Positions 1-60,012 of a stretch of 60,012 nucleotides of DNA are shown piece after piece. Under the pieces are notes generated by a model that was not told where the DNA came from, ran no database searches, and worked only from the letters and a program-made list of their open reading frames with translations. Location of the stretch: the NCBI GenBank assembly GCA_029245125.1, contig JAQWPZ010000196.1:1-60012 (forward strand), read 5' to 3'. Source of the stretch: Rubripirellula sp. (lineage in GTDB: Bacteria; Planctomycetota; Planctomycetia; Pirellulales; Pirellulaceae). Within the stretch, counting starts at the first letter, position 1. Each line of letters opens with the position of its first letter. The translations under genes and the position numbers were made by a program.

Positions 1-237
1 GTGGTAGCGGTCAGAAGCGTATGGATAGTCTTCCGATAAACCGTGGTAGACGAGAAGAGGCAAGCCGTTTTGCCGGGCAAGACAAATGGCCGCATCCAAC
101 GCTGGGTTTTCATGGCACCGAAGCGCGTTGTGCATCCAATAGAGAACGAAATCGCCGGGCGTTTGTGCCCCCGAGTCTGTCGGGCTAACACGCCACCGAA
201 AACGCTCATCCAAGTAACTAGGAAGCGAACAATGCAC
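1..237 (-). CDS. Deoxyribodipyrimidine photolyase, class II-like, N-terminal part (cut by window edge)
   Basis: The minus strand is open for 79 codons from a GTG at 237-235 to the window edge. The translation contains GDFVLYWMHNALR, then PALDAAICLARQ and LPLLVYHGLSEDYPYAS. This is the typical start of the photolyase antenna domain, in the class II style with a YWM block and a DYP turn. Such enzymes repair cyclobutane pyrimidine dimers with light, using FAD. The GTG start is supported by AGGAG seven bases upstream, separated by a run of T. An in-frame stop lies upstream at 277-279. The FAD-binding C-terminal domain lies outside the window, so completeness cannot be judged. A cryptochrome-like paralogue remains possible. 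Confidence 0.75.
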   Translation of the reverse strand, partial: MHCSLPSYLDERFRWRVSPTDSGAQTPGDFVLYWMHNALRCHENPALDAAICLARQNGLPLLVYHGLSEDYPYASDRYH

Positions 238-363
238 AAAAAAACTCCTGAGAGGGGATTCGCAAGAGTTTATGCTTCAGTCAAGCCTCTGACAAACAAG
301 TGTGACCGGTAGACCAATTCGCTGGTAGAGCATTCCATTAGATTGCCGTTCAACTAGCCCCCT

Positions 364-1779
364 CTACTGGATTAGGTGTCGAGCGATCCGCCCTCGAGGC
401 AACCCATCCTCCCACTTAATCGTCCCGAGTCCTTCCCGATCACAGATACTGGATGCCGCCATGCGACCACTTAACACGGCTCCTTCCATCGTCGCTGGCC
501 ATCCTGTTTCGATCCAATCGCCTGCCAAATGCAACCAAGGGACCCGGGTTCGCGCGGCGGGCCGAAGTGCTTCGACCTCGGGACGCACCGAAAAGACCGA
601 AAGAGGATCAGTTACGACACGACTCCGCAACAATTTCGCATCCCGCGCACCGGGAAATGAATGACGAATCTCAGTCAGCACGGAATCAACCAGTTCGTTT
701 TTCTCCATCTGCCGCGCCTGCTGGGAAGCACTGATCACGATTTGATAGTAATGCATTCGATCTTGGTCTGATTCATTTCCCCATGGCTGCCGAAACATCC
801 ACTGCGAAATCGTGCCGACCATGACTGCGTGATACCGGTCGGTGAATTGCCGATCAAACCACAAATGCAATCCACTGATGGGCGAAGAGGGGATCGCCGC
901 CAACGCTGGCGCATTCGGAACGAGATCGCCCGTCAGCAATCCCTTCGTCGCGTGCCACGGAACCGCCATTACGACATGATCGGCATGAATGTCATCGCCA
1001 TTCTGTGTTTGAATCGCGACCTTGGGATCTGACCGAAGTTGCTTGACTGCGGTTTGCGTCACGACCGATACCCCAAGCGATTCAATCGCCTGACGCAACC
1101 GGCGACCAAACAATTCAGCAAGCGGTTGTCGCGGCACCAGTACATCTGAGGCTCCGACAGAGCCTGCGAATCCATCAACGAAGACCTTCCGGGCCACAGC
1201 CATCGAGACAACGTTCGGATTTTCACCCAACGCGCTCACGAGGATCACATCCCAGAAATCACGGATGGTCGCAGGATCTTGGCTGACCGATTGAAGCCAT
1301 TGGTGAGCTGTCTGCCCGACCAACCTGTCATTAGAGGTTCGGAACAATTTCAACATCGCCCGGCGAATTTGACGACGCTGCCGGGCTGACAAGAATCTCA
1401 ACGATGACAACGCCCCAGCAAGATGAAAGGGCGCCGGCAACCATCGTGATGGCGCAAACCGACTTGGTGGATGATCAGGATGCAAGAACAGAAGTTCTCG
1501 GTAACGATGCAATTGATCGGCCAACCCGCATCGGTCTAGCAGGGCAAGCAAATTTGCACAGCAACCCATCGCCACATGCTGGCAGTAATCGACAGTTTCT
1601 CCGGTGGCCGGATCAGTGAACGACCCCGCTCGCCCCCCGACTGTTTGCTTGGCTTCTAAAACAGTGATCTGGAAATGGTTGGGGTAGGCATCCGCAAGTG
1701 CCTCGGCCGCTGACAAACCGGCCAGGCCTCCGCCGACGACGACAATCCGTTTCCGCGGCGTTTCGTTAATCTCGTTCAC
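364..1779 (-). CDS. hpnE: Hydroxysqualene dehydroxylase HpnE
   Basis: A 471-residue FAD-dependent amine-oxidase-fold protein. The dinucleotide-binding motif GGGLAGLSAAEAL lies near residues 16-28, followed by the glutamate-ending strand VLEAK and the GGRAGSF motif. The C-terminus carries the usual LAGDWIETGWPATMEGAV block that closes the FAD site. In the HpnCDE route, HpnE reduces hydroxysqualene to squalene, the precursor for hopanoid cyclisation. The start is GTG at 1779-1777. It overlaps the TGA stop of hpnD by four bases (GTGA), so the two genes are probably translationally coupled. The hpnD neighbour supports HpnE over other phytoene-desaturase-like enzymes. Confidence 0.88.
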   Translation of the reverse strand: MNEINETPRKRIVVVGGGLAGLSAAEALADAYPNHFQITVLEAKQTVGGRAGSFTDPATGETVDYCQHVAMGCCANLLALLDRCGLADQLHRYRELLFLHPDHPPSRFAPSRWLPAPFHLAGALSSLRFLSARQRRQIRRAMLKLFRTSNDRLVGQTAHQWLQSVSQDPATIRDFWDVILVSALGENPNVVSMAVARKVFVDGFAGSVGASDVLVPRQPLAELFGRRLRQAIESLGVSVVTQTAVKQLRSDPKVAIQTQNGDDIHADHVVMAVPWHATKGLLTGDLVPNAPALAAIPSSPISGLHLWFDRQFTDRYHAVMVGTISQWMFRQPWGNESDQDRMHYYQIVISASQQARQMEKNELVDSVLTEIRHSFPGARDAKLLRSRVVTDPLSVFSVRPEVEALRPAARTRVPWLHLAGDWIETGWPATMEGAVLSGRMAASSICDREGLGTIKWEDGLPRGRIARHLIQ

Positions 1780-2777
1780 TTTGCTCCTTCTGCCTCATCC
1801 AACTCAAATGGCGGAACAGGCAGCCGTCGAAACATCGGCGGGAAAAAATGCTGAGAAACCAAACCCCAACGCTCCGCTGCCGAGAGTCGAATTCTCCGGT
1901 GCGTGACAGCTCCGGGGTCTTCCGCGATGTGATCCAACAATTTCCGATAGGTTCGCCACATCATGCTGAACATCGGGCGGCCGTCGGGATGCAAGGAATC
2001 CCAAACCTCCCAACCTGAACGAAACAACCGTTTGGCCCGTTCAACCTCGTCTAACAGCAAGCAACAAAGTCGATCGTCACCCCGTGGCGAAAGCAAATCA
2101 TCTTCGCTCAAACCGTGCTGTTCGTAATGTTGCCGTGGAAGATAAATACGCCCACGTTCGGCATCTTCGGTTACGTCCCGCAAGATATTGGTCAGCTGAA
2201 ACGCTAAACCACAATCGATCGCAGCAGCGGTTGGCAGGGGACCGTCAAACTCCCAAATGTGCAAACAGGCCAAGCCCACAGCCGAGGCGACCAAGTAGCA
2301 GTAATGTTCCACCTGCTCGTAGGTGTCAAACCGAGTTTTTTGCTGATCGGCAAGGACACCATCAACGATTTCAAGCAGGTATCGAGAGGGAATTTCATAC
2401 CGCTGCACGGCATCTCGAAGCGCAGGAAAAACTTCTTTCGCGCGACGATGGAGATCGATCGGCCACTCGCGAGTCGATCCATCCGGCCCCAAGTCGAGCA
2501 CGCCTTCGGGTAATACGACCTGATCGAGCGGACCTTCACCAATCAAATTAATCGCCGCAGATTTCCGCCACCAATCCAACTGTTTGGCTCGCAAAGCGGC
2601 AGGCTGTTCGCAATCACCCAAATCATCGGTTGTCCTTGCGAACGCGTACAGCGCCCACATCGCAGCTCGCTTCGGCGGCGGCAGCAACCAAAACGAACGA
2701 TAAAAACTACTTCCGCTCTGACGCGAAATGCGACGAACTTGACGGTAGCTATCGGCGAGAGAGACAGCAGTTGACAT
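1776..2777 (-). CDS. hpnD: Presqualene diphosphate synthase HpnD
   Basis: A 333-residue trans-isoprenyl diphosphate synthase of the squalene/phytoene synthase family. The first aspartate-rich motif appears as ARTTDDLGD, and the second as NILRDVTEDAERGRIYLP. HpnD condenses two farnesyl diphosphates to presqualene diphosphate. The open frame extends upstream to 2936, but ATG at 2777-2775 (protein begins MSTAVSLADSYRQV) matches the usual family N-terminus. About 200 bases without a recognisable gene separate it from hpnC upstream. The split between HpnC and HpnD roles rests on similarity to each family: this copy has the SGSSFYRSFWLLP block typical of HpnD. Confidence 0.85.
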   Translation of the reverse strand: MSTAVSLADSYRQVRRISRQSGSSFYRSFWLLPPPKRAAMWALYAFARTTDDLGDCEQPAALRAKQLDWWRKSAAINLIGEGPLDQVVLPEGVLDLGPDGSTREWPIDLHRRAKEVFPALRDAVQRYEIPSRYLLEIVDGVLADQQKTRFDTYEQVEHYCYLVASAVGLACLHIWEFDGPLPTAAAIDCGLAFQLTNILRDVTEDAERGRIYLPRQHYEQHGLSEDDLLSPRGDDRLCCLLLDEVERAKRLFRSGWEVWDSLHPDGRPMFSMMWRTYRKLLDHIAEDPGAVTHRRIRLSAAERWGLVSQHFFPPMFRRLPVPPFELDEAEGAK

Positions 2778-2979
2778 AGACAATAAGCATACCCGATTGG
2801 ACCAAAATGGAATTGGCCGCCACTCGATTCGTTTCTCGTCAGCATCCAACACGAACACATGCGAGTGACACGGCAACAGGATACCGCAACTGGTTGAGCC
2901 TTTCCCGAGAAGGTTCCCTTGACAACGTCGTAACACCCGACTTTCCCATGAAAATCTCCACCCACCGCAAAGCAGGCAT

Positions 2980-3936
2980 TCACAAGATTCGGGTCATGGC
3001 GCGGACTAACAGCCAACTCTGCCGCCACTTGCTGACCGTCGGGCGGCGGAACAACACGTCGAAATCAACTTTGCGTATCGCTGTCAAGGTTTCCAGACCT
3101 CCATGAGCAAACAACTTCACATCACCCGCCAACCAGCGGGGCACGCTTTTCGCCAACGGAAGCCCTCGCCGGAAGTAGTGTTCGGCACGGTCACACTCAC
3201 TGGCCAACAACCGACGGAGTTGCGGCGACGTCGAGGATTGCCCGACCATCGCTTCGTTGACGCCAAAGCGTTCCATCTGGTCCAGCGGGAGATAAATTCT
3301 GCCGATCTGATAATCCCGGGCGACATCCTGCCAGAAATTCGCTAGCTGCAGGCCGGTGCAAATCTGATCGGAAAGCCGCCCATTCGGAGAGTCGCAGCAA
3401 TCTCCGAGTTGCAACACCAGACGGCCAACCGGGTTGGCCGATCGACGGCAGTAATCCAGCAATTCATCAAAATCAGCGTAGCGAGTTTTTCGCTGATCTT
3501 GGCGAAAGGCGTCCAGCAAGTCGTCAAACAGACACTTTGAGAGATCGAACTGCCGGATGGTATTGGAGAGGGCCAGAAAGAGTGGATCTGGCGGCTCACC
3601 CTGATAGGTTTGGTTCAAATTGGCTTGCAGGACAGCAAGCCGCTCAAGCGCCAACTGAGATGACCCCGATTCATCCGCCAAATCATCGGCGGTTCGACAA
3701 AAGGCGTAAAGGTTGTAAAACGGTTGTCTCAGACGGGAAGGCAGCAACACGCTGGCAACGAGGAAATTCTCATAGTGAGAACACGCCAGTCGCCGCGTTT
3801 CCCGCTCGGCGGCTTGCAGTTCCTCACCGTACGCCGCCGGCTCAGCCTCGAACCGCTTGCCAAGATACGTAGGATCAAGGTTAGACGCCGAGGCGACCTC
3901 ACGGTTATCTTGGAAATCGTTCACAGCAAACAGCAC
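2980..3936 (-). CDS. hpnC: Hydroxysqualene synthase HpnC
   Basis: A 318-residue squalene/phytoene-synthase family protein. The HpnC hallmark HYENFLVASVLLP is followed by YAFCRTADDLADE (first Asp-rich motif) and NFWQDVARDYQIGRIYLP (second). HpnC converts presqualene diphosphate to hydroxysqualene, the step between HpnD and HpnE, both encoded just downstream on the same strand. The start is GTG at 3936, or a second GTG at 3924. The start codon lies only 18 bases from the divergent ispH ATG, so the two promoters must overlap each other or the opposing gene. Confidence 0.86.
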   Translation of the reverse strand: MLFAVNDFQDNREVASASNLDPTYLGKRFEAEPAAYGEELQAAERETRRLACSHYENFLVASVLLPSRLRQPFYNLYAFCRTADDLADESGSSQLALERLAVLQANLNQTYQGEPPDPLFLALSNTIRQFDLSKCLFDDLLDAFRQDQRKTRYADFDELLDYCRRSANPVGRLVLQLGDCCDSPNGRLSDQICTGLQLANFWQDVARDYQIGRIYLPLDQMERFGVNEAMVGQSSTSPQLRRLLASECDRAEHYFRRGLPLAKSVPRWLAGDVKLFAHGGLETLTAIRKVDFDVLFRRPTVSKWRQSWLLVRAMTRIL

Positions 3937-3954
3937 TACATCTACGGGATACGC

Positions 3955-4926
3955 ATGAAGATCATCTTGGCGGCACCGCGAGGTTTCTGCGCGGGCGTGA
4001 ACATGGCGGTCGATTCTCTCGATCTAACACTACAGAAATTCGGTGCGCCGGTATACGTTTACCATGAAATCGTACACAACCAATTTGTGGTGAACAGCTT
4101 CGTAGAAAAAGGAGCCGTCTTTGTCGACTCGGTTGATGAAGTCCCGCCTGGCAGTGTGCTGATGTTCTCTGCTCACGGTGTTTCGCCTGAAATCCGCCAA
4201 GCGGCCCGTGCTCGTAAGCTGATCGCGTTGGATGCTACCTGCCCGTTGGTCACGAAAGTTCACCTCGAAGCCATCAAATTCGCGAAGGCTGGATACACAA
4301 TTATCTTGATCGGGCATGAGGGTCACGACGAAGTCATCGGGACCATGGGTGAAGCACCCGAAGCAATCGTCCTGCTGGAGGATACCGACGGAGTCGATCA
4401 TCTGCAGGTGACAGATGAATCGAAATTGGCCTACCTGACTCAGACCACCCTGAGCGTCGACGATGCCAACCGCATCATCCAACGCTTGAAACAGCGTTTC
4501 CCAAACATTGAAAGTCCGCCCAAGGAAGATATCTGCTACGCGACCCAAAATCGCCAAGAAGCGGTTCGCATGCTCAGTGATCAAGCCGATGTGGTCGTGG
4601 TGCTTGGCAGCCAAAACAGCAGCAACAGCCAACGATTGCGTGAACTCGCCTCCGACAAAAAGATCCAGGCTTATCTAGTCGACGGTCCACAAGACTTGTC
4701 GCTTGATTTCTTCCATGCTGACCAGACCGTCTTGATCACTGCCGGGGCGAGTGCGCCTGAGTCGGTGGTCCAAGAAACAGTCGATTGGTTGGTCGAGCAA
4801 TTCGATGCCACGATCGAATCCCAGCAGATCCGCGAAGAAAACGTCAAGTTCCCACTCCCAAAACCACTACGTCCGAGCAAGCAATCAGCCAAGGCACCGA
4901 GTGACGCCTCTGCTGATAAAATTTGA
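3955..4926 (+). CDS. ispH: 4-hydroxy-3-methylbut-2-enyl diphosphate reductase
   Basis: A 323-residue IspH/LytB protein, the last enzyme of the MEP pathway, reducing HMBPP to IPP and DMAPP. The three cysteines that hold the iron-sulfur cluster are visible at C12 (RGFCAGV), C96 (DATCPLV) and C194 (DICYATQNRQ). The conserved histidines in SAHGVSPE and GHEGHDEVIGTMGE are also present. The frame is open further upstream, but ATG at 3955 gives the canonical N-terminus MKIILAAPRGFCAGV. The last ~25 residues are a loose Ser/Lys tail. It sits back to back with the hopanoid genes, so isoprenoid supply and squalene synthesis are physically linked. Confidence 0.97.
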   Translation: MKIILAAPRGFCAGVNMAVDSLDLTLQKFGAPVYVYHEIVHNQFVVNSFVEKGAVFVDSVDEVPPGSVLMFSAHGVSPEIRQAARARKLIALDATCPLVTKVHLEAIKFAKAGYTIILIGHEGHDEVIGTMGEAPEAIVLLEDTDGVDHLQVTDESKLAYLTQTTLSVDDANRIIQRLKQRFPNIESPPKEDICYATQNRQEAVRMLSDQADVVVVLGSQNSSNSQRLRELASDKKIQAYLVDGPQDLSLDFFHADQTVLITAGASAPESVVQETVDWLVEQFDATIESQQIREENVKFPLPKPLRPSKQSAKAPSDASADKI

Positions 4927-4976
4927 CCGCACAAGTGTGTTGAACCCATCTCGTTGCTCGACAAAGACGAAACCCG

Positions 4977-6410
4977 ATGGAACCATCATTTCTCTCGCTA
5001 ATCCCAGCATTGGTCGCAATTAGCTTGGCATTTCTTACTCGCCAAGTCTTGTTAGCGCTTTTTCTGGGCATCGTTTCCGGCGGACTCGTGATGTGGTACC
5101 AGTCAAATGACATCTCGCAAGCCAATATCGTCAAGAATTTATTTCTACCCGCTCTTGGCCAAGAGTCTTACGCAACAATTCTGCTGATTTATTTATGGTG
5201 CCTCGGTGGCTTGATGGGGCTGTGGGAGAAATCAGGCGGCGCCTTACACTTTGCGAGAGTCGTTGGCGGCAGGGTTGCAGTGGGTCCAAGATCATCCCTC
5301 TTTTTTGCTTGGCTGCTCGGCTGTGTCTTTCATCAAGGTGGGACGGTCAGCACCGTCCTGGCTGGCACAACAGTCAAGCCGGTTGCCGACAAGCATCGCA
5401 TTTCCCACGAGGAATTGTCTTATGTCGTTGATTCAACCGCATCGCCCGTTGCGACCATCCTGCCTTTCAATGCTTGGCCCGGATACATCGCGGCTTTGGT
5501 CGCCGGAACTGTTCCCGAGGTAATCCCTGACGTAGTCGCGGGCCTAAAATTCTTCTTTTCCAGCCTTCAATACAACTTTTACGGATTCTTGGCGGTCAGC
5601 TTTACCTTCTTGTTCGCGTTGCATCTATTACCCTGGGTGGGGAAACGCATGTCGGAGGCGAGACAGCGTGCCCGCAGCACCGGCGAACTGGATCGCGAAG
5701 GCTCCGCGCCGATGCTCAGCATGCAAACCAGTGATCTGAATCCGGAAAGCCAGCTTGCGACTGGCTACACGCCAAGCCTGTGGGACTTTTTCGTTCCGCT
5801 CGCCGTTCTACTCAGCTTGGCCATTCTTCCCTACATGCTGTACCGCATAAACTTTATCAACGAAGCATTCATGGCTTGCGTTTTGTCAGCAATGGGAATC
5901 GCGGCGTTTCGCGGCATGCAATTGAGAGACATTCTGAATGGATTCGTGAACGGCTGTAAAACGATGACGATCGGAGCGATCATCCTCGGACTGGCCGTCA
6001 CCATTGGATTCCTCGCAAAAGAACTACGGACAGCAGACTATTTGGTGACACTACTGGGTGACCAGTTGCCCGTCGTTGGATTGCCGGCAATTCTGATGCT
6101 CTTGTGCATGGGCATCGCCTTCTCCTGCGGGACCAGTTTCGGCACCTATGCAGTGGTGTTCCCCGTCGCCATGCCACTGGCTTGGGCAGTGCATCAAGAC
6201 CCTACTTACCTGTCTATCTGCTTCGGCGCAGTCTTGGGAGGGGCAGTCTTCGGTGATCAATGCTCGCCAATCTCCGACACAACAATCCTCGCGTCGATGT
6301 TCACCGGATGTGACCTAATGGATCATGTGGCGACTCAATTGCCACTTGCACTGGCCGCTGCAACTCTGGCTGCTGGGGCCAGCACGCTTTGTGTGATTGT
6401 GTTCGTGTAA
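4977..6410 (+). CDS. nhaC: Na+/H+ antiporter, NhaC family
   Basis: A 477-residue polytopic membrane protein with roughly ten to twelve hydrophobic segments, read directly from the translation. Family features include FHQGGTVSTVLAGTTVKP, DSTASPVATILPFNAW and the late block CSPISDTTILASMFTG, all typical of NhaC and related ion-transporter superfamily members. It would exchange Na+ for H+ across the inner membrane. A polar loop of about 50 residues (around 225-265) separates the two halves. The gene follows ispH by 50 bases, so it could share its transcript. Substrate cannot be fixed from sequence, and related proteins exchange malate/lactate or other ions. Confidence 0.8.
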   Translation: MEPSFLSLIPALVAISLAFLTRQVLLALFLGIVSGGLVMWYQSNDISQANIVKNLFLPALGQESYATILLIYLWCLGGLMGLWEKSGGALHFARVVGGRVAVGPRSSLFFAWLLGCVFHQGGTVSTVLAGTTVKPVADKHRISHEELSYVVDSTASPVATILPFNAWPGYIAALVAGTVPEVIPDVVAGLKFFFSSLQYNFYGFLAVSFTFLFALHLLPWVGKRMSEARQRARSTGELDREGSAPMLSMQTSDLNPESQLATGYTPSLWDFFVPLAVLLSLAILPYMLYRINFINEAFMACVLSAMGIAAFRGMQLRDILNGFVNGCKTMTIGAIILGLAVTIGFLAKELRTADYLVTLLGDQLPVVGLPAILMLLCMGIAFSCGTSFGTYAVVFPVAMPLAWAVHQDPTYLSICFGAVLGGAVFGDQCSPISDTTILASMFTGCDLMDHVATQLPLALAAATLAAGASTLCVIVFV

Positions 6411-6620
6411 AGCCCGAACCTAATGCAATCCAATCTCCTCTTGCAGGTCGAGAACGGTTTGGATTGGACTATGGGCTGACTTGAACCGCCCGCTCACAAA
6501 TATCCGACCAGCGTTGCACCGCTCATTCGAATTCGTACTGGGCGACCGGAAACGGTAAAAGTCGCAACGAACATCACGGCCTCCGCTGGTCAGCCCCAAC
6601 GTCACATCAGGAAAACAACA

Positions 6621-8105
6621 ATGATCGAAGCATTGATTCCAACCGGGGAAGCCACCGCGATTCTGCCCGCAGGTGATCGCCATTCACCGATCAAAGTTTT
6701 TGGTAATGAAGCTATCCGCAGCACGTTTGACGAACTTTGTCTGCAACAGGCGGTCAATTCTCGCTGTGCACCTGGTGTAACGGAGGTCGTACTCAACCCT
6801 GATGCCCATTGTGGATACGGTGCTCCAATCGGTTGCGTGCTGGCATCGCCGACCCACATCTATCCTGGGCCGGTTGGATTCGACATCAAGTGCTCGATGA
6901 GCTTGCTTCAGACCAACCTTCCCGAGGAAGCGGTCGAAGATCGCAAGGTGCGTCGCGAATTGATTCATGCGATTTGCCGACGCATTCCAACAGGTGCCGG
7001 CAAGGGTTCCCGGCACGTACCCGACGGCCGAAACATAAGCGAACAAATCGGATCCGCCGCGATGGTCCATGGTGCCTCGGCCGATGTCCTTCGTTCATTG
7101 AACATTCCGACTGAATGGGCCGATCGTTGCGAGGATGCGTTTCATCGTGGACACGATGATTCGATCGCTGCGCTTCAGCTACGTTTGGATCACCTGCGGG
7201 CGAATCGTGGCTTCAAGAATTTCCGTACCAAGGTTGAACAACTCGGCTCTTACGGAGGTGGAAACCACTTCGGTGAATGCGAAGTAGTGGAACTGGGATC
7301 TGAGCCAACGGCCACGAAAGCAGCCGAAGTGTTTGGATTACAAGACAGCAGAGTGGCGTTTCTATCTCATTGTGGTTCTCGCGGCATCGGCCACCAATTA
7401 GCAAACGGACACTTCAAAGCACTTGAGCAAAAGTTTACGGCTTGGGGCATCCCGTTCCCTGGAGGAGACAAACAGTTGGTCTACGCGCCCCTGGGTACCC
7501 CCGAGGCAGACCGCTACCTGGACGACATGGCGCTCGGCGCAAACTTTGCCACGGTCAATCATCTACTGATCAACCAACTAGTGCTGGAAGCGTTTCAGGA
7601 AGTGATTCCAGGAACCACCGGCGGCTTGGTCTATTTCATCAGCCACAACATTGCCCGCAAAGAGGTTGTCAACAATCGCATGACTTGGGTCCATCGCAAA
7701 GGTGCGACACGCGCGTTCCCTGCTGGCCATCCAGCGTTACGTGACACCCTCTTCGTCGAAACAGGACATCCGATCCTGCTGCCGGGAAATCCGCAAGCAG
7801 GTTCGAGCGTGATGGTTGCTGCCGAGGGAGCCGAGGCAAGTTGCTACAGCGTGAACCACGGTGCTGGTCGAATGCTTGGCCGTAAACGGGCAATCCGCGA
7901 ACTCGATCAGCAACAGGTGGATGCGTCGTTCGACCAAGCCGATATTTTGACGAATTGTCGCCGCTATCCGAAAGACGAAGCACCGGCAGCTTACAAGGAT
8001 TTTGACCAGGTACTCAAGAGTGTCGCGGATGCTGGCTTGGCCACCGAGGTGGCAAGACTGCGGGCACGATTTGTGATCAAAGATGCCAGCGGTGCGGACG
8101 ACTAG
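6621..8105 (+). CDS. rtcB: RNA-splicing ligase RtcB family protein
   Basis: A 494-residue RtcB-family GTP-dependent RNA ligase, which joins 2',3'-cyclic phosphate or 3'-phosphate ends to 5'-OH ends. The Mn-binding Asp and Cys are in GFDIKCSMS (D88, C91). Further metal ligands are in GGGNHFGE, SHCGSRGIGHQ and FISHNIARKE, and the guanylylated histidine is in VNHGAGRMLGRK. The length fits the family. The start is ATG at 6621, after a GGAAAA stretch about six bases upstream. No archease, rtcA or rtcR neighbour is present. The 210 bases upstream hold no gene. Confidence 0.93.
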   Translation: MIEALIPTGEATAILPAGDRHSPIKVFGNEAIRSTFDELCLQQAVNSRCAPGVTEVVLNPDAHCGYGAPIGCVLASPTHIYPGPVGFDIKCSMSLLQTNLPEEAVEDRKVRRELIHAICRRIPTGAGKGSRHVPDGRNISEQIGSAAMVHGASADVLRSLNIPTEWADRCEDAFHRGHDDSIAALQLRLDHLRANRGFKNFRTKVEQLGSYGGGNHFGECEVVELGSEPTATKAAEVFGLQDSRVAFLSHCGSRGIGHQLANGHFKALEQKFTAWGIPFPGGDKQLVYAPLGTPEADRYLDDMALGANFATVNHLLINQLVLEAFQEVIPGTTGGLVYFISHNIARKEVVNNRMTWVHRKGATRAFPAGHPALRDTLFVETGHPILLPGNPQAGSSVMVAAEGAEASCYSVNHGAGRMLGRKRAIRELDQQQVDASFDQADILTNCRRYPKDEAPAAYKDFDQVLKSVADAGLATEVARLRARFVIKDASGADD

Positions 8106-8175
8106 GCAAACGCTTTCGGGTCCGCAAAGAAGGTAAGCACACTTCGGCAATGCCCCACACTCAGTCGACCCACAC

Positions 8176-9492
8176 TCAGTCGAGTGATCCCACCCGAATC
8201 TGTTTCAACATTGCGTCGGTCCCGGGATCGTGACCCTGAATCATGATCGTACCGGGTTCGGTGCGCAACCCGCGTCGCGGATTCACATCGGGCTTGCGGT
8301 CATCGATCCAGTCACTGACTTGAACTCCAGAGACCCAAGCCGCCATCTTCGGACCAACAGCAACCAACAACACGGATGTCCACTGATCGACTTCGCCCAT
8401 CACAATGCGTGCCTCCTGGCGGCGAAAAATCCCACCCGTTCCGTGGTCGGCTGCCATTAGACGATTGCCGTCCCGCAACTCGTTCGAAAGCTGACATTCG
8501 TATCCCATCATTTCATCCCCGGGAATACATCGAAAGAAGATCCCTGAATTCATTTCCGCTGTTGGCAGCTTGTATTCTGCCAACAGCGCAAAGTTGCCAA
8601 ACGATTGCTTCGTTTCCAACTGGGTTCTCCCTCCCTGCACGTGCAACCAACCTTCGCTCGTCGTTGAAAAACTGCCTGACATCTCTGGATAGGTCGTCCA
8701 CTGGCTCAGCCCTTCGTCCAACAGGCTTTGCAAACCTAGAGGCCGCAATTTGATCGATCGAAATTCGACTCGACCACGATTGTGTTGCAACCCAATGCGG
8801 CCAGCCGGCAGAGGTTCAGGGTCGGTGTAATCACAAACCAATTGACCATCAACGGAAACTTGGAGCTTGCCACCCTCTAACCGCATTCGCATGGTTCGCC
8901 ACTGCTGAAAAGGCTGAGCCGATTGGGATTCAGCCTTGAGCCGCTTGACGATACCCGCGGTGGGAAACGGATTATCGTCCGGTGCGATGTTGACCTCATA
9001 ACAATCAACCGCTGGGTCTGTGGGTTGAAGCGGTGTCCGCAAGAAAACCCCACTATTGGTTTTCGGCTCAGCTTTGAACTCCACCACTAACTCATAGTCT
9101 CGCCAGGGCATCGTAGTGCACAGCAGAGCCTGCTCACCACCATCTACAACTAACTTACCGTCTTCCACTCGAAAGTTTGCGTCGCCGGTTGCCTCCCAAC
9201 CAAAAAGCGTCTGCCCATCAAAAAGACGCACCCAACCCTCAGCGGCTTCGTCGGCTGGCAAACGCATGGCAAGCAAAGCATTGGCGTCAATTTCCGTGAC
9301 CGGATTTACCGATTCAATGGTCGTCCCATTCACTGTCTCCGCAGCCACACCGTCGGCAGCCACGCCGTCGGTTGGTTCAACCTTTCCCGCAGCCGCCGTC
9401 ACGGTGCTCTCATCGCGGTTGCAACCAACGATCACCAGCAACCAACAGACGCACAACCAACCTGCAATGCGATCGTTCATGGGACTATTCAT
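8176..9492 (-). CDS. Lipoprotein with two DUF1080 (3-keto-disaccharide hydrolase-like) domains
   Basis: About 438 residues. The N-terminus has a hydrophobic stretch ending in a lipobox-like LVIVGC, so it is probably a lipoprotein. A Thr/Val/Ala-rich linker follows, then two DUF1080 jelly-roll domains. The first begins GWVRLFDGQTLFGWEATG and contains ELVVEFKAEPKTNSGVFLR. The second contains LLAEYKLPTAEMNSGIFFR and HGTGGIF. DUF1080 proteins are abundant in planctomycetes and include glycoside-active concanavalin-like enzymes. The start is uncertain: ATG at 9492 overlaps the stop of the upstream sulfotransferase gene (ATGAATAG), and ATG at 9480 gives a tighter signal peptide. The linker holds a 15-bp duplication at 9341-9370 encoding DGVAA twice. 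Confidence 0.8.
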   Translation of the reverse strand: MNSPMNDRIAGWLCVCWLLVIVGCNRDESTVTAAAGKVEPTDGVAADGVAAETVNGTTIESVNPVTEIDANALLAMRLPADEAAEGWVRLFDGQTLFGWEATGDANFRVEDGKLVVDGGEQALLCTTMPWRDYELVVEFKAEPKTNSGVFLRTPLQPTDPAVDCYEVNIAPDDNPFPTAGIVKRLKAESQSAQPFQQWRTMRMRLEGGKLQVSVDGQLVCDYTDPEPLPAGRIGLQHNRGRVEFRSIKLRPLGLQSLLDEGLSQWTTYPEMSGSFSTTSEGWLHVQGGRTQLETKQSFGNFALLAEYKLPTAEMNSGIFFRCIPGDEMMGYECQLSNELRDGNRLMAADHGTGGIFRRQEARIVMGEVDQWTSVLLVAVGPKMAAWVSGVQVSDWIDDRKPDVNPRRGLRTEPGTIMIQGHDPGTDAMLKQIRVGSLD

Positions 9493-10804
9493 ATCCATAT
9501 CGAGAAAAATATTCTTTCCATGCATCGCGAATCATCGACTCGGTCTGCTCTGAGAGCTGATGCTGATTCGTCTTGTATTGCCGATGCTCACCAGTCGCCC
9601 ATTGCTCGATCTTCGCCTTGGCAGAATCAAAGTCACTCAACCTCAGCGTCTCATAAATGTGCTGAAGGGAATCAACGGGATCACGAATCAGGTCTTCGTA
9701 GCGAACATCGACAATTCGGGAAGGGTCGATCGTTTCGCGTTGTTGATGAAATGCAGCGTACATTCGTTGCATGCATCGCACGACGTAGGAGTCTAACTGA
9801 TCGTGCTGAGGTTTCTGCAAGGCTTGGACCTCATCCAATCCACGCCACAAACGGCAAGTGGAGGGGAACAGGCTTCTAGGGTCTCGAGCAATGTGGATGA
9901 ATTTAGCATCCGGAAACTCTTTCGCCAGGTAAGCAATTCGTCCGGTGTGGGTCGGACTCTTGATAATCAGTGGGCGTCCCGTCGCGGTACTGACAGTAAT
10001 TAAAAACCGTTTCAGAGCTTCAAGCCAATCCGAGATGTCTTCCTTGGAAAGCCCCTCGAAATCCAAGTAATCCATATCAACGGGTGGATTATTGGGAAAC
10101 GCAATTCGGCGATAGGGGGACGGCTGCCCCATCGTCAACAGCGCGAATTCGTCTTCCTGAGGCCGATCCCAGCCAGCATCCATGTTGTCCATGGGTCGCT
10201 TTCCCGGCAGCAACCAGGATGCAAAACGGCGAAAGAACCACTCGGTGACCAGGAAATGCTCGGGGGCGAAGCACTGAAAGGTTGATGGGCTGCTGTAACG
10301 CTCGTCTTTGACCATTAATTCGTGCAACAACGTCGTTCCACTGCGCCAATGTCCGACAATGAAGACCGGGGGGCCATGCAGCTCCGCAGAGGCGATTTTC
10401 CGACCAAAAAGGGCTGACTGCAGCAGCGAGAGAAACGCATTGGTGGGAGTGGCAATCGAAACACTGATCACCATCGGTAGACGGCTGAGACCAAACCGGA
10501 ATCGTCCCTCCCGCAAAAGACGCCACCAAGTCAGGGGGCGCATGCCATGCCAAAATCTCGGCGAATAAAAGGGATAATTATGAAATCCGCCTGTTTTCGC
10601 GGCCGGGGGAGTCTTCGCCCCCGGGGCAGGAGCATCGCGGGCTCCAGAATCACGATTTTTGCGGCCGCTTTCGGAGGCCACCGCAGGCACCGTCTCGCTA
10701 CCGGACCGCGGGTCCGTGTTGGAATCTCCTGCATTCGTCTGCGATTCGGTCAAGAAATTGTTATCGAGCGAGGGGATCAAGCGGAACCAAAGTCTGCCCA
10801 ACAC
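9485..10804 (-). CDS. Sulfotransferase family protein
   Basis: A 439-residue protein with the PAPS-dependent sulfotransferase signature. The 5'-phosphosulfate loop is PVFIVGHWRSGTTLLHEL (about residues 147-163). The 3'-phosphate-binding region is KFIHIARDPRSLFPST, with IVDVRYEDLIRDP further on. Residues 20-72 are a hydrophilic, low-complexity Ser/Ala/Pro segment with no domain. The start is GTG at 10804 (alternatives lie a few codons downstream). Its stop overlaps the start of the DUF1080 lipoprotein gene, indicating a two-gene operon. The acceptor is unknown; planctomycete genomes are rich in sulfated-glycan genes, but nothing here fixes the substrate. Confidence 0.82.
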   Translation of the reverse strand: MLGRLWFRLIPSLDNNFLTESQTNAGDSNTDPRSGSETVPAVASESGRKNRDSGARDAPAPGAKTPPAAKTGGFHNYPFYSPRFWHGMRPLTWWRLLREGRFRFGLSRLPMVISVSIATPTNAFLSLLQSALFGRKIASAELHGPPVFIVGHWRSGTTLLHELMVKDERYSSPSTFQCFAPEHFLVTEWFFRRFASWLLPGKRPMDNMDAGWDRPQEDEFALLTMGQPSPYRRIAFPNNPPVDMDYLDFEGLSKEDISDWLEALKRFLITVSTATGRPLIIKSPTHTGRIAYLAKEFPDAKFIHIARDPRSLFPSTCRLWRGLDEVQALQKPQHDQLDSYVVRCMQRMYAAFHQQRETIDPSRIVDVRYEDLIRDPVDSLQHIYETLRLSDFDSAKAKIEQWATGEHRQYKTNQHQLSEQTESMIRDAWKEYFSRYGYE

Positions 10805-11015
10805 TGTAGTTGACTATGACGCGAGCGCGCAGCGGGATATTCTGCTCAACGGCCGCTGGGCAGCCAAGTAAACTTTGCTGGACCGCCCACGACTCCACCA
10901 ACGGATCGTCCCCAAACACGTCGAATTGACCGCAAGCATGCGGTCCAACCGCCGCCGGGAATCGTCCACCAAACTCCCCCAACCAGCCTTTCCGCCCGGA
11001 AAATGGCGATTCCAG

Positions 11016-11360
11016 ATGCCCATCACTGATTCCGCTGCCGAAGACTCCTCGGCCGACGAACTGTCAATTGCCGACCTTCAGCGGCATATTCGTCACATGT
11101 ATTTTGAGAAAGATGCTGCCAGAGGGGTCGACGGCACCTTCATGTGGTTAATGGAAGAGGTCGGGGAACTTGCCTCGGCCCTTCGCGGGAACGACCACCA
11201 AAACTTGGCGGAGGAATTTGCGGACGTCATCGCTTGGTTGGCAACGATCGCTAACGTGGCAGAGGTCGATCTCAATGCCGCATTGCAAGCCAAATACGGT
11301 CGTGGGTGCCCCGGCTGCAGTCGCTTGGTTTGCGAGTGCCCCGACTCGGAAAAACCCTAG
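11016..11360 (+). CDS. MazG-like nucleotide pyrophosphohydrolase
   Basis: A 114-residue all-alpha NTP-pyrophosphatase of the MazG-like family. The core motif is FMWLMEEVGELASALR followed by NLAEEFADVIAWLATIAN, giving the acidic EExxE and ExxD sets that bind Mg. The C-terminus YGRGCPGCSRLVCEC is a cysteine-rich tail seen in several small MazG-like proteins and may bind zinc. The open frame extends to 10875, but ATG at 11016 fits the domain border. It is divergent from the sulfotransferase gene, with ~210 bases between. It is followed after nine bases by the 734-residue membrane protein. Likely role: hydrolysis of non-canonical or excess (d)NTPs. Confidence 0.82.
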   Translation: MPITDSAAEDSSADELSIADLQRHIRHMYFEKDAARGVDGTFMWLMEEVGELASALRGNDHQNLAEEFADVIAWLATIANVAEVDLNAALQAKYGRGCPGCSRLVCECPDSEKP

Positions 11361-11369
11361 CCGATCGCA

Positions 11370-13574
11370 ATGAACTGGGACCGCACCGCCATGAACAAGC
11401 AATCACCTTTCGGCTTTCACCCATTGATCGCGATCGTCCTGTTGGCCTCCCTTCATTGGGTTTGCGCGACGAACGAAGCGCTGGCAGCGGAACTACAAGC
11501 CGGTATCGAGGGACACTACCGAGTCGGTCATTGGACAGCCATTCAATCGTCCGAAACGGCGTTTGACTCGATTGAGACGCGAGATGGTGATGGCGTTGAA
11601 GTTCGGTATGGAAAATCGGATCCGCTCAGCCAATGGGGCTATGTCATTCCCGGCAGTGAAGCGGCCCCGTTAATGTTGCGTCTTGGTGACGACATTGTCG
11701 CCTCGACCCGATTCCCAACGATCGGTTCACCATCGCGGGGCCCGGCAATGATCCCGTTAGAAACGCCGTGGATCGTTGTCTTAGGTGACCCGCTGGGCGT
11801 CGACCAAATCGGCTACAACGAAATCCTCGGCCGTGATGCGGTTCTCGCAGTTTCAATGCCCAAGGACCCTCAGCGGTTACCTGATTCGGTGCTGGGATAC
11901 GACGGTGTCGATCTAATGATGATCGGGGGATCTGGCATCGAACTGTTACGACAATTACAGCCCAATCAGCAGCAAGCCATCAGCACTTGGATCACCGAAG
12001 GCGGGCGGTTGTTCCTCACTCTCGGTGAGTCAGCGTCTGAATTACTGAGCGTTGCACCTTGGCTAAAGGATCTATTGCCACTGCAAGAGTTGGTTACTAC
12101 GAGCATCGATCCTTCGGCTTTCGAAACGTTCATGTCGTCTCAGTCTCGTTTGGAACCATTCCGCGGACTTCAGCTACCAAGCAACAAAGGACGCGTGTTG
12201 CTGATGGGACGCACGACGCGTCGTGTCAGTCTCCCGGTCGCGGTCGAGTACAACGTCGGCTTTGGTCGAATCACCACCGTGGCTGCTGATCTAGAATCGG
12301 ACATTTTCGCCAAGTGGCCCAATCGTTTGGAAATGATCGTCCGTCTCACAGGTTCCACCCTGCAAACGGAGCAAGAAACGGTGAGCCGAAAAACGAGGGC
12401 GACCGCCTTCGATGATTTGGCTGGGCAACTTCGATCCACGCTCGACCAGTTTCAGATCCAACGCAATCTCGGTTTTTCGTTTGTCTCACTGATTGTAATG
12501 GCCTTGATTGCCATCATCGGGCCACTCGATTACTTGCTGATCAATCGTGTTTTAGGGCGACCGCTGCTCGGCTGGCTCAGCTTTCCGATTGTCACGATTG
12601 GATTGTCAACGATGCTGATTCTCCAAGCTCGCCCGATCAAATCCAAAACCACAGCGACCGAAACCACAGCGGTGAATGACACCGTGCGATGCAATCGGAT
12701 AGAGATTTTTGACATTGATTCGGTGCAGGGAATTGGCCGCGGTTTTTCGGCAAGTTATCTCTACTCACAGGAAGCATCACGATTTGACGTTCAAGTCGAT
12801 CCGACACCCACGCTGATGTCGCTCACCGACAACGTAGAGGAAATCTTGAGCGTACCGTTCGGGTATCCTGGCGCGCCGTTTGGGGGCATTCAGATCGCCG
12901 TCGAGGACAGTCGGCTACCCGTTTATTCATTGGATTTCAACGAAGGCACCTCAGCCAATCCTACGCTAGAAACGGTGTTACGCGAGATGCCATTAGCCTC
13001 ACGAAGCAGCAAAGGCCTGAGCACTCGCTGTCGCTTCCGCCCTCAGCTAATCGAGACATCATTGGAGCACCGACCGGGTAGCGAACTACTGCAGGGTGAA
13101 CTCGTCAATCCGCTGCCCTTCGATTTGCTGGATGGGATGCTGATTTATCGCAACTGGGCTTACATACTGCCAACACGATTCCCTGCGGGAGGCCGGATTG
13201 ACTCGGTCGATTCACTTAGGCAGAAGAACTTTCGCTGGCAGTTGACTCGGCAGCGTGCTTTGGAAAGTGCGTCTGAATCTGAAGCTTGGGACCCAACCAA
13301 CACAACCTCGACCAGTCGCATCGCGGAGATGCTGATGTTTCACTCTGCGGTCGGCGGTGAGCGTTACACTTCGTTGAATCACGGCCCACTCGGCTTCTTG
13401 GACTTCACGCACGTGCTCGCCGGTGATCGGTGCATCCTGCTAGGTCGGGTCCAAAAACCGCTTACCAACTTTCAGATTGATGATACGGACGAAGAAGAAT
13501 TCCATGCTCCCCAAGGCGAGCGATTGAGCTTGATTCGCGTGGTCCTTCCGGTGCTCGATACCGAAACGAATTAA
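11370..13574 (+). CDS. Large exported/membrane protein of unknown function next to ABC ATPase
   Basis: A 734-residue protein that I do not recognise as a named family. With the start at ATG 11370 or ATG 11391, it begins with a signal peptide (hydrophobic PLIAIVLLASLHWVCAT, then ALAAEL). Residues ~30-370 are a mixed alpha/beta periplasmic region that contains DLMMIGGSGIELLRQL, resembling a glutamine-amidotransferase-like fold as in GldG/DUF4350-type proteins (a guess). Two hydrophobic helices follow at about 370-430 (FVSLIVMALIAIIGPLDYLL and LGWLSFPIVTIGLSTMLIL), then a ~300-residue C-terminal region. It lies between a MazG-like gene and an ABC ATPase gene on the same strand, suggesting a membrane partner of that ATPase. 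Confidence 0.7.
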   Translation: MNWDRTAMNKQSPFGFHPLIAIVLLASLHWVCATNEALAAELQAGIEGHYRVGHWTAIQSSETAFDSIETRDGDGVEVRYGKSDPLSQWGYVIPGSEAAPLMLRLGDDIVASTRFPTIGSPSRGPAMIPLETPWIVVLGDPLGVDQIGYNEILGRDAVLAVSMPKDPQRLPDSVLGYDGVDLMMIGGSGIELLRQLQPNQQQAISTWITEGGRLFLTLGESASELLSVAPWLKDLLPLQELVTTSIDPSAFETFMSSQSRLEPFRGLQLPSNKGRVLLMGRTTRRVSLPVAVEYNVGFGRITTVAADLESDIFAKWPNRLEMIVRLTGSTLQTEQETVSRKTRATAFDDLAGQLRSTLDQFQIQRNLGFSFVSLIVMALIAIIGPLDYLLINRVLGRPLLGWLSFPIVTIGLSTMLILQARPIKSKTTATETTAVNDTVRCNRIEIFDIDSVQGIGRGFSASYLYSQEASRFDVQVDPTPTLMSLTDNVEEILSVPFGYPGAPFGGIQIAVEDSRLPVYSLDFNEGTSANPTLETVLREMPLASRSSKGLSTRCRFRPQLIETSLEHRPGSELLQGELVNPLPFDLLDGMLIYRNWAYILPTRFPAGGRIDSVDSLRQKNFRWQLTRQRALESASESEAWDPTNTTSTSRIAEMLMFHSAVGGERYTSLNHGPLGFLDFTHVLAGDRCILLGRVQKPLTNFQIDDTDEEEFHAPQGERLSLIRVVLPVLDTETN

Positions 13575-13633
13575 CGGTTTGCTTTTGCCCTCGTCCTTAT
13601 CCTTGTCTTCACCTCAATAACGCAGCCAAAATC

Positions 13634-14572
13634 GTGATTAAGACTGTCGACCTCACCAAGAAATATGGCGATGCGTTTGCCATCAAGGGCATTGATCTCG
13701 ATTTAGAACCGGGGGATCTATTCGGATTCATTGGACCCAACGGGGCGGGAAAAACAACAACAATGCGAATCATCGCGACGTTGCTGGAACCGACTTGGGG
13801 TGAAGCATACGTTTGCGATCACAGCGTCCATACAGCCCCCAAAGAGATCCGCCGCTTGGTTGGCTACATGCCCGACTTCTTTGGCGTGTACGACGACATG
13901 ACCGTCGTCGAGTACCTTGAATTCTTTGCCGCCTCCTATCGAATTAACGGAACCAAGCGGCAACAGCGAGTCAACGAGATGCTGGATGTGGTCGATCTCG
14001 ATTTCAAACGGGACGCATTTGCCAACACGCTTTCCCGCGGCCAGACGCAACGCCTGGGATTGGCGAGAACACTGCTTCACGACCCGCAAGTCCTGCTGCT
14101 CGACGAACCGCTGTCTGGACTCGACCCCCGCGCACGAATCGAGATGCGCAACTTGCTCCGCAAGCTCGGAGAGATGGGCAAAACCATCATCGTCAGCAGT
14201 CACATCCTTCCCGAATTGGCAGATGTCTGCAACAAGGTGGGCATTATTGACAAAGGCGAACTCAAGCAGAACGCAACCAAAGCCGAAGTCATCCGGATGG
14301 TTCGACAACACACCGTCCTGCTGATTCAACCAGCTGCCCGTGATCGCATGGAAGACCTAATGAAGCTGCTCAGCAGTCACGAAAAAGTGCAAGGCTGCGA
14401 ACTCGGTGACGATGCCGTTCGCGTGGTGCTGAAACCCGAGGTCGAACAATTCAGTGATCTCCCCAGGTGGCTGATCGAACAGGGGATCGACCTCCGCAGC
14501 TTCAGCGAAGAGGAACTCGATTTGGAATCAGCCTTTATGGCACTGACTAAAGGCACAAGCGATCGAATGTAG
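13634..14572 (+). CDS. ABC transporter ATP-binding protein
   Basis: A 312-residue ABC ATPase. Walker A is GPNGAGKTT (residues 34-42), the signature is LSRGQ (133-137), Walker B is LLLDEP (154-159), and the switch histidine is in SSHILPEL. The class is that of DrrA/NatA/GldA-type exporters, with a ~90-residue C-terminal extension after the core that carries no clear motif. The start is GTG at 13634, 59 bases after the upstream membrane-protein gene. No typical ABC-2 permease lies downstream; the next gene is holA on the opposite strand. The permease is therefore either the 734-residue neighbour or encoded elsewhere. Confidence 0.92.
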   Translation: MIKTVDLTKKYGDAFAIKGIDLDLEPGDLFGFIGPNGAGKTTTMRIIATLLEPTWGEAYVCDHSVHTAPKEIRRLVGYMPDFFGVYDDMTVVEYLEFFAASYRINGTKRQQRVNEMLDVVDLDFKRDAFANTLSRGQTQRLGLARTLLHDPQVLLLDEPLSGLDPRARIEMRNLLRKLGEMGKTIIVSSHILPELADVCNKVGIIDKGELKQNATKAEVIRMVRQHTVLLIQPAARDRMEDLMKLLSSHEKVQGCELGDDAVRVVLKPEVEQFSDLPRWLIEQGIDLRSFSEEELDLESAFMALTKGTSDRM

Positions 14573-14638
14573 AAAACAAATGCAGGTAGACAACGGCTGC
14601 AAGAATGGCGAGCAACCTGTGCGACCGATGCCTCCTCC

Positions 14639-14675
14639 ACACCAGTCTCCCCTCGGCAACACCAGTTTCCCCTCG
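14639..14675. repeat. 20-bp tandem duplication in intergenic DNA
   Basis: Two 17-base blocks, ACACCAGTCTCCCCTCG and ACACCAGTTTCCCCTCG, differ at one position and begin 20 bases apart. They lie between the convergent ABC ATPase and holA genes. No coding role is apparent. Confidence 0.7.
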
Positions 14676-14759
14676 CGGCTTGGTGTTGGTTCAGCAGGTT
14701 CAGCTCACCGAACGCGGGGTGCGTTCTGCCACAGCGGAAACCCGGGCACGAGAGAAATG

Positions 14760-15797
14760 TCAGGCGTTCTTGGCCAGCTTGACGACCAAGTGCTCCAACA
14801 AGAATCGATCTCGTGGATCTTGGCTGTGCGAGCCTTTTAGTTTCAGGTCCGCATCCAATAACCACGGCAGCAATTTCTTACCTCGCCCTCTTCCCAACAC
14901 TTTCAACTGACTCTCAGCTCGTTTTCGATTGCCTTTTACCTGGGCGGCCGCAAACGCCTCAGGGAGACTCGGAGTCCGGCCATCTCGCTGCTCACGATGC
15001 AACACGACTGCAGTCGCCAATCCCAATTGCCGCAATGCCCAAGCCATCTGCGGAAACAGTGCGATCGGACGTTGACCACCACTCATCAACTTGTCTAATT
15101 GACGCAATGCCTCGGCGGCGTTGCCCTCGGCGATTGCATCGTTGATTTCCCAAACTGTTTTGCCCTTCCAGCCAGCCGCCACCTCGCGCACCAATGCTTC
15201 GTCAATCTTCTTTTCACCCTGATCTAAATAGAGTGAAAGCTTGGCGACCTCGGTATCCAGCATTCCGATCTCCTCACCGAGAATTTCGATTAAGGCATCG
15301 ACTGCGGCACCAGGTAGCGTTACTTGATGGCGTTTAGCAACATATCCGCTTAGAAACTTGCGGCGAGAGGCCGCGGTGACACCCGCTTTGTTATCGACCG
15401 CACTACTGCAGCCAATCAGCAGGTGTTCCTTGAGCAGTGCCTTATAGACGCGTGTGGAAGTGGTTAACGTGTCGAGCTCCAACACAAATCGGCACGCTTT
15501 GCCCGGTTTTGTGATGTACTTCTCGATTTCCGAGCGATGCTCTTTCAAGAACGCATCGGCCGATCGAATGACAATCGTACGCTTGCTGCCCATGTCGAAA
15601 AGAGAGGCGGTCGCCAAATCATCTCGCACATCAGACCAAGTCGTCGTCTCGCCATCTAACGCAGTAATATCTCCATCGCCGATCAGCGATTGGAGACTCC
15701 AACTACGCAGCGTCGCATCGCTCCCGAACAGAGCAATCACATCAGGCAGGTCGGAATGTGCCCCTGCGAGCCATTCAAAAGCATGAGAGTAGGTCAT
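14760..15797 (-). CDS. holA: DNA polymerase III subunit delta
   Basis: A 345-residue HolA protein, the clamp-loader subunit that opens the beta clamp. The N-terminal region has the DVIALFGSDATL and RTIVIRSADAFL blocks of the degenerate AAA+ fold. The middle contains the family-typical IEILGEEIGMLDTEVAKLSLY. The C-terminal collar domain holds GKTVWEINDAIAEGNAAEALRQLDKLM. The frame is open to 15887, but ATG at 15797 gives the normal N-terminus MTYSHAFEWLAG. Upstream on the same strand lie a 21-bp minisatellite and the large secreted-protein gene. Downstream, 187 non-coding bases separate it from the convergent ABC gene. Confidence 0.88.
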   Translation of the reverse strand: MTYSHAFEWLAGAHSDLPDVIALFGSDATLRSWSLQSLIGDGDITALDGETTTWSDVRDDLATASLFDMGSKRTIVIRSADAFLKEHRSEIEKYITKPGKACRFVLELDTLTTSTRVYKALLKEHLLIGCSSAVDNKAGVTAASRRKFLSGYVAKRHQVTLPGAAVDALIEILGEEIGMLDTEVAKLSLYLDQGEKKIDEALVREVAAGWKGKTVWEINDAIAEGNAAEALRQLDKLMSGGQRPIALFPQMAWALRQLGLATAVVLHREQRDGRTPSLPEAFAAAQVKGNRKRAESQLKVLGRGRGKKLLPWLLDADLKLKGSHSQDPRDRFLLEHLVVKLAKNA

Positions 15798-15933
15798 AGC
15801 GATCACAATACCACAGAGTCGTCGTGAACGGAGCGACGAGCGATTCAGATCCGTTGCTGAAACCTCAAGATCACGCTGGATCAGCACTCACGTCCAGGAC
15901 TTGCCAGGCGTTGCCCGAACAGCGATGCAGACA

Positions 15934-16017
15934 ATGTCGGCACCCAGCCTCAGCATGTCGGCTCCCAGCGTCAGCATGCCGGCACCCAGCGTCAGCATGC
16001 CGGCACCCAGCCTCAGC
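15934..16017. repeat. 21-bp minisatellite, four copies
   Basis: Four contiguous 21-base units (15934, 15955, 15976 and 15997) of the form ATGYCGGCWCCCAGCSTCAGC differ at only three positions. Read on the minus strand, each unit contains an in-frame ATG and encodes MLTLGAG-like heptapeptides. No start signal or family supports a real protein. The array lies in the 302-base gap between holA and the large secreted-protein gene, both on the minus strand. The unit also contains the palindromes GCATGC and GCCGGC, so single strands could fold. Confidence 0.9.
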
Positions 16018-16099
16018 GACTCACAAGCCTCGAACGAATGATCCCGGGCAACGACATTGCTGAGCGTCACTCGGAGGAATCAGGAGTACGAAGGAATCA

Positions 16100-18523
16100 C
16101 TACTGAAACGATGACCAGGACCGCTTGGCTGTCTGCCCCTCCACGGGAGTTTGAGCATCGCCAGAGAGTGACTGAAACCCGCGAATTCGAGCTCTGGGCG
16201 CCAGACCTTGAGCATCGATTGCTTCCTGTAGCACGTAGGTCCCGACATTTCCTGCCTCATCAGTCACATCGACTCTTAGATAAAGCTTGCGAGGCAATTG
16301 CGGATCGGCTGGCCAGACGTAGTCACCGTCATTTTGCAGCCCTGCGGCGATCGTTGTCCAAGGACCTTGGGCGCTGTCACTAAACGATAAAGCCACAGGC
16401 CGTTTTAACAGATGCTCGTCGCTACACTCGTAGCGAATAACGAGAGCGCCGACTCGATTACCTTCACCATATTCCGCGCCGGTGATTCGCACTGCGGGCG
16501 GCGTTGTGTCCACCACGACGACAATGTCGGGGCTTTCACCGGAGAGTGGCCTTGGACTGGCCAAGCCATTCTGACCCACGACGACGATTCGGAAACCAAA
16601 TGCCCCTTCTTCCTTGGTTTCAATATCAAACGGACTCACTCGATCGGGGTCGCGTCCCCATAGATTCCAAGTCTTCCCGGAATCGACAGTTCCATAGAGT
16701 TCGATCGCGTCGACACCCAAACTTCCTACTGCTTCGAGTTCATATTCGAGACTGAATCGAAAGCTGTCGCTGTAGCGTGTTGGCGATCGCTGCATGGCCG
16801 ATTCAAGTTGATCTTGAGTCGGTTCCATTCGGTTGGCACGAAACCGGTCATCCGTCTGGGGACGACTGCCACGCCCCAGCCCAGAATTCTCCGGCTTGGA
16901 ACCAGTGCCGGCAGCGGCTGTGTCAGCATTGGGAGTCGGAACGAGTTCCCTCGATGACTCCCCGCCGCTTGAATCAATCGCGGAGGAATCCTGTAGCGGA
17001 CGCATCGCCTCTGCTGCCGTCCGCGGTGGCGTCGGTGTTTTGGCTGACGCACCATTGTCGCGACCACTTTGCTGCGGACCTTGAAAACTAAAATCGTTTG
17101 AATCGGTTTCAGCGACTCCCAAAGGCGGAGCGATTTCCTCTACACGCTGCGGCTTCAACGGTAGATCTGCGGGGTTCACCGGCTCGGTTTGAGGTAACGC
17201 GAACTGATTGGCAAACGTACGGTTCGCGGGGGTAGCAGCGGGCTGGCTCGGTGCGATGCCAGCAGGTGGAATCGCAGTCACTTCAGGCGAAGACTGAGTT
17301 GTCGGAAAAGGAAAACCGCCAAGGGTTGGCGGCCCAGCAATGCCAGCACTGGTGCTTACCGGTCGGGCGGAAGCAGACGACGGCATTCCCAGATTGTTGG
17401 ACAGGCCCTGGCTGTTCGAGACACCCTGGTCGTTCGCAAGATTCGGAACAGCGGCAGTACCATAGGCGGTTGAAACGCTCGGTGGTGGCGGCGGTCGGAG
17501 GTTACGATCGAGTTGAATGACGGGATTAGAAGCTAGGTTTGGATTGGAGCCTAGGTTTGGATTGGAGCCAGAACCTGAGCGCAACTGGTTCACAGCATCG
17601 CCACGGTAGGGACTGTTTCGGTAGGGTGCCGCCTGAATTTGTAAACCGGTTCCCCCATCACGATTCGCGGCTACCGCATGATTCGCCGCATCCTGGTCGG
17701 TTGCGGAGGCATACCGGTGTGTTTCCTGCGCAGCCAAACGCGGGCGTTTCACCAGCTGTTGGATCACACCTTGGTTGCCTGGTGTATCGGTCACAATGCA
17801 CTGGACGGAAATCTGCTTCCAAGCGTCATCAGGTTGAATCTGCACATTCCCATCTGCTGGCAATTGCCGCAGATCGACCTGCTTCCAAACCGCAACGGAA
17901 TCAGTCGCATAGCGAAGCTGGATGTTTTTCAGCGGGGTGGCGTCAAGGATCGCGAGTTTAGCGACGACTTTTCCACTCGCCTGCGCGTCGACCCGCAAGC
18001 CGACTTGTGGCTTGGTGGTATCCACATAAACCTTCAGCTGGGGCTCGATCACGCCGCTGGGATGCTGTTGACCACCGCTATCGATGGTCCGTGTCGCGAA
18101 CCAATACTCACCATCTTCTTGGGCAGTGAAGCGAAACTGCTGGGTGGCGACATCGGGCCGTTTGCGTTCTAACAAACTCCAGTCTTGCGAACGTCCGCGT
18201 TTGACAAAGACCTGCACCTCTGCAGGCTGGGATCCGCCTGACGTCACGGTGTAAGGAATGGAAAACGTCTTCGACCCCAGAATGAAGCAATCTTTGCTGG
18301 GGGCATCGCCTTTCACCTGCGGCGGTGTCTCAACCGGTGGTGCTCCATTGGGCTGCGGTAGAGGCGGCGTGAAACTGCTGGTCACCTCGACAGCCGCCGC
18401 TTTGTCCATCAGCATGGCAGTGGGGGCGACAGTCATTAATCCTGCCGCTGCCAAGAAGGCCGCTCGAGTGCCCCAGCGCATCGCCGAGGTGCCCAAATGC
18501 ATCGCCGGGTTGCCCATATGCAT
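16100..18523 (-). CDS. Large secreted protein with Ig-like/bacterial-surface domains and disordered middle
   Basis: About 807 residues, not assigned to a named family. The N-terminus starts with three heptad-like repeats (MHMGNPA, MHLGTSA, MRWGTRA). A hydrophobic export segment follows (AAFLAAAGLMTVAPTAML). Residues ~75-250 form beta-rich modules with VQVFVKRGRSQDWSLLERKR and YWFATRTIDSGGQQHP, as in Ig-like folds. A long Asn/Pro/Ser/Gly/Gln-rich middle (about 270-590) holds a perfect 18-bp duplication. The C-terminal ~200 residues repeat the beta-module pattern (VDAIELYGTVDSGKTWNLWGR, VDTTPPAVRITGAEYGEGN). ATG at 18523 is preceded by GAGGTGG eight bases upstream; the next ATGs at 18517, 18502 and 18481 are in frame. 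It is divergent from mnmG. Confidence 0.75.
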   Translation of the reverse strand: MHMGNPAMHLGTSAMRWGTRAAFLAAAGLMTVAPTAMLMDKAAAVEVTSSFTPPLPQPNGAPPVETPPQVKGDAPSKDCFILGSKTFSIPYTVTSGGSQPAEVQVFVKRGRSQDWSLLERKRPDVATQQFRFTAQEDGEYWFATRTIDSGGQQHPSGVIEPQLKVYVDTTKPQVGLRVDAQASGKVVAKLAILDATPLKNIQLRYATDSVAVWKQVDLRQLPADGNVQIQPDDAWKQISVQCIVTDTPGNQGVIQQLVKRPRLAAQETHRYASATDQDAANHAVAANRDGGTGLQIQAAPYRNSPYRGDAVNQLRSGSGSNPNLGSNPNLASNPVIQLDRNLRPPPPPSVSTAYGTAAVPNLANDQGVSNSQGLSNNLGMPSSASARPVSTSAGIAGPPTLGGFPFPTTQSSPEVTAIPPAGIAPSQPAATPANRTFANQFALPQTEPVNPADLPLKPQRVEEIAPPLGVAETDSNDFSFQGPQQSGRDNGASAKTPTPPRTAAEAMRPLQDSSAIDSSGGESSRELVPTPNADTAAAGTGSKPENSGLGRGSRPQTDDRFRANRMEPTQDQLESAMQRSPTRYSDSFRFSLEYELEAVGSLGVDAIELYGTVDSGKTWNLWGRDPDRVSPFDIETKEEGAFGFRIVVVGQNGLASPRPLSGESPDIVVVVDTTPPAVRITGAEYGEGNRVGALVIRYECSDEHLLKRPVALSFSDSAQGPWTTIAAGLQNDGDYVWPADPQLPRKLYLRVDVTDEAGNVGTYVLQEAIDAQGLAPRARIRGFQSLSGDAQTPVEGQTAKRSWSSFQ
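17533..17568. repeat. Perfect 18-bp tandem duplication inside the secreted-protein gene
   Basis: CTAGGTTTGGATTGGAGC occurs twice back to back (17533-17550 and 17551-17568). On the coding minus strand it gives the repeated peptide SNPNLG/SNPNLA in the disordered middle of the protein. The frame is preserved. Confidence 0.9.
18461..18523 (-). repeat. Three degenerate 21-bp units at the N-terminus of the secreted-protein gene
   Basis: On the minus strand, units at 18523-18503, 18502-18482 and 18481-18461 each begin with ATG and have the pattern ATGC..TGGGC(A/C)..CG(A/G/C)GCG. They encode MHMGNPA, MHLGTSA and MRWGTRA. On the plus strand they share a GCCG...CCCA...CAT skeleton and the same period as the intergenic array at 15934-16017. 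Confidence 0.75.
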
Positions 18524-18688
18524 AAATCGACCACCTCGCCGAAGGATGAAATGTAACGGGAACGACTCCCACCTACTCGCCTTCGACCGATGCGGATGGC
18601 ATCTTGAGCAAATCAAACGCTCGACTAATCTGACAGCTTGTAAATCCTCTGGCCCGTCCTTTTTTCCGTTTTGGCCGCAATAACCGAC

Positions 18689-20512
18689 ATGATGGAAATC
18701 CGCTACCTATACGACGTTATCGTGATTGGCGCTGGGCATGCTGGGACCGAAGCCGCTGCCGCCGCCGCGAGACTGGGCGCCCGCACTGCGTTGCTGACCA
18801 CCAACCTGGATACAGTCGGGCAGATGTCCTGCAATCCGGCGATTGGAGGTGTCGCAAAAGGACAAATCGTTCGTGAAGTCGACGCGCTTGGCGGCTTGAT
18901 GGGTCAAGCCATTGATGCCACTGGGATTCAATTCCGCCTGCTCAATCGCCGCAAAGGGCCTGCGATGCACAGCCCACGGGCGCAGGCGGATAAAAAAGCC
19001 TACCAGCAGCACATCAAGCACCAGATCGAACAACAAGCCAATCTTGATTTGCGTCAGGAAACGGTGGTCGACCTCATCACCGAAGAAACAGGATCGAACG
19101 TGCGGATCCGGGGTGTGAGGGTTCGCGGTGATGCCTGTTATCTCGCCGATACCGTCATCTTGACCACCGGTACTTTTTTGCAAGCAATCATGCATACCGG
19201 TGAAGCGAAGACCGCCGGGGGCAGGGCAGGGGAGGGCACTACGGGAGGCATTAGCGGTGCCCTCGATCGACTTGGTTTCGAAGTTGATCGCTTCAAAACC
19301 GGGACCCCACCGCGGCTGAACGCCCGCACGATCGATTTTAGCAAAGTAGAAGAGCAGCCCGGTGACCCAACACCACAGCCCTTTTCATTCTTGTCTGATC
19401 AAATCACCGCACCCCAAGTGCCGTGTTACATCACACACACCAATCAAAAAGTCCACGATTTGATTCGAGAGAATCTCGATCGCGCACCGATGTACAGCGG
19501 ACAAATCAACACCCGCGGTCCCAGATATTGTCCCAGCATCGAAGACAAAGTGGTGCGGTTTGCTGACAAGGCCAGCCACCAACTCTTCTTGGAACCGGAA
19601 GGGCGACAAACCGAGGAAATCTACGTCAATGGAATTTCCACGAGCCTGCCACGCGACGTGCAGGATCGGATGTTCCAAATGATCGCCGGGCTCGAGAATG
19701 CATCGATCATGCGTTATGGATACGCCGTCGAATATGACTTTTGTCCACCGACACAATTGTGGCCACACCTAGAGAGCAAGGCCGTCCAAGGACTTTTCTT
19801 GGCCGGTCAGATCAACGGCACCACGGGATACGAAGAAGCTGCTGGACAGGGGCTGATCGCCGGATTGAACGCGGCCCGCAGTTTGGCCGGTCAATCACCC
19901 TGGGTGCCGACGCGAGACCAAGCCTACATCGGCGTCTTGGTGGACGACCTGGTGACTGCGGGGACCGATGAACCGTATCGCATGTTCACCAGCCGAGCTG
20001 AATTTCGCTTGCTGCTACGACAGGACAACGCTGATCGACGCTTGACGCCCCAAGCCGATGAGCTTGGCTTGATTGATGACGAACGCCGCACACGATTCGC
20101 CGAAAAACTGAATCAAATCGATCGAGCTAACAAGATTCTGGCCGCCGCCCGAGTCGAAAATGTAGCCGGAAATGTCTATTTGCGACGTCCCGAAGTCGAT
20201 TGGAAGCAAATGTGCCAACACATCCCAGATCTGGCACAGATCGGACAACAGGCGGCAGAACAGTCCTTGTTCGACATCAAATACGAAGGCTATATCAACC
20301 GGCAACACGCCGAGGTGGAACGCCAGAACCGACTGGCCAGCAAGACCATCCCGACGGCTTTTGACTATCACCGCATCGGACCATTACGGAATGAAGCGAA
20401 GGAAAAACTGTCAAAAATCAAGCCGCTGAATCTCGATCAAGCCAAACGGATCAGTGGAATCACTCCCGCCGATCTGGCGTTAGTCTTAGCGCATCTTGAG
20501 TCAAAGAAATAG
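18689..20512 (+). CDS. mnmG: tRNA uridine-5-carboxymethylaminomethyl modification enzyme MnmG
   Basis: A 607-residue MnmG/GidA protein. With MnmE it installs cmnm5 or nm5 at wobble U34 of tRNAs. The FAD-binding motif is IVIGAGHAGTEAAAAAARLG. Conserved blocks include MSCNPAIGGVAKG, GPAMHSPRAQADK, RFKTGTPPRLNARTID and GQINGTTGYEEAAGQGL. The C-terminal MnmE-binding part ends in SGITPADLALVLAHLESKK. A TTG at 18671 could extend it by six residues, but ATG 18689 is the likelier start. Its cofactor partner mnmE is not in the window. Confidence 0.96.
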   Translation: MMEIRYLYDVIVIGAGHAGTEAAAAAARLGARTALLTTNLDTVGQMSCNPAIGGVAKGQIVREVDALGGLMGQAIDATGIQFRLLNRRKGPAMHSPRAQADKKAYQQHIKHQIEQQANLDLRQETVVDLITEETGSNVRIRGVRVRGDACYLADTVILTTGTFLQAIMHTGEAKTAGGRAGEGTTGGISGALDRLGFEVDRFKTGTPPRLNARTIDFSKVEEQPGDPTPQPFSFLSDQITAPQVPCYITHTNQKVHDLIRENLDRAPMYSGQINTRGPRYCPSIEDKVVRFADKASHQLFLEPEGRQTEEIYVNGISTSLPRDVQDRMFQMIAGLENASIMRYGYAVEYDFCPPTQLWPHLESKAVQGLFLAGQINGTTGYEEAAGQGLIAGLNAARSLAGQSPWVPTRDQAYIGVLVDDLVTAGTDEPYRMFTSRAEFRLLLRQDNADRRLTPQADELGLIDDERRTRFAEKLNQIDRANKILAAARVENVAGNVYLRRPEVDWKQMCQHIPDLAQIGQQAAEQSLFDIKYEGYINRQHAEVERQNRLASKTIPTAFDYHRIGPLRNEAKEKLSKIKPLNLDQAKRISGITPADLALVLAHLESKK

Positions 20513-20936
20513 CGATTGTGATGTCGGGGCGAACTATCCCCAATCAAACCGGCCCCAACCAAACCGACGACTTCGCGACGCAATCCATCTTGACCGAGCG
20601 GTGCGATTCGATAGAATTCGCGGTTGAGGCAAGCTTGGCAAACCAGAGAGTCTCGGAGTTTCTTGTCACTTGCGTTTTCCACGCAAACTAGCGCTGAAAT
20701 GTGCTAGTGCGTTGAAAGGCGAGGTTTGCTAAATAAGTCTCATGGTGAACGGTTGAGTGGACTGCGTAGGCCAGAGCGTCGCGGTCGCTTGACTGGAAAG
20801 AGGAGTCGATTGATTGGCTCTTTCACCGCCAACGCTACTTTTGATCGTGGTTCGGATGCCGATCGGCTTCGCACGGCCAAGAAGAGCATCCAGACATTCG
20901 GAAACAGCTCGTCATGCAGGGAGGATGGTTTCTGAC
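20513..20936. other. 424-base stretch without a convincing gene
   Basis: This lies between mnmG and the HTH-receiver gene on the same strand. I see no tRNA, strong terminator hairpin or repeat array. A minus-strand frame from GTG 20682 into the mnmG 3' end (81 codons, with one CxxC in LVCQACLNREF) is possible but unsupported. The downstream half presumably holds the promoter and leader of the two-component pair; GGAGG lies about a dozen bases before its ATG. Confidence 0.5.
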
Positions 20937-21524
20937 ATGACCACGAAAACGGTCTTTACAACTGGTGAAGCGGCAAAAATTTGCAAAGTTAGCCAGCAGA
21001 CAATTATTCGTTGTTTTGACAACGGATCTCTGAAGGGATTTCGGGTTCCCGGAAGTAAGTTTCGCCGCATTCCACGTGAACAATTGTTTTTGTTCATGAA
21101 GGAAAACGGCATTCCTACTGACGCCCTCGAAAGTGGTAAGAAAAAATTGCTCATCGTTGATGACGACCAAGATTTGGTCGATTTAATCAAGGACGGTTTC
21201 GACCGTGATGGGCGATTTGACATCCGCACAGCCAATAATGGTTTTGATGCGGGAATGGGTGTCAAAGAATTCCGGCCGGACCTCGTGATTCTGGACGTTA
21301 TGTTGCCAGACATCAACGGAAAAGAGGTTTGCCAACGTGTTCGCAACGACCCCTCGATGGATATGGTCAAAATCCTCTGTATTTCGGGGATGGTCGAGCA
21401 TAGCAAGGTAGATGCGTTGAAGGCTGCGGGAGCAGACGACTTCATGCAAAAACCTTTTGCGATCGAGGAGTTGGTGAGCCGAGCCTGCGATCTACTGGAG
21501 ATTGAACGCGGCGTGGTTGGCTGA
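20937..21524 (+). CDS. HTH (excisionase/MerR-like) - receiver domain response regulator
   Basis: 195 residues. The N-terminal ~55 residues are a helix-turn-helix of the excisionase/DNA-binding type, seen as TTGEAAKICKVSQQTIIRCF followed by the wing KGFRVPGSKFRRIPREQL. The rest is a CheY-like receiver: acidic pocket DDD at 75-77, phospho-acceptor D120 in LVILDVMLPD, S150 and K172 in QKPF. Most response regulators place the receiver first; here the DNA-binding part is N-terminal. The stop lies one base before the start of the histidine kinase gene, so the two are a cognate pair. Target genes are unknown. ATG 20937 is the first Met that gives the intact HTH. Confidence 0.9.
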   Translation: MTTKTVFTTGEAAKICKVSQQTIIRCFDNGSLKGFRVPGSKFRRIPREQLFLFMKENGIPTDALESGKKKLLIVDDDQDLVDLIKDGFDRDGRFDIRTANNGFDAGMGVKEFRPDLVILDVMLPDINGKEVCQRVRNDPSMDMVKILCISGMVEHSKVDALKAAGADDFMQKPFAIEELVSRACDLLEIERGVVG

Positions 21525-21525
21525 G

Positions 21526-22884
21526 ATGAGTGGCCAGGAGGCTCCAATCGATCCATACACTTCTCAACCCGAGTCCTCGAGGACTCGGGATGCGGCGTCA
21601 CGTTTGGATATTGGTAACGGCAAACTCCCAATAAGGACCAGCACGATGGGGTTGCTACCCTGCCTTCGCTTCGGTTCCGACCGCTGGTGGTTGCCCCGCA
21701 GCACGGAGATCGGTGAGGTCCTAGGCGAGCTACTGGTTGCCCATGCGCGGAGTGTTCCGGTTGACCAATCAACCCATCGGCAAGTGCTGCAAGCATTGCA
21801 AACGGATCCACCGTTGATGCTGTTTGCTTCGCTCAATTGGCCTGGCAGCGACGGGTCCTTCTCCGACTTAGCTGACTGGTTGATTCAGCATGCCTGCGAA
21901 AGTTTCGCCCATGGCGACGCCTTCCTGGGGGCCCCCGAACTGACACCGGAACTCCAAACTCGGTGGCGAGAATTAAGCGACTATTTCCGTACGCTTCCCC
22001 TTGAGCAGTGGCTCGACAAAGCAGATCTGTGGCTGCAAGTCACCGGTCCACCAGTGCCCCAATCATGGCGAATCGAGTGGCCGGTCATCAACGCCGAGCG
22101 TGCCGACTTGACCAAGCAGACGAGCGAGGAAACCAATCGCGGTTGCCTACTGCAGCAATTAGCAAGACTTGCAGAACGCCACCGCACGCTGGAACAGTCG
22201 TTCGATGAAGAACTTCACCAAAGCAAGCTAGCTGCATTGAAACAACTCGCCTACGGGTTGAGCCACGAAATCAACAATCCATTGGCCAATATTTCCACCC
22301 GGGCGCAGCAATTGCAGCGTGGCGAAACCGATGGAGCCCGCACTGCGACGCTGCAACGAATCGTGGACCAGGTGTATCGCGCCCACGAGATGATTGCTGA
22401 TTTGATGTTCTTCGCGAACCCGCCACCGGAGTCGGTCGAAGAGTGCAAACTGCTTGAAATTCTTCGGTCTGTCGCCGGATCATTCGAGGAAGAATTGGGA
22501 CGGCAAGCGATTCGCTTGGAGCTTAGCACGCCTCAGGGTGAAATTGCAGCGAAAGTCGATCCACAAATGATTGGTGAGGCGGTCCGCGCTCTGCTTCGAA
22601 ACGCAGTTGATGCAGTTGGTTGCCAAGGCACCATCGTGCTCTCGCTCGTAAGTGAAAACGACCAGGCTATGATCCATGTGGCCGATAGCGGTCCAGGGTT
22701 ATCCGATTTGGCTCGAAATCACGCGTTTGACCCCTACTTCAGCGGTCGCGAAGCGGGCAGGGGACTCGGTCTCGGCTTGTGCCGTGCTTTCCGGATCGCA
22801 AAGTTGCACGAAGGAGAGATCACGATTGCTGGCGGGCCGGCAGGCTGCGTGTCGACGATTGCGTTGCCGGTGGAAAGGCACTGA
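21526..22884 (+). CDS. Soluble sensor histidine kinase
   Basis: 452 residues with a C-terminal HisKA-HATPase core. The phospho-accepting H247 sits in GLSHEINNPLANIST, the N box is ALLRNAVDAVG, G1 is HVADSGPGLS, and G2 is GRGLGLGLCRAF. No transmembrane helix is visible. The N-terminal ~200 residues are an alpha-helical input region (LPCLRFGSDRWWLP, LFASLNWPGSDGSFSDLADWLIQHA) with faint HDOD-like character. The kinase is therefore probably cytoplasmic and senses an internal signal. It starts at ATG 21526, one base after the regulator stop. The region before gatA (22885-23000) shows no gene. Confidence 0.9.
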   Translation: MSGQEAPIDPYTSQPESSRTRDAASRLDIGNGKLPIRTSTMGLLPCLRFGSDRWWLPRSTEIGEVLGELLVAHARSVPVDQSTHRQVLQALQTDPPLMLFASLNWPGSDGSFSDLADWLIQHACESFAHGDAFLGAPELTPELQTRWRELSDYFRTLPLEQWLDKADLWLQVTGPPVPQSWRIEWPVINAERADLTKQTSEETNRGCLLQQLARLAERHRTLEQSFDEELHQSKLAALKQLAYGLSHEINNPLANISTRAQQLQRGETDGARTATLQRIVDQVYRAHEMIADLMFFANPPPESVEECKLLEILRSVAGSFEEELGRQAIRLELSTPQGEIAAKVDPQMIGEAVRALLRNAVDAVGCQGTIVLSLVSENDQAMIHVADSGPGLSDLARNHAFDPYFSGREAGRGLGLGLCRAFRIAKLHEGEITIAGGPAGCVSTIALPVERH

Positions 22885-23000
22885 AGTCTGCTCTGACGAC
22901 TTTTCCCACTACCCTTCCTGCACCCTACCCCCGACCGGCAGTTTGCCCGATAATCGGCGGTTTTTCCGTGAAGAAGTACTTTTCACTCGACTGACTGATC

Positions 23001-24482
23001 ATGCTCGATTCCGCCTTGGAGATTCTGCGTCTACAGTCCACCGGAGAAGCCTCCGCTGTCGACGTCACCAAAAAAGTTTTCGAAAGCATCGAGTCTTCCG
23101 AATCTTCGATCAATGCATTCACCCATGTCGATCGCGATGGAGCGTTAGCGACTGCCGAGGCGATCGACAAGAAACGCCGCGCAGGAGAACCGCTGGGACC
23201 GCTCGCGGGAGTTCCCGTAGCGGCCAAGGACGTCTTGTGCACGCGAGACATGCCCACGACCTGCTCGTCCAATATGCTCCGTCACTTCCGGCCGCCCTAT
23301 GATGCGACGGTGATCGAAAAGTTGCGTCAAGCTGATGCCGTGATCGTTGGCAAGACGAACATGGATGAGTTTGCGATGGGCGCAAGTACCGAGACGAGTG
23401 CTTTCGGAGTGACGCGTAATCCCTGGGACACCTCTCGCACACCGGGCGGCAGCAGCGGTGGCGCGGTGGCGTGCGTTGCCGCAGGCAATGTCCCCTTATC
23501 CCTCGGCAGCGATACCGGTGGCTCGATTCGACAACCATCTGGATTCTGTGGTGTTACGGGACTGAAACCGACATACGGTCGAGTCAGCCGTTACGGCCTA
23601 ATCGCTTTCGCAAGTAGCTTGGACCAGATTGGTCCGATCGGGTGGTCGGTGCCCGATGTGGCACTGTTGCTGCAAGCCATCTCCGGTTTCGAACCACGTG
23701 ACTCAACCTCACTCGACCGCGAGGTCCCCGATTACACCAGCGCCCTGCAAACGAGTGATCTAAGAGGCTTGCGAATTGGTGTACTCCGCGACGCTCTCGA
23801 CACCGACGGTATCGATGACCAAGTCCGCACCGCGGTTCTCGACGCAATGCAAGTTTTCAAGTCAGCTGGCGCGGAACTAGTCGACGTTAACCTACCGCAC
23901 AGTGAGTACTGGGTTCCCACTTATTACGTCATTGCTCCCTCCGAAGCGAGCAGCAACTTATCGCGTTACGATGGAGCCCACTACGGACACCGTGCGACGG
24001 AAATCGACCCTGCCCAAGTTGAGCAACTGGGACCGCTCCACGCTACCTACTGCCAAAGCCGAGGCGAGGGTTTCGGCGCAGAAGTCAAACGACGAATTAT
24101 GGTCGGCACGTATGCATTGAGTGAAGGTTACGCTGATCAGTATTACAATCAAGCGTTGAAGGCGCGGCGACTGATCAAAGGGGACTACGACACGGCCTTT
24201 ACACAAGCCGACTTGTTGCTTGGGCCAGTCTCGCCAACGCCTGCGTTTCCCCTGGGTGAGAAAGTAGATGACCCGATCCAAATGTACTTGTGTGACCTGT
24301 TCACCGTCGGCGCGAACTTGGCAGGGATTCCAGCCATTTCGCTCCCCGCGGGCCTGAACTCCGAAGGCCTACCCTTGGCCATCCAATTGCAAGCTCCCGC
24401 GCTGCAAGAAACGAGATTACTTTTCGCCGGCGCGGCGTACCAAACGACAACCGATCATCATCAACGACGACCAAATCTGTAA
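23001..24482 (+). CDS. gatA: Asp-tRNA(Asn)/Glu-tRNA(Gln) amidotransferase subunit A
   Basis: A 493-residue amidase-signature protein. The Ser-cisSer-Lys triad is visible as K76 (GVPVAAKDVL), S151 in PGGSSGG and S175 in DTGGSIRQP. GatA releases ammonia from glutamine for transamidation of mischarged Glu-tRNA(Gln) and Asp-tRNA(Asn). The start is ATG 23001. gatB follows after 57 bases on the same strand. gatC is not adjacent, which is common outside Firmicutes. Confidence 0.96.
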   Translation: MLDSALEILRLQSTGEASAVDVTKKVFESIESSESSINAFTHVDRDGALATAEAIDKKRRAGEPLGPLAGVPVAAKDVLCTRDMPTTCSSNMLRHFRPPYDATVIEKLRQADAVIVGKTNMDEFAMGASTETSAFGVTRNPWDTSRTPGGSSGGAVACVAAGNVPLSLGSDTGGSIRQPSGFCGVTGLKPTYGRVSRYGLIAFASSLDQIGPIGWSVPDVALLLQAISGFEPRDSTSLDREVPDYTSALQTSDLRGLRIGVLRDALDTDGIDDQVRTAVLDAMQVFKSAGAELVDVNLPHSEYWVPTYYVIAPSEASSNLSRYDGAHYGHRATEIDPAQVEQLGPLHATYCQSRGEGFGAEVKRRIMVGTYALSEGYADQYYNQALKARRLIKGDYDTAFTQADLLLGPVSPTPAFPLGEKVDDPIQMYLCDLFTVGANLAGIPAISLPAGLNSEGLPLAIQLQAPALQETRLLFAGAAYQTTTDHHQRRPNL

Positions 24483-24539
24483 ACCTCTGATTTCAGTCGC
24501 TCTGTCCTTTCGGCCCAACGACCCCTGCTGCGAGTTCCA

Positions 24540-26018
24540 ATGTCGATCGACGGTTACCCCACCGAAACCATCATAGGTCTAGAAGTTCACGTTCAGTTAA
24601 AGACGAACACGAAGTTATTTTGTGGTTGCAGCACGCAATTTGGTGCTCCGGCTAACACACAAGTCTGTCCGGTTTGCCTCGGCTTGCCTGGGGCACTGCC
24701 GGTCATGAACGAAGCCGCAATCGATTTAGCAATCCGAGCCGGCTTGGCACTTGATTGCTCCATCCCGCCGCTGACCAAATGGGATCGCAAGCAATACTTT
24801 TATCCCGACCTGCCAAAGGGCTACCAAATCAGTCAATTTGACTTGCCGATTTGCGCGGATGGCTTCATCGAGATCGACAATCCAGATGCCCCAGAACAGA
24901 CTCGCCGCATCGACATACTCCGTGCCCACTTAGAAGAAGATGCCGGCAAGAGCATGCACGATGAGGCAACCGGCCGCAGTGAATCGCGGATCGATCTCAA
25001 TCGCTGCGGAACGCCTCTGCTGGAAATCGTCAGCCAACCTGACATGCGATCGTCGACCGAAGCGAAGCTCTATTTGACGGAACTTAAACTGCGCATGACA
25101 CACCTCGGAATCTCCGACTGTGAAATGCAGGAGGGCAGTCTCCGCGTCGACGCCAACGTGAACTTGCATATCGATGTTGATGGCAAAAAAGTCGCGACAC
25201 CGATCGTCGAAATCAAGAACATGAATAGTTTTCGAGCAGTCGAACGGGCCATCGATTACGAGGTCGATCGGCAATATGACGAATGGGAAGAAACGGGAAA
25301 AACCATCCAAGATATGCCCAAGCGGACTTTTGGCTGGGACGATTCGAAAGAGCGCACGTTCAAGCAACGAGAAAAAGAAGAGTCGGCCGACTACCGATAT
25401 TTCCCCGATCCAGATTTACTGCCGATTCGCGTTCCGGTTGAACGCATCGACCAGGCACGAAATGGCTTGGGAGAAATGCCCGCTGCCATCCGCACCAGAT
25501 TGCAGGGCCAGTACGACATCAAGCCTTACGATGCAAATGTGATCGTCAATCAGGGCCGTGAATTGATCGATTACTACGAAGTCGTAGCGAACAATTCAGG
25601 AGATGGCAAACGATCCAGCAGTTGGATTCAGCAAGACGTCCTGCGGACCATGAATGACCGCCAATGCTCCGTCAGCGATTTCCCAATCTCAGCCGAAAAA
25701 CTGGGCGAACTCCTCAAGCAAGTCTCCGCAGGCAGCCTTGACAACACTCGAGCGAGAGATGTCTTTGCACATTTGCTAGATAAGGATTGCACCGTGGAAG
25801 AGGCAATCGAAGCCTTAGGCATCGTGTCGGTCGACGGCAATGAACTTGAGTCGCTATGCCAAGAACTGCTACAAACGAATCCTTCGGTCGTCGAAGACTA
25901 CCAAGGTGGTAAAAAGCAGGCGATCGGATCCCTGATCGGACAGGCCAAAAAGAAAAATCCCAATGCGAATCCGCAACAGGTTCGCGAGACGCTGCTACGG
26001 ATACTCGATTCGATGTAG
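24540..26018 (+). CDS. gatB: Asp-tRNA(Asn)/Glu-tRNA(Gln) amidotransferase subunit B
   Basis: A 492-residue GatB. It starts with GLEVHVQLKTNTKLFCGCST and contains CPVCLGLPGALPV, giving the two cysteine pairs of the zinc site. The kinase-like core includes RKQYFYPDLPKGYQISQFD and HLEEDAGKS. The C-terminal YqeY-like tail domain ends in GKKQAIGSLIGQAKKKNPNANP, which binds the tRNA. It phosphorylates the mischarged glutamyl or aspartyl group and amidates it using ammonia from GatA. It is co-oriented with gatA and almost certainly co-transcribed. Confidence 0.97.
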   Translation: MSIDGYPTETIIGLEVHVQLKTNTKLFCGCSTQFGAPANTQVCPVCLGLPGALPVMNEAAIDLAIRAGLALDCSIPPLTKWDRKQYFYPDLPKGYQISQFDLPICADGFIEIDNPDAPEQTRRIDILRAHLEEDAGKSMHDEATGRSESRIDLNRCGTPLLEIVSQPDMRSSTEAKLYLTELKLRMTHLGISDCEMQEGSLRVDANVNLHIDVDGKKVATPIVEIKNMNSFRAVERAIDYEVDRQYDEWEETGKTIQDMPKRTFGWDDSKERTFKQREKEESADYRYFPDPDLLPIRVPVERIDQARNGLGEMPAAIRTRLQGQYDIKPYDANVIVNQGRELIDYYEVVANNSGDGKRSSSWIQQDVLRTMNDRQCSVSDFPISAEKLGELLKQVSAGSLDNTRARDVFAHLLDKDCTVEEAIEALGIVSVDGNELESLCQELLQTNPSVVEDYQGGKKQAIGSLIGQAKKKNPNANPQQVRETLLRILDSM

Positions 26019-26086
26019 TCTCGCCACCTGATTCGGAGAGACTCCAACACATGAGTTGTTAGGTGAGGCAGGAAAGGGACTACGGG

Positions 26087-26518
26087 ATGCTAATGATCGT
26101 GACGCTGATCGTCACGATCGCCATTTGGTTGCTACTGATGCCCATTGTGCCCGCGATTGCATCGGCCACTTTGCACCGCTTCCATCTACGAACGTCGTCG
26201 TTCACTGTTTGGGCCATGCAGTTTCCGATACCGGCAATGTACAACTTCGCGAACCGGTACAAAGTCCAAGCGGATCAGGTGTCCTCCACGCCCTCGGATA
26301 CGGTCCCCTTGGATGGCAGGATGGTGAACCACTTTCCCGCTCGTATTTTCACTTTCGCTGATGGTCGCTACTTGCATCTACGCCACGGTGAGGATCGCTG
26401 GCTAACGATCGAATCATCCTATCGCGGTCAAAGCTTGCGAACACATTTCCATGCGGAACCGGCTGAGGAGTACGGATTCGAATTGCATCGTCTCGATGGA
26501 AATCCGGGCACGCGATGA
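26087..26518 (+). CDS. Small membrane-anchored protein of unknown function
   Basis: 143 residues from ATG 26087 (ATG 26093 and GTG 26063 are alternatives). One N-terminal hydrophobic helix (MLMIVTLIVTIAIWLLLMPIV) is followed by a ~100-residue soluble part with ARIFTFADGRYLHLRHGEDRW. I do not recognise a family. Its TGA overlaps the ATG of the next gene (ATGA), so the two are translationally coupled. Upstream lies gatB, 68 bases away. The pairing suggests a two-component membrane complex, but no function can be assigned. Confidence 0.65.
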   Translation: MLMIVTLIVTIAIWLLLMPIVPAIASATLHRFHLRTSSFTVWAMQFPIPAMYNFANRYKVQADQVSSTPSDTVPLDGRMVNHFPARIFTFADGRYLHLRHGEDRWLTIESSYRGQSLRTHFHAEPAEEYGFELHRLDGNPGTR

Positions 26519-27342
26519 GCAGTATCAGCAAACCAGACTCGAACTTGACGACCACGCTCACCCCCACCAATCAGCTCAATCGAACGCTTTTCGGTCATCG
26601 CCTTGTTCAAGGCGGTATCCTGCTAACGTTGATTTGGAAGTGGTCTTTCTTTGTCGCTGCGAACAGCATGTATGATGCCATCCCACTGAGCGACCCATTT
26701 TTTCCCGCCTGGCTTCAGTCGGCAATAACGGTCCGAGTCGCCTTTGTTACGGCGGTTGCCGCGGTAGGATTGAATCTGGCCACAGACCGCCACAGGCTAC
26801 AGTGGATTTGTTCGCTGACGGCACTGCTGTGCATGACGGTGCTGTGCATTCATCAAGCCAGTTACAACGACATGACCTTCGTGACTGCGTGGTGGGCGTG
26901 TGTGTGGGCCATGTGGTTCGTCAACCACTTGAACGATCCCGATCAAGCAAGCCTGCTCCGACGTGCAAGCTTCCTAAGCCGACTCATCATTTCGCTGATT
27001 CTTCTCGGAGGAGCTTCGGGAAAGTGGACCGCAGAATATTGGTCAGGTGAGGTCTTTGCCGACATCTACTTTAAAGACCGTGAGTTTTGGGTCTTTCAAT
27101 GGCTACGAAGCTATTTCGAGCCAGACCAACTGCGGACGATCGCCATGTGGTACAGCCGCAAAGTAGTTCTGATCGAAACGATCGCCGGCCTCGGGCTTTG
27201 GGCCCTGCCACCACGGATCGCGGCAGTAATGGCAATCCTGTTGCTGGCTTCGATCGCGCTGCTGTCAAACTTCTTGCTCTTCTCTGTCTTGTTCGCACTG
27301 ATCGGTTTGGCATCGGTCGGGCTATTGGTGCCGAGATCCTAG
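26515..27342 (+). CDS. Polytopic membrane protein, weakly HTTM/DoxX-like
   Basis: 275 residues with about six to seven hydrophobic helices. Conserved-looking polar spots include LIWKWSFF near the start, CIHQASYND in the middle, and GGASGKWTAEYWSG. The arrangement recalls HTTM (vitamin K-carboxylase-like) or DoxX-type membrane proteins, but the match is too loose to call. It overlaps the preceding small membrane protein by four bases. The convergent hisB gene ends 47 bases downstream. Confidence 0.65.
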   Translation: MSSISKPDSNLTTTLTPTNQLNRTLFGHRLVQGGILLTLIWKWSFFVAANSMYDAIPLSDPFFPAWLQSAITVRVAFVTAVAAVGLNLATDRHRLQWICSLTALLCMTVLCIHQASYNDMTFVTAWWACVWAMWFVNHLNDPDQASLLRRASFLSRLIISLILLGGASGKWTAEYWSGEVFADIYFKDREFWVFQWLRSYFEPDQLRTIAMWYSRKVVLIETIAGLGLWALPPRIAAVMAILLLASIALLSNFLLFSVLFALIGLASVGLLVPRS

Positions 27343-27389
27343 GTCAACCCTGTAGTTCGGCTCGTCTCTTACGATGCTCGCAGTTCGAA

Positions 27390-27977
27390 CTACAGCACAC
27401 CTTTGGTGCTGGGAACCGCGTCCGATCGGGGATCATTTTCGACTGCCATTCGGATCGCTCGGGCCGTCGCCTTGAAGACACACTCCGAAATGTGATGAGC
27501 ATTGCTGCCATGATGCAACAGTACGTGTAGGTTACAGCGGGCGTTGACAGCAAACGACTGCCAAAAATGTTCGACCAGTTCGCTGTCGAAAGAACCTATT
27601 TTCGCAGCAGCAATCGGCGATTGATACTCAAAAGCGTAACGCCCTCCCATATCGACAGCTGAAGTGACGAGGCACTCATCCATTGGTAAAGTGAAATGCC
27701 CGTACCGACGAATACCGGCTCGATTACTGAGCGTTTGATCGACTGCTTGCCCCAGCGAGATTCCCACATCCTCACAGGTGTGGTGATCGTCCACTTGCAA
27801 ATCTCCGATTGCCTTTACGTCCAAGTCGATGAGGGCATGCTTGGCGAAAAGGTCGAGCATGTGATCCAAGAACCCGATCCCTGTGCTGCGAACTCCCTGG
27901 CCGTTGCCGTCCAGATTGATCGTCAGTTCGATCTCGGTTTCACCCGTTTTGCGTTCTATGGTTGCTGTTCGCGTCAT
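27390..27977 (-). CDS. hisB: Imidazoleglycerol-phosphate dehydratase
   Basis: 195 residues, the standalone dehydratase length without a HAD phosphatase domain. The two-metal site motifs are GFLDHMLDLFAKH, DDHHTCEDVG, ELVEHFWQSFA and GSNAHHISECVFKA. It dehydrates imidazole glycerol phosphate to imidazole acetol phosphate in histidine synthesis. ATG 27977 gives the family N-terminus MTRTATIERKTGETEI; seven extra upstream codons are open. It lies 33 bases downstream of hisC on the same strand. A separate histidinol phosphatase is needed, and the HisN-like protein at 41865 could supply it. Confidence 0.96.
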   Translation of the reverse strand: MTRTATIERKTGETEIELTINLDGNGQGVRSTGIGFLDHMLDLFAKHALIDLDVKAIGDLQVDDHHTCEDVGISLGQAVDQTLSNRAGIRRYGHFTLPMDECLVTSAVDMGGRYAFEYQSPIAAAKIGSFDSELVEHFWQSFAVNARCNLHVLLHHGSNAHHISECVFKATARAIRMAVENDPRSDAVPSTKGVL

Positions 27978-28010
27978 CACTTTGGGCGGCCGGAACACCG
28001 CCGTTCCCCG

Positions 28011-29090
28011 CTAATTAGAGGATGAAACTTGTTCCAGAAACCGATTTAACACTAACAGGCAAGCATCCACCTGTTCATCGGTGCCGACGGAGATTCGCAG
28101 GCCATCACCCCAGGAGGGGAATTGCATGTAGCGAATCAGGATTTGATTATTCCGCAAATACTCATACATCGCTTCGTGCTGGCCACTGGGGTGAGTACAC
28201 CAAACAAAGTTTGCTTGCGAGGGAGTAGCTTCGAAACCGAGATCCGTCAGGCGAACCGCCAAACGTTCACGGGTGGCGTTCATCTTCGAGCAGGTTTCCT
28301 GCAACCACTCTCCACATCCCATCGCGGCGGTCGCAGCAGCAATCGAAAGAGCGTCGCAGTTGTAACTGTCTTTGATCTTTGCGAATTCGGAAATCACATG
28401 GGGCTGTGCCACCAGGAACCCAAAACGCACCCCAGCCAGACCATAGGATTTGCTGAGCGTACGAGTCACCATCACGCGCTCATTCTGCTGAACAAGCTCC
28501 AAACAATTCTGCTCCGCAAAATCGACATAAGCTTCGTCCACAACCAGTGGGCAATCGAGTGAATCAGCAAGTTGACTGACTCGCGACGGCGGCACGACCG
28601 TCCCGCTCGGACTATTGGGATTGGGGAGCAAAACTAATCGCAGATCCGAATCTGACTGCCCAAAGGCATCGGGAAGTTGCCATTCGGCATCGAACCTAAC
28701 CTGCTCCCAATTCGCTGCTTGAATGTCAGCCAGGGTGCGATACAGAATGTAGCTGGGGTAGGGCAGTCTCAACCGCTGACCTTCACCCACCAAACCACGC
28801 ACCAAAATTGTCAGGATCTCGTCGCTGCCGTTGCCAGCCAGAACCCACTCCGGCCCCGGTAACCCGAGCGATTCCGCTGCCGCCCGACGAAACGCAGTCG
28901 CCATCGGATCGGGATAACGATTCAGTGGACCCCCAGCCGCTGAGCGAATTGCGTCGACCACCGCCGACGGAGGAGGGTAGGGGTTCTCGTTTGTATTGAG
29001 CTTGATGTACTTCCCAGGCGGCGGTTGTTCGCCCGGCGCATACGGCAACATTTTTCCAAGCGCTGGACGAAGGAAGGAGGATTCGCTCAT
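28011..29090 (-). CDS. hisC: Histidinol-phosphate aminotransferase
   Basis: A 359-residue fold-type I PLP aminotransferase. Motifs seen are NTNENPYPPPSAV near the N-terminus, AGNGSDEIL for phosphate binding, NPNSPSGTV, the aspartate in LVVDEAYVDF, and the PLP lysine in TRTLSKSYGLAGVRFG. It transfers an amino group from glutamate to imidazole acetol phosphate. The start is ATG 29090, preceded by GGAAGGAGGA about eight bases upstream, a strong ribosome-binding site that decides against the longer open frame. It is in the hisD-hisC-hisB order. Confidence 0.95.
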   Translation of the reverse strand: MSESSFLRPALGKMLPYAPGEQPPPGKYIKLNTNENPYPPPSAVVDAIRSAAGGPLNRYPDPMATAFRRAAAESLGLPGPEWVLAGNGSDEILTILVRGLVGEGQRLRLPYPSYILYRTLADIQAANWEQVRFDAEWQLPDAFGQSDSDLRLVLLPNPNSPSGTVVPPSRVSQLADSLDCPLVVDEAYVDFAEQNCLELVQQNERVMVTRTLSKSYGLAGVRFGFLVAQPHVISEFAKIKDSYNCDALSIAAATAAMGCGEWLQETCSKMNATRERLAVRLTDLGFEATPSQANFVWCTHPSGQHEAMYEYLRNNQILIRYMQFPSWGDGLRISVGTDEQVDACLLVLNRFLEQVSSSN

Positions 29091-29269
29091 TGATTCTCGA
29101 GTGGCAGCGACAGCCGACTGGGCAAACTTATTTCGATGGTGATTCCGGTCGCAAACCGGCGGATTCCAGCAGCAAACATTCACCTGCGTGCGGAAAATCC
29201 AGTGTCAGGCGACCAATCGAATACTCGACCGGGGATCGACAGCAGCGCAGCTTGAGTCCTTATCGGACG

Positions 29270-30673
29270 TTAGGAACGTCGAATTGAGACGCTACGGGCG
29301 TGAGCGGTTAATCCTTCTTTCTCTGCTAAACGGACAACGTCGTCAGCGATTTGGTTCATGGCTGCCTCATCAAACTCCGTCACGCTGCCGCTTCGCAGAA
29401 AACTGTTGCTGGATAAACCGGCCGCCCACTTGCACGTCCCACCGGTTGGCAAAACATGACTTGGCCCGGCCGCGTAATCTCCCAACGCAACCGGTGTATA
29501 GTGCCCTAGGAACGCTGCACCGCTATTTCGCATTTTGGCGATCAGATCACCAGGGTTCGCGGTTTCGATATGCAAATGTTCTGGAGCAAATTGATCGCTC
29601 AATTCACAGGCGTGATCTTCGTCCCGAACCAAGATCAATGCGCCGAATGCTTCTAAGCTATCCAGTGTTAGCTCGTTGCGTTCCAAGGTTGCTAATTGCT
29701 TGACCAATTCCTCCTGCACCTGCTCGAACAATCCTTGATCCCACGTGATCAGGATCGCTGATCCGGGTGAATGCTCTGCTTGGGAGAGCAGATCCACAGC
29801 GACAAAATCGGGGCGGGCGGTTTGGTCGGCGATCACGATAACTTCACTCGGCCCGGCGAAGGAATCGATGTCGACTGTCCCGAATACATACTTTTTGGCT
29901 AGGGCGACAAACAGACTGCCCGGCCCGACAATTTTATCAACGGCGGCAATTTCATCGCATCCATAGGCCAGCGCTGCGACGGCTTGTGCACCACCGACGC
30001 GATAAACTTCCCGCACACCTAGTTCATGACAGGTAGCTAACATTTCCTGGTTGTACGCTCCGAACGCGGTAGGAGGCGCGACAACCGCAATTTCCTTCAC
30101 GCCCGCCACTTGGGCCGGTACGACAGTCATCAACACACTCGATGGATAAGCTGCGGCACCACCAGGTACACAAACCCCAACTCGCCGAAGCGGCTGGTAA
30201 CGCTGCGTCAGCCTGACACCGGGCTTCGGCTCGATCGTCACATCTCGGTGCAAGATCGCCTGCTGAAACTCAGCGATGTTATCCCGAATCCGGCGGATCG
30301 ACGCAATCAGTTCCGGATCGACCGAGGCGTGCGCTTGGGCCAGATCCTCGAGCGGCACCATCAGCTGATCGGCTGCGAGGTCAACCTTGTCAAGCGCATT
30401 GTTGTAACGGAGCAGGGCAGTTGACCCTTGCTGGGCGACGTCGTCACAAATCTGCCGTACGACCTGGACCGGTGTGAGAGGCTCCCCAAACACCTCCTCA
30501 GTCAGCGCGCGTCCACGTGGGGAAACAATATCACCACGCGGGCTCAATTTGTCGCGAAGTTGATCAAGGATCTCGGTGGCACCGGAGCGGGCGTCCACAC
30601 GAGCAATCTTTAGGGAAGAAATCTCGGGCGACATCGTAGTATCGAATGAGGAACGAGGCAGTTCGGTTGTCAT
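29270..30673 (-). CDS. hisD: Histidinol dehydrogenase
   Basis: About 467 residues from ATG 30673, or 454 from ATG 30634, which is closer to the family length. The NAD-linked zinc enzyme oxidises histidinol to histidine. Visible motifs are the VCVPGGAAAYPSSVLM block, YRVGGAQAVAALAYG, zinc ligands Gln and His in SQAEHSPGSA, and the catalytic Glu-His in FAPEHLHIE. The LGDYAAGPSHVLPTGG region holds the third zinc ligand. The 179 bases between hisD and hisC hold no gene. It is divergent from the threonine aldolase gene. Confidence 0.95.
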   Translation of the reverse strand: MTTELPRSSFDTTMSPEISSLKIARVDARSGATEILDQLRDKLSPRGDIVSPRGRALTEEVFGEPLTPVQVVRQICDDVAQQGSTALLRYNNALDKVDLAADQLMVPLEDLAQAHASVDPELIASIRRIRDNIAEFQQAILHRDVTIEPKPGVRLTQRYQPLRRVGVCVPGGAAAYPSSVLMTVVPAQVAGVKEIAVVAPPTAFGAYNQEMLATCHELGVREVYRVGGAQAVAALAYGCDEIAAVDKIVGPGSLFVALAKKYVFGTVDIDSFAGPSEVIVIADQTARPDFVAVDLLSQAEHSPGSAILITWDQGLFEQVQEELVKQLATLERNELTLDSLEAFGALILVRDEDHACELSDQFAPEHLHIETANPGDLIAKMRNSGAAFLGHYTPVALGDYAAGPSHVLPTGGTCKWAAGLSSNSFLRSGSVTEFDEAAMNQIADDVVRLAEKEGLTAHARSVSIRRS

Positions 30674-30756
30674 GATAAGCCGGTACGACGATATTGAGTA
30701 GGAAGGACTGGGACCTGCGTCTCCATTGCCGCACGAGCGAGTGGCCTCGCACAACG

Positions 30757-30814
30757 TTTTTTTGGCCCTTGGACCTTTTTGGCCCTCCTATTTTTCGGCC
30801 CTCGAACTTTTTTT
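30757..30814 (+). repeat. T-run/GGCCCT repeats upstream of the threonine aldolase gene
   Basis: Three copies of T(5-7)-(C)GGCCCT occur at 30757-30769, 30776-30786 and 30791-30802, with GGCCCT spaced 17 and 16 bases apart. A final run of seven T lies at 30808-30814, ten bases before the ATG at 30825. This occupies most of the untranslated leader. It may be a degenerate tandem repeat or a regulatory site; no protein or RNA family is recognised. Confidence 0.7.
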
Positions 30815-30824
30815 GAGCAGTGTT

Positions 30825-31880
30825 ATGACCGATGTGATTGACCTGAGAAGTGACACAGTGACGCAGCCTACACCCGAAATGAGGCGGGCGATCGCTGACG
30901 CAGAGGTCGGCGATGCCGTGATTGACATCGATCCGACAGTCCAGCGACTGGAGGAATTCACGGCAGATCTGCTCGGGATGCCAGCCGCCGTCTTCATGCC
31001 CAGTGGATCAATGACCAATCAGGTCGCCATTCGTGTTCACTGCGACCGCGGCAGCGAATTTCTCTGTGAATCCGAAGCTCACATCTATCACTACGAACAG
31101 GCCGCCTTCGCGCAGCTCTCTGGTTTGGTCGCTCACACAATTCACACCGAAAATGGTGTCATGAGACGTGAGCATTTGGAGGGAAACGTCCGCCCAGAAA
31201 ATGAACACATGGTTCGCACACGACTGTTGTGTGTCGAGAATACACATAACCGCTGGGGAGGCCGAATTCAGCCGCAAGATGCCGTCGAGGACATCTGTCA
31301 GTGGGCGACTGAAAACGGCTTGAAACGGCACCTCGATGGGGCGCGACTCTGGAACGCAGCAGCCGCGACGGGCATCAGCGAAAGAGACTTAGTCGCCCCT
31401 TTCGACTCCGTTAGCGTCTGTTACAGCAAAGGCCTGGGAGCTCCCGTCGGCTCGGCGCTCGTCGGATCCGAGGACTTTCTTTACGAGGTGAGGCGAGCCC
31501 GCAAATTGTTCGGCGGTGGAATGAGACAAGCCGGGATCATCGCTGCCGGAGCCTTACACGCGATGCAACATCATCGCGATCGACTGCCCGAAGATCACGA
31601 TCACGCTCAGCGGTTGGCCGATGCCTGCGAAGCCTCTCCATCACTGTCGATCCGTGGCGGGCGTGTCGACACCAACATTATCATTTGCGAAATCGATCCG
31701 GCATGGGGAACCGCTGCCGAGATGGTCGCAATGTGTAAAGAGCAAGGCGTTTTGTCTTTAGCTGTCGGGCCCCAAGCAATCCGGTTCGTGACCCACCTGG
31801 ATGTCAATCGCAGTCAGATCGATCGGGCCTCCGAGATCATTCGCACGCTCACTGAATCCCCGATCCCCAAGTCGGTCTGA
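30825..31880 (+). CDS. ltaE: Low-specificity L-threonine aldolase
   Basis: A 351-residue fold-type I PLP enzyme of the threonine aldolase/beta-eliminating lyase family. It starts with the canonical IDLRSDTVTQPTPEMRRAI. PLP-site elements are PSGSMTNQVAI, the HLDGARLWNA aspartate-arginine motif and the lysine in SVCYSKGLGAPVGS. It cleaves L-threonine or allo-threonine to glycine and acetaldehyde. The frame is open upstream, but ATG 30825 matches the family start. Its TGA overlaps the next gene's ATG by one base (TGATG). Confidence 0.94.
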   Translation: MTDVIDLRSDTVTQPTPEMRRAIADAEVGDAVIDIDPTVQRLEEFTADLLGMPAAVFMPSGSMTNQVAIRVHCDRGSEFLCESEAHIYHYEQAAFAQLSGLVAHTIHTENGVMRREHLEGNVRPENEHMVRTRLLCVENTHNRWGGRIQPQDAVEDICQWATENGLKRHLDGARLWNAAAATGISERDLVAPFDSVSVCYSKGLGAPVGSALVGSEDFLYEVRRARKLFGGGMRQAGIIAAGALHAMQHHRDRLPEDHDHAQRLADACEASPSLSIRGGRVDTNIIICEIDPAWGTAAEMVAMCKEQGVLSLAVGPQAIRFVTHLDVNRSQIDRASEIIRTLTESPIPKSV

Positions 31881-33532
31881 TGGATCACCCATCCGCCTCG
31901 AAGAAAGGGATCACACTTGCTTCCATCGTGGTCTTTGGCGTCGCGGTGATGCTCCGAGTACCATCCTGCTATGAAAGCTTCTGGGTCGATGAACTGCATA
32001 CCGCCTGGGTGATCTGGGATGCCTTTGGTGACGTTACGCCCCGAGCAATACTGGGACATCAATCGCCCTTTTATTTTGTTGGGATGTGGGCCTGGAAACA
32101 GCTGGTCGGTAACAGCGAATTGGCACTGCGATTGAGCAGTGTCTTCGCTGTTGCACTTAGTGGAGTTGTATTGACTGCCGGAATTGCAAGATGGACCGGC
32201 AGTTTAATCGCGGGCATAGTTGCCGGCATGCTCATTGCCACAGAGACCAATTCTCTCTTTTTTGGTACCGAGCTAAGGCCCTACGGGATGGTGATGCTGC
32301 TCGCTTCCATCTCGCTGGTTCTCTTTCTCTCCTTGTTAGGTGAGCGATCACGACATCACCAAACAGGGAAATGGCTCGGTCTCAATGCGGCAATCATCCT
32401 CGCCATCCTCTGCCAACCCACCGCCGCTGGATTGATGTTGCTACCAGCAATCCTGATCGCCAGTTGGCTGATCCGCGAGCCGCGCGCACTCGCAAGAATC
32501 AACCTGTCGGATGCGATGATCTTGATTGGCGGATCGCTGGCGGCCCTAACGCTCTGGAATGTAACGCTGAACCAATCTTGGCAGCAACGCAATGCCTGGC
32601 GCTCGTTTGCCTCGGCAACAAACTGGCAACAAATCAGTGACATCTGGGATTGGAGGTGGCTCTGGGCCGCCCCGCTGATCGTGACGTTGATCGCTGTCGT
32701 GATTGCTGCCGCAAACCGTCAATTCCGACAAATCCGCTTACTGACGGTTGCTGCATGGACGATGGCCTCAACCGCGGTGCTGATGACAACCATCTATTGG
32801 TGGGTCTCGTGGATGGACTGGGTCCCAGTCTGGCACCGCCGGTACTTCGTCTCGGTGTTACCAATGTTTGCTTGTCTGAGCGGAATCTCTGTCGCCACAC
32901 TTCAGCTTGCCATAAAGCACCTTGCCCTAGAGCGTGCCGCGCGGAAGCCAGGCGGCAAATCAAATCCATCCTGGACGTGGCAAATCGTACCGACGCTCGT
33001 ATCCGTCGCGTTGATCATCGTTGTGCCAGCCAAGCAAGGCGTATTTCGTCGATTGCCCACCTATCCGGTTGCCTTGGTCGTCCGCGGCGAAGATTGGCGG
33101 AACACGATGCAATGGGTTCAATCCAACTCGCGACCAAATGATGTGATCTACCTTGATGCTGGACTGATCGAAAACAAGACGTGGCTGGACCAAACGGACC
33201 CGACTTTTCCCGCGGGAGAATCCGAATCTGCACAAATCGAATTCCTCAATTACGTTGCTGCTGGGCCCTACCCACTGAATCGGCGTTCTATTCCTTTTGA
33301 CCATGCAAAGAATGCGATCGATGATCGGCAACGAACGGGGCTTTCGCCCGAAATCGCTTCGCATCGGCAGTTCGCAATTCTGCGAAAACCGGCCAGTCGG
33401 CTAAAAAAATCAGAACTGCCTGAAGACGCACAAATCCACAGTTTCGGAAACGTGACCGTCATTTCCAAAAGCAACGTTCCAGATCGCATCCCCTCAACAA
33501 GCGAGGCGAACGGCGCGAGGAAAGCGGATTAA
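31880..33532 (+). CDS. Membrane glycosyltransferase, GT39/ArnT-like
   Basis: 550 residues with about ten hydrophobic helices and a hydrophilic C-terminal domain of ~170 residues. The first extracytoplasmic loop carries SFWVDELHTAW, with the acidic pair that catalyses transfer in GT-C enzymes. Later elements are HQSPFYFVGMWAW and TELRPYGMVMLLAS, typical of the dolichyl/undecaprenyl-phosphate-sugar mannosyltransferase superfamily. It probably transfers a sugar from a lipid carrier in the periplasm; the acceptor is unknown. It starts one base inside the threonine aldolase stop codon, indicating coupling, although no metabolic link is obvious. Confidence 0.8.
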   Translation: MDHPSASKKGITLASIVVFGVAVMLRVPSCYESFWVDELHTAWVIWDAFGDVTPRAILGHQSPFYFVGMWAWKQLVGNSELALRLSSVFAVALSGVVLTAGIARWTGSLIAGIVAGMLIATETNSLFFGTELRPYGMVMLLASISLVLFLSLLGERSRHHQTGKWLGLNAAIILAILCQPTAAGLMLLPAILIASWLIREPRALARINLSDAMILIGGSLAALTLWNVTLNQSWQQRNAWRSFASATNWQQISDIWDWRWLWAAPLIVTLIAVVIAAANRQFRQIRLLTVAAWTMASTAVLMTTIYWWVSWMDWVPVWHRRYFVSVLPMFACLSGISVATLQLAIKHLALERAARKPGGKSNPSWTWQIVPTLVSVALIIVVPAKQGVFRRLPTYPVALVVRGEDWRNTMQWVQSNSRPNDVIYLDAGLIENKTWLDQTDPTFPAGESESAQIEFLNYVAAGPYPLNRRSIPFDHAKNAIDDRQRTGLSPEIASHRQFAILRKPASRLKKSELPEDAQIHSFGNVTVISKSNVPDRIPSTSEANGARKAD

Positions 33533-33726
33533 TCAACTACTGAAATGAGCGTTTTCCTTCGCCCGCGGCGTAAAATTGATAACTTGGCAACCTCGTCGAT
33601 CCTACGAAATTGCCAGGGAACTAACATACCAACTGCTGTTGAGTAGCATCCTCCACCATGCGAACCGAATCGTTCGCCAGGATGCTCTAAACCCACAGTC
33701 CGCTTGGCTAAGAGCAATTGAAACGA

Positions 33727-35100
33727 ATGTTAATTCACTTTACCCGCCTCGTCACATTGGCGGCATTCTGCCTCCCTGCGTTCGCCTTACCCACTTTGGT
33801 GCATGGGGAAGACTTAGCGGCCGATCGCGGGTACGAAGTGTTAACCGAAAAAGCGACGCTGACGAGCGATTTCACGCAACGTGTTTTCGATCAGGTATGG
33901 CAGGTCTGGCCCGAACCGCTTCGCAAAAAGGCTGAACAAGCGACCAAAGAGCAACGCCGTAAAATGGCGTTCCATCGCTACGGATTGACGACCCGACCGG
34001 GCGACGACTCCGGCAAGCCGTTGCAATATGTCGTCGACGACGACGGCAAGTGGACGATGAACTGCTTGTCTTGTCACGGCGGCAGCGTGTATGGGAGCGT
34101 AACAGTCGGCGCACCGAATAATCGGTTCGCTTTGCAAACAATGACCGAGGAAATACGCGCGATCAAATTTCGCCTCGGGGAACCACTGTCACGAATGGAT
34201 CTTGGCTCAGTGATCATTCCGTTGGGAACGACTCACGGCACCACCAACGCCGTTGTTTTCGGCATGGGGCTGATGAGCCATCGCGACGAGCAGCTAAATG
34301 TGATTCCAAAGATCCCCGAATCTTTCGTCCACCACGACATGGATGCTCCCCCATGGTGGAATTTCCACAAGAAGCCAAGCATCTACATCGATGGCTTCGC
34401 ACAGAAGGGCCACCGAGCGCTGATGCAGTTTATGTTGATCCCGGAAAATGGTCCCGATTTCTTTGGGGATCACGAAGATGATTTCCGTGACGTTTACGCG
34501 TTACTCGATTCGCTTCGAGCACCCACGTACGAAGGCCTGATCGAGACCGACTCTGCCGAACGCGGACGGATTGCTTTTGAGTCTAATTGCGCTGAATGCC
34601 ACGGGTCCTACGGCAAAGAAACAACGTATCCAAACCGCAGGATCCCACTCGCCGAGATCGGTACCGATCCTGTGCGGCTGACGGCGTTGACCGTGGCTGG
34701 CCGCGAGAAATATGGGCGAAGCTGGTTCGCGCACGCTGAAACCGATACCCCCCATAAAACCGAAACCGATCCAGACGGTTACGTCGCACCACCCCTCGAT
34801 GGGATCTGGGCCAGCCCACCCTATTTCCACAATGGCAGCGTGCCCACATTGTGGCACGTTCTCCACCCCGACGATCGCCCGAAAGTGTGGCAACGGACTG
34901 ACGAGTCGATGGATGAAGACAAAGTCGGATTCAAGATCAGAGAGATTGATCGGGTGCCGCTAGCCGAAAAAGACCCCGCCATTCGGCGTACTTTTTTTGA
35001 TACCCGTCGATTTGGCAAAAGTAACTCGGGCCACAATTATCCGGATCAATTGACCGAAACCGAAAAACAGGATGTGCTCGAATATCTCAAGACGCTCTAG
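33727..35100 (+). CDS. Periplasmic di-haem c-type cytochrome, peroxidase-like
   Basis: About 457 residues with a signal peptide (FTRLVTLAAFCLPAFALPTLVHG). There are two covalent haem motifs: CLSCH at C113/C116/H117 and CAECH at C288/C291/H292. The second half ends with PPLDGIWASPPYFHNGSVPTLWHVL, the block seen in cytochrome c peroxidase/MauG-type proteins, and a final ETEKQDVLEYLKTL helix typical of small cytochromes. It probably transfers electrons or reduces a peroxide in the periplasm. Start choice is ATG 33727; a TTG at 33718 is also in frame. About 195 bases of non-coding DNA precede it. Confidence 0.85.
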   Translation: MLIHFTRLVTLAAFCLPAFALPTLVHGEDLAADRGYEVLTEKATLTSDFTQRVFDQVWQVWPEPLRKKAEQATKEQRRKMAFHRYGLTTRPGDDSGKPLQYVVDDDGKWTMNCLSCHGGSVYGSVTVGAPNNRFALQTMTEEIRAIKFRLGEPLSRMDLGSVIIPLGTTHGTTNAVVFGMGLMSHRDEQLNVIPKIPESFVHHDMDAPPWWNFHKKPSIYIDGFAQKGHRALMQFMLIPENGPDFFGDHEDDFRDVYALLDSLRAPTYEGLIETDSAERGRIAFESNCAECHGSYGKETTYPNRRIPLAEIGTDPVRLTALTVAGREKYGRSWFAHAETDTPHKTETDPDGYVAPPLDGIWASPPYFHNGSVPTLWHVLHPDDRPKVWQRTDESMDEDKVGFKIREIDRVPLAEKDPAIRRTFFDTRRFGKSNSGHNYPDQLTETEKQDVLEYLKTL

Positions 35101-35118
35101 TTGGCGAGCAAACCTTGA

Positions 35119-36528
<1,410 letters not shown>

Positions 36529-36631
36529 TCATCACGGTGCCACAACCGCCGCCTGATGCGGCGGAGTGTCGATCTTCATGTGGTTGATTGGTGATTCAAT
36601 CGAATCCTGAGGTGTGGCAAACGCGGACACC

Positions 36632-37969
36632 TCAATCTTCTTCGGTGACTTCACCGGCCGCTTCATCTCGGCCGGTGACCATCACCCCGGTGCCCCGCAG
36701 ACGCCAGAGAAAAAAGCCAGCACCAACCGCCATCAGCACGCTGCTGACATAGAAAATGTGCTGCGGAGCTTCTCCAAATCCTGGCCGGATGACCCAGTAA
36801 ATCAACGCGCCGACCGTCAAGAACGTAAATGAAACTGCATTTGCTGTTCCGAGAAAACGCCCCCGCTCGTCATCAGGTGATAGCTTTTGCAAAAGCGCTT
36901 GGAGAGGGACGATATAGAAGCCAGCAAAGAAACCAGCCCCCAGTACAAAAAACGCAACATTACTAAGCGCGACCCGCACCATGGGGCTGTAATCTGGCAT
37001 CACAGGCGGGACCGCCCCGAGCAATGCGAAAAACACGACCATCCCAACGGCACCGACAGGAACCAACCTGGGCTCAATGCGATGCCCGGAAATCAAGCCG
37101 GCGACCGCACAACCCAAGCCTATTGCGATCCCCATCACGCCCATCAAGACGCTCGCCTCGGCACGATCGATAGCCAGCACGTCGGTGTATTCCGGCAGGA
37201 TCATCAGGGCAATCCAGGCCAGCATGTAAAAATATCCCCAAGCCATCATCACCATCAAAAGTCGGCCCCTGGCCATTTCCCGAATGGTCTCCAGGTAGGT
37301 AGTGAATGGATTCAAGTCCCATTTCAATGCCCGGTCACCTGCTTTGAGTGGCGTCATAAAAAGAGCCGCCACCAAGCCCACTATCGCAACACCCACCATC
37401 GCCGCCCCAGGCAACCAACTCACTGCCGCCGGCGTGATTACATTCTCAACGGGTTGTGGGCTGTATCGATCGCTCACGAACCCCGCCAACAAAGTGCCCA
37501 CAATCACCGCCAAGTTGGTCATCATGTTGATCGTACCATTGGCGCGACTTAGATCACGATCGCCCACGAACTCCAGAATCATTCCATATTTGGCTGGCCC
37601 AAAGAAAGCACTCTGGCAGGTCAATGCCACCAGGGCCGCGAGAGTGATCCAAAGGTTATTGGTATAGAAACCGATCCCAGCGAGTACAGCGATCGGAATC
37701 TCAAGCGACTTGACCCAAAACGTGACCGTTCGCTTACTGAATCGGTCCGCAACTTGGCCGGCGTAACCCGATAGCAGGATAAAGGGAATCGTAAAGCACA
37801 TACTTACGATCCCCTGGCCACCGGGACCTAACGAACCGCTCCAAAGCCCATTGATCACCATGAACGTCAACACACCCTTGAGGATGTTGTCGTTCATGGC
37901 GCCAAAAAACTGGGTCGCCACCAGGGACATAAAACCGCGTTTGAGAAGTTTACTTTTCACATTGCTCAC
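36632..37969 (-). CDS. MFS transporter, LplT-like
   Basis: 445 residues with about twelve hydrophobic helices, in the major facilitator superfamily. The N-terminal motif QFFGAMNDNILKGVL and the later FFGPAKYGMILEFV are typical of the lysophospholipid transporter (LplT) branch. The loop SGYAGQVADRFSKRTV is the MFS motif A region. It may flip lysophospholipids or export other compounds; no acyltransferase domain is fused, unlike some relatives. It ends in an acidic cytoplasmic tail. It is convergent with thiC and separated from it by ~100 bases. Confidence 0.82.
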   Translation of the reverse strand: MSNVKSKLLKRGFMSLVATQFFGAMNDNILKGVLTFMVINGLWSGSLGPGGQGIVSMCFTIPFILLSGYAGQVADRFSKRTVTFWVKSLEIPIAVLAGIGFYTNNLWITLAALVALTCQSAFFGPAKYGMILEFVGDRDLSRANGTINMMTNLAVIVGTLLAGFVSDRYSPQPVENVITPAAVSWLPGAAMVGVAIVGLVAALFMTPLKAGDRALKWDLNPFTTYLETIREMARGRLLMVMMAWGYFYMLAWIALMILPEYTDVLAIDRAEASVLMGVMGIAIGLGCAVAGLISGHRIEPRLVPVGAVGMVVFFALLGAVPPVMPDYSPMVRVALSNVAFFVLGAGFFAGFYIVPLQALLQKLSPDDERGRFLGTANAVSFTFLTVGALIYWVIRPGFGEAPQHIFYVSSVLMAVGAGFFLWRLRGTGVMVTGRDEAAGEVTEED

Positions 37970-38070
37970 TTATCTTCTGGTGTCGAGATCCACAGAGTTT
38001 AGCAGGTCGAGCGTGGCTTCGTTTTGCCCAACATCGGCGGCGGACGGCTCATCTCACCAGAGCCTCCGAA

Positions 38071-38433
38071 CTACCGAACTTTCGCCAGTGCCTCCGGCAA
38101 GGGATACTCGCGCAAATCGTAATCTTCGTCGATAGCAGCCAGTTCCAACAACCTTGCGTACCCTCGGGAGAGGAGTAATTCACGCTGGGCAACAAACACT
38201 GGGTCCAATTGTGCGCGGTCGAATGAACCCTGCACCGAGACAGGCTGAAACCCTTCATTCCGAATGAATTGTGCCAAAACCGGATTACATCGAATGTGCC
38301 TTTCCGGACTGGTGTGCAAGACTTCGGCGTCCAGCTCGCCTATGACAAAACGAAGATAGAGATCGCTGTCGACGATCGAAGTGACGTCCTGTCGACAAAC
38401 CTCACATCGGTACCCCTCATCACACTTCGCCAT
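38071..38433 (-). CDS. Small conserved zinc-type protein of unknown function
   Basis: 120 residues. The N-terminus MAKCDEGYRCEVCRQDV holds C4, C10 and C13, and a fourth cysteine lies in HIRCNPVLAQFI, so a four-Cys metal site is plausible. The DSDLYLRFVIGELDAEVLH segment looks well conserved and proteins of this look occur in other planctomycetes (from memory). No known enzymatic motif is present. It lies between the MFS gene and dapB, all on the minus strand, with 93 bases to dapB upstream. Confidence 0.7.
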   Translation of the reverse strand: MAKCDEGYRCEVCRQDVTSIVDSDLYLRFVIGELDAEVLHTSPERHIRCNPVLAQFIRNEGFQPVSVQGSFDRAQLDPVFVAQRELLLSRGYARLLELAAIDEDYDLREYPLPEALAKVR

Positions 38434-38526
38434 GGTTTCTACCTGTGGTGGAGGACAACAAGAAAAAGGGCAAGCGGCGAACTCAACTATCCACTCGCGA
38501 AACGGGCCCTAGCAAGATGAATTTCG

Positions 38527-39333
38527 TCAGGCGAGACCAAGCACATCAAACATGTTGTATAGCCCTACCGGGCGGCCTTGCAGCCACTTGGCCGCAGCCA
38601 GTGCGCCACTCGCGTAACAGTCCCGATTACTCGCAGCGACGTTTAGCTCAATCCTCTCACCGAGCATCCCAAAAACGATCGTATGCTCACCAGGATTGTC
38701 ACCAACGCGAATCGCATGGTACCCAATCTCGTTCCTAGCTCGCATTCCCGTTTCGCCCTCGCGACCATGCACATGCACCACGTCACTACCCAACTGCTCA
38801 GCAATTAACTCACCGAACCGCAGGGCGGTCCCACTCGGGGCATCAGCCTTAAACCGATGATGCCTTTCTAGAATTTCAATGTCGATGCCGCCCGCGACAT
38901 CTTTTAATTTCGCGGTGATTTCTTGAGCAAGCTTCATCGTCAAATTGACCGCCAACGACATACTGGGTGCCCACACCACGGGGATGGCGGTCGCGGCCTC
39001 GGCCAACATTGATTTCTGAGTCTCACTCAACCCAGTGGTTGCCACCACCAACGGCATCTCGCGTTCCAGACAGCTGGCGACACATGCATCAACAGCCGTC
39101 GGCAAAGAAAAATCGATCACGACATCAGCATGACTGAGCCACTGGCTTTGCAGTGGCACATCGACTGGGTCGACACCAGCGATCGCCCCGACGTCTTGAT
39201 CGAGCAGCGGGTTTTCCGCGTGATCAATGCCAGAGACGATTCTGAAATCAGAATCTTGTGCTGCCAACGCGATGACTCGGCGGCCCATACGGCCGGCGGC
39301 TCCATGAACCGCAAGTTGAATGTGGTTGCTCAT
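38527..39333 (-). CDS. dapB: 4-hydroxy-tetrahydrodipicolinate reductase
   Basis: 268 residues. The NAD(P)H-binding motif is VHGAAGRMGRR, and the substrate/catalytic motif is ERHHRFKADAPSGTAL with the His pair and Lys. ATTGLSETQ and NEIGYHAIRVGDNPGEHTI are also family blocks. It makes tetrahydrodipicolinate for lysine and diaminopimelate. The start is ATG 39333; the open frame upstream to 39405 abuts the thrC stop codon without a better start. It follows thrC on the same strand, so two branches of aspartate-derived amino-acid synthesis are adjacent. Confidence 0.95.
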   Translation of the reverse strand: MSNHIQLAVHGAAGRMGRRVIALAAQDSDFRIVSGIDHAENPLLDQDVGAIAGVDPVDVPLQSQWLSHADVVIDFSLPTAVDACVASCLEREMPLVVATTGLSETQKSMLAEAATAIPVVWAPSMSLAVNLTMKLAQEITAKLKDVAGGIDIEILERHHRFKADAPSGTALRFGELIAEQLGSDVVHVHGREGETGMRARNEIGYHAIRVGDNPGEHTIVFGMLGERIELNVAASNRDCYASGALAAAKWLQGRPVGLYNMFDVLGLA

Positions 39334-39405
39334 ACCACGAATGTAGCGGGCAGCGACTGGGATTGACCAGCACCTGCCGACCAACCGCCCAAGAATCGTT
39401 GCCAA

Positions 39406-40833
39406 TTAAGCGTACAGCTGGATCGTTTTGATGATGTCGTCGAGCTCGTTGGGCACCGCGACTGCGCGATTGGCAAAGCTTGCCTTCTTTACACCACGAT
39501 CTCCCAAAGTTTTGTTGAAGACATCCTGATCGGTCGTGTGGTAAGCGACTGTCGCTGTCGGGTCCTTCAATTCGTGCCCGGTCAGAATACAGACCACGCG
39601 GTCACTGGGCGCGATCACTCCCTCACGCCTGAGCAATTTGGCTCCCGCCACGCTAGCCGCCGAGGCTGGCTCACAACCAAAACCACCAGCACCGACTCGA
39701 GCTTTTGCATCCAGGATTTCCTGATCGTTGACTTGACGAACGACTCCATTCATCGCGTCTAGCGCCCGCAGGCATTTTTTCAAATTGACGGGGCGATTGA
39801 TCTCGATAGCGCTCGCAATCGTGTCCGCTTTTTTACCATGACGATCCATTTCGTCGTTGTATTGAACGATCGGGTCCATCCCTACCTGCCCACCGTTCCA
39901 ACGAACGCCGCGTCTCTCAAACAACTCATACAACGTATCGGCACCCGCAGCGTTAATGACGGCCAGTCGGGGAATGCGGTCAATTAATCCGTGCTGATGT
40001 AACTCGATGAATGCCTTTCCGAAGGCACTACTGTTACCAAGGTTACCGCCGGGCACCACGATCCAATCAGGCACCTGCCACCGCAGCGCTTCCAACACGC
40101 GGAACATGATCGTTTTTTGCCCCTCCAAACGGAAGGGATTTACACTGTTGACCAAGTAGATGCCAAGCTCTTGCGAAACCTGCCGAACACGAATCATCGC
40201 ATCATCAAAGTCACCCGCTATTTGGATCGTCAAAGCACCGTAATCGAGTGCCTGACTTAGTTTCCCGTAACTAATCTTTCCACTACCAATGAAGATGACA
40301 GCCTTCATCAGATTCGTCGCGCTGCAGTAGAGCGCTAGGGAGGCGCTCGTGTTACCAGTGCTCGCACAGGCTGCCCGCTTGGCGCCCATCAAATTCGCAT
40401 GAGTCACCGCCGCGCACATGCCATTGTCTTTGAAACTTCCCGATGGATTCATTCCCTCGTACTGCAAAAACAACTGCCCATCATTCATGCCGACGAATTG
40501 ACCGACTCGATCAGCTTGCTGCAAGAGCGTCTGGCCTTCACCGACGGTGACCAGGTCTTTTTGGGGAGCAAACGGCAGCAGCTCGTGAAACCGCCAGACA
40601 CCACTGAATCGCACCGGGTCAGTCCGCTGCCCCCAAGTCGATTCGAAGTCGCTTAATTTGTCAGGCACCGCAGCACGGTCCCAGTCATAGGCGATATCGA
40701 GCAGATCCCCACATCGATCGCAGGCAGTGCGGACACTCCGGGCGTCATAGGTCGCACCGCAAGCGGGATTGATGCACTTCTGAAACGCGAGATCGGTCTG
40801 ATTAGCGTTATGAACTTGCGCGGTTTGCAACAT
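39406..40833 (-). CDS. thrC: Threonine synthase
   Basis: A 475-residue fold-type II PLP enzyme. An N-terminal zinc-ribbon-like segment ([14 protein letters not shown], then CDRCGDLL) is followed by the PLP lysine in [10 protein letters not shown], the [12 protein letters not shown] loop and the phosphate-binding [13 protein letters not shown]. It converts O-phosphohomoserine to threonine. ATG 40833 gives the family start; the open frame to 41013 is not supported. The C-terminal ~45 residues ([13 protein letters not shown] onward) form a small tail. Confidence 0.94.
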
Positions 40834-41174
40834 GGCGAAAATTTGCAGGCAAAAACGGAAAAACGGGTATCCCTGAAGGTTAGATCGGCACAGCCAACCT
40901 GTCGCTGAAATCGCTTCAGGGAAAGAATTTTTGTCCGCGGCCGATCTTCGACCGGCAGCAGGCCGACATCGAATGACCACTGGCTCTCGAACCCAACGGG
41001 CTCCAGAGACCAACTAGACACTGAAACGACCGGGCCCCCGGTGCTGAACAGAAGAAATGCGGCAAAGATATGGATTGAACAAATAAATTCGACTGGGCAG
41101 GATCTGCCAGGCATTCTAACGTGGCATGGCCCGCGGCCACCAAGCACTCTCCACCAAAATTGTCGCCACTTCCC
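40834..41174. other. 341-base divergent intergenic region between thrC and lspA
   Basis: No gene, RNA or repeat array is seen. The region should hold the promoters of thrC (leftward) and lspA (rightward). A TTGAAC at about 41077 is a possible -35 element for lspA, but no clear -10 box accompanies it. Confidence 0.4.
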
Positions 41175-41861
41175 ATGAATGGCTCATCCTCCTCTGATGA
41201 TCAGGCCCGTCCTGACTCCCTGCACGCAGATGCCTCCGAGCAAGAAATCGGCGATTCAGGCGACCAACAATCGCCAACATCGGGCAGCAAACCCGTGCCA
41301 AAGCAGAATTCAGAGATCAGTTCTGCAGCGATCCCCACCCATCACGTGGTCCTGTTCTTCGGCTTAGCCGCTGTCGGCGGCATCGCCGACCTGTGGACCA
41401 AACAAAGCATTTTCCAGTGGCGAGGCTTGCCCGGCCAACGCGACATTTGGTGGATAGTCGAGGATTATTTTGGTATCGAGACGGCAGTAAACATCGGTGC
41501 GGTGTTCGGACTCGGGGCAGGGAAGGGGCTCTTCTTCGCCGCCTTTTCCGTCATTGCAGCCGTCGGAATCCTTGTTTGGCTGTTCAAGTTTCGCGCCGCG
41601 GCTTCGCTCTGGTTGACGTGGGCTCTTGGCATGATCACCGGGGGGATCATCGGCAACCTGTACGACCGACTGGGGCTCTGGTGGCAAGCAGGCTATCCGC
41701 TGGAGTGGCAAAGTGGTGTCCGAGACTGGATCCTATTTCGCATTGAAGGTGTGCCGTTTTTCGATCCATGGCCCAACTTCAACATCGCCGATTCGCTGCT
41801 GGTCGTCGGTGCCTGCATGCTGATGTACCAATCGTTCTTTCCAGGAAAAGAGGCCGAGTAA
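41175..41861 (+). CDS. lspA: Lipoprotein signal peptidase (signal peptidase II)
   Basis: 228 residues. The first ~50 are a Ser/Asp/Gln-rich hydrophilic extension not seen in most LspA proteins. The four-helix core follows. The catalytic aspartates lie in GGIIGNLYDRLGLWW and WPNFNIADSLLVVG, with NIGAVFGLGAG before them. It cleaves the signal peptide of diacylglyceryl-modified prolipoproteins at the inner membrane. The start is ATG 41175; GTG 41121 would add 18 residues. A 3-base gap to the HisN-like gene suggests co-translation. Confidence 0.88.
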   Translation: MNGSSSSDDQARPDSLHADASEQEIGDSGDQQSPTSGSKPVPKQNSEISSAAIPTHHVVLFFGLAAVGGIADLWTKQSIFQWRGLPGQRDIWWIVEDYFGIETAVNIGAVFGLGAGKGLFFAAFSVIAAVGILVWLFKFRAAASLWLTWALGMITGGIIGNLYDRLGLWWQAGYPLEWQSGVRDWILFRIEGVPFFDPWPNFNIADSLLVVGACMLMYQSFFPGKEAE

Positions 41862-41864
41862 ACG

Positions 41865-42698
41865 ATGACAGAGGGACCACAGAGCTGGAAAGATCTTCAC
41901 TCCGGCCGACTGCAGGCGATTGTGGAGGTGGTTCAGGCCGCCGGCCATCATACGTTGACCCACTTTCGCGGCACTAATTTGACCGTCGATGCCAAGGCCG
42001 ACGATTCGCCGGTCACGATCGCTGACCGCGAGGCGGAGCAATTAGTCCGAAATCAAATCACCGAGCGTTTTCCTGACGACACACTTCAGGGCGAAGAATT
42101 CGCCGAGCAGTCGGGAACAAGCGACTACCGGTGGATTGTCGATCCGATTGATGGGACCAAGTCGTTCATTTGTGGCGTGCCGTTGTACTCGACATTGCTG
42201 GCCTTAGAACACGAAGGCAAAGCACTGGCCGGCGCCATTTTCATACCTGCACTCGGCGAATTACTGGTGGCGGCGATAGGACGCGGCTGCTGGTACCGCA
42301 ACGCCGGCCGCTTCCCAGGCGATCACCCAAACGATTGGAATCAGGCACGAGTTTCAGAAAAAAGCGAAATCGATCAAGCGATCTTCGTCACCAGCCAAGT
42401 GGACAGTTTTGCCACCCGTGGGGCGGGTGATGCCTACCAACAGCTGGAAAAAGCCGCCTGGATCACCCGCAGCTGGGGCGACGGATATGGCTATTTGCTG
42501 GTCGCAACCGGACGAGCTGAAATCATGGTAGACCCTGTCTGTAATCCTTGGGATGTCGCGGCGATTTCGCCGGTCCTGACCGAGGCAGGCGGTCAATTCA
42601 CCGACTGGAAAGGGAATCCGACCACCCGGGGCGGTGACGGTTTAGGCACCAATGGACGGCTCCATTCGCAGGCTTTGAAATTCCTCGAGGGGCACTAA
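41865..42698 (+). CDS. hisN: Inositol-monophosphatase family protein, probable histidinol-phosphatase HisN
   Basis: 277 residues of the Li-sensitive Mg-phosphatase family. Metal-ligand motifs are LQGEEF (Glu), IVDPIDGTKSF (Asp, Asp) and CNPWDVAA (Asp). The IAD and PIDGTKSF context matches the histidinol-phosphatase branch rather than classic IMPases. Since hisB in this window lacks a phosphatase domain, this protein is a reasonable candidate for the missing step, but inositol phosphatase or 3'-phosphoadenosine phosphatase activity cannot be excluded. It follows lspA by three bases. Confidence 0.78.
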   Translation: MTEGPQSWKDLHSGRLQAIVEVVQAAGHHTLTHFRGTNLTVDAKADDSPVTIADREAEQLVRNQITERFPDDTLQGEEFAEQSGTSDYRWIVDPIDGTKSFICGVPLYSTLLALEHEGKALAGAIFIPALGELLVAAIGRGCWYRNAGRFPGDHPNDWNQARVSEKSEIDQAIFVTSQVDSFATRGAGDAYQQLEKAAWITRSWGDGYGYLLVATGRAEIMVDPVCNPWDVAAISPVLTEAGGQFTDWKGNPTTRGGDGLGTNGRLHSQALKFLEGH

Positions 42699-42764
42699 AA
42701 ATCTCCCCGAGACGGTTTTGACGGACGAAACCCGACAGAACAGCGAGTTCCCACACCTTCGTCC

Positions 42765-42794
42765 TTGTCAAAACTCTGCCTCGAACCCTACACT
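42765..42794 (+). promoter_or_regulatory. Candidate sigma-70-type promoter for the ffh operon
   Basis: TTGTCA at 42765-42770 and TACACT at 42789-42794 are separated by 18 bases and lie 80 bases before the ffh GTG. Both match the -35/-10 consensus at four or five of six positions. No other element supports it. Confidence 0.4.
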
Positions 42795-42873
42795 GTCGGA
42801 CCCTTTCTTGGGATGTCGCGGATACCGCGGCGCCCCGCCACCCCCTCGCTAGAGTGGAACGGCAGAAAAGCCC

Positions 42874-44349
42874 GTGTTTGAATCCCTCTCTGAAGGTCTG
42901 CAATCGGCGTTCAAAAGCTTGTCCGGCAAAGGCAAGCTGACCGAAAGCAATATGCGCGAAGGCCTGGACATCGTCCGCAAGGCGATGTTAGAGGCGGACG
43001 TCAGCTACCCGGTCGTCCAAGATTTCATGGACCACGTGACCGAGCAGGCGCTCGGAAAACGCGTGCTGTTGAGTCTGCGGCCGCATGAAGAACTGGTCAG
43101 CATCGTCCAAAGCGAGTTGGTGTCGATTCTCGGCCCGGTCGACCCGTCGCTGCATCTTAAGAAAGATGGCCCGACGATCATCATGCTCTGCGGTCTGCAG
43201 GGTAGTGGTAAAACAACGACCTGCGGAAAGCTCACTCAGCTACTTAAAGAAGAGAACATTAAACCGTTGCTGGTCGCAGCCGACTTGCAACGACCAGCCG
43301 CGATCGAACAACTGCATGTGATCGGGCGGCAACTCGATGTGCCCGTCTACAGCGACCCGGATAACAAAAATCCGGTCAAGGTCTGTCAGGCTGGCGTCGC
43401 GAAAGCAAAAGCAGAAGGTGCGCGGGTTGTCATCTTGGACACCGCGGGCCGCCTAGCCATCGACGAAGAGTTGATGCAAGAGCTGCAAAAGATCGACAAA
43501 CGTGTCAGCCCAGACCAAGTCTATTTGGTGGTCGATGGCATGACCGGTCAAGACGCGGTCAACAGTGCGGGTGCTTTTAACGAAGCACTTGAACTCGACG
43601 GCGTCATCATGACCAAGCTGGACGGCGACGCCCGAGGCGGTGCGCTGCTCTCAGTCAAACATGTCACGGGCGTCCCGATCAAGTTCATCGGTACAGGTGA
43701 ACACTTCGATGCGTTGGAACCATTCCGCCCTGAAGGAATGGCGGGACGAATCCTGCAAATGGGCGACATTGTCGCCGCGGCCCGGGAAGCACACCGGATC
43801 GTCGACGAGAACGAGCGAGAGGAACTGGAAGCCAAAATGGCGTCCGGAGAATTCACGCTCGACGACTTCAAAAACATGATGCAGAAGGTCGCCAAACCCG
43901 GCTTGATGGGAAAAATGGTTGGCCTCATGCCCGGCATGGGGCAGTTCAAGGATGCACTGGAAAGCGATGAGGCTTCTAGTGGGATCCGGCAAACGATCGG
44001 CGCCATCAACAGCATGACGATGGAAGAACGCCGCAATCCAAAGCTCATTGATTCGCAGCGGCGAACTAGAATCGCCAGCGGAGCGGGCGTGCAGACACCG
44101 GTTGTCTCGCAACTGATCAAACAGTTCGAGGTGATGAAGCCGATGATGCAGGGGATGGCGGGCAAAGGTGTCGGCGATCGCATGAAAATGATGCAGCAGC
44201 TGCAGTCCAGCGGCGCCATGAATGACCCAACGATGAAGGGCATGCGGGTAAAAAAGGGGACGGGCAAGCGACTCAATGCCTCTGAACGAGCAAAACAAAA
44301 GAAAGAACGCGACAAATTGATGAGGCGTTCAAAGCGAAAGAAGCGTTAA
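42874..44349 (+). CDS. ffh: Signal recognition particle protein Ffh
   Basis: 491 residues. An N domain precedes the G domain with G1 GLQGSGKTTTCGKL, the DTAGRLAIDEEL block, and TKLDGDARGGALLS. A methionine-rich M domain then binds the signal peptide and SRP RNA (MMQGMAGKGVGDRMKMMQQL). The C-terminus is a short basic tail (KQKKERDKLMRRSKRKKR). It targets membrane and exported proteins co-translationally. The start is GTG 42874. It is the first gene of the ffh-rpsP-trmD-rplS group, with 127 bases before rpsP. Confidence 0.97.
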   Translation: MFESLSEGLQSAFKSLSGKGKLTESNMREGLDIVRKAMLEADVSYPVVQDFMDHVTEQALGKRVLLSLRPHEELVSIVQSELVSILGPVDPSLHLKKDGPTIIMLCGLQGSGKTTTCGKLTQLLKEENIKPLLVAADLQRPAAIEQLHVIGRQLDVPVYSDPDNKNPVKVCQAGVAKAKAEGARVVILDTAGRLAIDEELMQELQKIDKRVSPDQVYLVVDGMTGQDAVNSAGAFNEALELDGVIMTKLDGDARGGALLSVKHVTGVPIKFIGTGEHFDALEPFRPEGMAGRILQMGDIVAAAREAHRIVDENEREELEAKMASGEFTLDDFKNMMQKVAKPGLMGKMVGLMPGMGQFKDALESDEASSGIRQTIGAINSMTMEERRNPKLIDSQRRTRIASGAGVQTPVVSQLIKQFEVMKPMMQGMAGKGVGDRMKMMQQLQSSGAMNDPTMKGMRVKKGTGKRLNASERAKQKKERDKLMRRSKRKKR

Positions 44350-44476
44350 ACGCTCTACAAATCACGATGCCAGACGTACTGGCACCGACCCGGCGTCGGC
44401 CGACACCCCAACGGGAACGACCGACCCCAGGCAGTCGAACTGGAGTTATCACCAACAAACGGAGACGAATCGTCTA

Positions 44477-44914
44477 ATGGCAGTCCGAATTAGAATGAAG
44501 AAGATGGGTCGCACCCACCGACCTTACTACCGCGTCTGTGCGATGGACCAACGCAGTCCACGCGACGGCCGTGTGATTGAGCAACTAGGCACTTACGATC
44601 CGATGTGTCCCGAAACCGATGCCCGAGTAAGCTTGAAAACCGAGCGAATCGAGTATTGGCTAGGTGTTGGTGCACAACCCAGTGAGAAAGTCGCCACCCT
44701 GATCAAAAAGTATGGAACCGATGGCACCCACCTCGAGGCTCGTAAAGAGGCTCTCGAGCGATTAGGCAAGCGAAAAGATTACGCTCCGGCCCCAGAAGAG
44801 CCGAAAGCGAAAAAGAAGAAAGAAGAACCAAAGGCCGAAGCAGCCGCTGAAGAAAAACCACCGGAAGAGGCTGCCGGTGGCGAAGCGGCAACGGAGGAAA
44901 AGTCCGAGGAGTGA
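44477..44914 (+). CDS. rpsP: 30S ribosomal protein S16 with acidic/lysine tail
   Basis: 145 residues. The first ~80 are a standard S16 (AVRIRMKKMGRTHRPYYRV, then IEQLGTYDP and RIEYWLGVGAQPSEKV). From about residue 100 the chain continues as a Glu/Lys/Ala/Pro-rich low-complexity tail of ~45 residues, so it is longer than the usual 80-90. It assembles into the 30S body. It sits between ffh and trmD, but no rimM is present between rpsP and trmD (41 bases). Confidence 0.97.
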   Translation: MAVRIRMKKMGRTHRPYYRVCAMDQRSPRDGRVIEQLGTYDPMCPETDARVSLKTERIEYWLGVGAQPSEKVATLIKKYGTDGTHLEARKEALERLGKRKDYAPAPEEPKAKKKKEEPKAEAAAEEKPPEEAAGGEAATEEKSEE

Positions 44915-44955
44915 TCAACGGATGGTGACGAATTCAGAACGCAGCTGGAAAAAGC

Positions 44956-45684
44956 ATGATGCGATTTGACATCGTCACTTTATTCCCGGCGATCTTCGAC
45001 GGTTACCTCAGCCAAGGTCTGTTGGAAAAGGCGATTCAGCGAGAGCTAGTCGATATCCAACGACACGACCTGAGGGATTGGGCGCCAGATACACCGCACC
45101 GCCCAGTCGATGACAAACCGTTTGGCGGCGGCCCGGGAATGCTGATCCAAGTTGAACCGACAGTCCGATGTGCCGAAGACGTTCAGGCGATGGATACTTC
45201 ATCCCCACCTGAATCGACCCGACGAATCGTACTAACTCCTCAAGGAAAACGCTTCGACCAGCCGATGGCCGAAGAGTTCGCGACCAGTCAACGGCTGATG
45301 CTGTTATGCGGTCGCTACGAAGGATTTGACCAGCGGGTGATGGATATCCTGCAACCGGAAGAAGTCAGCGTAGGTGATTTCGTCTTGAATGGAGGCGAAG
45401 TCGCTGCGATGGTCATCATCGATGCGGTCGTCAGGCTATTGCCCGGCGTCCTCGGCGACGAACTAAGTAACATTGATGATTCCTTCAGCCGCGGTAATCG
45501 GTTGCTGGAATTTCCCCAATACACACGACCCAGAGAGTTTCGCGGACACAAAGTTCCCGACGTTTTGCTCAGTGGTAATCACGCGGCGATCGCCAAATGG
45601 CGAGCCGAGCAGAGCCACCAAAGAACGTTGCAACGACGAAGCGACTTACTGGGCGACAAAACAGATAACAATCCCTCAAAGTGA
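44956..45684 (+). CDS. trmD: tRNA (guanine-N1)-methyltransferase
   Basis: A 242-residue SPOUT-class enzyme that methylates G37 of tRNAs reading CUN, CCN and CGG-type codons, preventing frameshifts. Motifs that form the trefoil knot are [17 protein letters not shown] and [20 protein letters not shown], with [12 protein letters not shown] earlier and the C-terminal [19 protein letters not shown]. There are two adjacent ATGs, at 44956 and 44959. The stop lies ten bases before the rplS ATG. Confidence 0.97.
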
Positions 45685-45694
45685 GATCGATATC

Positions 45695-46048
45695 ATGTCC
45701 CAAGTCATTATGGATTTGGTTGAAAAGGCGGCGCTGAAAGAAAATCCGCCCGAATTTGAAGGTGGCGATACCGTCGACGTCCACCTCAAGATCCTGGAAG
45801 GCAATAAAGAACGCATCCAAGTCTTTACCGGTGTTGTGATCGGACGCAGCGGCAGTGGAAGCCGCGAAATGTTCGCCGTTCGACGAATCGTCGCCGGTGA
45901 AGGCGTCGAACGAAAGTTTCCCGTTCACAGCCCCCGTATCGAGAAGGTCGAAGTCAAACGAAGCGGCGTCGTCCGGCGCGCAAAGTTGTACTTCCTCCGC
46001 GATCGAGTGGGCAAAGCGGTTCGCTTGAAAGAACGTCGTCGCAACTAA
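45695..46048 (+). CDS. rplS: 50S ribosomal protein L19
   Basis: 117 residues. Family blocks are [22 protein letters not shown] (split here as [14 protein letters not shown]), [35 protein letters not shown] and [19 protein letters not shown]19 lies at the 30S-50S interface. ATG 45695 fits the family. It is the last gene of the ribosomal group and is followed by a hairpin at 46091-46123 that probably ends the transcript. Confidence 0.97.
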
Positions 46049-46090
46049 GCGAACGGCAGCAGACCGAATCATCGAGTTACACCACTTTAA

Positions 46091-46123
46091 AACGATCCAA
46101 CGCACTCGCGGTGTTGGATCGTT
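46091..46123 (+). terminator. Hairpin after rplS, probable transcription terminator
   Basis: Perfect 11-base arms, AACGATCCAAC (46091-46101) and GTTGGATCGTT (46113-46123), flank an 11-base loop that can pair by two more bases. The sequence after it is CTTCGTATCC, so the U-tract is poor. The hairpin lies 42 bases after the rplS stop. A GTG at 46111, which would extend the next gene upstream, falls inside this hairpin and is therefore an unlikely start. Confidence 0.7.
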
Positions 46124-46155
46124 CTTCGTATCCATTTCACCGGCCGGGGCAGCTT

Positions 46156-46620
46156 GTGAAATTGAATCGGCTCTCGCTGTTCACTCATCTGCAACGCGTC
46201 TACATCGAGTGGCGTTTTGGTGCGATCGATACCACAGCACCGATCGGCTTGCGAGGTGAGCAAGCTGCTGCCCAGCTACTGCGGCGGAAGGGGCTACTCG
46301 TTGTCGCCCACAGTGAATCTGATCGGTGCGGCGAAATCGATCTGATCGCGGTCGATCGCAGAAAACAAACGATCGTGTTTGTGGAGGTCAAGACACTTGC
46401 CACCACTAAGCCAGGACATCCAGCCGATCGAATCGACCGGAGAAAGCAGCAAAAAATCACCCGCACCGCCTTGCGTTACCTGAAAAGAAAGCGATTGCTT
46501 GGAACCGCAACAAGGTTCGATGTCGTTGCCGTATGGTGGCCGAGCGAGCATCCGGTGCCCACTCGAATCGAGCACTACGAATCCGCGTTCGAAGCGACCG
46601 ACTCGTACCAGCTGTACTGA
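46156..46620 (+). CDS. YraN/UPF0102 family nuclease-fold protein
   Basis: About 154 residues from GTG 46156 (GTG 46111 is less likely because it lies in a hairpin). Family motifs of the restriction-endonuclease-like fold are GLRGEQAAAQLLRRKGLLVV, the catalytic-looking CGEIDLIAVDRR, and FVEVKTLATT. The C-terminal RFDVVAVWW is also conserved. Members are small proteins of unclear role, often next to rnhB or rplS, as here. It is convergent with queC, 30 bases apart. Confidence 0.85.
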   Translation: MKLNRLSLFTHLQRVYIEWRFGAIDTTAPIGLRGEQAAAQLLRRKGLLVVAHSESDRCGEIDLIAVDRRKQTIVFVEVKTLATTKPGHPADRIDRRKQQKITRTALRYLKRKRLLGTATRFDVVAVWWPSEHPVPTRIEHYESAFEATDSYQLY

Positions 46621-46649
46621 CCTTGCCGCAGCAGCCTGTCACTCACCGA

Positions 46650-47354
46650 TCACGAATTAATTCCTCTCAAAGCAGGGTCCAGACAACCGTTCTCGTTGAA
46701 GCCCTTTGCCCTCAACAAACAGGCATCGCATCTTCCACATGGCCGTCCGCCCTCAGCCGGGTCGTAGCAGGACAGCGTGGCTCCGTAGTCAACACCGAGC
46801 TCCATTCCCCGAGAAATAATCTGAGCCTTGCTGAGATCAATCAAGGGAGTATGGATGGTGAGTTTCTTTGAATTATTGACGCTGTCTTTAGTCGCCAAAT
46901 TCGCCATCGCCTCATAGGCCGAAATAAACTCCGGCCGGCAATCCGGGTAGCCGCTGTAGTCCAATGCATTGACACCGATGAAGAGGTCTCGAGAAGAGAT
47001 TGTCTCGGCGAATGCGAGTGCGAGTGACAAGAAGACGGTGTTCCGTGCTGGCACATAGGTAACAGGAATGCCATCACCCAAATCATCAACCGACTCCGAT
47101 TTGGGTACCTGAATCGTTTCATCGGTCAGCGCCGAACCACCGAACTGCGCTAAGTCGATCTCAACAACACGGTGAGAGGCTGCCCCCATTTGCCCCGCTA
47201 TTTTCTTCGCGCGATCCAATTCGTAGCGATGACGCTGACCGTATTGAAAACTGATCGTGTGAGGCGAGAACCCCTCCGCCAGCGCAATTGCTAAACAAGT
47301 CGCGCTATCTAGACCGCCCGAGAGCAGTACAACCGCGGGATCACCTTTTAACAT
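46650..47354 (-). CDS. queC: 7-cyano-7-deazaguanine synthase
   Basis: 234 residues of the adenine-nucleotide alpha-hydrolase fold. The PP-loop is [17 protein letters not shown]. The zinc site is in the C-terminal [20 protein letters not shown] (four cysteines). [17 protein letters not shown] is a further family block. It converts CDG to preQ0 for queuosine. No other que gene is in the window and no preQ1 riboswitch is visible, since the gene follows the YhaM-like gene by 18 bases and must share its transcript. Confidence 0.95.
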
Positions 47355-47372
47355 TGCGAATCCTCTTCAAGC

Positions 47373-48338
47373 TCATTTTTTCCACAGTTTGCGACCAATC
47401 GATGGGTTGTAGTTGGTCCAATTTCCATCGGCCGAGACATCCGACTCCATCACGCTTACGTAAGATGCCAACTTAGCGTCTAGATTATCCAGATGATGCA
47501 AGGCCACCGCCTCAAGCGTCACGGGTAGTTTCGGGCTGCCGAATTCCAACTGCCCATGATGACTGACGATCAAATGCTCCAGTTGATACCGCAGTTCCTC
47601 GGGAATCGGATCTCCCTGCGACGCCAGCAGCGTCATTTTCTCGCCCAACATCTGAATCCCAATCACGATGTGCCCCACGAGTTGACCGCGGTCGGTATAA
47701 GCAATCTCACCATCGCCCGCCAACTCTTCGATCTTACCTGAGTCATGTAAGAACGCTCCCATCATCAAAAGCTCTGTATCGATTTCTGGATAACGCGGAC
47801 CGATGAGTGCGGCGAGGTCCATCAGGTCAACCGTATGGCGAATCAATCCACCGGGGTACGCGTGATGGTTGTTCACTGCCGCAGCCGACTTTTGGAGCTG
47901 CCGCATGAGCTCGGCATCGGCCAAGTACGCCTCACCTAATTTGCGGAGTGACACATTTTTGAATCCGCCGATCATTTGCTGCAGGCGTTCCAGCAAACGA
48001 TCCGATTCCGCATGGTCGTAGCGTTCAAAGTCAGCGGCATCGACCTCTGAAGGATCCATGCGTTCGATGTTCGAAACGATGACCTGCAGGGCACCGTTGT
48101 GGATTTGCGTGCGACAGCGACAGAAAATGTAATCACCGCGGTCGAAAGATTCGAAGATATGCTCATCAGCATTCCAGAACATGCCGGCTATCACTCCAGA
48201 GCGATCAGCCAGTCGCATGAGGATGTATTTTCCACCTTGGCGATTGACCCGCAATTGCTTGTCTGCCGCGCGGAAAGCTTGCTCCAATTGGAGACCATCA
48301 GTCAAATCTGAGATGGCAATACGATTCACGATATTCAA
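47373..48338 (-). CDS. YhaM-like 3'-5' exoribonuclease (OB-fold plus HD domain)
   Basis: 321 residues. The N-terminal ~110 form an OB-like nucleic-acid-binding fold (KYILMRLADRSGVIAGMFWN, GALQVIVSNIERMD). An HD phosphohydrolase domain follows, with metal ligands in GGLIRHTVDLMD, GAFLHDSGKIEEL and HLIVSHHGQLEFG. This is the YhaM/CBF1 layout, a Mn-dependent exonuclease acting on RNA and single-stranded DNA. It is divergent from the kinase gene, with ~250 bases between. Confidence 0.88.
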   Translation of the reverse strand: MNIVNRIAISDLTDGLQLEQAFRAADKQLRVNRQGGKYILMRLADRSGVIAGMFWNADEHIFESFDRGDYIFCRCRTQIHNGALQVIVSNIERMDPSEVDAADFERYDHAESDRLLERLQQMIGGFKNVSLRKLGEAYLADAELMRQLQKSAAAVNNHHAYPGGLIRHTVDLMDLAALIGPRYPEIDTELLMMGAFLHDSGKIEELAGDGEIAYTDRGQLVGHIVIGIQMLGEKMTLLASQGDPIPEELRYQLEHLIVSHHGQLEFGSPKLPVTLEAVALHHLDNLDAKLASYVSVMESDVSADGNWTNYNPSIGRKLWKK

Positions 48339-48585
48339 CTCGGTTGCGAGTATTCAGATCAGAAGGCCTGTCCAAGAGTGACAGGAAGGACGGTGAAGAC
48401 AACAGGCCGCCCGAGCCAACAGGATGGTCGCAGGCCATACAAATTGACAAGATGGGCTGAATTTGCCCAAAGATACTGAACGAGCCCTCTTTTTCCCATG
48501 CTTTTTGATCGTTACTTGTCTCGACCTAATAAGATTAAGATATTGGAACACCGAAGCCCCCCGCCCGAAACGCTACTCGGCTCGC

Positions 48586-50703
48586 ATGCAATCTGATTTT
48601 ATATTGCCGGATTTTCTCGAACCACCCAAACGGGACGGTGAGCTCGGGCGAATGGGTCCCTACCGAATCCTCGGTCAACTTGGGAAAGGGGGCATGGGCG
48701 AAGTTCTTCACGCCCGCGATGCGCGTCTAAATCGAGACGTGGCATTGAAATTCATGAACACCAAATATGCGGTGACACTAGAGAGCCGCCGGCGTTTTGT
48801 GGAAGAAGCGAGATCCATGGCCGCGGTCCATCACGACAATGTCGCCACGATCTTTGAAGTTGGTGTTCACCAAAAGATGCCTTTCATCGCAATGGAATTG
48901 CTCAAAGGCAAACCGCTCAATGTTCTGATCAAAGAAAAACAACGATTTGATTACCGCGAGGTGATGCAGACTGCCAGGGAAGTTTGCAAAGGCTTAGCCG
49001 CAGCTCACAAGAACGGAATTGTTCACCGCGATATCAAACCGGGTAATATTTGGATCGAAGAGCCTAGCGGGCGTGCCAAGATCCTCGACTTTGGCTTGGC
49101 GATCGCGAATGTCATTCCTGACGGTTCGCCCCGAGGTGCCGCCGTCGGCAGTCCCGGATACCTAGCACCTGAACAAGCAAGAAACGACCCCGTCGATGAC
49201 CGAACGGATCTCTACAGCTTGGGCGTTGTGCTCTACCAAATGTGCTCCGGTCGATTGCCGATCCGTGCTGAAACTGTCACCGAACAGATGATTGCCAACA
49301 TCTGCGTGATCCCGCGGCCACTGAAGGAACGCAGCCCCGACACACCAACGCCGGTCTGCGAACTAATTGATCGCTTGCTCGATAAAGAACCACGTAACCG
49401 CCCCAGCTCGGCGGAAGAATTACATTTGTTGATCGGAAAAGCAACGGAGAACTCCGAGTCAGAAAGCAAGATTTCGTTGCAGATTGTGACCGATCCAAAA
49501 GAGCACAAGCCAGCAACCCAACCATCGTCAGCGGATCAACAAAGCAAGGACTCGAGTGGTAAGACAAAAGGTCTATCAACGTGGATCATCCCTGCGGTAG
49601 CCGGAGCCGTCTTGGTCGGCCTGCTACTAGCTTGGTCAAAGATACCGGAGCGTCGCACGGCATCAACGGCAGCCCCCCAAACATCGGTAACGCCCGAGCC
49701 AACCCGGAAAGTCAATTCCGAATCACTGAGACCACTTGCGCTCTCACAGACGACTGGAACCGATAACGTCGTCGCCGGTGATGCAGCTCGGTTCAAATTA
49801 CGGATCGAAAACCGCTCGTTGGGCCCACGCAGTGACCCGCGCATCCTCAATCGAGATTTCCGAGTTGCCGCACAGATCGTGACGATGCTTCGACCCATTG
49901 GAAAAACCCAAAAACAACGCCCAACCTTTCCCAAGAAACTCTCACCACGACAACTCCCAGCCGCTGGTCAAACGGAAGAACTCGACATTCAGTTCCTGAC
50001 CGCTGGTGTTCTCCCTGGCACCTTCGACGTGCTGTTTGAACTGCAGTCTCCCGACGGCAAGACAATCAGCCAGAGCACCTCGCGACTGACCATTCAAGAG
50101 AACCTACGAGACAGCGAGTTGCTTGGATTCCAACGCTTGAGAACACACGCGGGAAACGGCGCCGACACTTTCGTAAAATCAAACTCGCAGCAAGACGTGG
50201 GTGGATCGAGCTCTTTGCAGCTAATCCGAAAAACAGGTGACCAACAATCGCATATCTACCTGCGTTTTGATTTGTCAAAATCAAAAGTCAGCCGAGAACA
50301 GGTCGATCGGGCTGTGTTATTGCTGACCACGCAGGGAGGTGGATTTGTTGGGGCCAGCGAAATATTGGCTTACGGAATTGTCGACGGATTGGCGGATGAC
50401 TGGGCGGAAACCAAACAAGGTCACTTGGCGTGGGACCAATCACCCTGCCGATCAGGAGTCGGCGGCCAGAAATTTCTTGGCAGCTGCCGCTTGGACAATC
50501 GCGGTGACCAATCAAAGGACAAGGCAGACGCGGTCCGCTTGCTCGGCCCCGGACTCGACGATTTCATCCGCACCGCACCGAGTGATCAAATCACAATCAT
50601 GTTGGTTCGTGAAAATCGCGCTGAGAAACCAACGCAATTTAAATCAAAAGAGGGCAAACCGTCACAAGCCCCCGCTCTCGCACTGCGTCGCAGCCCAAAG
50701 TAA
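48586..50703 (+). CDS. Transmembrane Ser/Thr protein kinase with extracytoplasmic DNRLRE-like domain
   Basis: 705 residues. The kinase domain (about 25-285) is complete: glycine loop GKGGMG (33-38), K55 in VALKFM, HRDIKPGN (147-154), DFG (168-170) and GSPGYLAPE. One transmembrane helix lies at about 332-351 (TWIIPAVAGAVLVGLLLAW). The ~350-residue exported part includes a domain with ADTFVKSNSQQDVGGSSSLQ and YLRFDLS, like the DNRLRE/CBM96-type beta domain of planctomycete surface proteins. A signal-transducing receptor is likely. ATG 48586 is preferred; a TTG at 48463 is open too. The next gene is an ECF-sigma-like gene, a common partner of kinases in this phylum. Confidence 0.88.
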   Translation: MQSDFILPDFLEPPKRDGELGRMGPYRILGQLGKGGMGEVLHARDARLNRDVALKFMNTKYAVTLESRRRFVEEARSMAAVHHDNVATIFEVGVHQKMPFIAMELLKGKPLNVLIKEKQRFDYREVMQTAREVCKGLAAAHKNGIVHRDIKPGNIWIEEPSGRAKILDFGLAIANVIPDGSPRGAAVGSPGYLAPEQARNDPVDDRTDLYSLGVVLYQMCSGRLPIRAETVTEQMIANICVIPRPLKERSPDTPTPVCELIDRLLDKEPRNRPSSAEELHLLIGKATENSESESKISLQIVTDPKEHKPATQPSSADQQSKDSSGKTKGLSTWIIPAVAGAVLVGLLLAWSKIPERRTASTAAPQTSVTPEPTRKVNSESLRPLALSQTTGTDNVVAGDAARFKLRIENRSLGPRSDPRILNRDFRVAAQIVTMLRPIGKTQKQRPTFPKKLSPRQLPAAGQTEELDIQFLTAGVLPGTFDVLFELQSPDGKTISQSTSRLTIQENLRDSELLGFQRLRTHAGNGADTFVKSNSQQDVGGSSSLQLIRKTGDQQSHIYLRFDLSKSKVSREQVDRAVLLLTTQGGGFVGASEILAYGIVDGLADDWAETKQGHLAWDQSPCRSGVGGQKFLGSCRLDNRGDQSKDKADAVRLLGPGLDDFIRTAPSDQITIMLVRENRAEKPTQFKSKEGKPSQAPALALRRSPK

Positions 50704-50930
50704 ATCAGCACCGCAGAGTTGTCCCAATCAGGGTTATCCAGGCCAGGGCCTCGCAACCCCATTGATCCGGCGTGAAGACGTGGTTGCCGACAGAACCTAG
50801 TCACTTGTGCCGAACATCGGGATGCCACCCTGACGTCGCTTAATGATTGGCAACGAAAGAAACGCCGGCCTTTACCCAGCTAACGGGCTGCCCAGGCTAC
50901 ATCCGTCTTTCCACCGGTTAAACTATTGGC

Positions 50931-51632
50931 ATGTCGAACGCGCCGCTTGAAGATTCTGGGCGAACCTTGGTTAACCTGGTCCGCACCACTCATCCCTGGA
51001 CCGCAGCAGATAACGCTGCCGGTTTTGTATTACGATACCTCGCACCAATGAGACGTATCCTGATCCAATCACTGGGGTCACCGGGGGAAGCTGACGAAGC
51101 GTTGAGAAAACTCTTATCGCATTTGGTCAGTGCAGGATTTGGCAAGCATCGGCAGGGAAAATTGCGTGATTTCCTCATCAAGGGCATCCGATCGGCCGCG
51201 ATGAAGCGGATCTCTGCGATGCCAGAGGCCGATGCCCAAGCAACCAGCCTGGACGAGCTGACGCCCGACTCGAAAATTTGGCTCACTTTTTGGCGAGAAG
51301 GTCTGCTGGAACGGGCTTGGCGGTCACTGGAGCGTCAGGAACACGCGACGCCGGAAATGCCTTTTTACTCCGTGTTGCATTGCGCGACCGCGAATCCTCA
51401 GTCCACATCAGCCATGCTTGTGGTGCAGGTCGCAGCAGAATTCAAATTGACCCTGGACGAGCAAGCTGTTCAATCGACGCTGATCACCGCTCGCGGACTG
51501 TTCGCGCAAGTCCTTGCCGACGAGGTTGCCGAAACGCTTCAAGACCCAAGCGATGAAGATGTCAAGGAAGAGGTTGCATTGCTGGGATTGAGCAAAGCAT
51601 TCATTGGCATCCATGTCGCCTCCAAAGACTAA
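50931..51632 (+). CDS. Degenerate ECF sigma-factor-like protein
   Basis: 233 residues. Region 2-like helices (FVLRYLAPMRRILIQSLG, GEADEALRKLLSHLV, LRDFLIKGIRSAAMKRI) follow the layout of planctomycete ECF sigma factors, but the usual acidic Asp/Glu cluster is weak. The C-terminal half has the region 4-like AARGLFAQVLADEVAETLQDPSDEDVKEEV-type tail (seen here as LFAQVLADEVAETLQDP), which matches kinase-associated ECF proteins. It likely binds RNA polymerase or is a decayed regulator. It lies 227 bases after the kinase gene on the same strand. Confidence 0.65.
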   Translation: MSNAPLEDSGRTLVNLVRTTHPWTAADNAAGFVLRYLAPMRRILIQSLGSPGEADEALRKLLSHLVSAGFGKHRQGKLRDFLIKGIRSAAMKRISAMPEADAQATSLDELTPDSKIWLTFWREGLLERAWRSLERQEHATPEMPFYSVLHCATANPQSTSAMLVVQVAAEFKLTLDEQAVQSTLITARGLFAQVLADEVAETLQDPSDEDVKEEVALLGLSKAFIGIHVASKD

Positions 51633-51722
51633 TATAAGAGAAATTGTCGCACCCCCTGCCTCCGCCACCAAGGCACTGGAAAACCGCTAGTTCCCGAGTG
51701 ACAATGGAGCAACGGTTTCCCA

Positions 51723-51739
51723 GGTCCCAGTTTGGGACC
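51723..51739 (+). promoter_or_regulatory. Short hairpin in the leader of the repeat-bearing cytochrome gene
   Basis: GGTCCCA and TGGGACC (7-base arms, loop GTT) are followed by a purine-rich run GAAAAAGGAAG. It lies 90 bases after the sigma-like gene. It may end that transcript or act in the downstream leader. Confidence 0.4.
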
Positions 51740-51752
51740 GAAAAAGGAAGAC

Positions 51753-51776
51753 AGCTAATTCGGATGTCCATTAGCT
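51753..51776 (+). promoter_or_regulatory. Inverted repeat AGCTAAT/ATTAGCT
   Basis: Perfect 7-base arms (51753-51759 and 51770-51776) with a 10-base spacer lie 86 bases before the cytochrome ATG. It could be an operator or a hairpin. Confidence 0.4.
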
Positions 51777-51803
51777 CGACAGCGATCCCACCCCCACCTG
51801 ACG

Positions 51804-51823
51804 GCGATCCCACCAGAGATCGC
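51804..51823 (+). promoter_or_regulatory. Inverted repeat GCGATC/GATCGC in the same leader
   Basis: Six-base arms (51804-51809 and 51818-51823) with an 8-base loop lie 38 bases before the cytochrome ATG. The unit GATCCCACC occurs twice just upstream and within it. Confidence 0.3.
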
Positions 51824-51861
51824 TCTCCCCAAATGCACTTAATTGATGGAGCCAAACAAAG

Positions 51862-52992
51862 ATGCAACGTATGTTGACGCGATCATCATGGATATTGGCC
51901 GTCAGTTGCCTGCTAACAGCGACTGGGCTCGCTCAGGAGCCTGAGGCCGATCAGGCCACCGAAGCAACTCAGGCCACCGAAGCAACTCAGGCCACCGAAG
52001 CAACTCAGGCCACTGAAGCAACTCAGGCCACCGAAGCAACTCAGGCCACCGAAGCAACTCAGGCCACTGAAGCAACTCAGGCCACTGAAGCAACGACTTC
52101 GCCGCTGGACGCTGACGGAAAGTTGGTTCAGTTCGAGCGAGACATCGTGCCGATCATGACGAAGTACTGCTTGGAGTGTCATGGTCCGGAAGACGCGAAA
52201 AACGATTTCCGTGTCGACGACCGCGAGATCTTCATGGACTATATCGAACCTGAGGACGCTGATAGCAGCACACTGTACGTCGATTACCTCATCATCGATG
52301 ACGTTGACTGGTTGATGCCACCAACGACTCATGGTGGCCCATTGTCAGCGTCCGATTTAGCGTTGGTTCGTGTCTGGATTAATGAGGGAGCCGATTGGCC
52401 AGAGGACTACAGTTTCGCCAAGGATTCATCCGAGGTGGAGCAAGCAGAAATGGTTCCCGTTGCCGCCGGCCCCCGTCCACTTGCCGAAAGGGTTTGGCAG
52501 GCCCAGGGCTTTCTCCATCCAGCGACTGTTCACTTCCCGATTGCGTTATTCCTGTTAGGCGGCGGATTTGTGGTATTGGGCTGGGTCTGGCCGTCCGTCG
52601 GCACGCAGATCCCACTCGCCTGCCTGTTGCTCGGTGCCGTGACCTGCCTGGCATCCAGTGCGATGGGCTGGTCATTTGCTCCCGAGCGGGGATATGGGTT
52701 CAGCTGGAATCTTTTTGATTGGGACCGAGAGGTGGATGTACACCGCTGGAGCGGATTGATTGTGACGCTCGTCTCCCTCGTCTTGGCGGTCGTCGCCTTG
52801 TTGTCGCTCTGGAAGGGGAGTGAACGGTTGACCAAGATTTGGAAGGTTGGCCTCTTGGTTTGTGCCGGTATGGTCGGTGCCGTAGGACATCAAGGCGGAG
52901 AACTTAGCTATGGTGAAGATTTCTATCCGCGAGCATGGCGAATCTTGACAGACACCGTTGACACCCCACCAGTGGAAACGCAAGACGAGTAG
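51862..52992 (+). CDS. Membrane protein with PSCyt1-type cytochrome domain, ATEATQ repeats and DUF2231-like helices
   Basis: 376 residues. Signal peptide (SSWILAVSCLLTATGLAQ), then eight ATEATQ hexapeptide units (about residues 31-78). A planctomycete-type cytochrome domain follows, with one haem motif C103-x-x-C106-H107 (CLECHGP) and LMPPTTHGGPLSASDLALVRVWI. The C-terminal half has four helices beginning FLHPATVHFPIALFLLGG, the DUF2231 style, with HPATVHFP as the hallmark. The layout suggests a membrane-anchored periplasmic electron-transfer or haem-sensing protein. ATG 51862 or 51871 may be the start. The repeat is between the export signal and the haem domain, so it would be a flexible linker. 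Confidence 0.82.
   Translation: MQRMLTRSSWILAVSCLLTATGLAQEPEADQATEATQATEATQATEATQATEATQATEATQATEATQATEATQATEATTSPLDADGKLVQFERDIVPIMTKYCLECHGPEDAKNDFRVDDREIFMDYIEPEDADSSTLYVDYLIIDDVDWLMPPTTHGGPLSASDLALVRVWINEGADWPEDYSFAKDSSEVEQAEMVPVAAGPRPLAERVWQAQGFLHPATVHFPIALFLLGGGFVVLGWVWPSVGTQIPLACLLLGAVTCLASSAMGWSFAPERGYGFSWNLFDWDREVDVHRWSGLIVTLVSLVLAVVALLSLWKGSERLTKIWKVGLLVCAGMVGAVGHQGGELSYGEDFYPRAWRILTDTVDTPPVETQDE
51952..52095 (+). repeat. 18-bp in-frame tandem repeat, eight copies
   Basis: Eight units of CAGGCCACYGAAGCAACT start at 51952 and recur every 18 bases; the last ends in ACG. The only variation is the third base of the Thr codon (ACC or ACT) and the final base of the last unit. Encoded unit: Q-A-T-E-A-T. 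The near-identity of copies indicates recent expansion or ongoing homogenisation. Confidence 0.95.
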
Positions 52993-53059
52993 AGACGGTT
53001 GCTCACCCGTCGAGACATCAGGCGGGGTATGGTTGTGCGAGATCCGTCTGTCGCCGAGG

Positions 53060-55303
53060 ATGCAATCAGATAGCCTGAGTCTCCACTGCATATTGACCGT
53101 GAACGCAAAGCAAAAACAGAAAACCGCTGCCCCACAGAAGTTGCCTGCTGATCGATTCATCAATCGTGAATTGAGCTGGCTGGAATTCAATCAACGCGTC
53201 CTGGAACAGGCCGCCGACACCTCGCTGCCACTGCTGGAACGCGCTAAATTTCTGGCGATCACTAGTTCGAACTTGGATGAGTTCATGATGGTTCGCGTCG
53301 GCAGCCTGAAGATGCAATACGCGCGGAATGCGCTGGTTCGAGATCCCTCAGGCAGGACGGTATCCGAACAACTGCAGGCGGTCTCAGCCCGTTGCAAAGA
53401 AATCACGGAACGTCAGTACCAGCTTTTGAATGAATCGATCACTCCGCTGCTCGATGAAGCGGAGATTCAGCATATCGATCTGAATCATTGCAGCGATCGC
53501 TGCTCGCAAGCGGCTGAGCGACGTTTTTTGAATGATGTCTTTGCAGTGGTTTCGCCTCAGGTGGTTGTCCCCGAGCGGCCATTCCCACTTTTGCAAGGTT
53601 TGGGAATTCATCTGTGTGTTCGCCTGGCTCAAGAAACCCTGGCTCAAGAAACCCCGGCTCAAGAAACCCACGCCGATGCGACAGGGCAGGGGAGTGAGGA
53701 ACAGCAAGCTCCCGAGTGGGATTTTGCCGTCATTCCATTAGGGCGTACCGTACCGCGGTTGCTACCCATGCCGACCGATCGTGGGCATGCCTATGTGTTG
53801 CTTGAGGAGTTGATTGCCCACTTCGTCGAAGATTATTTTCCCGGGCGGCAAGTATTGGAGTGCATCGCTTTTCGGATCACACGCAATGCCGATGTCGAAT
53901 TGCGAGAGGATTCAGCGGCGGACCTCATGGTAGGCATGGAGGAGGTTCTGGAAAGCCGCCGCCAATCACGACCGATCCGGCTGGAGTACAGCAACGGTGC
54001 AAGTGATGCCATGCTCGCTTTCCTCTCTGAAAAGATGGGATTGCATGCTCAAGATCTGTTCGCCTTCGATGGCCCACTCGACCTGACCTACTTATTCACT
54101 CTCCATGGACTTGAAGGATTTGATCAGCTGCGAGATGAGCCTTGGCCACCACAAAGCGTTTCGGAAATTGATCCATCGGAGTCAATGTTCTCCACCATTG
54201 CGGCACGAGATCTTCTAATCGTGCACCCCTACGAGCAATTCGACCCCGTGGTGCGATTGATCGAGGAAGCCGCTGTTGATCCTGATGTTTTGGCAATCAA
54301 ACAAGTGCTGTATCGCACCAGCCGCAACAGCCCCATCGTTGCCGCCCTGATGCGAGCGGCCAAGTATGGTAAATACGTCTCCGTCATTGTCGAATTGAAG
54401 GCCCGCTTCGACGAAGCAAGAAATATCGAATGGGCTCGCGAGATGGAACACGCGGGCGTGCAAGTGATCTACGGTCTTCGCGGTCTGAAAACACACGCGA
54501 AGGTCTGCATCATCGTGCGACGGGAATCACAAGGCATCGTGCGATACATGCACTTCGGAACGGGTAACTACAACGAAGTCACCGCCAATCTTTACAGCGA
54601 CGTTTCCCTGTTGACCTGCAACGATCAACTGGGCAGCGATGCGACTGCTTTTTTCAACGGTGTCACAGGCGCCAGTCAACCACTCAAATTGCAACAGTTG
54701 GCAGCGGCGCCAACTTCGCTAAGACCGCGAATCCTCGATCTAATTGATGCAGAGACGCGTCGCGCTCGCGACGGACAAAAAGGCGAAATCATCGCCAAAC
54801 TCAATGCCTTGGTTGATACCGAAGTGATCGATGCTCTCTACCGGGCCAGCCAAGCGGGCGTCAAGGTTTTACTTAATGTCCGCGGGGTCTGTTGCCTGAA
54901 ACCGGGTGTCGAAGGGTTAAGCGAGTCGATCCGAGTTGTATCCATCATTGATCGTTTTTTAGAACATGCCCGGATCATTCAATTCCGTCATGGCGGCGAT
55001 CGCCAACTGTTCATCAGCAGTGCCGACTGGATGCCCCGCAACTTGGACCGTCGCATCGAACTACTCGTCCCAGTGGATGATAAAGATTGTCGCCGCAAGC
55101 TAAGTGACACACTCAAAATCTATTTCCAAGACAACACGAATACTTGGCAAATGCAAACAGACGGCTCGTACCAACGTATGACTCAGGAGCAGACGGCACT
55201 TCGTGCCCAGCAAACGCTGTACGACCGCACCTGCGAGGCTACCAGGGCGAGCAAAGAGCGAGGTCGGAGTTTCGAGCCCCATCGACCGAAAGCCGATCAG
55301 TAA
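53060..55303 (+). CDS. ppk: Polyphosphate kinase 1
   Basis: About 747 residues from ATG 53060 (GTG 53099 is an alternative; a TTG start inside the previous gene is unlikely). The N-terminal domain begins INRELSWLEFNQRVLEQA with SNLDEFMMVRVG. The phospholipase-D-like core carries the autophosphorylated histidine in GLKTHAKVCIIV, the GTGNYNE block, and the second histidine in FLEHARIIQF. PPK1 makes polyphosphate from ATP reversibly. Within the N-terminal half, a 15-bp triplicate encodes AQET three times; it lies in a loop region before HADATGQGSEEQQ and is not part of the conserved fold. Confidence 0.96.
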   Translation: MQSDSLSLHCILTVNAKQKQKTAAPQKLPADRFINRELSWLEFNQRVLEQAADTSLPLLERAKFLAITSSNLDEFMMVRVGSLKMQYARNALVRDPSGRTVSEQLQAVSARCKEITERQYQLLNESITPLLDEAEIQHIDLNHCSDRCSQAAERRFLNDVFAVVSPQVVVPERPFPLLQGLGIHLCVRLAQETLAQETPAQETHADATGQGSEEQQAPEWDFAVIPLGRTVPRLLPMPTDRGHAYVLLEELIAHFVEDYFPGRQVLECIAFRITRNADVELREDSAADLMVGMEEVLESRRQSRPIRLEYSNGASDAMLAFLSEKMGLHAQDLFAFDGPLDLTYLFTLHGLEGFDQLRDEPWPPQSVSEIDPSESMFSTIAARDLLIVHPYEQFDPVVRLIEEAAVDPDVLAIKQVLYRTSRNSPIVAALMRAAKYGKYVSVIVELKARFDEARNIEWAREMEHAGVQVIYGLRGLKTHAKVCIIVRRESQGIVRYMHFGTGNYNEVTANLYSDVSLLTCNDQLGSDATAFFNGVTGASQPLKLQQLAAAPTSLRPRILDLIDAETRRARDGQKGEIIAKLNALVDTEVIDALYRASQAGVKVLLNVRGVCCLKPGVEGLSESIRVVSIIDRFLEHARIIQFRHGGDRQLFISSADWMPRNLDRRIELLVPVDDKDCRRKLSDTLKIYFQDNTNTWQMQTDGSYQRMTQEQTALRAQQTLYDRTCEATRASKERGRSFEPHRPKADQ
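53624..53668 (+). repeat. 15-bp in-frame triplicate inside ppk
   Basis: CTGGCTCAAGAAACC, CTGGCTCAAGAAACC and CCGGCTCAAGAAACC run head to tail at 53624-53638, 53639-53653 and 53654-53668. They encode (L/P)AQET three times. The reading frame is kept. Confidence 0.9.
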
Positions 55304-55466
55304 GACCGCTCCGTTTCAAACACCAAGAAGCGGCCTTCGCATCCTGATTGAAAAAGACTCGCGGCAAGCAACAGCCGTCGCCCGCACCAGATTCGCCTCA
55401 GATTCCAAACACCCATCGTTCGCGTCTCAGATCTCTGCCGAACACCCGGCGATAAAACATCACCGG

Positions 55467-56948
55467 TTACAAAATATCACCGGGCCGGTACTTGGCCGCA
55501 TCGCCATAACGAGCAGTGATATCGTCGATTTTGGCAACCACGTTCCGCACCTGGGCGGGCGCATTTCCGATGAATTGATCGGGATCACCGATGGCAGTCT
55601 TCAACGCTGCGTCATCCAACGGAATTCGCTTATCGGCGGCGATCCGATCAATCAAATCATTCTGCTCGGATCCTGACTCGCGCATCGCGAGGGCAGTTGC
55701 CACGGCATGCTCTTTGATCACCTCGTGCGCCGTTTCTCTTCCCACCCCTGCCTTAATCGAGGCAACCAGAATCTTGGTCGTTGCCAGGAACGGAAGGTAA
55801 CGCCGCAATTCCCGATCGATGATCGCTGGGTAAGCACCGTAGTCCTCGAGAACCGTCAAGAAAGTTTCTAACTGACCATCGATCGCTAAAAAGGCATCTG
55901 GAATGGCAACCCGCCGGACCACACTGCAACTGACATCTCCCTCATTCCACTGGTCCCCGAGCAGACCGCCTACCATCGAAAGGTAGCCTCTCATAATCAC
56001 GCCAAATCCAGTAATCCGTTCAGCTGATCTTGCATTCATTTTGTGAGGCATCGCCGATGATCCGACTTGGCCTGGCCGAAACCCTTCGGTGGCAAGTTCC
56101 GCCCCAGCCATCAGTCTTAGCGTACGGGCGAAGTTAGCAGGTCCCGATGAAAGCTGAGTGAGTGTCGAAACAACCTGAAAATCAAACGAACGTGGATAAA
56201 CCTGGCCGACCGAATCGAGCACTGTCTGGAATCCCAAGTGCCCGGCAACGCGTTGGTCGAACTCATCTAACCTCGAAACATCCCCCTGAAACAGATCAAG
56301 CATATCTTGTTGGGTCCCGACCGGTCCCTTGATGCCGCGGAGGGGTAGCTTCTCAATCAGCGACTCTAAACACTCAAACGCGACCAGAATTTCTTCCGCG
56401 ACATTCGCAAAACGTTTGCCAACGGTCGTAATCTGGGCGGGAACGTTATGACTGCGACCGGCAATCGATAAATCGCAGTAATCAGCGGCACGTTGCCCTA
56501 ATAACGCCAAAACCGCCACGGCGTGATCCCGCACAATTCCCAACGCAGTCCGGATCTGCAGCTGCTCCACATTCTCTGTTAGATCGCGAGAGGTCATACC
56601 TTTGTGGATCTGCTCGTACCCGGCCAAGGCGTTGAATTCCTCAATCCTCGCTTTCACGTCGTGTCGGGTGACTCGCTCGCGAGCATCGATCGAAGGAAGG
56701 TCAACCTGATTTTGGACCGATCGATACGCATCCAATGCCTCGTCGGGCACTTCGACGCCTAAATCTCGCTGTGTTTCCAGCACAGCAATCCAAAATTCTC
56801 GCTCCAACCGCACTTTGGCGACCGGAGACCAAATCTCGGCCATGGTGGAACTGGCGTAGCGGCTGGCGAGCACATTAGGAAGATCAGCAGGCAAGACTGC
56901 CTCCAAGAATGAGAAATCGCTGTAATTCGCAGCGAAATGGGTGGTCAA
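55467..56948 (-). CDS. purB: Adenylosuccinate lyase
   Basis: 493 residues from TTG 56948. TTG 56894, preceded by GGAGG five bases upstream, would give 475 residues and is a plausible true start. The fumarase/aspartase-superfamily signature is GSSAMPHKMNAR. Other family blocks are YASSTMAEIWSPVAKV, HKGMTSRDLTENVEQL and GRSHNVPAQITTVG. It acts twice in purine synthesis, cleaving SAICAR and adenylosuccinate. It is convergent with ppk (163 bases apart) and divergent from the secreted-protein gene. Confidence 0.95.
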   Translation of the reverse strand: MTTHFAANYSDFSFLEAVLPADLPNVLASRYASSTMAEIWSPVAKVRLEREFWIAVLETQRDLGVEVPDEALDAYRSVQNQVDLPSIDARERVTRHDVKARIEEFNALAGYEQIHKGMTSRDLTENVEQLQIRTALGIVRDHAVAVLALLGQRAADYCDLSIAGRSHNVPAQITTVGKRFANVAEEILVAFECLESLIEKLPLRGIKGPVGTQQDMLDLFQGDVSRLDEFDQRVAGHLGFQTVLDSVGQVYPRSFDFQVVSTLTQLSSGPANFARTLRLMAGAELATEGFRPGQVGSSAMPHKMNARSAERITGFGVIMRGYLSMVGGLLGDQWNEGDVSCSVVRRVAIPDAFLAIDGQLETFLTVLEDYGAYPAIIDRELRRYLPFLATTKILVASIKAGVGRETAHEVIKEHAVATALAMRESGSEQNDLIDRIAADKRIPLDDAALKTAIGDPDQFIGNAPAQVRNVVAKIDDITARYGDAAKYRPGDIL

Positions 56949-56949
56949 A

Positions 56950-56975
56950 TGACAGCCTACACGTCTACGCTGTCA
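56950..56975 (-). promoter_or_regulatory. Inverted repeat at the purB 5' end
   Basis: TGACAGC (56950-56956) and GCTGTCA (56969-56975) are perfect 7-base arms separated by 12 bases, lying immediately upstream of the outermost TTG start of purB. It could be an operator or a leader hairpin masking the start. Confidence 0.4.
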
Positions 56976-57160
56976 CTAATTCGGTCTCGGCCCTCAGTCT
57001 CGGTCCTCTGAAAAGCCGTCCAAATCTCTCTGGGGGGATTTTCGAGGCGGTGTTTCGGGCCTAAATCGAGTTCGATAACATACTGGTTGTCCGTTTGGCC
57101 GCAAATCCGTTGAATTCCCAGGCCCCAGAAATCACGGCTTCTTCAAGCATCGGAAATTGA

Positions 57161-59158
57161 ATGATCCACCATTGCTGCCAAAACGCCGCTAATCTGTTCC
57201 CTGCAAAGCGGATTCAACGCAATTTGCCGATCGTTTTGGGCTTCCTGGTCGCTGGCTGGATCTGCCTCACGCTGTCCAACTCATCAGCCTGGGCTCAGGA
57301 TCAAGACGCAGAAAAATTTGTTCGCGCCACCGCGGTGTTGCCTGAATCGACTGCTGGCCTGGTACGAATTCCAAATTTCCCAAAATTCCAAAAAGCTTGG
57401 AAGCAAACGAGCATCGGGCGTTTGGTAGACGAACCCTCAATGCAGCCTTTTATCGAAGCTCAGCGCGAGCGGGTCGAAAAGTCGATGCAGTCGCTCGACA
57501 ACAAGATTGGTATTCGTCCAGAAGATCTTGCCGACATCGCTGCCGGTGAAGTGGTGGTCGCTTGGCTGCCATTCGAAAATGACAAACGCCGTCCTTTTAC
57601 AATTTGTCTGATCGCAGACGTACGGAATCGACGAGCCAAAGCGGAAGCGGTTCTGGAAACAATTGACAAAGACCTCAAGGCTGCCGGTTGGACTCGGAAG
57701 GACGTCGAGCACCGCGAACAAACCATTCGCTTGTACGACACTCAACCAAAGCCTGGCCAACTAAAGATTGAACAGATCGCCATCGCGCTGAGCGACGAGC
57801 GTATCATCGCAACCGACCGAGACACGGTTGTCTTTGGTTTGTTGGACTCGCTTGCCGGCGAAGCCGACAGCAAGTCCATTGAACAAGCAGATGAATTTGC
57901 TGCGGTCTTACGACGTTCTAGCGAAGCGATCCAACAACCTATCCTGGATGGTGGAGCGACCGTCTCCTTGGAGTGGTTCGCAAAACCATTTGAAATGGGA
58001 CGGGTTTTAAGAGAAGCATTCCAAGTCGACCGTGGTAACCAGGTCGATGTGATCAAACTGTTGGAAAACCAGGGCTTTGATGTCATTCGTGGAATCGGTG
58101 GCGTCGTCGCAATGAATGGCAAGAAATATGATTTGATCCATCGAGGATTTATCCTCGCCGATCAAAGCAAAATCGAAAAAGCTGCTCAGATGTTGCAGTT
58201 TGCCAACGATACGCTTAACGAGATCCCCACTTGGGTGCCCGGTCAGGTCGCCTCTTTCAATCGCTTGAATCTTAAAATCAAGGATGCATTTTGGGCGGCT
58301 GAGTCGCTTGTCAACGAAGCTTTCGGTGATGAAATTTTCCGAGACATCATCAGTGGAATTCGCGACGATGAAGATGGGCCGCAGATCGACATCGAAAAAA
58401 ATGTCCTCCCTAACCTAGACGACCAAATCATCTTGCTGACGGATAACGTGGAACCGGCTGACATCCAATCCGAACGCATGCTGATGGCACTTCGCGTCAA
58501 GGATGGAAAGGCAATCGAAAGAGCGATCCGCAAAGCGATGGAAGTCGAACCAGATGCAACCAAACTGGATACTCTGCCAGGGATCGAGATTTGGCAAGTC
58601 CAGCGAACGGATGATGCGGATGACTTCGATGAAGACTTGTTCGGGGACCTAGATTTAGATTTCGGTGAAGAAACAGCAGAAGAAACGCCGCCGCTCTTGG
58701 AACATTGGGCAATCGGGTTGGTTCCCGCCGGCCCTAGTTCCGAAAACGCTTACCTCATGTTCTCCAGTCATCCGGAATTCCTAATCGAATCAGCCAAACG
58801 AATCACCAATGAACCGGTAACTGATCGGCTCGAGCTATCGCCAGAGGCGATAGCCGTTCAATCAGCAATGAAAGACCTCGGCGTCACCAGTCCCGCCTTT
58901 GACCGAATCGTGCGCATGAAAGTGTCACTGCGCACCAAATATCAATTGCTGCGACAGGGACAGTTGAAAGAAAGTGACACGATTTTAGGTTCGTTTTATC
59001 GTCGCATCTTCGAAACCCAAGATGCAGACGAAGCGCAAGAACTCAACACCGCGAAACTACCAGCTTTGAGTGAAATTGAAGAATTTCTACCCAACGGCGG
59101 TAGCTTCTTTGAAACGACCGAGAGTGGCTGGAGTTTCAGCGGTTTTCTTCTGAAGTAG
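57161..59158 (+). CDS. Exported protein of unknown function
   Basis: 665 residues. A signal peptide covers about residues 20-46 (IVLGFLVAGWICLTLSNSSAWA). The mature protein has no recognised catalytic motif. It includes ATAVLPESTAGLVRIPNFPKF, ADIAAGEVVVAWLPFEN and an acidic stretch, DDADDFDEDLFGDLDLDFGE, near residue 490. The pattern resembles DUF3352-like planctomycete periplasmic proteins, a guess only. The stop is four bases before the convergent phosphoesterase gene. The 212-base upstream region holds no gene. Confidence 0.7.
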   Translation: MIHHCCQNAANLFPAKRIQRNLPIVLGFLVAGWICLTLSNSSAWAQDQDAEKFVRATAVLPESTAGLVRIPNFPKFQKAWKQTSIGRLVDEPSMQPFIEAQRERVEKSMQSLDNKIGIRPEDLADIAAGEVVVAWLPFENDKRRPFTICLIADVRNRRAKAEAVLETIDKDLKAAGWTRKDVEHREQTIRLYDTQPKPGQLKIEQIAIALSDERIIATDRDTVVFGLLDSLAGEADSKSIEQADEFAAVLRRSSEAIQQPILDGGATVSLEWFAKPFEMGRVLREAFQVDRGNQVDVIKLLENQGFDVIRGIGGVVAMNGKKYDLIHRGFILADQSKIEKAAQMLQFANDTLNEIPTWVPGQVASFNRLNLKIKDAFWAAESLVNEAFGDEIFRDIISGIRDDEDGPQIDIEKNVLPNLDDQIILLTDNVEPADIQSERMLMALRVKDGKAIERAIRKAMEVEPDATKLDTLPGIEIWQVQRTDDADDFDEDLFGDLDLDFGEETAEETPPLLEHWAIGLVPAGPSSENAYLMFSSHPEFLIESAKRITNEPVTDRLELSPEAIAVQSAMKDLGVTSPAFDRIVRMKVSLRTKYQLLRQGQLKESDTILGSFYRRIFETQDADEAQELNTAKLPALSEIEEFLPNGGSFFETTESGWSFSGFLLK

Positions 59159-59162
59159 GTTT

Positions 59163-59801
59163 TCAATCGAGTTGCAGACAAGCTCGCAGTTCTTCACGGA
59201 CAACCTTCAAAACCCGTTCTTGAACTTCTTCCAGCGGTCCTTCCTGGAATGCACCTGCGGCCGCCTTGTGACCACCGCCACCGAATTGCTGTGCAACCTT
59301 ATTGCAATCGAGTTCGCATCGACTCCGAAAGCTCAGCTTGTAGCCGCCACGAATCTGTCCCACAAAAATCACGGCGGCCTGCGTTCCTTCCACGGCGAGC
59401 GTCAAATTGATCGCGTCCTCGGTATCGCTGGGTAGGGCACCCATCGCTTCAAAATCTTCCTTCCTGACATAGGTGTGAACCAGAGTTCCCTCCAATTCAC
59501 ACGTTGTCCGCGAAAGCACCAAACCTCGAAGCTTCAATCGCCCCAACGTGTCGCGTTCATACAAATCCCCATAGATCTCACTAGGGACGACCCCCGCATC
59601 AATCAATCGAGCAATCACTCGATAAGTGTCGGCGGTCACGCTACCAAATCGAAACCAACCGGTATCAGTGGCAATCGCCGCAAACAGCGGTACCGCTGAC
59701 TTACGGGTCAATGAAACGCCCAACGCGTCTGCAGCTTGAACGACCAAGTGCCCAGTCGCTTCGGCTTGGTAATCCTTGTACATCGTTGCACCAAGGTCGT
59801 G
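59163..59801 (-). CDS. DHH-family phosphoesterase (NrnA-like), C-terminal part, truncated at a junction
   Basis: 213 codons match bifunctional oligoribonuclease/PAP-phosphatase NrnA: HDLGATMYKDYQAEATGHLV, AIATDTGWFRFGSV, and the DHHA1 motif QQFGGGGHKAAAGAF near the end. The family continues upstream with the DHH metal motif and ~130 more residues. Here homology stops abruptly at about 59801, and the upstream frame (to 60005) reads through unrelated sequence by chance. The gene is therefore a fragment created by a misjoin, or a true truncation. Known role of the family: degradation of nanoRNAs and of 3'-phosphoadenosine 5'-phosphate. Confidence 0.85.
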   Translation of the reverse strand, partial: HDLGATMYKDYQAEATGHLVVQAADALGVSLTRKSAVPLFAAIATDTGWFRFGSVTADTYRVIARLIDAGVVPSEIYGDLYERDTLGRLKLRGLVLSRTTCELEGTLVHTYVRKEDFEAMGALPSDTEDAINLTLAVEGTQAAVIFVGQIRGGYKLSFRSRCELDCNKVAQQFGGGGHKAAAGAFQEGPLEEVQERVLKVVREELRACLQLD

Positions 59802-59802
59802 G

Positions 59803-60012
59803 CAAAAAGATAGAACAAATAGGATGATCTTTTCTTTTAGAAAAATTATTTCGTATATTTCAACTTTTACCGCATTAGTTCCTGGGGATGTGATTGTTTG
59901 TGGTACGCCAACAGGGGCAGGAGCAAGGTTTGATCCTCCAATATGGTTGAAGCCTGGTGATATTGTAGAAGTTGAAGCAGAGGGAATTGGAGTTTTGTCA
60001 AACACCGTAGAG
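59803..60012 (+). CDS. Fumarylacetoacetate hydrolase family protein, internal/C-terminal fragment
   Basis: 70 codons open in the plus frame starting at 59803 and running off the window. The translation includes MIFSFRKIISYISTF, then PGDVIVCGTPTGAGARFDPP and WLKPGDIVEVEAEGIGVLSNTV, the C-terminal core of the FAH/MhpD fold (2-keto-4-pentenoate hydratase or acylpyruvase type). The N-terminal part with the metal ligands is missing because homology begins at the junction. By my count the segment is about 40% GC, and 24% in its first 70 bases, unlike the rest of the window. It most likely comes from another, AT-rich organism. Confidence 0.85.

Follow-up and report, generated by a model that had tools for sequence, protein, structure and literature searches.

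A very probably chimeric contig end joining a Rubripirellula DHH/DHHA1 phosphoesterase gene to an internal piece of a Rhodobacteraceae gene

Results

The window analyzed here is the entire contig C273 (60,012 bases), one of the 334 contigs of a 7.06-Mb draft genome that is 91% complete and 2.5% contaminated. At its right end, parts of two genes meet in opposite orientation. Positions 59163-59800 on the minus strand encode the C-terminal 211 of the 332 residues of a native NrnA-like DHH/DHHA1 phosphoesterase and include two bases of one further codon. This part shows 97% protein identity to the homolog in genome G016, the nearest congener. The contig tail, positions 59801-60012 on the plus strand, comes from the interior of an FAH-family gene that belongs to a Rhodobacteraceae hpa gene cluster. 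It runs up to the contig end at position 60012.

The chimeric join can be placed between positions 59800 and 59801, where congener homology ends (at or before 59800) and Rhodobacteraceae homology starts (at or after 59801). The alignment to the congener (locus L003 of G016) holds through 59800, and that to the FAH donor (locus L018) begins at 59801; two segments from different organisms thus meet at one base. An earlier note on this DNA, made from the sequence alone, had put the junction at about 59799-59806, a range that contains the observed switch. The two parents have no bases in common across the join. The motif AGGTC occurs near this point in each parent, with the two copies shifted by one base relative to each other.

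Base composition changes at the same point, with a GC content of 0.547 over positions 1-59800 and 0.396 over 59801-60012, where the note had remarked on AT-rich codons. None of the 1,125 overlapping 212-bp windows in positions 1-59800 has a GC content as low as that of the tail, nor does any of 2,206 windows of 212 bp taken from the portions of 34 other contigs that were examined.

The note had described two incomplete genes meeting within a few bases. Both genes are indeed cut at the join, and the other cut in the FAH gene is simply the contig end at 60012. Its remark that the FAH fragment has no start codon holds for the fragment itself, but not for the mechanical plus-strand frame, which extends through the join without a stop as far back as a TTG at 59776. 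On the minus strand, the join creates a spurious 280-aa open reading frame (59163-60005) that should not be annotated. Of its 280 residues, 211 are native and 68 lie antisense to the FAH gene, with one codon between them that spans the join.

The left-hand fragment has a minus-strand match to Pfam DHHA1 (E 4.5e-9; 37.1 bits, cut-off 25.9), and a second contig of the same assembly, C3, encodes the missing domain at positions 6-365 on its minus strand (Pfam DHH; E 1.2e-9; 38.9 bits, cut-off 28.1). Together the two parts supply the N-terminal DHH and C-terminal DHHA1 domains of a DHH/DHHA1 phosphoesterase, both of which Pfam also finds in the intact protein of the congener. We call the protein only NrnA-like, because the congener protein scores 105.1 bits against the NCBIfam equivalog NF053633 (bifunctional oligoribonuclease/PAP phosphatase NrnA), below the curated cut-off of 350.

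A 1,734-base congener query that spans the intact gene is divided between the two contigs, with query positions 1-236 matching C273:59565-59800 and query positions 233-1732 matching C3:1-1500. The start of C3 thus coincides with the join, and the two contigs have in common the four bases TCGT, which are the native end of C273 (59797-59800) and the first bases of C3. No foreign DNA precedes TCGT on C3. The native continuation of the interrupted gene is thus present elsewhere in the same assembly. In G016 the C273 and C3 pieces map next to each other on a single contig (86.1% and 86.8% DNA identity, respectively) with collinear flanks, whereas in the genome of the window the gene is split between two contigs. 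Read over C273 up to 59800 and on into C3, the protein is an uninterrupted 332 aa, of which 320 are identical to the 332-aa protein of the congener. Among 21 congeners, 20 carry the gene as an open reading frame of 332-367 aa; the remaining one (G010, 66% complete) gave no match. As far as the assembly shows, the predicted DHH phosphoesterase gene is whole in this organism. The minus-strand NrnA-like homology had been noted to stop in the middle of the protein, and it does so after 211 of 332 aa, with the part that bears the DHH domain on C3.

The tail matches Pfam FAA_hydrolase (PF01557; E 8.5e-22; 78.3 bits, cut-off 23.9) over profile positions 147-213 of 214. In a protein scan of genome contigs with the 70-residue fragment, in which the best 80 of at least 488 confirmed loci were kept, the top match among those 80 was Rhodobacteraceae bacterium isolate NAT686 (100% protein identity), followed by the Rhodobacteraceae MAG ERR599122_bin.26 (99%). 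The run behind this second MAG, ERR599122, is presumably a Tara Oceans run. At the DNA level, 211 of 212 bases are identical to NAT686 (L018:4999-5210; the single difference is at 59871) and 204 of 212 to ERR599122_bin.26. The note had proposed a search of the last 210 bases against genomes of AT-rich marine bacteria; the best match here is indeed in a marine Rhodobacteraceae MAG. NAT686 falls within the accession ranges NYSJ-NZZZ and PAAA-PCDB given in PMC5769542 (its own prefix is NZVE), which describes Megahit assembly per sample followed by Minimus2 with OVERLAP=100.

In NAT686 (contig NZVE01000088.1) the intact FAH gene encodes 294 aa and is flanked by HpaD on one side and HpaH on the other; HpaE and an HpaF-like isomerase are encoded upstream. 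The window holds only an internal 212-base piece of this FAH gene. HpaE, HpaD and HpaH exceed their curated cut-offs, and the FAH protein and the isomerase fall short of theirs. Judged by its predicted proteins, the locus is a homoprotocatechuate meta-cleavage (hpa) gene cluster. The donor FAH protein is described here only as an FAH-family member encoded in an hpa cluster, because its score against the HpaG C-terminal equivalog TIGR02303 (155.9 bits) is below the curated cut-off of 276.4. The cluster is compact, with the HpaF-like, HpaE, HpaD, FAH-family and HpaH genes within L018:1426-6028. The GC content of the 10-kb donor locus is 0.379. In the rest of this locus, open reading frames of 120 aa or more encode DSBA-like, CoA-binding, 2Fe-2S ferredoxin, SBP56 and PfkB proteins; a further frame, antisense to the isomerase gene, has no Pfam match.

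The genome's own nearest FAH-family homolog (on C125) was ruled out as the source of the tail, as its protein identity to the tail is only 52%. A distant search with 59803-60012 returned 19 plasmid records at 67.5-77.8% identity, from Rhizobium, Agrobacterium, Neorhizobium and Chelativorans, with the matched region annotated as FAH family in 12 of the 19; these matches were superseded by the Rhodobacteraceae one. Beyond the tail itself, nothing in the genome of the window closely resembles the 10-kb donor locus, the next best alignment being 68% identity over 257 bases on C62.

We then looked for the join in other genomes. Positions 59700-60012 matched 18 of 22 genus genomes (the window's own included), and four gave no match. 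No match crosses the join in any of the 21 congeners; the 17 that match do so on the left side only, ending at or before 59800 (query base 101). Among 149 genomes drawn from the donor's family, which include NAT686 and ERR599122_bin.26, there is likewise no crossing, and 10 match on the right only, from 59801 onward (query base 102), in a search that scored at most four candidates per genome. When positions 56000-60012 were compared with the NAT686 and ERR599122_bin.26 genomes, only 59801-60012 matched. The 25 bases at the junction have no exact match in IMG/VR viral contigs. The same junction in an independent genome, which the earlier note had named as evidence that would count against its reading, is thus found in none of the congeners, donor-family genomes or IMG/VR viral contigs searched.

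Discussion

Chimeric contig ends are a kind of artefact found in metagenome-assembled genomes. C273 resembles them in that unrelated genomes are joined inside genes, the foreign end is short, and the continuation lies on another contig. We consider it very probable that the last 212 bases of C273 are such an artefact, introduced when a chimeric fragment or read was incorporated at the contig end. Comparison of the sequences identifies the two parents, locates the join to the base, and establishes C3 as the native continuation. An artefact at the contig end explains why the parents are unrelated, why both genes are broken in mid-gene, why the tail is nearly identical to part of another organism's genome, why the gene continues on C3, and why the join does not recur in the genomes searched. 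Under this explanation, DNA of the window's organism, a planctomycete by the note's label, would have been joined end to end with AT-rich DNA of a Rhodobacteraceae bacterium, both organisms presumably being in the same sample. The join would have arisen in library preparation or assembly; the chimeric fragment or read would then have extended C273, and the true continuation would have been output as the separate contig C3.

The note had left open a choice between an assembly chimera and a very recent recombination. The first is the better option and is well supported, as C3 begins with the rest of the DHH gene and the tail is identical at 211 of 212 bases to the inside of an intact Rhodobacteraceae gene. 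A real and very recent insertion or recombination of Rhodobacteraceae DNA into the DHH gene, with interrupted and whole alleles coexisting in the population, is very unlikely. The near identity of tail and donor would fit a recent event, and TCGT at both the native end of C273 and the start of C3 could reflect a target-site duplication of 4 bases. Against this, the insert would be the inside of a catabolic gene, and no mobile element turned up in the 10-kb donor locus: 10 of its 11 open reading frames of 120 aa or more match metabolic, other non-mobile or FAH/hpa families, and one matches nothing. Moreover, C3 lacks foreign DNA before TCGT, and the gene is open in every congener in which it was matched. 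There is only a very slim chance that a minor part of the population truly carries Rhodobacteraceae chromosomal DNA, very recently inserted into the NrnA-like gene and flanked by a TCGT duplication. The long minus-strand frame invites a further reading, in which the DHH gene is truly truncated and fused to FAH antisense sequence, producing a new 280-aa protein. The frame is open to 60005, yet the N-terminal part with the DHH domain continues in frame on C3, and in the donor FAH gene, where there is no join, the same antisense frame already runs for 103 codons without a stop. We regard a new protein as vanishingly improbable; the note's view that this frame should not be annotated as a protein is borne out by the 68 residues antisense to FAH and by the openness of the frame in the donor alone.

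How the chimera formed is a separate question. An assembler might have crossed between the genomes through a common k-mer, and AGGTC does lie near the join in both parents. The common sequence is at most 5 bases, however, and offset by one, and the k used by assemblers is usually far above 5 bases; such a repeat-driven misassembly is highly improbable. A physically chimeric library fragment or a template switch is probably the more likely origin than k-mer confusion, given that the two parents have no sequence in common at the join itself. The start of C3, just 4 bases back from the join, is not explained by the artefact itself and depends on the assembler. In a typical chimeric contig end the continuation starts about one k-mer back, and a pair of plain de Bruijn contigs is expected to overlap by near k, unlike the 4 bases of C273 and C3.

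The join at the tail is almost certainly no real biological feature but an ordinary artefact, and its relevance is for curation only. The foreign bases 59801-60012 should be trimmed from C273, and C273 and C3 can be placed as neighbors. Doing so would keep from databases a false fusion protein and a false case of gene transfer between distant bacteria.

In a comparison of GC content alone, the C273 tail is the lowest of 65 contig ends sampled from the 668 in the assembly (the right ends of C24, C28, C31, C32 and C34 were left out). By this measure there is no sign of a systematic fault, as none of the remaining 64 sampled ends carries a comparably AT-rich tail. The second most AT-rich of the 65 is the left end of C14 (L135:1-212), with a GC content of 0.448 compared with 0.524 further in. 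The right end of C26 (L156) and the left end of C28 (L158) have a short repeat in common within this genome, with 14 common 25-mers over both strands, that is, 7 distinct ones, which would amount to about 31 bases if contiguous.
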